From an uncultured Alphaproteobacteria bacterium (lineage in GTDB: Bacteria; Pseudomonadota; Alphaproteobacteria; HIMB59; GCA-002718135), in assembly GCA_902593125.1 (NCBI GenBank), contig CACJGU010000010.1:1-40713 (forward strand): a stretch of DNA of 40,713 nucleotides. The letters run 5' to 3'. The notes beneath the pieces are model-generated. The model saw only the letters and a list, made by a program, of their open reading frames with translations. It was not told where the DNA came from and searched no databases. Position numbers and translations under genes: made by a program. Position 1 is the stretch's first letter; every line of letters begins with the position of its first letter. Shown one piece after another: positions 1 to 40,713 of the stretch.

Positions 1-5
1 TTGTT

Positions 6-740
6 ATGAAAAAGTCTAAAACACGATTGTATTTTGATAAAAAATTATCAATTAATATAATGATTTATATTAAGGAAAAACAACATCATTTTTTAAAAAA
101 TGTTTTAAGAATAAAAGTTAAAGATTTAATCACTGTTTTCGATGGAGTTACCGGTGAGTGGCTATCAGAGGTAATTTCTATAAACCGTGATAATATAGTT
201 TTACAAATTAAGAAAAAAATATCAGAAATTGAAAAGGAAACAGATTTGTGGCTAATATTTTCTCCAATAAAATTATTTCGAATGAATATAACTATACAAA
301 AAGCAACAGAATTAGGTGTCTCACAATTCATTCCTTGTATTACTCAAAATACTAATCTAACAAAAATAAATATGAGAAACTTATATATGAATATAGTTGA
401 AGCAGCTGAACAATCTGAAAGATTAACTTTGCCAAAATTAAATGAAGTTGTAAATTTAAATAATCTTTTAAGAGATTTTCCAAAGGATAGAGGCCTTATA
501 TTTTGTAATGAAAATGATAAAAATTTACCAAGTATTTTTAAAGCTCTAGAAAATAAATCTAGTATTTTTAAAAAATGGGCTATTTTAATTGGCCCTGAAG
601 GAGGATTTTCAGAAACAGAGACTAAGGAAATATTATCAATTTCATCTTCAATTCCTGTTTCTCTTGGTAAAAGAATACTTAGATCAGATACAGCTACAAC
701 TGCTGCGTTATTTGCTGTTCAATCTTTTATTGAAAAGTAA
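6..740 (+). CDS. rsmE: 16S rRNA (uracil-1498-N3)-methyltransferase RsmE
   Basis: RsmE is a SPOUT-fold, SAM-dependent enzyme that methylates N3 of U1498 in 16S rRNA within the 30S subunit. The 244-residue protein has the family's normal length. Its C-terminal half shows the knot signature: IGPEGGFSETE around residues 196-206, then LGKRILRSDTATTAAL near the end, which forms the SAM-binding loop. The N-terminal part (about 1-70) matches the PUA-like RNA-binding domain. The ATG at 6 is the first start visible, but the window edge is 5 bases upstream, so an earlier start cannot be excluded. It is followed by a 92-base gap before the cytochrome oxidase operon. Identification rests on motifs seen directly and is confident. 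Confidence 0.93.
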   Translation: MKKSKTRLYFDKKLSINIMIYIKEKQHHFLKNVLRIKVKDLITVFDGVTGEWLSEVISINRDNIVLQIKKKISEIEKETDLWLIFSPIKLFRMNITIQKATELGVSQFIPCITQNTNLTKINMRNLYMNIVEAAEQSERLTLPKLNEVVNLNNLLRDFPKDRGLIFCNENDKNLPSIFKALENKSSIFKKWAILIGPEGGFSETETKEILSISSSIPVSLGKRILRSDTATTAALFAVQSFIEK

Positions 741-832
741 TTATAAGCGACAACCTGTCCTATAAAACCAGTGTATTTTACCTAGTAATACTACTGATTA
801 TTTTAATTATTAGTATATACAAAGATATAACA

Positions 833-3245
<2,413 letters not shown>

Positions 3246-3250
3246 TTTGT

Positions 3251-4171
3251 ATGGATGCTAAATCCTTAGAAGCTGGTTATAGCAACAATTTTCTTTTAAG
3301 AAAACTTAAAGGTTATTACGAGCTAATGAAACCAAGAGTTATGTCCTTAGTTATCTTCACTGCATTTGTTGGAATGTTTTTGGCACCGGGGCAGTTAGCT
3401 TTTCTAAACAGTTTTCTTGTAATAATTGCTATTGCACTAGGAGCTGGCTCCTCAGCAGCAATCAATATGTGGTTTGATGAAGATATAGATAGAACAATGG
3501 AAAGAACAAAACTAAGACCAATTCCACTTGGAATAGTTTCAAAAAATGAGGCTCTAGTTCTGGGAATATTAACAGGCACTATCTCTTTAATTTTGATGCA
3601 ATGGTTCTCAAATTCATTAGCAACAAGCTTACTTCTTTTTACAATACTTTTTTACGTATTTATTTATACATTTTGGCTTAAACGAACAACTTCATTAAAC
3701 ATAGTTATTGGAGGAGCAGCTGGAGCAATCCCTCCAATTATTGGATGGACAGCAGTTGTTCCTGAATTGAGTTTTTTACCAATTAGTTTATTTGTTATCA
3801 TATTTTTTTGGACTCCACCTCATTTTTGGGCATTATCAGTGTATAGATATAATGATTATAAAACTGCTAATGTTCCTATGTTGCCAAATGTAAGTAGTAT
3901 TGAAGATACAAAAAAACAAATTGTTTATTATGCTGTAATATTAATTTTATCGAGTTATCTTCCATACTTAGATAGTAATGTTAGTATAATATACTTATCC
4001 ATAGTTACTATATTAAATTTATTATTATTTAATAGTTCTTTAAAGTTAAAAAAATCTAAAGAGAAAAAATTAATACCAAATTCTGAAGGATTAAAATTCT
4101 TTGCCATTTCAATCCTTTACTTATTCAGTTTATTTTCAGCATTATTAATCGATCATGTGGTATTAAGATGA
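3251..4171 (+). CDS. ctaB: Protoheme IX farnesyltransferase (heme O synthase)
   Basis: CtaB attaches a farnesyl chain to protoheme, giving heme O, the precursor of the heme A used by this oxidase. The 306-residue protein is a UbiA-family integral membrane prenyltransferase with about nine helices. The first Asp-rich prenyl-diphosphate motif reads NMWFDEDIDRTMERTKLRP at about 74-92. The second conserved loop contains YRYNDYKTANVPMLPN. It starts 5 bases after ctaD, and its TGA stop overlaps the ATG of the next small ORF (ATGA). This means translational coupling within the operon. Start and identity are both well supported. Confidence 0.95.
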   Translation: MDAKSLEAGYSNNFLLRKLKGYYELMKPRVMSLVIFTAFVGMFLAPGQLAFLNSFLVIIAIALGAGSSAAINMWFDEDIDRTMERTKLRPIPLGIVSKNEALVLGILTGTISLILMQWFSNSLATSLLLFTILFYVFIYTFWLKRTTSLNIVIGGAAGAIPPIIGWTAVVPELSFLPISLFVIIFFWTPPHFWALSVYRYNDYKTANVPMLPNVSSIEDTKKQIVYYAVILILSSYLPYLDSNVSIIYLSIVTILNLLLFNSSLKLKKSKEKKLIPNSEGLKFFAISILYLFSLFSALLIDHVVLR

Positions 4172-4275
4172 AAAATAATAGAAGAAAAAATATTATAACT
4201 TTAATTATCTTACTTAGTATAGTTGCATTTTTTTATTTGTGGACTTTATTCAAGGCTAATATTTTTGGAGTATAA
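4168..4275 (+). CDS. Small single-span membrane protein of the cox operon (CoxF-like)
   Basis: This 35-residue ORF lies exactly between ctaB and ctaG. Its ATG overlaps the ctaB stop (ATGA at 4168-4171), and its TAA overlaps the ctaG start (TAATG at 4273-4277). The peptide has a basic N-terminus (MKNNRRKN), one hydrophobic helix (about residues 9-29) and a short tail, so it should be N-in with a single membrane span. Alphaproteobacterial cox operons often carry a short gene here (coxF), and this ORF matches it in position and topology. No family motif can be claimed in so short a peptide. The double overlap argues strongly that it is translated. A role in oxidase assembly is inference. Confidence 0.72.
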   Translation: MKNNRRKNIITLIILLSIVAFFYLWTLFKANIFGV

Positions 4276-4790
4276 TGACAAATACTAGGACAGCTTTAGG
4301 ATTATCATTAATCGTTTTAACAATGATTGCTCTAGTTGCTTTTTCAGTACCATTATATGACTTATTTTGTCGTGTTACTGGTTATGGTGGAAAGACAAGT
4401 ACATCTGAATTTCTTTCATCATCAATCTTAGAAAGAGATATTAATCTTAAATTTAATGCTGATGTTAATGATAGTATAAATTGGATTTTTACTGCACCAG
4501 AAAATATTAAATTTAAAGTTGGTGAAAATAAACTTGTTAATTATGTTGCCACTAATCAATCTGATGTTGAAACTATTGGAACTGCGACATTTAATGTTTT
4601 ACCTGAAAAGGTTGGTCCTTATTTTATTAAAACACAGTGCTTTTGTTTTGAAAAGCAGGCATTAAAACCTGGAGAAACGGTTGAAATGCCGGTTGTGTTT
4701 TATATTGACCCTTCAATTAATGAAGATCCAACAATGAAAGATGTCGAAGAGATAACATTGTCATATACCTTTTTTAAATATATAGAATAA
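4275..4790 (+). CDS. ctaG: Cytochrome c oxidase assembly protein CtaG (Cox11)
   Basis: CtaG/Cox11 delivers copper to the CuB site of subunit I. The 171-residue protein has one N-terminal membrane anchor (about residues 8-28) and a periplasmic immunoglobulin-like domain. The copper-binding CFCF motif is at residues 122-125, followed by the conserved EKQAL and a PGE turn. VPLYDLFCRVTGYGG after the anchor is the family's N-terminal signature. The TAATG overlap with the preceding small ORF and 3 bases to ctaE show tight operon packing. Length and all key motifs agree with the family. Confidence 0.96.
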   Translation: MTNTRTALGLSLIVLTMIALVAFSVPLYDLFCRVTGYGGKTSTSEFLSSSILERDINLKFNADVNDSINWIFTAPENIKFKVGENKLVNYVATNQSDVETIGTATFNVLPEKVGPYFIKTQCFCFEKQALKPGETVEMPVVFYIDPSINEDPTMKDVEEITLSYTFFKYIE

Positions 4791-4793
4791 TCA

Positions 4794-5639
4794 ATGGCTA
4801 ATAAATCAACAACAGGACAAAAACATCCATATCACTTAGTTGATCCAAGTCCTCTCCCATTTTTATCATCAATAGCTGGTCTCGCTATGGCTGTTGGTCT
4901 AGTATTCTTTATGCACTATGGAACTTCTTGGCTTCTTATTCTTGGAACCATTGGCTTATTGGCAGTAATGTTTCTCTGGTGGAGAGATGTAATTAAAGAG
5001 TCTACTTTTCAAAAAGTTCATACACCTGTTGTAGAATTAGGCCTTAGATATGGTATGGCACTATTTATTGCATCAGAAGTGATGTTTTTTGTAGCTTTCT
5101 TTTGGGCTTTTTTTGATGCAAGTTTAACGCCTAAACTGCCTATAGAAGAATTTTCAGAAACATTTGATAGCAACGGTGCTGTAGGAATTTGGCCACCTGA
5201 AGGTATTAAAACTTTTGATCCATTAGACGTTCCATTTTTAAATACACTAATATTATTAATGTCAGGTACAACTTGCACCTGGGCTCACCACGCCGTAAGA
5301 GAAGGTCACAGAGACCAAGCTATTCAGGCCTTGTGGTGCACTGTTGGTCTTGGAATTTTCTTTTCTTTTATGCAGGGCGTAGAATATTATGAAGCAGCTC
5401 ATCATTACTTTAGTTTTACTGATGGGATCTATCCGTCGGTTTTTTATTTAGCTACAGGATTTCATGGTTTTCACGTTATTGTTGGAACAGCATTTTTATC
5501 AGTCTGTTTATATAGAGTTTACAAAAATCATTTTACTCCAGATAGACATTTCGGATTAGAAGCTGCTGCATGGTATTGGCATTTTGTTGATGTAGTATGG
5601 CTTTTCCTTTTTGTTTGTGTGTATGTTTGGGGTGCGTAA
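4794..5639 (+). CDS. ctaE: Cytochrome c oxidase subunit III
   Basis: This is the seven-helix subunit III that stabilises the oxidase and helps proton uptake. The 281-residue sequence begins with KHPYHLVDPSPLPF, the usual N-terminal signature. It contains FFVAFFWAFFDASL, the GTTCTWAHHA loop, and GFHGFHVIVGTAFL with a C-terminal WHFVDVVWLFLF helix. The start is 3 bases after the ctaG stop. The run GGGG at 5629-5632, inside its last codons, lies 7 bases before the proposed SURF1 start and may serve as that gene's ribosome site. Confidence 0.96.
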   Translation: MANKSTTGQKHPYHLVDPSPLPFLSSIAGLAMAVGLVFFMHYGTSWLLILGTIGLLAVMFLWWRDVIKESTFQKVHTPVVELGLRYGMALFIASEVMFFVAFFWAFFDASLTPKLPIEEFSETFDSNGAVGIWPPEGIKTFDPLDVPFLNTLILLMSGTTCTWAHHAVREGHRDQAIQALWCTVGLGIFFSFMQGVEYYEAAHHYFSFTDGIYPSVFYLATGFHGFHVIVGTAFLSVCLYRVYKNHFTPDRHFGLEAAAWYWHFVDVVWLFLFVCVYVWGA

Positions 5640-6329
5640 ATTAGTAAATTTCCCTTAAAATTTTTTCTATTTAGTTTTATTTGTATATCGTTGACACTCT
5701 TTCTTGGTACTTGGCAACTTGATAGATTGAAATGGAAAGAAGATTTAATCAAAGAATTTAATAACTTAGTTAAAGAAAAACCACTTTCTTTATCTATGGG
5801 AAATATGAAGTATCCAAATATGGAAGAGTTTACAAAAATTATTACTAAAGGCACAGTAGATAGATCAAAAAAAATATTTTTTCCTGCTAAAACATACAAT
5901 GGAAAAAATGGTTTTTTTATTGCTAGTTTGCTAACTGATAATCATAATAATCAGTATCTTATTGATGAAGGCTGGTTTGAGTATAGTCAATTTGATTACT
6001 TTAAAAATAATACAGATATTATTTCATCTGAAATCTTGGGATATTTAAGATATCCTACTGAAAAGAAAATGTTTACCCCAAATAACTCTCCAGAAACGAA
6101 TGAATGGTACTATTACGATTTAAATGAAATTCAAAGTTATTTTAAAACTGAGATAAATCAAAAATTTTTTATCAAAAATATGACAAATTATGGTGAAGAT
6201 TTTTTATTACCATCAACAACCAAACATAATTTTTCAAATAATCATTTACAATATGCCATAACATGGTTTTTAATGAGTTTTTCCATATTTATTATTTTTA
6301 TTATTTTTTTAATAAGAAGGTATAGATGA
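5640..6329 (+). CDS. SURF1 family cytochrome oxidase biogenesis protein, probable non-ATG start
   Basis: SURF1 helps insert heme a into subunit I. The family architecture is two membrane helices around a periplasmic domain. Here the C-terminal helix (HLQYAITWFLMSFSIF and on) and the LGTWQLDRLKWK box are clear. No ATG or GTG precedes that box in frame. The first canonical start is TTG at 5691, which would cut off most of the first helix. The frame stays open back to 5640, directly after the ctaE stop, and encodes a basic hydrophobic stretch (KFPLKFFLFSFICISLTLFLG), exactly what the family needs. I therefore place the start at the ATT at 5640, 7 bases after GGGG. The stop overlaps the next ATG (ATGA). 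Identity is confident; the start is inference. Confidence 0.82.
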   Translation: MSKFPLKFFLFSFICISLTLFLGTWQLDRLKWKEDLIKEFNNLVKEKPLSLSMGNMKYPNMEEFTKIITKGTVDRSKKIFFPAKTYNGKNGFFIASLLTDNHNNQYLIDEGWFEYSQFDYFKNNTDIISSEILGYLRYPTEKKMFTPNNSPETNEWYYYDLNEIQSYFKTEINQKFFIKNMTNYGEDFLLPSTTKHNFSNNHLQYAITWFLMSFSIFIIFIIFLIRRYR

Positions 6330-7804
6330 AAGCTTATAAAAAACTCAAAGAAATATTTAGAGAAGCCTCACTAAGTTCAGATATTGCAGGAATTTTACAC
6401 TGGGATATGTCTACAATGATGCCTGATAATTCTAGAAACTATAGAGCTGAGCAACTTTCTTACCTATCTAAATTAAGTCATGACAAAGTTTCTTCAAACC
6501 AAGTAAGAGATTTAATATTTGAAGCAAAAAATGATGATTTGAATAAAAATGATCTACATAATCTAAGGGAGATAGAGAGAGAGCACAAATTAGCTTCTTC
6601 TATTCCATCTAATCTTGTTCAAAAAATATCTCGAACTTCTGCAAAATGTGAAGGAGAATGGCAGGAAGCAAGAAAAAATTCTAATTTTAATTTAATAAAA
6701 AATAGTTTGGGTGAATTAATTAAACTCTCAAAAGAGGAGGCAAATATATTAGGACAGGTATTCGATATACCTCCTTATGAAGCACTAGTTAATAAATTTG
6801 AACCAGGATCGAATATAAAATTAATTGCAAATGTATTTGATGATCTACAACAATTTCTTACACCTTTAATTGATACTATAATTGAAAAACAAACGTATCA
6901 GAAAATTTTACCAATACAAAACAAAATTAGTGAAAATCTACAAAAAGATATTGCTGAACACATTATGAAAATAATTGGGTTTGATTTTAAACGTGGAAGA
7001 CTTGATAAAAGTGTTCATCCATTCTGTGGAGGTTCTACAAATGACATTAGAATAACTACAAGATATAATGAAGATAATCCATTTTCATCTTTAGATGGGG
7101 TTATGCACGAAACAGGACATGCTTTGTATGAATTAAATCTTCCTGAAAAATGGAATTATCAACCGGTTGGAAAAGCAAGAGGAATGGCTATGCATGAAAG
7201 CCAGTCCCTTATGATTGAGATGCAAATTACAAGATCGCAAGCTTTTAAAAAATTTCTCTCAAAATTATTAAAAAATAAATTTAATATTTTTGATAATGCT
7301 TTTGAATCAGAGAATTTGTATTTACTTGGGACTAGAGTTGAGAAATCATTTATTCGTGTTGAATCTGATGAAGTAACATATCCTTTACATATTATTCTTC
7401 GATTTAATCTTGAAAGAAAAATTTTTAATAATGAAATCAATGTGAACGATATACCTGACGCGTGGAATGAAGAATATAAAAGATTATTTGATAAAAAAGT
7501 TAATAACAATACTGATGGATGTTTACAAGATGTTCATTGGTATGCAGGCTTATTTGGTTATTTTCCTACATATTCATTAGGCGCGCTTACTGCTGCACAA
7601 TTTGCCAGTCAATTAAGAGTTGATCAACCAGAATTAGATTCAAATATTGAAAAAGGTAATTTTGATGAATTAATTAAATGGTTAAAAACAAATATTCATG
7701 AAAAAGCTAGTTTTTTCAGTACAAATGAAGTTTTAGAACAGGTTACAAACTCAAGTTTAAATGCTAAATATTTCAAAAATTATATAAATAATCGATATCT
7801 TTAA
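6326..7804 (+). CDS. Carboxypeptidase Taq (M32) metallopeptidase
   Basis: M32 enzymes are cytoplasmic zinc or cobalt carboxypeptidases that remove most C-terminal residues except proline. The 492-residue length fits the family. The active-site HEXXH is HETGH at residues 261-265. The third metal ligand is expected in the MHESQS motif, around residue 291. Other family boxes are HPFCGGSTNDIRITTRY before the zinc site, and VHWYAGLFGYFPTYSLGAL towards the C-terminus. The start overlaps the SURF1 stop (ATGA), so it is read with the cox operon. The next gene begins at the base after its stop. It has no known link to oxidase assembly, so co-transcription probably reflects genome packing. Confidence 0.93.
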   Translation: MKAYKKLKEIFREASLSSDIAGILHWDMSTMMPDNSRNYRAEQLSYLSKLSHDKVSSNQVRDLIFEAKNDDLNKNDLHNLREIEREHKLASSIPSNLVQKISRTSAKCEGEWQEARKNSNFNLIKNSLGELIKLSKEEANILGQVFDIPPYEALVNKFEPGSNIKLIANVFDDLQQFLTPLIDTIIEKQTYQKILPIQNKISENLQKDIAEHIMKIIGFDFKRGRLDKSVHPFCGGSTNDIRITTRYNEDNPFSSLDGVMHETGHALYELNLPEKWNYQPVGKARGMAMHESQSLMIEMQITRSQAFKKFLSKLLKNKFNIFDNAFESENLYLLGTRVEKSFIRVESDEVTYPLHIILRFNLERKIFNNEINVNDIPDAWNEEYKRLFDKKVNNNTDGCLQDVHWYAGLFGYFPTYSLGALTAAQFASQLRVDQPELDSNIEKGNFDELIKWLKTNIHEKASFFSTNEVLEQVTNSSLNAKYFKNYINNRYL

Positions 7805-9172
7805 ATGAAATATTTAAGTACAAGAGATCACTCTCTTAAAAAATCATTCAACGAAATTCTTTATCAAGGTCTTTCTAAGGATGGAGGATTATATTTACCA
7901 GTTGAATGGCCAACTGTTGATATTGAAAACTTGCAAAACAAATCTTATGAAGATGTAGCTTTAGAAATAATCTTTCCATTTGTAAAAGAAAATTTTTCTA
8001 AACAAGACTTACAAAATATTTTAAATGAAAGTTATGCAAACTTTAGACATGAAAAAAGAGCGCCTGTTAAAAAACTAGAAAGCAATAAATATATTTTAGA
8101 ACTAATTTACGGGCCAACATATGCCTTTAAAGATTACGCATTACAATTTTTAGGTAAACTTTTTTCAAATAGTTTATTTAAAAACCCACAAAAAATAACT
8201 GTATTAGGAGCAACATCTGGAGATACTGGTTCAGCAGCTATTCATGCTTTTAAAACAAATCAAGATATTAATGTGTTTATATTACACCCTCATCAAAAAG
8301 TGTCTCCAATGCAACAAAAACAAATGACCACTGTTAATGAAGCCAACATTTTTAATTTGGCTATAGATGGTAATTTTGATGATTGTCAAAAGATTGTTAA
8401 GGAATTATTTGTTGATGATGATATTCAAAATAAAACTTCTTTAACAGCTATTAATTCAATTAACTGGGCAAGATTAATAGCACAAGTCGTTTATTATTTT
8501 TGGAGTCACTTACAAATAAAAAACAAAGACATTAATTTTATTGTACCTTCAGGAAATTTTGGAAATATATTTTCAGCTTATGTTGCAAAACAAATGGGCC
8601 TTCCAATTAAACGACTACATGTTGCAACAAATACAAATGATATTTTAAAATCCATTATAACAAATGGTCAAATGACCAAAAAAATTGTATCACAAACATA
8701 TAGTCCAAGTATGGATATACAAATATCAAGTAATTTTGAAAGACAGATGTTTGAAAGCTTTGATAGAGACAGTGATAAAGTAAATAATGTTTTTAATGAA
8801 TTTTATAAAACTGGTAACTATCTTTTTAGTCCAGACATAATTAATAATTTTAAAAAAATTTATGATGCATCTAGTATCAATGATGAAGAAACTTTAGAAA
8901 CAATTTTTAAAATATATGAAAAGTATAATTACATATCAGATCCTCACACAGCTACTGGCTTGAAGTTGCTCATGGATAAAAATGACGACGAGACTTGGGT
9001 TTCGCTTGCTTGTGCCCACCCAGCTAAATTTAATTCAGCGGTAAAAAAAGCAATTAACAAAGAAGCAGATATACCAATAGAATTAAACAACCTCTTTGAT
9101 AAAAAAGAAAAGATGACTATATTACCTAATAATACTGATAAAGTTAAAAATTATTTACTAGAAAATATTTGA
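7805..9172 (+). CDS. thrC: Threonine synthase
   Basis: ThrC converts O-phospho-L-homoserine to L-threonine using PLP. The protein is 455 residues and belongs to the long (proteobacterial, fungal-like) type. The N-terminal box is MKYLSTRDHSLKKSFNEILYQG. The PLP lysine is K109 in PTYAFKDYALQFLG, and the phosphate/PLP-binding loop is GATSGDTGSAA at 135-145. VPSGNFGN and SDPHTATG are further family boxes. Its ATG directly follows the upstream TAA. The thrC plus M16 peptidase pair after the cox genes is a recurrent alphaproteobacterial order. Confidence 0.96.
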   Translation: MKYLSTRDHSLKKSFNEILYQGLSKDGGLYLPVEWPTVDIENLQNKSYEDVALEIIFPFVKENFSKQDLQNILNESYANFRHEKRAPVKKLESNKYILELIYGPTYAFKDYALQFLGKLFSNSLFKNPQKITVLGATSGDTGSAAIHAFKTNQDINVFILHPHQKVSPMQQKQMTTVNEANIFNLAIDGNFDDCQKIVKELFVDDDIQNKTSLTAINSINWARLIAQVVYYFWSHLQIKNKDINFIVPSGNFGNIFSAYVAKQMGLPIKRLHVATNTNDILKSIITNGQMTKKIVSQTYSPSMDIQISSNFERQMFESFDRDSDKVNNVFNEFYKTGNYLFSPDIINNFKKIYDASSINDEETLETIFKIYEKYNYISDPHTATGLKLLMDKNDDETWVSLACAHPAKFNSAVKKAINKEADIPIELNNLFDKKEKMTILPNNTDKVKNYLLENI

Positions 9173-9173
9173 T

Positions 9174-10427
9174 ATGCACAAAATAACAGAATTAGATAAT
9201 GGATTAAGAATAGTTACTCAAAACATGCCTGGCCTTGAAACCGTTTCAATGGGAATTTGGAATTATGTTGGTGGCAGAGACGAGACTAAAGAAATTAACG
9301 GTGTCGCCCATCTTCTAGAACATATGGCCTTTAAGGGAACAAAAACTAAAAATGCTTTGCAAATTGCGGAAACTATTGAAAATGTTGGAGGTGATATAAA
9401 CGCATACACTTCCAAAGAAATTACTGCATATTATGTTAAGTTATTAGCTGATGACTTACCCTATGGAATAGACATATTAACAGACATACTTCAGAACTCA
9501 ACTTTTGCTGAGGAGGAACTTAATAGAGAAAGAGGTGTGATTATTCAGGAGATAGGTATGTATCTTGATACACCAGATGATATGATTTTTGATTATTGGC
9601 AGGAAAAAGCATATCCCAATCAACCTATGGGTCGCTCAATTTTAGGTAAAACTGATATTATTAAAAATATTTCTAGAGAAGAAGTTAAATCATTTATGAT
9701 GAACCATTATAACCCTAAGAAAATGATAATTAGCGCTGCAGGAAAGATTAATCATGATAAATTTGTTGAATCTATAAGCAAAGCTTGTACCAATCTACCA
9801 TCTGGATTAGCAAATTCCAGAGTCAAAGCTGATTATAAATCAGGTGAATATAGAGAAGATAAAAAACTAGAACAAATTCACTTACTTTTAGGTTTTGAAG
9901 GTGTAGATTATCATCATGATGATTTTTATTCTCTATTAGTATATTCCTCACTCTTGGGTGGCGGTATGTCATCAAGGTTGTTTCAAGAGATTAGAGAAAA
10001 AAGAGGATTGGTATATGGGATTTCATCTTTTAGCTCATCTTATTCTGATACAGGTGTATTTGGAATCTATTGTGGTACAGGAGAAAATCAAATTCAAGAA
10101 TTAATACCAGTATTGTGTGATGAATTAAATAATAGTCCAAATTCAATAAATGAAAAAGAAATCAATAGAGGTAAAGCTCAATTGAAAGCAAGTTTAATGA
10201 TGGGTCGTGAAAGTGCATTTAGACGTTGTGAAAGTGCTGCAAGACAACTATTAGTCTTTAACCGTATTATTGAGCCATCTGAAACCATAAAAAATATTGA
10301 CTTAGTTTCTAAAGAAACAGTTCAAAGTATAGCAAAAAAAATAGTTTCAGGACCTATTACAATTTCTAGTATTGGACCTTTATCAAAACTTGAAAATTTA
10401 GATAAAATTCAAAATCGACTTAACTAA
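9174..10427 (+). CDS. M16 family zinc peptidase (processing peptidase-like)
   Basis: This is an insulinase-family peptidase resembling the mitochondrial processing peptidase beta subunit. The inverted zinc motif HXXEH is HLLEH at residues 46-50, within NGVAHLLEHMAFKGT. The downstream glutamate ligand is expected at E126 in ERGVIIQEIGMYLD. The C-terminal half carries the glycine-rich LGGGMSSRLFQEIREKRGLVYGISS, typical of the family. Length is 417 residues, close to other bacterial MPP-like proteins. The ATG lies one base after the thrC stop. The physiological substrate is unknown. It ends the long cox-thrC transcription unit, with 65 bases before the next gene. Confidence 0.93.
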   Translation: MHKITELDNGLRIVTQNMPGLETVSMGIWNYVGGRDETKEINGVAHLLEHMAFKGTKTKNALQIAETIENVGGDINAYTSKEITAYYVKLLADDLPYGIDILTDILQNSTFAEEELNRERGVIIQEIGMYLDTPDDMIFDYWQEKAYPNQPMGRSILGKTDIIKNISREEVKSFMMNHYNPKKMIISAAGKINHDKFVESISKACTNLPSGLANSRVKADYKSGEYREDKKLEQIHLLLGFEGVDYHHDDFYSLLVYSSLLGGGMSSRLFQEIREKRGLVYGISSFSSSYSDTGVFGIYCGTGENQIQELIPVLCDELNNSPNSINEKEINRGKAQLKASLMMGRESAFRRCESAARQLLVFNRIIEPSETIKNIDLVSKETVQSIAKKIVSGPITISSIGPLSKLENLDKIQNRLN

Positions 10428-10492
10428 AATAAGTCTAAATTAATTTAATTGAACTTCTATAAATAGTTAATTACTATTATTTTAAAAATAAA

Positions 10493-11098
10493 ATGTTTTA
10501 TCAACCAAAAAAAAATCCATTTTCGATTGACCCTTATAAATCATTAATATTTCCAAGGCCTATTGGGTGGATTTCATCTATTGATAAAAAAGGTATTGTT
10601 AATTTAGCTCCGTATTCTTATTTTAATGCCATAGCAGATGATCCCCCACAGATAATGTTTGTTGCTGGAGCATCTGATAGGCCTTCTCAAAAAAAAGACA
10701 CTTTAACTAACATTATGGCAACAAAAGAATTTGTGGTTAATTTTGCAACAGCAGCAACACGAAATCAAATGAATCTCTCTTCAAAAGATATTCATAAAGA
10801 TGATGATGAATTCGTTTTGACAAAATTAAAAAAACGTAAGTCAAGATTGGTTAAAGTTCCCTCTGTCGCTAATAGTCCTGTAAACTTAGAATGCAAGTTA
10901 CTAAAATCTATAAAATTAAAATCTAGTTCAAGAAAATTTTCAACAATGGTAATGGGTGAAGTGATTGGTATTTATATTAAAGATAGCTTTATAGTAAAAG
11001 GAAGAGTGAATAGTGCAGCGATGCGTTATGTTGCAAGAATGGGTTATTCTGAATATACAACGGTCAGTTCAAAATTTAAAATGAAAAGGCCTAAATAA
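10493..11098 (+). CDS. Flavin reductase-like domain protein (flavoredoxin type)
   Basis: The 201-residue protein matches the FMN-binding split-barrel flavin reductase family (DIM6/NTAB, flavoredoxin). The diagnostic N-terminal stretch includes FPRPIGWISSIDKKG at about 21-35, then NLAPYSYFNAIADDPPQIMF. These residues bind the isoalloxazine and phosphate of FMN. The family transfers electrons between NAD(P)H and free flavin, or supplies reduced flavin to a partner oxygenase. No partner gene is adjacent, so its substrate is unknown. The ATG is preceded by an AT-rich 65-base gap. Confidence 0.85.
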   Translation: MFYQPKKNPFSIDPYKSLIFPRPIGWISSIDKKGIVNLAPYSYFNAIADDPPQIMFVAGASDRPSQKKDTLTNIMATKEFVVNFATAATRNQMNLSSKDIHKDDDEFVLTKLKKRKSRLVKVPSVANSPVNLECKLLKSIKLKSSSRKFSTMVMGEVIGIYIKDSFIVKGRVNSAAMRYVARMGYSEYTTVSSKFKMKRPK

Positions 11099-11160
11099 AA
11101 AACCATTAATTTTAATAAAAGAGATAGTTTTAGTTAAAAGTTTATAAAAAATATTTTTTA

Positions 11161-11367
11161 TTATTTTATATTTATAGTTTCTTTTATTAAATGAGAGAGC
11201 TCATTATTTTCTGACGATAAATTCATTGAAATTTCAATAGATTGACCTTCCTTAAGGCTGCCGTCAGCAATGCTTTTTCTAATAAATTTCTCAATTTCAC
11301 GCTGAGAGGTAATACCAACTTTTTTTAAAAATTTTCTAATTTCAATATTTAAATTATCTTCATCCAT
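11161..11367 (-). CDS. DUF6494 family protein
   Basis: This short cytoplasmic protein (68 residues from the chosen start) has the compact signature of DUF6494: MDEDNLNIEIRKFLKKVG at the N-terminus, then TSQREIEKFIR and a C-terminal acidic beta segment. The reading frame is open further upstream to 11424, but the extra residues are not family-like and would overlap the divergent methyltransferase gene. I therefore start at the ATG read leftward from 11367. The function of the family is unknown. It is convergent with the flavin reductase gene, with an A/T-only palindrome at 11144-11161 between them. Confidence 0.8.
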   Translation of the reverse strand: MDEDNLNIEIRKFLKKVGITSQREIEKFIRKSIADGSLKEGQSIEISMNLSSENNELSHLIKETINIK

Positions 11368-11422
11368 CTTAATATTATAAATTATTTTGTTAGATTCCAT
11401 CAATAGTGATATATTTAAATAC

Positions 11423-11869
11423 ATGCATTCTTATTCTTTTAAGACTTCTTTTGGATGGATAACAATCAAATCTAGTGGCTCAAAAATCATATCAGTCAAA
11501 TTTGGTAAGATAAGAAAAGATAGAAGTTCAAAATTTTTAATTTATGTCTCAAAACAGATAAAATTATATACTTTAGGAAAGTTAAAAAAAATTAATGTTT
11601 CATACAGCTTATCTGGATCTGACTTACAAAATAAAATTTGGAAAGAGCTATCCAAAATAAAATTTGGAACTACAGTATCGTATGGATATATTGCAAAAAA
11701 GTTGAAAACTTCTCCTCGTTATGTTGGAAATGTTTGTGGACAAAATAATTTGTTATTAATTATTCCTTGCCATAGAGTAGTAAGAGCTGATGGTTCACTC
11801 GGGGGATTTTCAGGTTTAGGGGGCGTTAAACTTAAGAAAAAATTAATTAATTTAGAAGCTAATGTCTAA
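11423..11869 (+). CDS. ogt: Methylated-DNA--[protein]-cysteine S-methyltransferase
   Basis: This suicide repair protein transfers alkyl groups from O6-alkylguanine to its own cysteine. The active site PCHRVV is at residues 115-120, with acceptor Cys116, followed by RADGSLGGFSGLGG. The helix-turn-helix that flips the base is represented by YGYIAKKLKTSPRYVGNVCGQN. From the ATG at 11423 the protein is 148 residues, short but complete for an Ogt-type domain. An ATG at 11387 would add 12 unrelated residues and run into the divergent gene. Its 3' end overlaps the next start by 8 bases. Confidence 0.93.
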   Translation: MHSYSFKTSFGWITIKSSGSKIISVKFGKIRKDRSSKFLIYVSKQIKLYTLGKLKKINVSYSLSGSDLQNKIWKELSKIKFGTTVSYGYIAKKLKTSPRYVGNVCGQNNLLLIIPCHRVVRADGSLGGFSGLGGVKLKKKLINLEANV

Positions 11870-12587
11870 AAATATATTAATATTGCAACATATTCCAATT
11901 GAGACACCTGGATACTTACTTGATCTAATGAAATTAGACAAATTTAACTTAACAGTTGTTGAATTAGATCAGGGTGAAAAAATACCTAATAACCTATCAT
12001 CTTTTGATGCTATGCTTTGCATGGGTGGGCCAATGGATACGTGGATGGAGAAAGAATTTCCGTGGTTAATTGAAGAAAAAAATAAAATTAAAGAATATGT
12101 AATTAATTTAAAAAAACCATATTTAGGCTTTTGTCTTGGTTGTCAATTGCTTGGCGAAGTTTTGGGGGGGAAGGTTATTAAATCAAATCCACCTGAAATT
12201 GGAATACTTGATATAAATATGAGTAAGGAAAGAGTATTAGATAATTTATTTTATGAATATCCGGAAAAAATTAAAGCTCTTCAGTGGCATTCTTATGAAG
12301 TTGTAGATTTAGAAAAAAACAAAGATATTACAGTTTTAGCTTCATCTTACTCAACAAAGTATCAAATATTTAAGTATATGGATCATGCATATGGTATCCA
12401 ATTTCATATTGAAATTAAAAATGATACTGTTAATCAATGGTCTTGTGTTCCAGAGTACGAAAAAGCTTTAGAAGAAAGTTTAGGCAAAGGTGCATTGAAT
12501 AAATTTGATCAAAATGCCAAAAAATATATGAAATCTATGAATGCCAGTGCAGAGATTCTTTATAAAAATTTTAAGAAAATTTTATAA
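11862..12587 (+). CDS. Class I glutamine amidotransferase (GMP synthase-like domain, free-standing)
   Basis: The 241-residue protein is a stand-alone GATase1 domain. The nucleophile elbow is GFCLGCQLLG with Cys91, and the catalytic His and Glu are H182 and E184 in YGIQFHIEI. The oxyanion region MCMGGPMDTW-type box (residues 53-61, reading CMGGPMDTW) is present. Similar proteins are annotated as GMP-synthase-like amidotransferases, and some are gamma-glutamyl hydrolases of polyamine or amine catabolism. No synthetase partner lies next to it, so the acceptor is unknown. Its ATG overlaps the end of ogt. It is followed by a 349-base non-coding stretch holding the riboswitch pair. Confidence 0.88.
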   Translation: MSKNILILQHIPIETPGYLLDLMKLDKFNLTVVELDQGEKIPNNLSSFDAMLCMGGPMDTWMEKEFPWLIEEKNKIKEYVINLKKPYLGFCLGCQLLGEVLGGKVIKSNPPEIGILDINMSKERVLDNLFYEYPEKIKALQWHSYEVVDLEKNKDITVLASSYSTKYQIFKYMDHAYGIQFHIEIKNDTVNQWSCVPEYEKALEESLGKGALNKFDQNAKKYMKSMNASAEILYKNFKKIL

Positions 12588-12728
12588 ATTATATATTATC
12601 AAAATTAGACATTAAATATTAGAAAAAATTACCGAATTTCTGGCATTTTTTAAATATGCAATTTTTGCATACTAGTTTTTACGATTCAAATCTTAATAAA
12701 AATTAATATTAATCTATATGAATAAATA

Positions 12729-12777
12729 CGTTCATCATTCTTTGAATGACGGAAGTAGGCGAAAGCTGAAGGAACGC
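12729..12777 (+). ncRNA. glnA RNA (glutamine riboswitch), first aptamer of a tandem pair
   Basis: The sequence folds as the three-way junction of the glnA RNA class. P1 is CGTTC (12729-12733) with GAACG (12772-12776). P2 is TCATTC with GAATGA (12735-12749). P3 is a short GGC/GCT stem capped by GAAA. The conserved core GACGGAAGTAGG and GAAGGAACGC are both present and are the hallmark of the class. The class binds L-glutamine and controls nitrogen genes, mainly known from cyanobacteria and marine metagenomes. Bases 12588-12728, between the preceding gene and this aptamer, show nothing else I can name. Confidence 0.88.
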
Positions 12778-12794
12778 ATGCAAAGTTATAAAAT

Positions 12795-12844
12795 CGTTCA
12801 ACTTGTTTGTTCAAGTCGGAAGTAAGGTTATCCTGAAGGAACGC
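12795..12844 (+). ncRNA. glnA RNA (glutamine riboswitch), second aptamer
   Basis: This is a second copy of the same fold, 17 bases after the first. P1 is CGTTC (12795-12799) with GAACG (12839-12843). P2 is ACTTG with CAAGT (12801-12816). P3 is AGG/CCT with a TTAT loop. The core reads TCGGAAGTAAGG and TGAAGGAACGCG. P2 and P3 differ in sequence from copy 1 but keep pairing, which is compensatory change and supports a real RNA. Tandem glnA RNAs are known in the class. The pair lies 93 bases before the amtB start. Confidence 0.87.
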
Positions 12845-12887
12845 GGATCTTATTAATTAATTTCCATAGCTACGCATGAAAAGTAAC

Positions 12888-12910
12888 ACATGACTCGTTG
12901 TGAGACATGT
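12888..12910 (+). promoter_or_regulatory. Hairpin between riboswitch and amtB, possible expression platform
   Basis: ACATG (12888-12892) pairs with CATGT (12906-12910), and CTC with GAG inside, around a GTTGT loop. It lies between the second aptamer and the GGAGG ribosome site at 12928-12932. No U-run follows, so it is not an obvious intrinsic terminator. Control of translation start is the simpler guess. Confidence 0.4.
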
Positions 12911-12936
12911 ACTGTGAAATTTATAATGGAGGATTA

Positions 12937-14223
12937 ATGTTTAAAAAATCTATATATTTCATTAGCATTATAACTGTCTTCATACTCTTTAGCTCATATG
13001 CAAGAGCAGAGGTAGATGGTGAAGTGCAATACATTTTAAATACATTCTTATTTCTTGTATCTGGATTCTTAGTCATGTGGATGGCAGCAGGATTTGCAAT
13101 GCTTGAATCAGGACTTGTTACATCAAAAAGTGTAGCAACGATAGCCGCAAAGAATATTGGTTTATATTCAATTGCTGGAATAATGTTTTGGTTAGTTGGA
13201 TACAATATGGCTTACGGTATACCTGCAGGTGGTTTTATTGGATCTCCAATTCCATGGAGTGATGGTAGTGCTGTCGATACAGGTTATTCTGATGGTTCTG
13301 ATTGGTTCTTTCAGATGGTATTTTGTGCAACAACATGTTCAATTGTATCTGGAACACTAGCTGAAAGAATAAAAATTTGGCCTTTCTTCATATTTTGTGC
13401 ATTGTTAACTGGTTTTATATATCCAATTGAAATGGGTTGGCAGTGGGGTGGAGGATATCTAGCAGAAGCTGGCTTCTCTGATTTTGCTGGATCAACTCTT
13501 GTACACAGCGCAGGTGCAGCAGCAGCATTAGCTGGTGCAATTCTTTTAGGGCCTAGATTAGGGAGATTTAACGACAGTGGTGAAGCAGCTCCTATGGCGC
13601 CATTTGCTAATTCATCTATTCCATTAGCTACTCTTGGAGTATTTATTTTATGGCTTGGATGGTTTGGGTTTAATGGCGGATCACAATTAGCAATGGGTAC
13701 CTTTGATGATGTTACAGCAGTAGCAACAATTTATATTAATACTAATTTAGCAGCTGGTGCAGGTGTAATGGCATGTGCAGCAATTTCAAGGTTAGTAACA
13801 GGTAAAACAGATGTTGTAATGATGCTAAACGGTGCATTAGGTGGTCTGGTAGCAATAACTGCAGAGCCTTTGGCTCCATCACCTATACTCGCTATAATTA
13901 TTGGTGCAGTAGGAGGACTAATTGTTTTCTATGGTACTAGATTATTAATTAGTCTAAAGATTGATGACGTTGTTGGCGCAATTCCTGTCCATGGTTTTGC
14001 AGGAATTTTTGGAACATTAGTAGTTCCAATTTCTAATAGTGCTGCAAGTTTCGGAGCTCAACTTTATGGTGTAATAGCAATCAATATTTTCGTTTTTGTT
14101 GTATCATTTATTATTTGGTACATCATGAAGATGCTTTTTGGTATTAGAATTAGCGAAGAAGCTGAAAAACTTGGAACAGATAAATCTGAAGTAGGTGTAA
14201 TGGCCTACAGTATTCGAGACTAA
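12937..14223 (+). CDS. amtB: Ammonium transporter Amt
   Basis: Amt proteins are trimeric inner-membrane channels that import ammonium. From the ATG at 12937 the protein is 428 residues. A signal peptide ends at about residue 24 (SSYARA), then about 11 membrane helices follow. The two pore histidines sit in STLVHSAGAAAAL and PVHGFAGIFG. GWQWGGGYL and LGWFGFNGGS are family boxes. An upstream ATG at 12907 lies inside the hairpin; I prefer 12937 because GGAGG at 12928-12932 precedes it and the signal peptide begins there (MFKKSIYF). The tandem glutamine riboswitch in the leader implies control by cellular glutamine. No glnK/glnB gene is adjacent. Confidence 0.96.
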   Translation: MFKKSIYFISIITVFILFSSYARAEVDGEVQYILNTFLFLVSGFLVMWMAAGFAMLESGLVTSKSVATIAAKNIGLYSIAGIMFWLVGYNMAYGIPAGGFIGSPIPWSDGSAVDTGYSDGSDWFFQMVFCATTCSIVSGTLAERIKIWPFFIFCALLTGFIYPIEMGWQWGGGYLAEAGFSDFAGSTLVHSAGAAAALAGAILLGPRLGRFNDSGEAAPMAPFANSSIPLATLGVFILWLGWFGFNGGSQLAMGTFDDVTAVATIYINTNLAAGAGVMACAAISRLVTGKTDVVMMLNGALGGLVAITAEPLAPSPILAIIIGAVGGLIVFYGTRLLISLKIDDVVGAIPVHGFAGIFGTLVVPISNSAASFGAQLYGVIAINIFVFVVSFIIWYIMKMLFGIRISEEAEKLGTDKSEVGVMAYSIRD

Positions 14224-14230
14224 TAAGAGT

Positions 14231-14270
14231 TTAGTGATTAGCAACCTAACTCCTTATAGTTGGTCACTAA
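14231..14270 (+). other. Imperfect hairpin after amtB
   Basis: TTAGTGA (14231-14237) pairs with TCACTAA (14264-14270), with inner AAC/GTT pairing. It begins 7 bases after the amtB stop and is followed at once by the G/C hairpin at 14276. It is a likely 3' mRNA structure; termination is not proven. Confidence 0.5.
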
Positions 14271-14275
14271 TTATT

Positions 14276-14293
14276 GGGGGGGAAACCCCCCCC
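14276..14293 (+). other. G7-AAA-C8 perfect hairpin after amtB
   Basis: Seven G (14276-14282), AAA, then eight C (14286-14293) form a pure G-C stem, very unusual in a genome this AT-rich. There is no U-tract after it (ATTGAGTAAG follows), so it is not a classical intrinsic terminator. It could block 3' exonucleases or insulate the next gene, whose ATG is 17 bases downstream. Homopolymer runs of this kind can also vary in length. Confidence 0.55.
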
Positions 14294-14310
14294 ATTGAGT
14301 AAGAGATTTT

Positions 14311-14691
14311 ATGACTGAAAATGAAATAGTAAGAGAAAAAAAAAGAAATATATATTCAAGTTTTTTTTCAGATAATTATTCATACAAATTTTTTTTTAAA
14401 TCAATTTTACATCATGTCATCTCACTTGAAGTTTATGAAAATAATGATCGTGATGGCATCTCCTTTGAAACTATTTGTTCTAATGTACCTAAATCAATTG
14501 GTTCAAGATCGTCAATTCAGTCAATTTTGAATGAAGCCCTTTACCAAAATCTTTTTAAAAAATACCAAAGTAAAAAAGATAAAAGAATAAAAAACTATTT
14601 TTTAGTAAATGAATTTGCAATTATGATGAATGATTGGCTAAAAAAAGAACATTCTTTTTTTACTAAATCAAATGGAATTGAGAAAAACTAA
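14311..14691 (+). CDS. Putative MarR-like winged-helix transcriptional regulator
   Basis: The 126-residue protein is not confidently assigned to a named family. Its central part looks like a winged helix-turn-helix: a recognition-helix-like segment SIGSRSSIQSILNEALYQNL at about 69-88, then a basic wing SKKDKRIKNYFLV (94-106). The wing echoes the D-x-R-x-K-x-x-x-L wing of MarR-type regulators. The N-terminus (FSDNYSYKFFFKSILHH) could form a dimerisation helix. It lies downstream of amtB, separated by two hairpins, which suggests but does not show a role in nitrogen response. It is Lys-rich, as AT-rich genes often are. Confidence 0.55.
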   Translation: MTENEIVREKKRNIYSSFFSDNYSYKFFFKSILHHVISLEVYENNDRDGISFETICSNVPKSIGSRSSIQSILNEALYQNLFKKYQSKKDKRIKNYFLVNEFAIMMNDWLKKEHSFFTKSNGIEKN

Positions 14692-14758
14692 TTTTATAAA
14701 TAAATTTTTAGACCACTAATTGATACTTTTTAATATACTGTTATAGATATCACATGTA

Positions 14759-14780
14759 TTACTTTAAATAATTAAAGTAA
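14759..14780. repeat. Inverted repeat upstream of a 63-aa ORF
   Basis: TTACTTTAA (14759-14767) and TTAAAGTAA (14772-14780) form perfect 9-base arms around ATAA. The repeat ends 25 bases before the ATG at 14806. It could be an operator or an RNA hairpin, but A/T-only sequence makes chance more likely than usual. Confidence 0.35.
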
Positions 14781-14805
14781 CAAATTAAAAAATTGGATTT
14801 AAGTC

Positions 14806-14997
14806 ATGAAAACAGTATTTATTATTAAAGGAAAAAAAAATTTACTAAAGTATGAAAGAAAAATGCCTGAAAAGGAAGTTATTAAAATGAAATCTTTTGT
14901 CACCAAAAATGGTATTAAATTGACTAAAACATCAAAATTCAAAATCAAAAAAATAATTGAGAAGGATTCTGAGAGAATTTTTGAAATTGATCTTTGA
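14806..14997 (+). CDS. Hypothetical Lys-rich protein, 63 aa
   Basis: I do not recognise this protein. It is 63 residues and very rich in lysine, with no membrane helix and no Cys or His. The middle (KSFVTKNGIKLTKTSKFKIKKIIEKDSERIFEID) suggests short beta strands. The start is the ATG at 14806, and the stop is immediately next to the stop of the convergent yqgE gene. It could be a small nucleic-acid-binding protein, but charge alone is weak evidence. Its position in a gap that no other gene fills, with an ORF reaching exactly to its neighbour, gives modest support that it is real. Confidence 0.45.
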   Translation: MKTVFIIKGKKNLLKYERKMPEKEVIKMKSFVTKNGIKLTKTSKFKIKKIIEKDSERIFEIDL

Positions 14998-15549
14998 TTA
15001 AGAGCTTCCTGAAAATTGAGATAGTTTATTTGGATCTACACCTAACAGATCATATGCATCATTCCATTTATTGCTTACACTTTCATCAAAGATAAAGTTA
15101 CTATCTGTTCTAAGTGTCATCCAGCTATTAGAAATAAGTTCACTTTCAATTTGCCCAGGTCCCCAACCTGCATATCCTAAAGCTAGTATACTATTTTTAG
15201 GTCCATTACCTTTTGACAAATCATCAAAAAATTCACTTGTGCTTGTTAGAGCTATACCTTTATCGATTGTTAAGGTTTCTTTTCTTATAAATTCATCAGA
15301 ATGAAGTACGAAACCTCTGCCACTTTCAACAGGCCCTCCATATCTAATATATAGTTTTTTTCCAATTAAAGGGTTATCAATACCTAACTGTTGAAGTAAA
15401 TCCGGATATAAATCATAATCAATTTTTTTATTAATTATAATACCCATAGCACCGTCTTTTGAGTGCGCACACATGTAAATTACTGATTTTTCAAACCTTT
15501 CATCTTCTTGAGAAGGCATTGAAATTAAGAGCTGACCAGTTAAATTCAT
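14998..15549 (-). CDS. YqgE/AlgH family protein (DUF179)
   Basis: The 183-residue protein has the UPF0301/AlgH signature: LTGQLLISMPSQEDERFEKSVIYMCAH at the N-terminus, AMGIIINK next, then a YIRYGGPVESGRGFVLH strand and LGYAGWGPGQIESEL. These are the most conserved boxes of the family. Biochemical function is not established; AlgH was first linked to alginate regulation in Pseudomonas. It is transcribed away from the dsbD-like gene, with 55 bases between them that include the palindrome TTTCAATATTGAAA (15578-15591). Confidence 0.92.
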   Translation of the reverse strand: MNLTGQLLISMPSQEDERFEKSVIYMCAHSKDGAMGIIINKKIDYDLYPDLLQQLGIDNPLIGKKLYIRYGGPVESGRGFVLHSDEFIRKETLTIDKGIALTSTSEFFDDLSKGNGPKNSILALGYAGWGPGQIESELISNSWMTLRTDSNFIFDESVSNKWNDAYDLLGVDPNKLSQFSGSS

Positions 15550-15604
15550 ACTATATATATTCTTATAAAAATAATTTTTTCAATATTGAAATAGTTAATT
15601 TTAT

Positions 15605-17668
15605 ATGAACAAGAAGATTTATATGAAAAATTTGTTAAGATTTGTAACTTTTATTCTATTTGGAATATTCTCAACCCCATTATATTCTTTGTCAAGTGAT
15701 TGGGCTCTTGATGAGAAGTCTAAAATTAGGCTAATATCACCATTTACCACGTCTAATAATAGCAATGAGATAATTTTAGCTCTAGAATATCAACTTGAAC
15801 CAGATTGGAAAACTTATTGGAAGTCTCCAGGAGGTGGAGGTTTTCCACAGAAATTACTTTGGAATAATTCAGAAAATATTAAACAAATTGAAATTGAATG
15901 GCCAAAACCAATAGAATTTGAAATTTTAGGTCTACCTTCAATAGGTTATAAAGATAATGTTTTATTCCCCCTATTAATAGAAGTTGAAGATCCTAATAAA
16001 ACAACATCAATAAATCTAAATATTAATTACCTTGTATGTAAGCATATTTGTATTCCTGGAAATGCCAATTTATACCTTGAAATACCTCCTGGTGATGGAG
16101 AATATACTAGTTTTTTTTATGATATAGAAAAAGCAAGATCAACAACATCAATTAAAAATTTTAATTTTACGGACATATCAACATTTGAAGTTAATGCTGA
16201 GGAAAATAATGAAAATGTCTTTATAAATGTTAAAGTCACTACAGAGTCATTTTTTGATAATCCAAAAATTTATATTCATACACCCTTTGGTCTTCCTGTT
16301 GTAAATCCTTCTGTCAATTATTCATTAGATTATAAAACTTTAAAAACTTCGTATAAGTTTGATAAAAATCAATTTAGTGAAAGTGAGTTCCCAATTGAAG
16401 TATCTTTGTTTGATAATAATATTAATTATATTCATCAAGAGAATGTTATTATTAATAAAAAAAATAATAATAATAATTTTATAATCAATAATTCTTTAGT
16501 TTATTTACTATTTATCTCATTAGTTGGCGGTTTAATTTTAAACTTTATGCCCTGTGTTTTCCCAGTCTTATCAATTAAATTACTTTCGATACTTAATACT
16601 GATAGTAAAAAAATTAAGCTTAGTTTTTTAATTACCTCGATAGGAATTATAATCTCATTTTTGTTGTTGGCATTATTTTTTGTATTTTTAAAGTACATTA
16701 ATGCATCAATTTCTTGGGGTATGCAATTTCAAGAACCTTATTTTATTATATTTATCTTAATAGTAATAAGTTTATTTTTTATCAATACGATTGGAATATT
16801 TCATATTAATATCCCAAGCTTTTTGTTATCTTCAAGAATACTTAATTCTGGAAACAATTTTTATACCAAAAATTTTTTTAATGGATTTTTTGCGACATTG
16901 TTGGCGACTCCTTGCTCTGCACCATATATTGGTACTGCCGTTGCCGCCGCTTTTACACAATCAATCTCTTATTTATTTTTAATCTTTTTGTTTATGGGCA
17001 TTGGAATGAGTTCTCCCTATATTTTAATAACTATATTTCCAAGTTTAGTAAAACGATTACCTAGACCTGGAAAATGGACAATTTACTTTAAATATTTTTT
17101 ATCTCTATTGTTATTACTTACTATTTTATGGCTGCTAAATATATTGCTAGCATATTTTAACTATTTATTTTTGTTATCCTTTTTATTTTTATTTATTTTT
17201 ATAACTATTTCTCTAAGGTTAAAATTTTACAATATTTTAATTGTACCATTTTTAATTATTTCTTTTTTCGTCTCATCTTCAATTGATATTTTTAAAAATA
17301 ATAATCAAGTTGAATCAAATGACAAATGGGTAAATTTCGATAAAACTGAAATTAACTCTTTAATTCAAAATGATGAAATAGTTTTTTTGGATATAACAGC
17401 TGATTGGTGTATCACTTGTCAATTTAATAAGAAAAATGTAATAAATTCAAAAAAAATTCTAAATCTTTTTAATGATAATAATGTTATTTTAGTTAGGGGA
17501 GATTGGACACTGCCAAATAACAAAATTGGTAATTTCTTGAAAGAGTACAATAAATTTGGAATTCCATTTAATGCTTTATATTCAAAGAAATTTCCTAATG
17601 GAATAATAATGTCTGAATTATTGACTCAAAAAGAAATTATAGAATCATTTGGAAAAATAAATCAATGA
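15605..17668 (+). CDS. DsbD/ScsB-type thiol:disulfide interchange protein
   Basis: This inner-membrane reductant conveyor passes electrons from cytoplasmic thioredoxin to periplasmic thiols. It is 687 residues. A signal peptide (about 1-30) leads to a periplasmic N-terminal domain with Cys145 and Cys149 (VCKHICIPG). From about residue 299 come eight or so CcdA-like helices, including FMPCVFPVLSIKLLSIL and ATPCSAPYIGTAVAAAF with the two membrane cysteines. The C-terminal thioredoxin domain has CITC at 602-605 in ADWCITCQFNKKN. The long N-terminal domain is more ScsB-like than classical DsbD. A second ATG at 15623 is an alternative start. Its stop overlaps the peroxiredoxin start (ATGA), suggesting a shared thiol-redox operon. 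Confidence 0.9.
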   Translation: MNKKIYMKNLLRFVTFILFGIFSTPLYSLSSDWALDEKSKIRLISPFTTSNNSNEIILALEYQLEPDWKTYWKSPGGGGFPQKLLWNNSENIKQIEIEWPKPIEFEILGLPSIGYKDNVLFPLLIEVEDPNKTTSINLNINYLVCKHICIPGNANLYLEIPPGDGEYTSFFYDIEKARSTTSIKNFNFTDISTFEVNAEENNENVFINVKVTTESFFDNPKIYIHTPFGLPVVNPSVNYSLDYKTLKTSYKFDKNQFSESEFPIEVSLFDNNINYIHQENVIINKKNNNNNFIINNSLVYLLFISLVGGLILNFMPCVFPVLSIKLLSILNTDSKKIKLSFLITSIGIIISFLLLALFFVFLKYINASISWGMQFQEPYFIIFILIVISLFFINTIGIFHINIPSFLLSSRILNSGNNFYTKNFFNGFFATLLATPCSAPYIGTAVAAAFTQSISYLFLIFLFMGIGMSSPYILITIFPSLVKRLPRPGKWTIYFKYFLSLLLLLTILWLLNILLAYFNYLFLLSFLFLFIFITISLRLKFYNILIVPFLIISFFVSSSIDIFKNNNQVESNDKWVNFDKTEINSLIQNDEIVFLDITADWCITCQFNKKNVINSKKILNLFNDNNVILVRGDWTLPNNKIGNFLKEYNKFGIPFNALYSKKFPNGIIMSELLTQKEIIESFGKINQ

Positions 17669-18135
17669 CTTCTTATGTTCCTAACATCAAAGTTCCAATT
17701 ATTAAAAATGGAATATCTAATATAGATTTTTTAGACTCTGAATTTATAAATAAAAAAGTTATTCTTTTTGGCGTCCCAGGAGCATTCACACCAACATGCT
17801 CAGAAAAGCATTTACCTGGTTATATTAAATTTTATAATCAATTTAAAAACAAAAATATCGATGATATTTATTGTCTTTCAGTAAATGATGAGCACGTAAT
17901 GAAATCGTGGTTATTAAGTTATGCAGATGATCAAAATATTCATGGTATTGCAGATGGAAATGCGGATATAACTTCTTATTTTAATTTACTAACTGATAAA
18001 TCAAAAAATTATATGGGAAAAAGATGCAATCGTTTTTCAATGTTAATAATAAATAATAAAATAGAAAAACTTTATATTGAAAAATCAGGAGAATTTAATG
18101 TTAGTAGCGCTGAAACAATTTTTAAAGAATTATAA
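17665..18135 (+). CDS. Peroxiredoxin (Prx5 / redoxin family)
   Basis: This thiol peroxidase reduces H2O2 and organic peroxides. It is 156 residues. The active-site box is GVPGAFTPTCSEKHLPGY, with peroxidatic Cys45 and the conserved Pro and Thr before it. YCLSVNDEHVMKSW and GKRCNRFSML are further Prx5-type boxes, the latter holding the catalytic-pocket Arg. There is no signal peptide, so it is cytoplasmic. It overlaps the dsbD-like gene by four bases, although that protein's thiol output is periplasmic, so a direct partnership is not implied. Prx5-type enzymes commonly use glutathione and glutaredoxin. Confidence 0.92.
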   Translation: MTSYVPNIKVPIIKNGISNIDFLDSEFINKKVILFGVPGAFTPTCSEKHLPGYIKFYNQFKNKNIDDIYCLSVNDEHVMKSWLLSYADDQNIHGIADGNADITSYFNLLTDKSKNYMGKRCNRFSMLIINNKIEKLYIEKSGEFNVSSAETIFKEL

Positions 18136-18148
18136 TAAGTATTATAAG

Positions 18149-19126
18149 CTAATTCTTTCTTTTCTGAATTAGAGCATATATCGTAACAGCAATAGTAATC
18201 ATTAAACCATTAATGAATTGAACATAAAATCCAGATAGTCCTAAGGCAACTATTCCAGATTCAAGAGAGCCAATAATTAATACTCCAATAAATGTGCCAT
18301 ATACTGTTCCTTTTCCACCAAACACTGATGTACCTCCAACAAAAACTGCTGCAAGTGTAGTAAGCATAAGACCTGAGCCTTGTGTAGGCCAAAAGTATAG
18401 CATTTCATACATAGTAAAAATACCAGCTAATGCAGAAAAAAATCCCAATTGGACAAAAGCGATTATTTTAACTCTATCAACATCTATTCCCATCATTTGA
18501 GCACTAGCTTTATTATCACCAACGAAATGAATATGATTACCAAACTTATGATAACGATAAACCCATTGCATTAGACCCGTTAGCACAACAAACCAAATAA
18601 ATTGAGCTGGTATAATTCCAAATAATTTATCTACAAATATCATATGATGCCATGTTCCATCTGCTTCATCAACAATTGCAATTCCACTGCCTTGTGAAAT
18701 TACATTTACCAATCCTCTCCAAAAAAATAATGTACCAATTGTAGCAACAATTGAAGGTATACCAATCTTAGTAACTAAAAGTCCATTTACTAACCCAGCA
18801 AACATCCCAAGAGCAGTAGCAAGAGCAAATGAAATAAAAAAATTTCCATCTGTTGAAGTTAATAACATACCAAAAGTTAAAGAAGTGATACCGACGATTG
18901 ATGGAAAAGATAAATCTATCTCACCTAAAGTGACAACAAAAGTTGCAGAGATAGCAATGATACCAAAAAATGGCATTGATTGCATAAATGCTCTGTAAAT
19001 TGGAAATCTTGTAAATACATGAGTTGCACCAAAAAAATAAATTAAAAAAAGCACTATAGCAATTATAGTAATACTAATTTCTAAACGATGAGTTTTAACA
19101 AAGTAACTATTTAGAATACTACTCAT
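18149..19126 (-). CDS. Sugar ABC transporter permease (RbsC family)
   Basis: The 325-residue integral membrane protein belongs to the BPD_transp_2 family of simple-sugar importers. About nine to ten helices are visible. The GEIDLSFPSIVGITSL box at about 68-83 and the GTLFFWRGLVNV box are the family's typical intracellular segments, and AAVFVGGTSVFGGKGTVYGTFIGVL is the conserved C-terminal glycine-rich loop that contacts the ATPase. It is the last gene of a three-gene unit (binding protein, ATPase, permease), 2 bases after the ATPase. The substrate is not fixed by sequence; neighbours suggest a monosaccharide. It converges with the peroxiredoxin gene. Confidence 0.92.
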   Translation of the reverse strand: MSSILNSYFVKTHRLEISITIIAIVLFLIYFFGATHVFTRFPIYRAFMQSMPFFGIIAISATFVVTLGEIDLSFPSIVGITSLTFGMLLTSTDGNFFISFALATALGMFAGLVNGLLVTKIGIPSIVATIGTLFFWRGLVNVISQGSGIAIVDEADGTWHHMIFVDKLFGIIPAQFIWFVVLTGLMQWVYRYHKFGNHIHFVGDNKASAQMMGIDVDRVKIIAFVQLGFFSALAGIFTMYEMLYFWPTQGSGLMLTTLAAVFVGGTSVFGGKGTVYGTFIGVLIIGSLESGIVALGLSGFYVQFINGLMITIAVTIYALIQKRKN

Positions 19127-19128
19127 AA

Positions 19129-19893
19129 TTATTCGACTTTAATCTTTCCTGATTCGTGTAACTGTATCATTTTTTTAACTAATTCTTCACGCGATATTTG
19201 ATTTTTTAAAAATTCTCCTACAACCTCACCTCTATCTAAAATTATAAATCGATCAGCTGCGCCATATACATGAATTATATTATGATCGATAAAAATAGCA
19301 GATTTGTTTTCATTTTTTAATCCTTTAACAAAATTTAGAACCTTCTCTGTTTCTTGTATAGATAACCCCATAGTTGGCTCATCTAATACTATTAAATCTG
19401 AATTAAAATATAAAGATCTTCCAAAAGCAACACCTTGCTTTTCACCACCTGATAAACCCATGACTTGAGAGTCAACAGTTATTGCTTTAGATGTAAATCC
19501 AATATAGTCTCTTAAAATACGCTCAGCCTCTTTTCTTTGTTGTCTAATTTTTAAAAAACCAAATGAATTAGTTATTTCTCTACCTGCAAATATATTCCTA
19601 TAAAGTTCTTGTTGGTCACACAGTGCTCTTTCTTGGTAAACAGCTTCAATACCCATTTTTCTAGACTGAGAAACAGATTTAATTTCAACTTCACTTTCTT
19701 TAAAAAAAATTTTTCCTGAATTAGGTCTATGAACACCAGTAATAACTTTAATTAGGGTTGATTTTCCTGCACCATTATCACCTATTAAGGCAACTACTTC
19801 GCCTTTGTTAATAGTTATATTTACATCTTTGAGTACTTTGACATTACCAAAGTTTTTATAAATATTTTCTAATTTTAAAAGTTCTGTTGACAT
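19129..19893 (-). CDS. Sugar ABC transporter ATP-binding protein, single NBD
   Basis: This 254-residue cytoplasmic ATPase powers the adjacent permease. Walker A is GDNGAGKSTLIK (about 38-49), the signature is LSGGEKQGVAFGR and Walker B is LIVLDEPTMGLS. Unlike the two-domain RbsA-type ATPases elsewhere in the window it has a single nucleotide-binding domain, so two copies must act together, as in the fructose FrcA type. A 12-base perfect hairpin lies between the binding-protein gene and this start. Substrate is unknown. Confidence 0.93.
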   Translation of the reverse strand: MSTELLKLENIYKNFGNVKVLKDVNITINKGEVVALIGDNGAGKSTLIKVITGVHRPNSGKIFFKESEVEIKSVSQSRKMGIEAVYQERALCDQQELYRNIFAGREITNSFGFLKIRQQRKEAERILRDYIGFTSKAITVDSQVMGLSGGEKQGVAFGRSLYFNSDLIVLDEPTMGLSIQETEKVLNFVKGLKNENKSAIFIDHNIIHVYGAADRFIILDRGEVVGEFLKNQISREELVKKMIQLHESGKIKVE

Positions 19894-19900
19894 AATTGTT

Positions 19901-19928
19901 TACAAACCTGCCTAAAGGCAGGTTTGTA
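19901..19928 (-). other. Intercistronic hairpin after the binding-protein gene (ABC system 1)
   Basis: TACAAACCTGCC (19901-19912) and GGCAGGTTTGTA (19917-19928) form a perfect 12-base stem with a 4-base loop. It sits 9 bases past the binding-protein stop and 7 bases before the ATPase start, and has no U-tract. It is well placed to protect the upstream mRNA from decay, or to limit translation of the ATPase by including its upstream AGG. Confidence 0.7.
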
Positions 19929-19937
19929 GTTATATAT

Positions 19938-20918
19938 TTATCTAATTTGAACTGCAGCCAATGGCGCTATTGCTTCAACATTATCTGCCGTAACAAATGC
20001 CGCCCCAGTGTCCATAGCTAGTCCAGCCATACCATATTTTGTACTTAAAAAGAGTTGTACAATTGGAATATATCCTTGAATGAAAGGCTGTTGATCAATT
20101 ACAACATCAATATAGCCAGAATTTATTCCATCAACAATAGGTGCAGATAAATCAAATCCTGCTCCACATACTTCTTCTGTACCATGTCCAGCTGCTTTCA
20201 TGTATGTTGGTAAACTTGCAGTTAAACCACCATGATCAGTAATAGCCATTTTAATGTCTGGATTAGCACTATAAGTTGAAACATACATTGGTGTTCCTTG
20301 AGATGCATCTGAGTTGACATTATCAGGAATCTCTTGATACACAACTTCTACGCCCATATCTTCAACACCTGCAATTGCTCCCTTAGTTCTTTCACCTCTG
20401 TTTGGCATACTTGCTAGTCCCCAAATAAAAGCTTTATCTCCAGCTTGTAATCCACAAACTTCAACAGCTTTTTTACCTAGGTTGTAACCAGCATCAAACA
20501 AGTCTGCACCTGCATAACCAAAACCTTCAGTTTTATATTCTGATTCCAAATCTGGAAGAGGTGTGTTCATTGTTGTAATAACAATACCCATTTCTCTTGC
20601 CTCCTTAATAATAGGTCTCATAGCTTCATCACCAGGGAAACCATAAATAGCAATACCGTCAGGTTGAAGCGCAACAGCTTCTTTAAATTGCTTAATCATG
20701 ATTTCAGAGTTCCACTGTGACCAGTAATAGTCTACATCACAACCAGTGTGTTCTGCAGCAGCTACTGCTCCATTATAAACTATTGTTCCAAATGGCCCTC
20801 CTTCAGGTCCACCTGGAAAGAATATGAACTTCTTGTCGCAAGTATAGTCGTTTTTTGCTAATGCTGAACCCGCTGTAAAAGCAAAGAAAACAGCAATTAA
20901 AGATAATAATTTTTTCAT
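19938..20918 (-). CDS. Periplasmic sugar-binding protein (ABC system 1)
   Basis: This type I periplasmic binding protein has 326 residues. A signal peptide runs to about residue 21 (FTAGSALA). The mature protein contains LQPDGIAIYGFPGDEAMRPI and EAREMGIVITTMNTPLPD, the hinge-side strands seen in RbsB-like proteins. It holds at least four cysteines (in YTCDKK, TGCDVD, VEVCGL and EEVCGA), which could form two disulfides in the periplasm. A strong GGGAGG site (complement of 20923-20928) precedes the ATG. It is first in its operon, and the divergent desaturase operon begins 183 bases away, so the two units may share a control region. The ligand is unknown; a monosaccharide is likely. Confidence 0.9.
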   Translation of the reverse strand: MKKLLSLIAVFFAFTAGSALAKNDYTCDKKFIFFPGGPEGGPFGTIVYNGAVAAAEHTGCDVDYYWSQWNSEIMIKQFKEAVALQPDGIAIYGFPGDEAMRPIIKEAREMGIVITTMNTPLPDLESEYKTEGFGYAGADLFDAGYNLGKKAVEVCGLQAGDKAFIWGLASMPNRGERTKGAIAGVEDMGVEVVYQEIPDNVNSDASQGTPMYVSTYSANPDIKMAITDHGGLTASLPTYMKAAGHGTEEVCGAGFDLSAPIVDGINSGYIDVVIDQQPFIQGYIPIVQLFLSTKYGMAGLAMDTGAAFVTADNVEAIAPLAAVQIR

Positions 20919-21101
20919 TATTCCTCCCTAAATTATGTATTAATAATTTTAACTTATAAGGAAAAACCAAATAATACAAAGATAATTTATAATATATTTA
21001 AGCATTATTTATAATTGAAACAGGATGCCGCAGGGGATGTGTTATAAAATAAAGTTGATTTTATTATTAATAAATTTAATAATTTAGATGTTTATAAGAA
21101 T

Positions 21102-22082
21102 ATGGAAGTAGATCTAAATAATTGGTATCGATGCAAGATAGATAAAAGAGAATTTAAAAAACTTTGCAAGAAATCTGATTGGCAAGGTTTCAAGCACATG
21201 ATTATTTATTTCTCTGCATTGTTTTTCTTTGGTTATTTAGCTTATGCAACTTGGGGCACCTGGTGGTGTTTGCTTTTTTTCTTTATTTATGGAAATATAT
21301 GGGGATGTGCTGATGCTCTCTGGCATGAAACTGGACATAGAACTGCATTTAAAAGTAAATTTTGGAATGATTTCTTTTATTATATTGCTAGTTTCATGGA
21401 CAACTTTGAACCTATTAGATGGAGATACTCTCATTTTCATCATCACTCTCATACAATCTTTACAGATCCACTTGATTTTGAAATCCATGTTCAAAAACCT
21501 ACTGATTTAATAATGTTTTTCTCATGGTATGTTCCATTCTCAGGTTTTATATTTTTTACTAAATCACTTCATTGGGAAACTCTAAAACATGCTTTTGGTG
21601 TTACTACGGAGGTTATGAAAGTTTGTATACCAGAAAAAGAAAGATCTAAATGTAGATGGTCTGCTAGAAGTCATGTTTTTATATGGGTAGCAACTATAGT
21701 TGTATCTATCTATTTTCAATCTTGGTTACCATTACTGTTTATTGTATTGCCGAATTTCTATGGCAAAACTTTGATATCTTTATTTGGTTTAACTCAACAT
21801 GCAGGTTTGCAAGAAAATGTTAAAGATCATAGATACACAACAAGAACAGTCAAATTAAATCCAATCTTCAGTTTTTTATATTGGCAAATGGAATATCACA
21901 TTGAGCATCACATGTTTCCACAGGTACCATCTTATAACTTACCTAAGTTACATGAGCTATTAAAAGATCAAATGCCTCCTGCAAGAAAGGGTTTGTGGGG
22001 AGCATATAAAGAAATTCTTCCTGCGATGTTTAAACAAGCTAAGGATCCACATTACAAAATTGCAGTTTCAATTCCTGCGTGA
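21102..22082 (+). CDS. Membrane fatty acid desaturase-family di-iron protein
   Basis: The 326-residue membrane protein has the three histidine boxes of the desaturase/hydroxylase superfamily: HETGH at 75-79, HFHHH at 111-115 and HIEHH at 266-270, plus H233 in TQHAG. These eight or more histidines bind two irons that activate O2. Hydrophobic segments lie around 32-66, 136-153 and 193-220. Family members desaturate or hydroxylate lipids, alkanes, carotenoids or small molecules. Here the stop overlaps the GTG of a sugar lactonase (GTGA), and all downstream genes are sugar catabolic, so a substrate related to that pathway is conceivable but unproven. No ferredoxin or reductase gene is adjacent. 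Confidence 0.88.
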   Translation: MEVDLNNWYRCKIDKREFKKLCKKSDWQGFKHMIIYFSALFFFGYLAYATWGTWWCLLFFFIYGNIWGCADALWHETGHRTAFKSKFWNDFFYYIASFMDNFEPIRWRYSHFHHHSHTIFTDPLDFEIHVQKPTDLIMFFSWYVPFSGFIFFTKSLHWETLKHAFGVTTEVMKVCIPEKERSKCRWSARSHVFIWVATIVVSIYFQSWLPLLFIVLPNFYGKTLISLFGLTQHAGLQENVKDHRYTTRTVKLNPIFSFLYWQMEYHIEHHMFPQVPSYNLPKLHELLKDQMPPARKGLWGAYKEILPAMFKQAKDPHYKIAVSIPA

Positions 22083-22975
22083 ATAAAGCAGAATTATTTA
22101 TTGATTGTAAAAATAAGTTAGGTGAAGGTATAACTTGGGATAATGATAATCAAACCCTTTACTGGCTTGATATACCAATGCCCTCAAAGCTCTACAAACA
22201 TAATTTAGAAATTAACAATACTTTACAATTTGATATGCCGGAAATGATAACCGCTATGGCAATAAGACCAAACAATGATGTTCTAATTGCGTCCCATTAC
22301 GGTATAAATAATTTCAATACAACAAATAAAAAATTTTCCAAAATTTTAGATTTAGAGACAGAAAAACCAAATAATAGATGTAATGATGGTGCCGCTGATT
22401 TTCTTGGAAATTTCTGGGTAGGTACAATGCAAAACAATATTTCACCTGATGGCTCAGATATAGAAATTACTAAAAATTCAGGTTCTATCTATAGTATTGA
22501 TAAAGATTTTAAAGTTACAAATCATGTAAATGATATTGGAATATCCAATACGTTTGCATGGAGTCCAAACAATGATAAGTTTTATTTTACTGATACACTA
22601 ACTGGTATTATTGATGTCTATGACTATAATCATCATGAAAATAAAATTCTTAATAAGAGAGAGTTTATTAAGTTCGACAGAGGATACCCGGATGGATCAA
22701 CTGTTGACTCTGAAGGTTTTTTATGGAGCTGTCGTTGGAGTGGGTCATGTGTAGCTAGATTTGACCCAAATGGTAAACTCGATACTGTTATTGATTTACC
22801 TGTACCGAATGTTACAAGTTGTACTTTTGGAGGATCTGATCTGAAGACTTTATTTATTACAACAGCAAGAATGGGAATGACTGAAGAGGAATTGAATAAT
22901 AATCCATTAGCAGGAAGTGTATTTGCATATAATGCTTCTGTAAAAGGCAAGGCGGATTTTAAATTTGGTAGTTAA
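22079..22975 (+). CDS. SMP-30/gluconolactonase family sugar lactonase
   Basis: This metal-dependent six-bladed beta-propeller hydrolyses aldonolactones to aldonates. It is 298 residues, the usual size. Recognisable boxes are LGEGITWDNDNQTLYWLDI at the N-terminus with the first metal-ligand Glu, NRCNDGAADFLGNFWVGTM, AWSPNNDKFYFTDT, and YPDGSTVDSEGFLWSCRW with the late Asp ligand. The start is GTG, overlapping the desaturase TGA (GTGA), which indicates translational coupling. With the next SDR gene it makes up the first two steps of a non-phosphorylative sugar pathway. Which lactone it takes cannot be read from sequence. Confidence 0.92.
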   Translation: MNKAELFIDCKNKLGEGITWDNDNQTLYWLDIPMPSKLYKHNLEINNTLQFDMPEMITAMAIRPNNDVLIASHYGINNFNTTNKKFSKILDLETEKPNNRCNDGAADFLGNFWVGTMQNNISPDGSDIEITKNSGSIYSIDKDFKVTNHVNDIGISNTFAWSPNNDKFYFTDTLTGIIDVYDYNHHENKILNKREFIKFDRGYPDGSTVDSEGFLWSCRWSGSCVARFDPNGKLDTVIDLPVPNVTSCTFGGSDLKTLFITTARMGMTEEELNNNPLAGSVFAYNASVKGKADFKFGS

Positions 22976-22986
22976 AATTATTTTTT

Positions 22987-23784
22987 ATGAATAAAAGATT
23001 TTTAGATAAAGTTGTAATTGTAACTGGATCAGGCTCTGGGATTGGCCAAACAACTGCTGAACGTTTTGCAGAGGAGGGTGCAAAGGTTATCATTGCAGAG
23101 CTAGATAAATCAACTGGTAAACTAGTTGAAGAAAATATTAATAAAAAAAATAATCAAGCAAAGTTTATAGAGACTGATGTTTCAGATTTTAATTCAGTTA
23201 ATGATATGGTTAATGGTGCAGTTAAACAATTTGGTTCACCAGATATACTAATTAATAACGCTGGAATTAATGTTTTTAGTGAGCCTTTAAAGATGTCTGA
23301 TGATGAATGGAAAAGAGCATTTTCTGTTGATCTAGATGGCGTATGGTATGGTTGTAAAGCAGTTCTACCTTTTATGCTTGAAAAAGGTAAGGGCTCGATT
23401 GTTAATATTTCTTCGGTCCATGGTTTTCAAATTATACCAAATTGTTTTCCCTATCCTGTTGCAAAACATGGTGTGATAGGTCTAACTCGAGCATTAGCTG
23501 TCGATTATGCTGCAAAAGGAATAAAAATTAATTGTATATCTCCAGGATACACAGACACACCAATTTTAGAAAGATTTTTTAGTACAAAGCCAGATCCAGA
23601 AGCTGCTCGAAAGGAAGCTGAATTTAGACAACCAATTAGAAGAATGGGTACAACGACAGAAATAGCAAATACTATATTATTTATGTCCTCTGATGAATGT
23701 AATTACATGATTGGAGCAAATATAATTGTAGACGGGGGTATTACTCTTAAAATTCATGAGAATGAAGATACTGGCGCAAACTAA
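22987..23784 (+). CDS. SDR-family dehydrogenase, probable sugar dehydrogenase
   Basis: The 265-residue classical short-chain dehydrogenase has the Rossmann motif TGSGSGIG (about 14-21), NNAG, and the active-site YPVAK (Tyr and Lys four apart) preceded by ISSVHG with the catalytic Ser. PGYTDTPI after the active site is typical. The coenzyme-binding acidic residue after strand 2 (IAELDKS) suggests NAD rather than NADP. In this operon it most likely oxidises the aldose to the lactone used by the SMP-30 gene upstream. Family members have wide specificity, so this comes from context. Confidence 0.87.
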   Translation: MNKRFLDKVVIVTGSGSGIGQTTAERFAEEGAKVIIAELDKSTGKLVEENINKKNNQAKFIETDVSDFNSVNDMVNGAVKQFGSPDILINNAGINVFSEPLKMSDDEWKRAFSVDLDGVWYGCKAVLPFMLEKGKGSIVNISSVHGFQIIPNCFPYPVAKHGVIGLTRALAVDYAAKGIKINCISPGYTDTPILERFFSTKPDPEAARKEAEFRQPIRRMGTTTEIANTILFMSSDECNYMIGANIIVDGGITLKIHENEDTGAN

Positions 23785-23787
23785 CTT

Positions 23788-24942
23788 GTGAAAATTGAAA
23801 ATATAGAATTGTATTATCTTTCTATGCCTGAAATACTTGATGAGGCAGATGGAAGTCAAGATGCATTAATTGTAAAAGTAGAAGGAGGTGGTCTTCAAGG
23901 ATGGGGTGAGTGTGAAGCATCTCCTCTTACATCTATAGCTAATTTTATTTGTCCAAAATCACATTCAGCAGCTAATCCGATAAAAAACTCAGTGCTTGAT
24001 AAGGAACTGAATAACATAAATGACCTAAAAAAAATTATTCATGAAGTTAAACAAAAATCATTAATGATAGCTCAGACCCCTCATACTTTTTCAGGTATTG
24101 AAGTAGCCTTGTTAGATTTGCTAGCAAAAAAGGAGAGTACTACAATTTATTCATTGATTGGACACTCTAGTTCTCAACCAAAAATAGCTTATGCCTCCGT
24201 TTTATTTGGTAATAACCCTCAAGATACATTTAAAATTGCAAGTGATTTAAAAAAACAAAATTTTAAAGCAGTAAAATTTGGCTGGCAAAATTTTGGTTTA
24301 AATTTTTCTCAAGATCAAGAACATTTAGTTGCAGCCAGAGAAGCGCTAGGTAATGAAATCAAACTTATGATCGATGTAGGTGCAATCTGGGGTACAGATA
24401 TTGAAGAGGCATCAAAAAGATCTAAAATATTTAAAGATAATAATATTACATGGCTTGAAGAACCTTTTTATACAGATGCTTATTATGAATATAGTCAGCT
24501 TTCTTCAACATCCAACTTACCTTTAGCAGGTGGGGAATCATGTCATTCAATTGAATCTGCAAAAAATCTAATAAATTATGGTAAAGTTAAATTTATACAA
24601 ATTGATGCAGGAATAGCAGGAGGTATTTTAGCGGGAAATGAAATTTGTAATTTTGCAGAAAAAAATAAGGTTCAATATGTAAATCATACATTTACATCAC
24701 ATTTACAACTTTCCTCATCAATTCAACCATACGCAAGTTCTACATTTAGTATTTACGCAGAATATCCTATGCAATTAAAATCATTAGCTTGGGATATTAC
24801 AGAAAATCACATAACAAAAGATCATAATGGCATGATTAATTTACCACTAGATGTAGGCCATGGAATGAAAATTAACCAAAAAGCTTTAGAACAGTATAAT
24901 GTTGATGTAGAAATCTTTGTTAATAAAAAACAGTTATTTTAA
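23788..24942 (+). CDS. Enolase-superfamily (mandelate racemase/muconate lactonizing) enzyme
   Basis: The 384-residue protein has the two-domain enolase-superfamily layout. The capping domain comes first, with GGGLQGWGECEASP. The barrel follows, with AVKFGW on the second strand, metal ligands D, E, E in LMIDVGAIWG, WLEEPF and AGGESCH, then QIDAGIAGG and VNHTF giving the Asp and His of a mandelate-racemase-type dyad. Such enzymes remove the alpha proton of a sugar acid and usually dehydrate it. It starts at GTG 4 bases after the SDR stop. It is one of four sugar-acid dehydratase candidates in this window. Substrate is unassigned. Confidence 0.85.
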   Translation: MKIENIELYYLSMPEILDEADGSQDALIVKVEGGGLQGWGECEASPLTSIANFICPKSHSAANPIKNSVLDKELNNINDLKKIIHEVKQKSLMIAQTPHTFSGIEVALLDLLAKKESTTIYSLIGHSSSQPKIAYASVLFGNNPQDTFKIASDLKKQNFKAVKFGWQNFGLNFSQDQEHLVAAREALGNEIKLMIDVGAIWGTDIEEASKRSKIFKDNNITWLEEPFYTDAYYEYSQLSSTSNLPLAGGESCHSIESAKNLINYGKVKFIQIDAGIAGGILAGNEICNFAEKNKVQYVNHTFTSHLQLSSSIQPYASSTFSIYAEYPMQLKSLAWDITENHITKDHNGMINLPLDVGHGMKINQKALEQYNVDVEIFVNKKQLF

Positions 24943-24944
24943 AA

Positions 24945-26120
24945 ATGAAAATTAAAGATATTCAAACAAAAATAGTAAATGCTGAAATGCGTAACTGGGT
25001 GTTTGTAAAAGTAATAACAGACTCTGATATTTATGGATGGGGAGAAGCAACTGTTGAATGGAAAACTAGAGCGGTTGCAGGCGCAATTGAAGATTTAAAA
25101 CCATTATTAGTTGGTAAAGATCCAAGAAATATAAAGCAGAATTTTCAAATTATGACTAAACATGGCTTTTGGAAAATGGGTGTTATAGGAATGACTGCTA
25201 TTAGTGGAATTGAACACGCTCTATGGGATATATTAGGTAAAAGTTTAAATACTCCAGTTTGGCAATTACTAGGAGGAAAAGTAAGAGATAAAATAAAGAT
25301 TTATACTCATTTGGGTTTGGGAGATATGCAAGCTGTATATAGAGACACAATGGAAACTTCAAAATTAAATGATCATGCAATGTCTCTTGTCAATAATGGT
25401 TACAATTCTTTCAAAGTTGTATTTATTCCATTCACTCACTATACAAACTCAATTGGTAATTTAAAAAAAGTAAATACATTAATGGCTTCTCTTCGTGAAA
25501 CCGTAGGTGACAAAATTGATATCATGGTTGATTTTCATGGAAGATGTGGTTCTGGTATTTCTGCAATTCAATATATTAAAGAGTTAGAGCCTTATAATCC
25601 AATGTTTGTTGAAGAACCTATATTACCTGGAGATGATGATACCTTTTTACAAATAAAAAATTCAATAAATTGTCCATTAGCTACAGGTGAAAGACTAATT
25701 GGCCATCAAGAATTTGAACAACTGATATATAAAAGAGCAGTTGATATTGTTCAGCCAGATCTAAATCATTGTGGGGGATTATTAGAGGCCAAGAACATAG
25801 CAGCAGCAGCAGCAGTTGCAAATATTGGGGTAGCTCCTCATAATCCTAATGGGCCTATAGCTGGTGCTGCTGCATTACATTTTGCTGCATCAACACCAAA
25901 TCATATAATACAAGAAGTTATGGATAAATCTGTTCCTTGGTATGATGATGTCATTTCTAAATCACCAATAACCAGAGAGGGGGGATTTTGGTCTATTCCT
26001 GATACACCAGGTTTGGGAATAGAAGTAAATGAAAAAGAGGCAAATAAACACCCGTATAAGGAGGAAATCTATACACCTACAGATGCATATTTAAATGATG
26101 GGACAGTAGTAGATTGGTGA
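24945..26120 (+). CDS. DgoD-like enolase-superfamily sugar-acid dehydratase
   Basis: This 391-residue protein resembles D-galactonate dehydratase-type members. It has EDLKPLLVGKDPRNI in the cap and KMGVIGMTAISGIEHALWDI before the barrel. The metal ligands are the Asp of MVDFHGR, the Glu of FVEEPILPGDD and the Glu of ATGERL. PHNPNGPIAGAAALHFA at the C-terminal side matches the DgoD active-site loop, which holds the catalytic His. The reaction would be an aldonate to a 2-keto-3-deoxy acid. It begins 2 bases after the preceding enolase, and its stop overlaps the next start (GTGA). The exact stereochemistry of the substrate cannot be told from motifs. Confidence 0.86.
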   Translation: MKIKDIQTKIVNAEMRNWVFVKVITDSDIYGWGEATVEWKTRAVAGAIEDLKPLLVGKDPRNIKQNFQIMTKHGFWKMGVIGMTAISGIEHALWDILGKSLNTPVWQLLGGKVRDKIKIYTHLGLGDMQAVYRDTMETSKLNDHAMSLVNNGYNSFKVVFIPFTHYTNSIGNLKKVNTLMASLRETVGDKIDIMVDFHGRCGSGISAIQYIKELEPYNPMFVEEPILPGDDDTFLQIKNSINCPLATGERLIGHQEFEQLIYKRAVDIVQPDLNHCGGLLEAKNIAAAAAVANIGVAPHNPNGPIAGAAALHFAASTPNHIIQEVMDKSVPWYDDVISKSPITREGGFWSIPDTPGLGIEVNEKEANKHPYKEEIYTPTDAYLNDGTVVDW

Positions 26121-27022
26121 TAAAAAACTACCAAAAAAAAATAAACGGAATTTTTCCAATTCTTTATACTTTTTTTAATAAAGATAATTCAATTGACTAT
26201 AAATTAATGCGAGAACAGATCCTATTAATTGAAAATCAAGGCTCACAAGGTGTTGCTTGTTTAGGATTAGCAACAGAAGTTAACAAATTATCATTTAGAG
26301 AAAAAACAAAAATTATAGAATTAGTTTCATCAACAGTTTCAACAAAATTACCTAAAGCAGTAACAATTCAATCTAAAAACTTAAATGAATATAAAAAAAT
26401 GATTAATGTTGCAAAATCAAACAATGCTGATTGGTTAATCTTGCAACCTTTAGTTTCAAAAAATACTACAGATGAAGATTGTTTAAATTTTTTTAAAAAA
26501 TTAATGCCTCTTACAAAAAATACACTTACAGGTATACAGAATGCCAAGGAATATATAGGTGTTGGTTTATCAGCAAAAGATATTATAGATTTATATTCTC
26601 AATATGATAATTTTAGAGCAATAAAAGGTGAGGCATCTTCTTTTCTCATACAACAAGAAATAAAAAAATATCCAAAAGATCTTATAGTTTTTAATGGTAG
26701 AGGTGGTCAGGAGATAGTTGATAATTTTCGTGTTGGTTGTAAAGGTATTGTTCCTTGCTTAGATGGTGCTGATAAATTTATAAAAATTTATAAATTTTTT
26801 AAAAAAAATAGAATTAAAAGTGCTGAAAAAGAATATAAAAATATATTACCATATATAATATTTATTATGCAATCGATTGACTCTCTAATTTGTTACGGTA
26901 AGAGAGTATGTGCATTTAGGATGGGAGTAAAGAATGTATATGATCGCAAGCCATTTCTATCACCTACGGACTATGGAATTACAAAAACAAAAAATATTGC
27001 TAAATCCTTAGGATATTTTTAA
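26117..27022 (+). CDS. DHDPS-family lyase (probable 2-keto-3-deoxy sugar acid aldolase or dehydratase)
   Basis: This TIM-barrel Schiff-base enzyme is 301 residues from the GTG at 26117, which overlaps the upstream TGA (GTGA). A TTG at 26114 is an alternative. NGIFPILYTFFNKDNSID is the DapA-like first strand. The Schiff-base lysine is about K170 in FRAIKGEAS. The segment equivalent to the usual catalytic Tyr reads TGIQNAKEYIGVG, so that Tyr is not obvious. This resembles keto-deoxy-sugar-acid members rather than true dihydrodipicolinate synthase. It would either cleave the 2-keto-3-deoxy acid into pyruvate and an aldehyde, or dehydrate it. No semialdehyde dehydrogenase lies nearby, which slightly favours cleavage. 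Its stop overlaps the next ATG (TAATG). Confidence 0.85.
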   Translation: MIKNYQKKINGIFPILYTFFNKDNSIDYKLMREQILLIENQGSQGVACLGLATEVNKLSFREKTKIIELVSSTVSTKLPKAVTIQSKNLNEYKKMINVAKSNNADWLILQPLVSKNTTDEDCLNFFKKLMPLTKNTLTGIQNAKEYIGVGLSAKDIIDLYSQYDNFRAIKGEASSFLIQQEIKKYPKDLIVFNGRGGQEIVDNFRVGCKGIVPCLDGADKFIKIYKFFKKNRIKSAEKEYKNILPYIIFIMQSIDSLICYGKRVCAFRMGVKNVYDRKPFLSPTDYGITKTKNIAKSLGYF

Positions 27023-28755
27023 TGACAAAAAAAAATAAATTTAGATCTGCAGCTTGGTATAATTCAAAATCACATAGAAGAGACACTTTTATTCATAGAG
27101 GATGGATGAGAAATCAAGGTCATCCAAATCATTTATTTGATGGTAGACCTGTAATTGGAATCTGTAATACATGGTCAGAACTTACTCCATGTAATGGTCA
27201 TTTTCGAGAAATTGCAGAGTCAGTGAAAAAAGGAGTTTATGAAGCAGGTGGGTTTCCTCTCGAATTTCCAGTATTTTCAGCAAGTGAGTCAAATTTAAGA
27301 CCCACTGCAATGCTTTTTAGAAATTTAGCAAGTATGGATGTTGAGGAAGCTATTAGAGGTAATCCAATAGATGGCGTGGTTCTGCTAATGGGTTGTGATA
27401 AAACAACACCATCTTTGTTAATGGGTGCAGCAAGTGTTGACCTACCTACCATAGGTGTATCAGGAGGTCCAATGCTAAATGGGCACCATAAAGGTGAAAC
27501 AATTGGTTCTGGTACTGGAGTTTGGCAACTAGATGCAGACTTAAGTGCTGGAAAAATTTCAGAAAATGATTTTATTGAAGCAGAAATTTCAATGAGTCGA
27601 TCAAAAGGTAATTGTATGACAATGGGAACTGCATCAACAATGGGCAGTATGGTAGAGGCTCTAGGAATGTCTCTTCCAAATAATGCAGCAATACCAGCTG
27701 TTGACTCAAGAAGATATGCACTTGCACATATGTCAGGAAAAAGAATTGTAGAAATGGTTAATGAAAATTTAATCATGTCAAAAATAGTAAATAAAAAATC
27801 ATTTGAAAACGCTATCAAGGTAAATGGAGCAATAGGCGGATCAACAAATGCAGTAATACATTTAGCTGCAATTGCTGGAAGATTAGAAATAGATTTAAAA
27901 TTGAATGATTGGGAGACCTCTGGAAAAAATATTCCAACTTTAGTTAACTTGCAGCCATCTGGTAAATATTTAATGGAAGATTTTTATTATGCTGGAGGTG
28001 TGCCTGTTGTAATAAAAAGACTTCTCGAAAAAAATATCCTTAATAAAAATTCACTTACAGTAAATGGTAAAACGATATTTGAAAACAATCACAATGCAAA
28101 ATGCTGGAATAATGATGTTATTAAAGAATTTGATAATCCTTTAGTATCTGATGGAGGAATAAAAGTCTTAAGAGGTAACATAGCGCCTAATGGGGCAATA
28201 ATTAAACCATCTGCAGCAAGTCAAAATCTAATGAAACATAAAGGCAGAGCAGTTGTTTTTGAAAGTGTAGAAGAATTTCATAAAAAAATTGATGATCCAA
28301 ATTTAGATGTAGATGAAAACTCAATTTTAGTTTTAAAAAATTGTGGTCCTAAAGGATATCCGGGAATGGCTGAAGTAGGAAATATGCGTTTACCACAAAA
28401 AGTTCTTAAAAAAGGTATTAGAGATATGATAAGGATATCAGATGCAAGAATGAGTGGGACTGCTTATGGCACCGTAATTCTTCATACTGCTCCAGAGGCA
28501 GCAATCAAAGGACCATTAGCTGCAGTTCAAAATAACGACTATATTGAGATTGATGTAGAAATTGGGTCTATGAATCTTTTAGTAAGCGATGATATTATCA
28601 AAGAAAGATTGGATAAATATAAGCCAATTTTACCAGATATTACCAGTGGTTATCAAAAGATGTACATTGATCATGTTACTCAAGCAGATACTGGTGCAGA
28701 TTTAGATTTTTTAGTTGGTAAACGTGGCTCAGAGGTAAAAAGACACAGTCATTAA
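27022..28755 (+). CDS. IlvD/Edd-family sugar-acid dehydratase (arabonate/xylonate/fuconate type)
   Basis: This iron-sulfur dehydratase is 577 residues. The cysteines at 57 (TPCNGH), 125 (MGCDKTTP) and 198 (KGNCMTMG) have the spacing of the [2Fe-2S] ligands known for L-arabinonate dehydratase (Cys59, 127, 200). VIGICNTWSELTPCNGHFRE and GISDARMSGTA-type loops (here RISDARMSGTAYG) are typical of the sugar-acid branch, as opposed to the branched-chain amino-acid enzyme. It converts an aldonate into its 2-keto-3-deoxy derivative. It is the last gene of the plus-strand operon, 21 bases from the converging enolase. Substrate could be arabonate, xylonate or fuconate. Confidence 0.92.
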   Translation: MTKKNKFRSAAWYNSKSHRRDTFIHRGWMRNQGHPNHLFDGRPVIGICNTWSELTPCNGHFREIAESVKKGVYEAGGFPLEFPVFSASESNLRPTAMLFRNLASMDVEEAIRGNPIDGVVLLMGCDKTTPSLLMGAASVDLPTIGVSGGPMLNGHHKGETIGSGTGVWQLDADLSAGKISENDFIEAEISMSRSKGNCMTMGTASTMGSMVEALGMSLPNNAAIPAVDSRRYALAHMSGKRIVEMVNENLIMSKIVNKKSFENAIKVNGAIGGSTNAVIHLAAIAGRLEIDLKLNDWETSGKNIPTLVNLQPSGKYLMEDFYYAGGVPVVIKRLLEKNILNKNSLTVNGKTIFENNHNAKCWNNDVIKEFDNPLVSDGGIKVLRGNIAPNGAIIKPSAASQNLMKHKGRAVVFESVEEFHKKIDDPNLDVDENSILVLKNCGPKGYPGMAEVGNMRLPQKVLKKGIRDMIRISDARMSGTAYGTVILHTAPEAAIKGPLAAVQNNDYIEIDVEIGSMNLLVSDDIIKERLDKYKPILPDITSGYQKMYIDHVTQADTGADLDFLVGKRGSEVKRHSH

Positions 28756-28776
28756 TTATACAAAATAAACAATTTT

Positions 28777-29964
28777 TTATTCTGTAATTTCAAAGCTATC
28801 TAAATATTTTTTAGACAATTCGATTCCTAAACCGTTTTTCTTTTCATCTAATTCTATATGACCATTTTTAGCTTGTGGTTCTCCATCAAAAATATACCAA
28901 AATAATTCATTGCCAATTTCTACTGGCCAAAAAGGAAAATATTCAACAATAGGTGCATTTATACTACTCATTGAAACATGAAAATTATGTACTTGCCCAG
29001 CATGAGGAATTACAGGTATCTGAAAGGCTTCTGCTAAAGCACAGATTTTATGTGCTTGTGTGATCCCACCTACTCTATTAGTATCAAATTGAACCACATC
29101 TACAGCTTTTTTTTCTAAAAGTTGTCTAAAGCCATATAATGTGTATTCATGTTCGCCTCCTGAAATAGGAGTTCTACAAGAAGCTTTTAAATCAGCATAT
29201 CCATCAATATCATCAGCAATCACTGGCTCCTCTAACCATCTTAAATTTTCATTATCAATTAATCTCATCATTCTTTTTGCATATTCAAATGTCCATCCCA
29301 TATAAACATCCGCCATTAAGTCAACATTATCACCAACTACTGATCTAACTGTTTTAATTAATTCTATATTTTTATTCATACCCTCTGCGCCATCTTTTGG
29401 ACCCCAACCAAAACGTAGTTTCATAGCTTTAAAACCCTGATCTAAATATTCTTGCGCTTCTTTTGCTAATGTATCTAGAGGTTGACTATATAATTTGCTA
29501 GCATAGCAAGGTAGTTTATCTTTGGTTTTACCTCCTAAAAGACTGTACACAGGTTGCTTAGCCGCTTTACCCAAAGCATCCCATATTGCTATATCAACAG
29601 CACTTATTGCTGTCATACCAACACCTTTTCTTCCCCAAGCTAAAGTTTGTCGATACATTTTTTGCCAAATATGTTCATAATCCCAGATACTTTCTCCAAT
29701 GATTGCAGGCTTTAAATAATTATCAACGACAGACTTACACGGTTTTGGAGATAGAGCAGCATTACCAAGACCAATATGTCCATCTTCTGTTTCAACTTCA
29801 ACAACTAACCAACTTAAAAATTTAAAAGTTGACATACCATCAGCACTAATATTTTCTTTATTTAACAAGTCTGCTGCACTAGTGCAAAAATTATCATGTA
29901 TTTTTTGGATAGGACCCTTCCACGTATATAATTTTGCTCTTACGTCTTTAATTTTTGAGGACAT
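28777..29964 (-). CDS. rhmD: L-rhamnonate dehydratase-like enolase-superfamily enzyme
   Basis: The 395-residue protein resembles RhmD-type members of the mandelate racemase group. AWGRKGVGMTAISAVDIAIWD comes before the barrel, and KAMKLRFGWGPKDG is on the second strand. The metal ligands are in LMADVYMGW, RWLEEPVIADD and SGGEHEY. The C-terminal IPHAGQVHNFHVSM holds the catalytic His. RhmD dehydrates L-rhamnonate to 2-keto-3-deoxy-L-rhamnonate. Context agrees: it follows a lactonase and a RhaS-like binding protein in the same minus-strand unit. Close relatives act on L-lyxonate or L-mannonate, so the symbol is a best guess. Confidence 0.82.
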   Translation of the reverse strand: MSSKIKDVRAKLYTWKGPIQKIHDNFCTSAADLLNKENISADGMSTFKFLSWLVVEVETEDGHIGLGNAALSPKPCKSVVDNYLKPAIIGESIWDYEHIWQKMYRQTLAWGRKGVGMTAISAVDIAIWDALGKAAKQPVYSLLGGKTKDKLPCYASKLYSQPLDTLAKEAQEYLDQGFKAMKLRFGWGPKDGAEGMNKNIELIKTVRSVVGDNVDLMADVYMGWTFEYAKRMMRLIDNENLRWLEEPVIADDIDGYADLKASCRTPISGGEHEYTLYGFRQLLEKKAVDVVQFDTNRVGGITQAHKICALAEAFQIPVIPHAGQVHNFHVSMSSINAPIVEYFPFWPVEIGNELFWYIFDGEPQAKNGHIELDEKKNGLGIELSKKYLDSFEITE

Positions 29965-29966
29965 TA

Positions 29967-30875
29967 TTAAATTCTATAATACTTTTCTGCATTAGAAGAA
30001 AACAACTTTATTTTTTCATTATCAGAGTAGTTTTTTGTAATAGTTTTAAAAGAGTTCCAATAATTATCAAAAGTATTGAAAATTTTATCAACTGGAAAGT
30101 TAGAAGCAAACATACATCTCTCAATCCCAAATATTTCAATAGTTTTTTCAACAAATATTTTTGTACTATCAGTTGTCCAATTTGGATTAAACATTCCAAG
30201 ACCAGAAATTTTTGTTACAATATTTTCACAATCTGCAATTTTTTTCATATTATTTTCCCAATGCAAGATGTACTCTTCAGATTGATAACAGGGTTCACCA
30301 GTGTGATTTAAAATAAATAATATATCATGATTATCTTTAGCTAAATTTAACGCATCATCCATTTGATGAGGATAAATTTGAATATCAAAAGATAAATTTC
30401 TATTTTTTAAATTTTTAAAGTTATTCAGCCATTTTGTATTTTTCATAAAATCTTCTGAAGCATGTGAATATTTTGGCTCATCAGTATTGAAAGATAAAAT
30501 TTGTCTAATTCCTCTAGTATTTTTATATTCTTGATGTCGATCAAGTATCTCTACTATGTTATCTTTGGAAAAATCTGCAAATGCAACGATTGCATTTGGT
30601 AGTTTGGAATTATGATTATCGGCTAGTGTTTGAAGCCATTCAGTTTCGCTAACAGGACTATCATCATCATGTTCTGCTTGCACATGAACTGATTTTATTA
30701 AGTTTTGATTTTTAGCATCATTAAGATAATTTTCTAATTTATAGCTTTTTCTAATAGCTCCATAATCACCAAAAAAAGCCTCTCCCTCTTTAACCATTAA
30801 CCAGGAGTATTTAGTTTTCTCATTTTCTAAATCCCATAAATGGTGATGAGCGTCTACTATAGGTAAATTATCCAT
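29967..30875 (-). CDS. COG3618 amidohydrolase, probable L-rhamnono/L-fucono-lactonase
   Basis: This 302-residue metal-dependent hydrolase has a TIM barrel and opens with VDAHHHLWDLE (about 7-17), the HxH metal motif and Trp-Asp pair typical of COG3618. Later conserved elements are VHVQAEHDD, IRQILSF, LILNHTGEP-like (here ILNHTGEPCY) with a barrel His, and CMFASNFPVDK with the C-terminal Asp region. The family includes L-fuconolactonase, L-rhamnonolactonase and muconolactone-type hydrolases. In this operon, between the rhamnose binding protein and the rhamnonate dehydratase, opening of L-rhamnono-1,4-lactone is the natural role. It starts just after a perfect hairpin. Confidence 0.85.
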   Translation of the reverse strand: MDNLPIVDAHHHLWDLENEKTKYSWLMVKEGEAFFGDYGAIRKSYKLENYLNDAKNQNLIKSVHVQAEHDDDSPVSETEWLQTLADNHNSKLPNAIVAFADFSKDNIVEILDRHQEYKNTRGIRQILSFNTDEPKYSHASEDFMKNTKWLNNFKNLKNRNLSFDIQIYPHQMDDALNLAKDNHDILFILNHTGEPCYQSEEYILHWENNMKKIADCENIVTKISGLGMFNPNWTTDSTKIFVEKTIEIFGIERCMFASNFPVDKIFNTFDNYWNSFKTITKNYSDNEKIKLFSSNAEKYYRI

Positions 30876-30888
30876 TTTATAAATTTAT

Positions 30889-30914
30889 GAAGAGCAATAT
30901 TTCTATTGCTCTTC
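30889..30914 (-). other. Intercistronic hairpin after rhaS (ABC system 2)
   Basis: GAAGAGCAATA and TATTGCTCTTC form a perfect 11-base stem with, on the minus strand, a GAAA tetraloop. It lies 10 bases past the rhaS stop and 13 bases before the lactonase start. There is no U-run, so read-through is expected. It probably separates high rhaS expression from lower expression of the enzymes. Confidence 0.72.
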
Positions 30915-30924
30915 AATTAATAAA

Positions 30925-31917
30925 TTAGAAGTTGAAATTATCGATATTGTCAGGGACAAAATCAAGCATTGGTGCTGCATAAATTAAATTATTAGCATTT
31001 ATTACAACATCACCTTGATCTGGAACACTGATAGTCATACCTTCTGACAGCTTCATACCATTTTCAACCATTTGAACAGATAAATAACCTGCTATTTCAC
31101 CTTCAACAGATGGATCCCATAATTGGAATGCTTTTACACATCCACTTTTTAGGAATGGTCTCATTTGGTTTGGAGTTCCAAGACCTGTTACTTGTACTTG
31201 ATCACACTTTCCTGCAGACTCTACAACTTGTGCAGCAGCCGCTACACCAACAGTTGTTGGAGAAATAATTCCTCTTAGATCTGGATACTTAGCAAGTAAA
31301 GCTTCTGCTTCAGTTGTACTTTTTTGTGGATCATCATCTCCGTATACAACACCAAGATATTCCATATCAGAGAACATACCTTTACCGATTATGTTTTCTT
31401 CCATATCTTTGATCCAAGTATTTTGATCTGGAGCATCAGTAGTTGCACTTAAAATTGCAAACTGACCTTTGTGATCAATCAATTGACCCATCAGAGTCAT
31501 TTGCGCAGTTCCAACTGTCGAGAAATCAACCGGCATAATCGCTAAGTCTCTATGAGCTTCACTGCCAGGAATATCACCGTTTACTACCATTACAATTATA
31601 CCTTTTTTTCTAGCTTGATCAAAAACAGTATTAAGGGCATCATTTGAGTTTGGAGAAATCGCAATAACGTCAACACCTCTTTGAATTTCAGCCTTAATGA
31701 AAGGTAATTGTGAAGTAGCATCAGCAGTAGCAGGAGCTACTGTTGAAAAATTGTAACCATATTTTTCTGCTCCAATTTCGAAACCTTTAATAATTGAATC
31801 GAAATATGGGTTACCAGTATTTTTTGGTATGTATACAACTTCAGTTTGTGCAAAAACTCCAGTCGTAAGTAACAAACTTATAATACCAGCAGAAATTAAT
31901 TTGAATATTTTATTCAT
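30925..31917 (-). CDS. rhaS: RhaS-like L-rhamnose-binding periplasmic protein
   Basis: This sugar-binding protein has 330 residues, with a signal peptide to about residue 23 (TTGVFA). The mature start VVYIPKNTGNPYFDSIIKGF, then PATADATSQLPFIKAEIQRG and AISPNSNDALN, closely follow RhaS of the Rhizobium rhamnose ABC importer. AILSATTDAPDQNTWI is another shared box. A GGAGG ribosome site (complement of 31922-31926) precedes the ATG. The ATPase and permeases lie divergently from 32039, so the transporter is split over two operons. Assignment to rhamnose is by recognition of the family, not by tested binding. Related proteins bind autoinducer-2 or other deoxy sugars. Confidence 0.82.
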   Translation of the reverse strand: MNKIFKLISAGIISLLLTTGVFAQTEVVYIPKNTGNPYFDSIIKGFEIGAEKYGYNFSTVAPATADATSQLPFIKAEIQRGVDVIAISPNSNDALNTVFDQARKKGIIVMVVNGDIPGSEAHRDLAIMPVDFSTVGTAQMTLMGQLIDHKGQFAILSATTDAPDQNTWIKDMEENIIGKGMFSDMEYLGVVYGDDDPQKSTTEAEALLAKYPDLRGIISPTTVGVAAAAQVVESAGKCDQVQVTGLGTPNQMRPFLKSGCVKAFQLWDPSVEGEIAGYLSVQMVENGMKLSEGMTISVPDQGDVVINANNLIYAAPMLDFVPDNIDNFNF

Positions 31918-31966
31918 TATTCCTCCTATTGAATTATAAATATTACTTTGAATAAAATTAAATTTT

Positions 31967-31985
31967 TATCAAGAATTAATTGATA
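31967..31985. promoter_or_regulatory. Candidate operator in the divergent rhaS / rhaT control region
   Basis: TATCAA (31967-31972) and TTGATA (31980-31985) are inverted around 7 bases, within the 121-base gap from which both the rhaS operon and the rhaT operon must be transcribed. It is the only clear dyad I see there. No regulator gene is nearby to pair it with. Confidence 0.35.
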
Positions 31986-32038
31986 TTTTTACTTATTATT
32001 TATAAAAAATTAACCTACAATATGTATAGAGAGTATGT

Positions 32039-33523
32039 ATGCAATTAAAAACTCATAATATTGGTAAAACATTTAGTGGTGTTAATGTTCTACGAAATGT
32101 AGATTTTGATCTCAAGCCAGGTGAAGTTCATGCTTTAGTTGGAGAAAATGGAGCTGGTAAGTCTACATTTGTAAAAATACTAAGCGGTGTTTATACTCCA
32201 ACTGAGGGAAATATTTATTTGGATGAAAAAAATGTAGAAATTACATCCCCAATAGTAGCACAGCGAAATGGAGTTTCATTAATTCACCAGGAACCCCAAT
32301 CATTTTCCCATCTTTCAGTAGCAGAAAATATTTTCATGGGTCATATGGATGGAAACAACTTATCAAGAGTCAAGTGGCAAGAAATTAATAGTAGGTCAAA
32401 TGAAATTTTAGAGTCAATAGGATTAAAAATTGATCCAAAAATAATTATGGATGGCTTATCAATTGCAGATCAGCAAATGATAGAAATTGCTGGAGCTCTT
32501 TCTAAAAATTCCAAAGTATTAATAATGGATGAACCTACTTCACCATTAACACCAAATGAGGTAGGTAAATTATTTGAAATTGTTAATAAACTAAAATCAA
32601 ATGGAATGGCAATTATTTTTATTAGCCATAGATTAGAAGAGATTAGGCAAATTTCAGACAGAGTAACTATTTTTAGAGATGGAGATTTAATTACTACAAA
32701 AAATATAAATGAAGTAACCAATGAACAAATTATAAAATTTATGATTGGCAGAAATATTGATGATACAGAAGTTAAAGACAATGAATTTCTTAAAACAGAA
32801 GATTATATTTTGAATGTAAAAAACCTTTCTTTATCAAAAAAATTTGATGATATTTCGTTTAATTTAAAAAAAGGAGAAATATTGGGGTTTGCAGGTCTTG
32901 TAGGGGCTGGAAGAACTGAAGTAGCAAAAAGTATTTTTGGTGCAGAAAAATTTGATAAAGGTCAAATAATTTTTAAAGATAAAAGTATTATAAATAATTC
33001 TCCTAATGAGGCAATTAATAGAGGTTTTGCCTATGTACCTGAAGATAGAAAACAAATGGGTATTTTTGGCCCTGTTGCTGTAGAGGATAATGTAACATCA
33101 GCAGTACCAAAAGACATATCTAATAATTTAGGTCTAATAAATACTAAAATTGTTACTTCAATGACAAAAGACTATATTAAAAAATTTAATATTGTCCTAA
33201 CATCTGGAAGACAGTTAATTGAAGAGCTGTCCGGTGGCAATCAACAAAAATGTATAATTTCTAAATGGTTACTTTCTAGGCCTAAAGTTTTAATTTTAGA
33301 TGAACCTACTAGAGGAGTTGATGTTGGAGTAAAATCAGAAATGTATGAAATTATTAATCAATTGGCTAAAGAAGGTACTGCAATAATTTTAATTTCTTCA
33401 GAGTTGCCTGAAATACTATCTTTATCACATCGAATAATAGTAATGCGAGAGGGAAAAATTACAAAAATATTAAATAACGAAGAGGCAACACAAGAAAATA
33501 TTATGAGTTATGCAATAAATTAA
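32039..33523 (+). CDS. rhaT: Rhamnose-type sugar ABC transporter ATP-binding protein, two NBDs
   Basis: This 494-residue RbsA-type ATPase has two fused nucleotide-binding domains. NBD1 has Walker A GENGAGKSTFVK (about 37-48), a degenerate signature (LSIADQQMIEIAGAL) and Walker B VLIMDEPTSPL. NBD2 has the usual degenerate Walker A (GLVGAGRTEVAKS), an intact signature LSGGNQQKCIISKW and Walker B VLILDEPTRGVD. This asymmetry is normal for the class. It heads the plus-strand operon with two permeases, divergent from the RhaS-like gene, and so is named after rhizobial rhaT, which is unrelated to the enterobacterial RhaT symporter. Two ATGs are near; the in-frame one is at 32039. Confidence 0.86.
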   Translation: MQLKTHNIGKTFSGVNVLRNVDFDLKPGEVHALVGENGAGKSTFVKILSGVYTPTEGNIYLDEKNVEITSPIVAQRNGVSLIHQEPQSFSHLSVAENIFMGHMDGNNLSRVKWQEINSRSNEILESIGLKIDPKIIMDGLSIADQQMIEIAGALSKNSKVLIMDEPTSPLTPNEVGKLFEIVNKLKSNGMAIIFISHRLEEIRQISDRVTIFRDGDLITTKNINEVTNEQIIKFMIGRNIDDTEVKDNEFLKTEDYILNVKNLSLSKKFDDISFNLKKGEILGFAGLVGAGRTEVAKSIFGAEKFDKGQIIFKDKSIINNSPNEAINRGFAYVPEDRKQMGIFGPVAVEDNVTSAVPKDISNNLGLINTKIVTSMTKDYIKKFNIVLTSGRQLIEELSGGNQQKCIISKWLLSRPKVLILDEPTRGVDVGVKSEMYEIINQLAKEGTAIILISSELPEILSLSHRIIVMREGKITKILNNEEATQENIMSYAIN

Positions 33524-33524
33524 T

Positions 33525-34511
33525 ATGACATTATTTGATAAATTTTTGAGAATAAGAGAACTTGGAATTTTTTCTATAATTGTCGTTTTTGTTGTTGTTG
33601 CATCAATAATAGATCCAAGATTTATGACGATAGATAGCTGGCGTGCTGTGTTTCTTGCAATACCATTAATCTTAGTCATGGCAATGGGTCAAATGATGGT
33701 TATCATTTGCAGACATGTTGATATATCTATTGGGTCAATATTAGCATTTTCAGCAATCGTAATCGGATTACTGTATATTCAATTCCCTGGATTATCACTT
33801 TGGTTATCATTAATTATTACTGCCTTTGTGGGTTTAGTAATGGGACTAATAAATGGTTTCATAGTGACGAGATTTAATGTTCATTCAATTATAGTTACAC
33901 TTGGAACATTGAGTTTGTATAGAGGTTTAGTTTTTATTGTAAGTGGCGGAAGACAAATTGATAGAAACGATATTCCAGAACACGTAGTTTCATTTTCTCA
34001 AACTTCTTTTTTTTTCTCAATTCCAGGAATTTTAATTTTTAGTGCAATAATTGTAATTATTACTCATTTAGTTATGCGTCATTCAGTTTTAGGTCGTGAA
34101 ATTTATGCAACAGGAAGTAATCCAGTAGCTGCACACTTAAAAGGAATTAATGTTACTAAAGTTACATTATTCTGTTTTGGTGTATGTGGAATGTTAGCAG
34201 GTGTAGCAGGTCTATTTTATGCATCAAGATTTGGATATGTGAATCCTGGTGTAACCGGGGTAGGAATTGAATTTATAGTAATTGCAGGTGTAATTATTGG
34301 AGGCACAAGTATTACTGGCGGTTCTGGAAGTGTATTAGGAACATTTTTAGGAATACTTCTTCTAGGAATTATTAATGTAGCATTACCGGTTTTGAATATT
34401 CCTGGAGAGTTTCAAAAAGCAATTTATGGTTTGATTATTGTAGTAGCATTATCTCTTGATCAATTGATAATTTACAGAATGAAAAAATTAAGTGGTGGAA
34501 TTAATGCTTAA
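33525..34511 (+). CDS. rhaP: Rhamnose-type sugar ABC transporter permease, first
   Basis: The 328-residue BPD_transp_2 permease has about nine helices. RHVDISIGSILAFSAIVIG is the early cytoplasmic loop, NVHSIIVTLGTLSLYRGLVF is the next conserved box, and IEFIVIAGVIIGGTSITGGSGSV is the C-terminal coupling loop. It follows the ATPase by one base, and its last codons overlap the second permease. Its naming follows the rhizobial order rhaT-rhaP-rhaQ. The transporter thus has two different permeases, giving a heterodimeric channel. Confidence 0.84.
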   Translation: MTLFDKFLRIRELGIFSIIVVFVVVASIIDPRFMTIDSWRAVFLAIPLILVMAMGQMMVIICRHVDISIGSILAFSAIVIGLLYIQFPGLSLWLSLIITAFVGLVMGLINGFIVTRFNVHSIIVTLGTLSLYRGLVFIVSGGRQIDRNDIPEHVVSFSQTSFFFSIPGILIFSAIIVIITHLVMRHSVLGREIYATGSNPVAAHLKGINVTKVTLFCFGVCGMLAGVAGLFYASRFGYVNPGVTGVGIEFIVIAGVIIGGTSITGGSGSVLGTFLGILLLGIINVALPVLNIPGEFQKAIYGLIIVVALSLDQLIIYRMKKLSGGINA

Positions 34512-35484
34512 AAAATTTTCAATTTATTTAAGTGAGAACCCAACATTAAGATATTGGATTGTAAGACCTGAATGGGTTGCAGTAATTTTACTTATAATCT
34601 CAATTATCTCATCAATTCAATTATCACCATTTTTTGCAGATTTAGCATTTATCATGGACTCGGCTACACCTTATGTTGAATACGGTTTGATTGCAATAAT
34701 ACTAACATTGATTATCATTTCTGGAGAGATAGATTTATCAATTGCTTCAATGATAGCTCTAACAGCTGTAATATTTGGTACTGCTTATAACGCAGGAATT
34801 GGCATGCCATTGTCTATGATAATAGCTCTTTTATCTGGAACTCTATGTGGTTTATTTAATGGTATTCTCGTAACACAGTTAAAAATACCATCAATAATAC
34901 TAACAATAGGAACATTAACTCTTTACAGAGGAATAGCACAATCACTTGCTAGCGATTTCTCTTTAGGTGGTTATCCATCTTGGTTTATAGGTATTGATTA
35001 TCGTTATGTAGGAATAATACCAATACCAGTTATTATATTTACAGTTTTTGCAATTGTAGTTGGGTTTTTCTTGAGTTCGACAATTTATGGTAAACAACTT
35101 TATTTAATCGGCACAAATCCACAAACTGCAAAATATTCTGGAATTAAAGTTGATCGTATAAAACTGTTATTATTCACTTTATCAGGTTTAGTTTGTGGTA
35201 TTGCTGGTATTTTGACAACTTCAAGATTAGCTGTTGCAAGATTTAATATGGCTACAGGAGCGGAACTTGAAATAGTTTTGATGGTTATGTTAGGAGGCAC
35301 TTATATTTTTGGTGGCAGAGGAAATATCTTTGGAACTTTTGTAGCTTTTTGGATAGTAGTTATTTTAAGAGCAGGACTAAACGTTGCTAGAATAAAAATT
35401 GAGTCACAATTAACAATTCTAGGTGCTATGTTAATTATAGCGATAATATTAACAAATTATATTTATTCTAAGTCTCAAAAATAA
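34504..35484 (+). CDS. rhaQ: Rhamnose-type sugar ABC transporter permease, second
   Basis: This second permease of the same family is 326 residues from the ATG at 34504. In-frame GTG codons at 34492 and 34495 are possible earlier starts, but they lie in the GGTGG run that best serves as its ribosome site. The gene overlaps rhaP by 8 bases. GEIDLSIASMIALTAVIFG and KIPSIILTIGTLTLYRGIAQ are the family boxes, and LEIVLMVMLGGTYIFGGRGNIFG is the coupling loop. It ends the transporter part of the operon; a dioxygenase gene follows after 45 bases. Confidence 0.84.
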   Translation: MLKKFSIYLSENPTLRYWIVRPEWVAVILLIISIISSIQLSPFFADLAFIMDSATPYVEYGLIAIILTLIIISGEIDLSIASMIALTAVIFGTAYNAGIGMPLSMIIALLSGTLCGLFNGILVTQLKIPSIILTIGTLTLYRGIAQSLASDFSLGGYPSWFIGIDYRYVGIIPIPVIIFTVFAIVVGFFLSSTIYGKQLYLIGTNPQTAKYSGIKVDRIKLLLFTLSGLVCGIAGILTTSRLAVARFNMATGAELEIVLMVMLGGTYIFGGRGNIFGTFVAFWIVVILRAGLNVARIKIESQLTILGAMLIIAIILTNYIYSKSQK

Positions 35485-35529
35485 TAACTTTTTTATTGCA
35501 AAAAGTTAATTTTATGGCAAAAATATTAT

Positions 35530-36438
35530 ATGCTTTCAGGAAATCAAATCAGTTCTTATAATGAAAAAGGATACCTAGTGGTAGAGGGTGCTATTCCAGG
35601 AGATAAACTAAAAGAACTTCAGCAAGTCACAGATGATTTTGTAAGTAACTCAAAAGATGTAAAAGAAAATGATGAAATTTATGATTTGTCTCCAGATCAT
35701 TCACCAGATAATCCAAACCTTAGAAGATTAAAAAACCCTCACTTAATTCATAAAACATATGAAAACATAACTAAAGATCCATGTATTTTAGATATTGTAG
35801 AGAAATTAGTAGGAAAAGATATCAGAAGAGATCATACAAAACTTAACTTTAAAAGTGCTAAGGGTGGTGAAGCAATTGAATGGCACCAAGACTGGGCATT
35901 TTATCCACATACTAATGATGATATTGTAGAAGTTGGAATATTCTTAGATGATTGTGGAGAAGAGAATGGACCATTAATGGCAGTTCCTGGTTCACATAAA
36001 GGCCCCTTAGATGATCATCATCATGATGGTATATTTATAGGAGCTGTTGATCCTGCTAAATCGAACTATAATCTAGAAACTGCTGAACCATTTCTTGCAA
36101 AAGCCGGATCAATAAGTTTGCATCATGTTAGAAGTTTGCATGGTTCAAGAAAAAATAATTCAGATAAATCAAGAAGGGTATTGTTTGTGGGTTATACCGC
36201 AGCAGACTCCTGGCCGTTAAAAGGTATTTTAGATTTAGGTTTGAAACCAACTACCTCCGAGGGTGATTTTGTGAAAAATATATATCAAGTATACACTGAC
36301 AATATCGTAAGAGGTAACCCATGTTTGCAAGCTAGAGTTGAAAACAATCCAATTAAGATGCCATACCCTCCACCTCATTCCGTAGGATCTATTTACGAAA
36401 ATCAAAAAGAGGTTAGAGGTAGATCTTTTGGAGAATAA
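35530..36438 (+). CDS. Phytanoyl-CoA dioxygenase (PhyH) family oxygenase
   Basis: The 302-residue protein is a 2-oxoglutarate and Fe(II)-dependent dioxygenase of the PhyH family. The iron triad is visible: H and D in EWHQDWAFYPH (H-x-D) and the distal His in ISLHHVRSLHGSRKN, followed by an Arg likely to bind 2-oxoglutarate. FLDDCGEENGPLMAVPGSHKG is the usual connecting stretch. Family members hydroxylate small molecules and sometimes remove O-methyl groups oxidatively. Its placement between rhamnose permease and rhamnose-type SDR genes suggests an unusual sugar substrate such as a methylated deoxy sugar, but this is speculation. Confidence 0.87.
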   Translation: MLSGNQISSYNEKGYLVVEGAIPGDKLKELQQVTDDFVSNSKDVKENDEIYDLSPDHSPDNPNLRRLKNPHLIHKTYENITKDPCILDIVEKLVGKDIRRDHTKLNFKSAKGGEAIEWHQDWAFYPHTNDDIVEVGIFLDDCGEENGPLMAVPGSHKGPLDDHHHDGIFIGAVDPAKSNYNLETAEPFLAKAGSISLHHVRSLHGSRKNNSDKSRRVLFVGYTAADSWPLKGILDLGLKPTTSEGDFVKNIYQVYTDNIVRGNPCLQARVENNPIKMPYPPPHSVGSIYENQKEVRGRSFGE

Positions 36439-36490
36439 ACTAAATTAATTTATTTTAATTAACTCTAAAAAGTATATGTAATTATAACCT

Positions 36491-37231
36491 ATGAATAAAA
36501 TAGATCTAAAAGACAAAGTTGCAATTGTTACTGGGGGAGTTCAAGGTTTTGGATTGGCAGTAGTTGAAAGATTTCATAACTCTGGTGCAAATGTAGTTAT
36601 ATGGGAGAATGATAAGAAGTTATTAGATGAATTTCAAACCATAAGTAATGTTCATAAAATTCAAACTGACGTCAGCAATGCAGAAAGTGTTGAAGCTGCT
36701 GTAAATGAAACAATAAAAAAATGTGGAAGGATTGATATATTAGTTAACAATGCTGGTATTGCGGGACCTAATCATAAAACTTGGGAATATCCAAATGATG
36801 ATTGGCAAAAAGTTATTGATATTGATCTAACGGGGGTTTTTTATTGTTGTAAATACGTTGTTCCTCAAATGATAAAAAATAATTATGGCAGAATAGTAAA
36901 CGTTGCATCAATAGCTGGTAAAGAAGGTAATCCAAATGCAATGCCATATAGTGCAGCTAAAGCCGGTGTAATGGCAATAACCAAATCTTTAGGTAAAGAA
37001 TTAGCAGATAAAAATATAGCAGTAAATTGCATTACTCCTGCTGCCGCTAAAACAAGAATCTTTGACCAAATTAGTCAAGAGCATATAGATTATATGTTAT
37101 CAAAAATACCTAGAAATAGATTTCTCAAAGTTGAAGAACTAGCATCAATGGTTGCTTGGCTAGTTTCAGAGGAAAATTCTTATACAACTTCTGCAATCTT
37201 TGATTTGAGTGGTGGTAGAGCTACGTACTAA
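36491..37231 (+). CDS. SDR dehydrogenase, probable 2-keto-3-deoxy-L-rhamnonate 4-dehydrogenase type
   Basis: The 246-residue classical SDR has TGGVQGFG as cofactor loop, NNAG, and YSAAK as the active site after VASIAG. The acidic residue after strand 2 (IWENDK) favours NAD. The C-terminal SGGRATY is one I associate with KDR/KDF dehydrogenases (LRA5-like), which oxidise the 4-OH of 2-keto-3-deoxy-L-rhamnonate. The PanB-like gene follows after 81 bases. An alternative role is oxidation of L-rhamnose itself to the lactone, since no other SDR lies in the rhamnose units. Confidence 0.78.
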   Translation: MNKIDLKDKVAIVTGGVQGFGLAVVERFHNSGANVVIWENDKKLLDEFQTISNVHKIQTDVSNAESVEAAVNETIKKCGRIDILVNNAGIAGPNHKTWEYPNDDWQKVIDIDLTGVFYCCKYVVPQMIKNNYGRIVNVASIAGKEGNPNAMPYSAAKAGVMAITKSLGKELADKNIAVNCITPAAAKTRIFDQISQEHIDYMLSKIPRNRFLKVEELASMVAWLVSEENSYTTSAIFDLSGGRATY

Positions 37232-37312
37232 AAATTTAGAAAATAAATAAAAATTTCTTGTTATTATTTTAGTTGCCGATAAGATAAAATTAATTAATTT
37301 GAATGACGATTT

Positions 37313-38170
37313 ATGAAGCGTATATATGACTTTAGCAGAAAACCAGCACATCGGAATTATACCGTATCAGATTTGAAGGCTTTAAAAGATTCAAATACAA
37401 AAAAACCTAAACTTACGATGTCTAATCCTGCAAACAAACAAGAAGTTCTTGCATGTATTGAAGCAGGGATCGATTTATTTGTCATAGGTCCCAGAAGTAT
37501 TCAAGAACTTCGCTCTATTGCCCCTAATCATTTTACAGGCGTTGGAACTCCATGGGCACAACTTGATTCACATAAAGAAATTATGAGTCATGCTTTCAAT
37601 GCTATGAGAAATGGTGCAGATATGTACTATACTTTAAGATCTTATGATGTGATGGAAAAATTATCAAAGGAAGGAATTCCTGTTCACAGCCATATCGGTT
37701 TAATTCCTACATTTAGTCATTACTGTGGTGGTCTAAGAGGTTGGGGTAGAAATGCTGATGAAGCAATGCAAATATTTAAAACTTTAAAACGAATGGAAGA
37801 CGTAGGAGTTTTTGCAGTTGAAGCTGAATGTATTGCTGAAGAAGTTCTTGAAGCTATAAATTACAAAACTTCTATTGTTACATTTTCATTGGGTGCAGGA
37901 ATGGCAGGTGATGTAATAATGTCTTTTGTTGCTGATATATGTGGAGAACCAAGTGAAGAAAAAAAACCTCCAAAACACGCATATGCATTTGGAAATGTGG
38001 GTCGTTTACACACTCAGATACATAATGAAAGAGTTGCTGCTCTTAGCAAATTTAAAAATGAAGTAGGAGCTGGAAATTTTCCCTATTCTGAGACAAATAT
38101 ATCTATGCGAAAAGGTGAAAAGGAGATGTTTCTTGAAGCTCTTGATAAATGGAAGCCAACTCACCAATAA
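37313..38170 (+). CDS. Divergent PanB-like protein (ketopantoate hydroxymethyltransferase fold)
   Basis: The 285-residue protein aligns by eye with PanB along most of its length: AFNAMRNGADMYY, then IPVHSHIGLIPTFSHYCGGLRGWGRNADEA (matching PanB's [21 protein letters not shown]), and FAVEAECIAEEVLEAI, with the Glu equivalent to PanB's general base kept. GAGMAGDVIM and the late AGNFPYSETNI also match. Where PanB binds Mg (Asp45, Asp84, Glu114) this protein reads IGPRS, GVGTPW and YTLRS, so the ligands seem lost. It is therefore unlikely to make ketopantoate. Position after an LRA5-like SDR suggests a lyase or hydrolase acting on a deoxy-keto sugar acid. Confidence 0.72.
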   Translation: MKRIYDFSRKPAHRNYTVSDLKALKDSNTKKPKLTMSNPANKQEVLACIEAGIDLFVIGPRSIQELRSIAPNHFTGVGTPWAQLDSHKEIMSHAFNAMRNGADMYYTLRSYDVMEKLSKEGIPVHSHIGLIPTFSHYCGGLRGWGRNADEAMQIFKTLKRMEDVGVFAVEAECIAEEVLEAINYKTSIVTFSLGAGMAGDVIMSFVADICGEPSEEKKPPKHAYAFGNVGRLHTQIHNERVAALSKFKNEVGAGNFPYSETNISMRKGEKEMFLEALDKWKPTHQ

Positions 38171-38232
38171 ATATTAGCTATAATTAATTATAAAATATTT
38201 TCTTATATTCTCTATTCTCTTGTAATATTTTC

Positions 38233-38248
38233 ATGTTAATAATAACAT
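38233..38248. promoter_or_regulatory. Candidate operator upstream of the third binding-protein gene
   Basis: ATGTTA (38233-38238) and TAACAT (38243-38248) are inverted around ATAA, 32 bases before the ATG, in the 110-base gap that should hold the promoter of the third ABC operon. Support is weak because the arms are short. Confidence 0.28.
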
Positions 38249-38280
38249 AATATAATTTTATCAACTAAGGGGGGTATTTG

Positions 38281-39462
38281 ATGAATTTAATTAAATTTTT
38301 AAAAAGTACAATTATTGCTTTAGTCTTTACTTTAACAGCAACTTTTGCTTCAGCTGGTGGACATTTTGATGCAAACAATCATGATGCGAGTATGTTAAGT
38401 GAATCAGAATTAAAAGCAATGGTGGAAGAAGCTATGAAAGTTAATCCACCAAAAAATGGTAAAAACTATGTTTTTGGTTTTGCAAATCTTCAAAGAGATA
38501 TTGCCTTCTGTGCGCTTGTTGAAGAAGGTATCTTAGCAAATGCAGAAGCTGCAGGTATTGAAATTCTAGTTACTGACAACTTGTTAGATGGAGCAACTGC
38601 AATGGCAAATGCAGAAAGTTATATTACAAGAAACGTTGATTATGTAATTGAGTTTCAAACAGATGCTGCATTTGGTGAAATGATAATGAACAAAATGAAC
38701 ATGAATGGAATTGGAGTAACTGCAATTGACATTCCAATGCCTGGCGCTGGTTTTTTTGGAGCTAATAATCCAAAATCTGGTTATATAGGTGGTGTTCATC
38801 TTGCTACCGCAGCTATTACGAAGTGGGGTCCTGACGTAGGAAAAGATGCTTACTTAGTAATTGGAGCTCTTCCACAATCTGGTGCAGTAGTTGCAATGAG
38901 ATCTGGTGGTCAAGAAGCAGGTGCTAGAGCAGTTTTACCTGATATTACTGATGACAGAGTAATTGTATATGATGCTAAACAAACTTTAGAATTAAGTTTC
39001 CAAGAAATGAATAACGTAATTGGAAGAATTCCTGAAGGAGCACCAATTTTAATTACTGCTATCAATGATCAAACATCTACCGGAGCACTACGTGCTGTGC
39101 AAGGTGCTAACAGAAGTGATGATGCAATAGTTGTTGGAATGGGTGCAGATGAATTGGATACAATGATGAATGAACCTGAATTTATTGCGTCTGTCGGATA
39201 CTTTCCAGAAAGATATGGAAACTATTTAATTCCAATGGCACTATCAAATCTTGCTAACAAGCCTGTTGATGATGTTGTTCTAATGAATCACGTGATGGTG
39301 TCTCCATCTAATATTTGTGAGTATTATCCTGATAGAACTTGCAGAGATGATGATGTAGCTGCTTCATGGACTTTTCCTCAAGAAGCTTTTTCAGCTCATT
39401 TAGCTGAGGTTAGAGCAGATCCAGCAATGGCAGATGTTCTTAATCTAATACCATCTGATTAA
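38281..39462 (+). CDS. Periplasmic sugar-binding protein (ABC system 3), long form
   Basis: The binding protein is 393 residues from the ATG at 38281; a GGGGGG run at 38269-38274 is its ribosome site, and an in-frame TTG at 38278 is less likely. A signal peptide ends at about residue 25 (ATFASA). About 45 extra residues follow before the first RbsB-like strand (YVFGFANLQRDIAFC), including a predicted helix (SESELKAMVEEAMK), so the protein is longer than the typical 320. NRNVDYVIEF-type strand (here RNVDYVIEFQTDAAFG) and ITAINDQTSTGALRA are the recognisable type I periplasmic boxes. The ligand is unknown. An ATPase gene follows after 51 bases containing a hairpin. Confidence 0.86.
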   Translation: MNLIKFLKSTIIALVFTLTATFASAGGHFDANNHDASMLSESELKAMVEEAMKVNPPKNGKNYVFGFANLQRDIAFCALVEEGILANAEAAGIEILVTDNLLDGATAMANAESYITRNVDYVIEFQTDAAFGEMIMNKMNMNGIGVTAIDIPMPGAGFFGANNPKSGYIGGVHLATAAITKWGPDVGKDAYLVIGALPQSGAVVAMRSGGQEAGARAVLPDITDDRVIVYDAKQTLELSFQEMNNVIGRIPEGAPILITAINDQTSTGALRAVQGANRSDDAIVVGMGADELDTMMNEPEFIASVGYFPERYGNYLIPMALSNLANKPVDDVVLMNHVMVSPSNICEYYPDRTCRDDDVAASWTFPQEAFSAHLAEVRADPAMADVLNLIPSD

Positions 39463-39474
39463 AACTATTATTAT

Positions 39475-39504
39475 TGAGGCCTTGTACTAAAATATGAGGC
39501 CTCA
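39475..39504 (+). other. Intercistronic hairpin after the third binding-protein gene
   Basis: TGAGGCC (39475-39481) and GGCCTCA (39498-39504) form a 7-base G/C-rich stem over a 16-base loop. The right arm is itself the 10-base palindrome TGAGGCCTCA (39495-39504). It begins 12 bases past the stop and ends 9 bases before the ATPase ATG. No U-run follows. Confidence 0.6.
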
Positions 39505-39513
39505 TAAGCGTAT

Positions 39514-40713
39514 ATGAATAATACACTTTTATCCATGAAGGGGATTAGAAAAACATTCTCCGGAGTAGCTGTACTTGATGAAGTAGAGCTTAATTTACAT
39601 GAAGGGGAATGTCTTGGTTTATTAGGTTCAAATGGTGCTGGCAAATCTACTTTAATTAAAATTTTATCAGGAATATATTCAAAAGATAAAGGTAATATTT
39701 TTATTTCAAACAATGAAGTAATTATAAAAAGTTCATCAGACTCAATTAAATCAGGTGTAGGTTTATTACCTCAAGAACTCTCAATTCATTCTGAAATGAC
39801 AGTAGCAGAAAATTTAATGCTAGGTAATTTACCAACAAAAAAAATAGCTGGAATAGAATTTACAGATCAAAAATTAATGAATGAAATAGCGCGTGAAAAA
39901 TTATTAGATTTAGGACTCGATATAAACGTAAAAAAACAAATTAAAGAATTAACATTACCTGAACAAAGAATAGTAGAAATTGCAAGAGCTATGGTTGGTA
40001 AAGCTAAGATACTTATTATGGACGAACCAACAGCAGCTTTAACCAGTAAAGAATCAAAAACATTATTTGAAGCTCTAGAAAAAACAAGAAAAGCTGGAGT
40101 AGGTATAATTTATATATCGCATTATCTCGATGAAGTTTTTGATGTTTGTCAAAGAATTGTTGTATTGAGAGATGGAAAAAATGCAGGTGAATTTAAAACA
40201 ACTTCTTCAAACCATGATGAAGTCTTATCAGCGATGTTAGGAAATGCAGTTGAAAATTTATATCCAAATAAGAGTAAAAAAGAAAATGCAGATTTAGCAC
40301 TTAAATTTGATAACGTAACTTTTTCAAAAAATTTATATGATCTAAATTTTGAAGTTTATAAAGGTGAGATCCTAGGTGTATTTGGTCTGCTTGGATCAGG
40401 TTTAGAAGATTTGGGAAGAAAAATATATGGTATTTCTGGAAAAACAGAAAAAGGAAATATTTCTCTTTTTGGTAAAGATTACAAGCCTATCTCTCCTCAA
40501 GATGCAAAGAAAAATGGTATAGGCTTCATTCCAGCGGAGAGAAAAACAGAGGGTATTTTATCAGAGTTAAGTCTTAGAAATAATATGACTATACCATTCT
40601 TAAATAATTTTATTCCAAGAACATTTATTGATACAAAGAAAGAAAAAGAATTTACCAACAAATGGATTGCTGACTTTGATATCAAATGTTTAAGCAGTGA
40701 ACAATTGTTTCGT
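39514..40713 (+). CDS. Sugar ABC transporter ATP-binding protein, two NBDs (cut by window end)
   Basis: The reading frame is open from the ATG at 39514 to the last base, giving 400 residues without a stop. It is an RbsA-type double ATPase. NBD1 has Walker A GSNGAGKSTLIK, a degenerate signature LTLPEQRIVEIARAM and Walker B ILIMDEPTAALTS. NBD2 starts near residue 270 with the degenerate Walker A GLLGSGLEDLGRK and FIPAERKTEGIL. Its signature and Walker B lie beyond the window. An ATG at 39535 (MKGIRKTFSG) is an alternative start. Permease genes are expected next. The system serves the long binding protein just upstream. Confidence 0.9.
   Translation, partial: MNNTLLSMKGIRKTFSGVAVLDEVELNLHEGECLGLLGSNGAGKSTLIKILSGIYSKDKGNIFISNNEVIIKSSSDSIKSGVGLLPQELSIHSEMTVAENLMLGNLPTKKIAGIEFTDQKLMNEIAREKLLDLGLDINVKKQIKELTLPEQRIVEIARAMVGKAKILIMDEPTAALTSKESKTLFEALEKTRKAGVGIIYISHYLDEVFDVCQRIVVLRDGKNAGEFKTTSSNHDEVLSAMLGNAVENLYPNKSKKENADLALKFDNVTFSKNLYDLNFEVYKGEILGVFGLLGSGLEDLGRKIYGISGKTEKGNISLFGKDYKPISPQDAKKNGIGFIPAERKTEGILSELSLRNNMTIPFLNNFIPRTFIDTKKEKEFTNKWIADFDIKCLSSEQLFR

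Follow-up and report, generated by a model that had tools for sequence, protein, structure and literature searches.

The locus

The window, by which we mean the whole stretch of DNA analysed (40,713 nucleotides), harbors an ammonium transporter gene, amt, at positions 12937 to 14223 of the + strand. The encoded protein is of the marine subtype, matching PF00909 at 324 bits and the NCBIfam marine-subtype model TIGR03644 at 572 bits against a cut-off of 514. Its likely start is at 12937, behind a Shine-Dalgarno sequence, AUGGAGG, at 12926 to 12932; the open reading frame lister places the start at 12907. On the 3' side of amt lies a 126-aa open reading frame (14311 to 14691) that has no Pfam or NCBIfam match, and into which DNA similarity to other amt loci extends. 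A promoter scan gave 5 sites, none of them usable and fewer than the mean of 11.1 in shuffled sequence.

A preliminary description, made from the sequence alone, had read the amt leader as two full glnA-class aptamers controlling an ammonium transporter in a marine alphaproteobacterium, and had proposed a search with the glnA covariance model. This reading holds for the aptamers and the target, and the proposed host fits. The glutamine riboswitch model RF01739 matches twice on the + strand under cmscan, at 12727 to 12780 and 12793 to 12847, each time at 61.8 bits (E 2e-11; gathering threshold 35 bits) and across the whole model (1-53 of 53), and no further Rfam family matches the window above its gathering threshold. 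The P1 stem is CGTTC/GAACG in both aptamers, as first described, at 12729-12733/12772-12776 and at 12795-12799/12839-12843. In the RF01739 alignments, the P1/P2/P3 junction with the CGGAAGUA and GAAGGAACG-C core is present, and P2 and P3 differ in sequence between the two copies with pairing kept, again as had been noticed. The spacing needs correcting from 17 bases, since 18 nt separate the two P1 stems and 12 nt the Rfam matches.

The C that follows P1 is found at 12777 in aptamer 1 and at 12844 in aptamer 2. The former, the equivalent of C60, is also the first base of the 18-nt linker (12777 to 12794), which contains the 5' strand of a putative helix, here called P0, as CAUGC (12777-12781) and AGUUAU (12784-12789). 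The proposed 3' strand lies beyond aptamer 2 at 12866 to 12878, as AUAGCU (12866-12871) and GCAUG (12874-12878). Between aptamer 2 and this strand is a variable, weakly supported GGA...UCC hairpin (12845 to 12865), which has its three pairs present in 26, 29 and 25 of 29 alignment rows and by eye takes a GGAU/AUCC form at some ATP-grasp sites. A further hairpin, at 12888 to 12910, separates the tandem from the ribosome-binding site and is a candidate expression platform. The whole leader folds no better than shuffled sequence (z 0.99), and so the case for the element rests on the covariance model and on conservation, not on stability. The element is a true, conserved tandem glutamine riboswitch of known class, and the window's copy is predicted to bind L-glutamine.

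A nitrogen regulon

The genome to which the window belongs (1.26 Mb, 69% complete) carries seven RF01739 matches, which make up three tandems and one single aptamer. The tandems precede amt in the window, glnA, and a circularly permuted (CP) ATP-grasp gene; the single aptamer precedes a second amt gene, amt-2, which is divergent from a GlnT-like glutamine synthetase (GS). The PII gene glnB is found directly upstream of the riboswitch-controlled glnA. The window tandem is part of a nitrogen regulon that encompasses glnA, amt and the ATP-grasp gene, together with the single aptamer at amt-2.

RF01739 occurs in 106 of 110 genomes of the family, counted with Infernal's stricter filters, and 89 of these 106 have an even number of matches, from 2 to 8. 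Loci were also picked by score rather than by tandem pattern (L001-L037); three of the 37 were unreadable by the pattern and were left out, and the other 34 represent 31 distinct sites, of which 29 are tandem and 2 are single, both single ones lying before amt-2.

Some loci have features of their own. Two consecutive amt genes, spaced by about 2 kb and each behind a separate tandem, are found at L048, L075, L085, L091, L097 and L135, and the downstream hairpin is unlike between the copies. ATP-grasp leaders (L002 at 1554-1745, L017, L015 and others) contain an open reading frame of 16 to 22 codons at 29 of 29 sites, with 25 distinct peptides. It lies between the riboswitch and the main gene, and at all 29 sites its stop codon overlaps or adjoins the main start. 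By eye, the Shine-Dalgarno sequence of this small frame sits in a hairpin loop, suggesting translational coupling. One locus labelled Chloroflexi RS659 (L110) shares 97.2% identity with the window across 8000 bases; its label therefore looks wrong and probably reflects a mislabelled bin.

Three tandem architectures

A scan for the tandem pattern picked up at least 118 stretches from genome contigs and a further 62 from viral ones, and at least 178 distinct tandems could be read from the gathered loci. They fall into three architectures. Class A, with at least 114 tandems, has a linker of 17 to 18 nt and precedes glnA, amt or the ATP-grasp gene; its records are mostly labelled uncultured Alphaproteobacteria, with two SAR116 records among them. 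Class B has a linker of 9 to 11 nt and is found before small open reading frames in viral contigs and some bacterial contigs. Class C, with a linker of 22 to 25 nt, comes from SAR86 and other gammaproteobacterial records, is sometimes triple, and precedes either a GS that by eye is of the GlnII type or a porin-like gene followed by Amt. Triple aptamers of this sort, before a small porin-like gene and then an Amt gene, occur in the SAR86-type loci L046 and L098.

The class B tandems (L156-L217, for example L157, L169 and L183) come mostly from marine viral contigs. Reading frames of 27 to 65 codons lie downstream at 51 of 53 sites, the other two being cut. At 50 of the 53, a stem that starts from the base after P1, the C60 equivalent, closes over the Shine-Dalgarno sequence, and it occurs in compensatory forms (CACCU/GGGUG, CAUCU/AGAUG, CACUC/GAGUG and CAAUC/GAUUG). 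The class A tail differs from that of class B. In another alphaproteobacterial family, f10 (L220, L221 and L222), a single aptamer precedes the same kind of ATP-grasp gene, and by eye a CUCUUUC a short way past the aptamer can pair with the Shine-Dalgarno sequence (GAAAGAG or similar).

Complementarity of linker and tail

In class A, the linker sequence CAUGC..AGUUAU is complementary to AUAGCU..GCAUG or AUAACU..GCAUG on the 3' side of aptamer 2, so that linker and tail would form a helix, P0, around that aptamer. The two strands could be read in 113 of the class A tandems, one cut by a contig end being left out. These represent 23 linker/tail sequence combinations in which both strands are nearly invariant. 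Across the 113 sites, 1230 of 1243 cells are paired; all 11 pairs form at 105 sites, and one or two are broken at the other eight. By operon, all 11 pairs are found at 29 of 29 ATP-grasp sites, 41 of 44 amt sites, 34 of 39 glnA sites and the 1 unassigned site. In a 29-row alignment of amt and ATP-grasp leaders (MAFFT displaces the glnA rows, which were therefore excluded), 99.4% of the 319 P0 cells are paired, compared with 10-31% when the strands are slid. Unconstrained folding of the window gives the P0 pairs probabilities of 0.80-0.92.

A covariance model built from the 29 rows (R1) matches the window at 12777 to 12881 with 116 bits, the window sequence being in its seed, and found glnA sites, which are absent from its seed, at 56-86 bits. 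In a class-wide draw R1 matched 5 of 289 genomes, namely the window's own genome, one of its genus and three of family f10; the f10 matches are single aptamers that lack the P0 strands.

In the 29-row alignment no P0 pair has changed on both sides, and the columns still pair at 99.1% after shuffling; the helix rests, then, on the complementarity of nearly invariant sequence. The same near-invariance would be expected if linker and tail were kept by binding of a protein or small RNA, or had been copied recently between operons, without forming a helix. We consider this account to be on the doubtful side. All 11 pairs form at 105 of 113 sites; the internal loops, by eye, change in length on both strands between operon types (3x3 at glnA, 2x2 at amt and 1x2 at ATP-grasp); and P2, P3 and the downstream hairpins have diverged while linker and tail have not.

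If P0 is indeed a helix, then its placement matters, since it begins at the C after aptamer 1 P1. In structural work on this class, C60 pairs with G23 on ligand binding, G23-C60 being described as the linchpin (PMC11477058; PMC5393176). With P0 starting at this very base, aptamer 1 may have to compete with P0 for it when binding its ligand.

Tandem glutamine riboswitches have been termed pseudo-cooperative, meaning independently acting, in a survey that lists 157 doublets and 4 triplets (PMC9481103), and the window could likewise hold two independent riboswitches, each with an expression platform of its own. This seems improbable here. Linkers of 17 to 18 nt (class A) or 9 to 11 nt (class B) leave no room for a terminator or ribosome-binding site, and neither element could be read between the aptamers of class A. 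The class A linker is nearly invariant, and judging by its sequence the P0 strand and a short A-rich stretch fill it, with no sign of a separate platform for each aptamer. As the linker is too short to hold a platform, the tandem looks instead like two aptamers that share one, a dual-aptamer arrangement. That a double copy would give a sharper response is plausible, and the general idea has already been published.

Expression platform and direction of control

The separate hairpin that had been noticed before the amt ribosome-binding site is confirmed, with its core at 12888 to 12910, and covaries in relatives. In 13 amt leaders, 88% of 117 cells are paired, four of nine pairs have changed on both sides, and the covariation score beats all 500 shuffles. 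The misplaced L126 row was left out of this alignment (A5), and the L024 row seems to be about one base out of register, so that these counts would be too low. The 47 bases from 12879 to 12925 fold at -7.7 kcal/mol, no better than shuffles (z -0.44).

Constrained folding of the window revealed no switch from one fold to another, Shine-Dalgarno pairing staying at 0.55-0.56 under every constraint. An alternative fold, in which the tail pairs with the downstream hairpin, was significant (p<0.05) in only 3 of 75 leaders; it is strongest before amt, at a mean of -9.1 kcal/mol against -10.3 for the linker pairing. A terminator search on the 3' side of P0 was positive at 22 of 23 glnA, 21 of 27 amt and 22 of 23 ATP-grasp sites, as it was for 56-70% of shuffles, and so does not discriminate. 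The tail sequence UUUCCAU, which by eye can form 7 bp with AUGGAGG before amt, was considered as an anti-Shine-Dalgarno element and dropped, since the ATP-grasp and glnA sites lack an AUGGAGG Shine-Dalgarno sequence.

We infer that the switch is OFF, such that glutamine would lower amt expression. The glutamine riboswitches tested so far act in the opposite direction, activating on glutamine according to a 2018 review (PMC6316151), and an ON switch, in which glutamine raises amt as in the cyanobacterial gifB and downstream-peptide switches, has this precedent in its favor. The class B stem over the Shine-Dalgarno sequence, starting at the C60 base at 50 of 53 sites, points the same way, as binding could free the ribosome-binding site. 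However, it is established that cells normally require amt and glnA at low glutamine, and the tail of the class A leaders is unlike that of class B. We therefore regard an ON switch as unlikely and keep OFF as the preferred direction.

Glutamine sensing where GlnD was not found

Nitrogen sufficiency is classically signalled by glutamine, for which the uridylyltransferase GlnD is the textbook sensor. A search with PF08335 found GlnD in 46 of 162 genomes of the order, all of them in a sister family, f2, and in none of the 110 genomes of the window's family. In the sister family GlnD is found in 46 of 52 genomes (42 strong matches and 4 weak only) and RF01739 in 0 of 52. Among genomes at least 90% complete, GlnD is found in 0 of 10 in the window's family and 10 of 10 in the sister family, and the riboswitch in 9 of 10 and 0 of 10, respectively.

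The preliminary description had suggested that the riboswitch may stand in for PII/Ntr control, no glnK being adjacent, and indeed no GlnK was found before amt. Complete loss of PII from the family is nevertheless rejected, as 81 of 110 genomes have one PF00543 protein each. PF00158 proteins, one each, are found in 82 of 110; the one example read is NtrX-like with an adjoining NtrY-like kinase, its best model, NF051870, being below cut-off. Sigma-54 (RpoN) was found in 0 of 20 genomes of the window's family, 0 of 2 of f2 and 2 of 3 of f10, and GlnE in 0 of 20, 1 of 2 and 0 of 3, respectively. With PII and NtrX-like proteins present, and with GlnD, GlnE and sigma-54 not found, the suggestion is best narrowed: since PII is kept and GlnD was not found, the riboswitch probably replaces GlnD-type glutamine sensing.

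The sister family shows what a protein-based arrangement looks like. One member (G139, a single contig of 1,410,127 bases), which we take to be HIMB59, has GlnD, no riboswitch, and two PII genes, one preceding amtB and the other preceding glnA. Of the 81 PII proteins found in the window's family, 19 were read, and all 19 have a different loop in place of the T-loop sequence LYRGAEY of both G139 proteins. In the Tyr51 column, 17 of the 19 have Tyr and 2 have Phe, the window's genome among the latter, and loss of the uridylylation tyrosine as a general rule is accordingly rejected.

Further afield, GlnD was sought in the 20 genomes behind other tandems, whose completeness is unstated. It was found in 0 of 10 with class C, 5 of 5 SAR86/gammaproteobacterial genomes with class B, 1 of 2 from SAR116, 1 of 1 from Cellvibrionales and 0 of 2 from AG-337-I02 and RS659. 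One GlnD-bearing SAR86 genome (G460) has no glnA or PII within the 180 kb searched. The contrast in GlnD amounts to one family pair and one gammaproteobacterial split, and hence to few independent events.

The association may, alternatively, be a coincidence of genome streamlining, in which GlnD disappeared along with much other gene content and the riboswitch spread on its own, not as a substitute. SAR11 IIIa/LD12 lacks glnD as well (PMC10030771), and GlnE and sigma-54 are likewise not found in the window's family. Nor is the link strict: four family genomes (G004, G046, G104 and G109) have neither riboswitch nor GlnD, and both occur together in f10, where 3 of 3 genomes have GlnD alongside a single glutamine riboswitch, and in one SAR116 genome (G448), which has a class A tandem before amt. 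Of the four, G109 (family f1, genus g6; 93% complete) also lacks a PII match, and an NtrX-like PF00158 protein is present. Against coincidence, the sister family, whose genomes are of similar size, has kept GlnD and lacks the riboswitch; the association of riboswitch with absence of GlnD recurs among SAR86-type genomes; and in the window's family a tandem before amt takes the place of the PII-amtB pair seen in G139. We see coincidence as a lesser possibility, though one to be taken seriously, and infer replacement. The distribution suggests that, in the window's family, glutamine sensing passed to RNA from GlnD, which was not found there.

Relation to known systems

Tandem glnA RNAs, with Amt, GS and PII genes among the targets, were reported by Weinberg in 2010 (PMC2864571), and the link between tandem glutamine riboswitches and ammonium transporters is already published (PMC2864571, PMC9481103), as is a phage glutamine riboswitch (PMC9004378). 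The 2018 review describes the class as restricted to cyanobacteria, with GS and Amt associations only in uncultured environmental sequence, and states that cyanobacteria, known users of the class, also lack homologs of known glutamine-sensing enzymes (PMC6316151). The present lineage and architecture are not described in the literature examined, and the association with absence of GlnD goes beyond the published tandems. In the open-licence PMC literature, no paper was found that links glutamine riboswitches to loss of GlnD outside cyanobacteria.

The window element resembles other Glutamine-I (RF01739) RNAs in its two full-model matches, its nitrogen-assimilation targets and its tandem occurrence. 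It differs in its host, an alphaproteobacterial family rather than cyanobacteria, in the linker/tail complementarity that extends beyond the 53-nt model, and in its likely OFF direction. The tandem glycine riboswitch (see also PMC9481103) likewise has two like aptamers, seemingly one platform and a conserved linker; it has another ligand and another fold, whereas the linker in the window is complementary to sequence after aptamer 2. The downstream-peptide, or glutamine-II, RNA (RF01704) shares the ligand and a related core, and the class B viral tandems also precede small reading frames; RF01704 itself has no match in the window at its gathering threshold. Finally, GlnD-PII sensing would likewise report cell glutamine to amt and glnA. 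In contrast to the RNA, it is a protein cascade that acts on PII, and its sensor was not found in any of the 110 genomes of the window's family.

Proposed mechanism and significance

From the computed aptamers, the complementary and conserved linker and tail, the regulon and the failure to find GlnD, we propose with moderate confidence that a single glutamine-I riboswitch of two aptamers lowers amt expression when glutamine is plentiful, as part of a nitrogen regulon in which RNA probably replaced GlnD sensing. When glutamine is plentiful, both aptamers would bind it, and on binding the C that follows P1 (C60) would be drawn into pairing with J2/3. The signal would then pass via P0, through which the aptamers may be coupled, and via the hairpin before the ribosome-binding site, such that amt expression falls. 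The same leader before glnA and the ATP-grasp operon, and the single aptamer at amt-2, would bring these genes into one nitrogen regulon. In this alphaproteobacterial family, RNA would probably have taken over the glutamine sensing of the lost GlnD.

A wider version can be put forward only tentatively, and may well not hold. In it, tandems on GS and Amt genes replaced GlnD in two separate lineages of streamlined marine proteobacteria, the window's AG-337-I02 family and SAR86-type gammaproteobacteria, as apparently happened in cyanobacteria, and the alphaproteobacterial tandem is a genuine dual-aptamer switch coupled by P0, with C60 of aptamer 1 contested between ligand and P0.

To our knowledge, glycine is the earlier amino acid riboswitch with two aptamers on one platform; if the aptamers here share one platform through P0, this would be the second of that design. 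The family is a large marine one, 102 genomes having been searched in the window's genus alone, and it provides identifiable hosts for riboswitch associations with GS and Amt that had hitherto been tied to uncultured environmental sequence. It also allows the idea that an RNA sensor took the place of a protein one to be put to the test.
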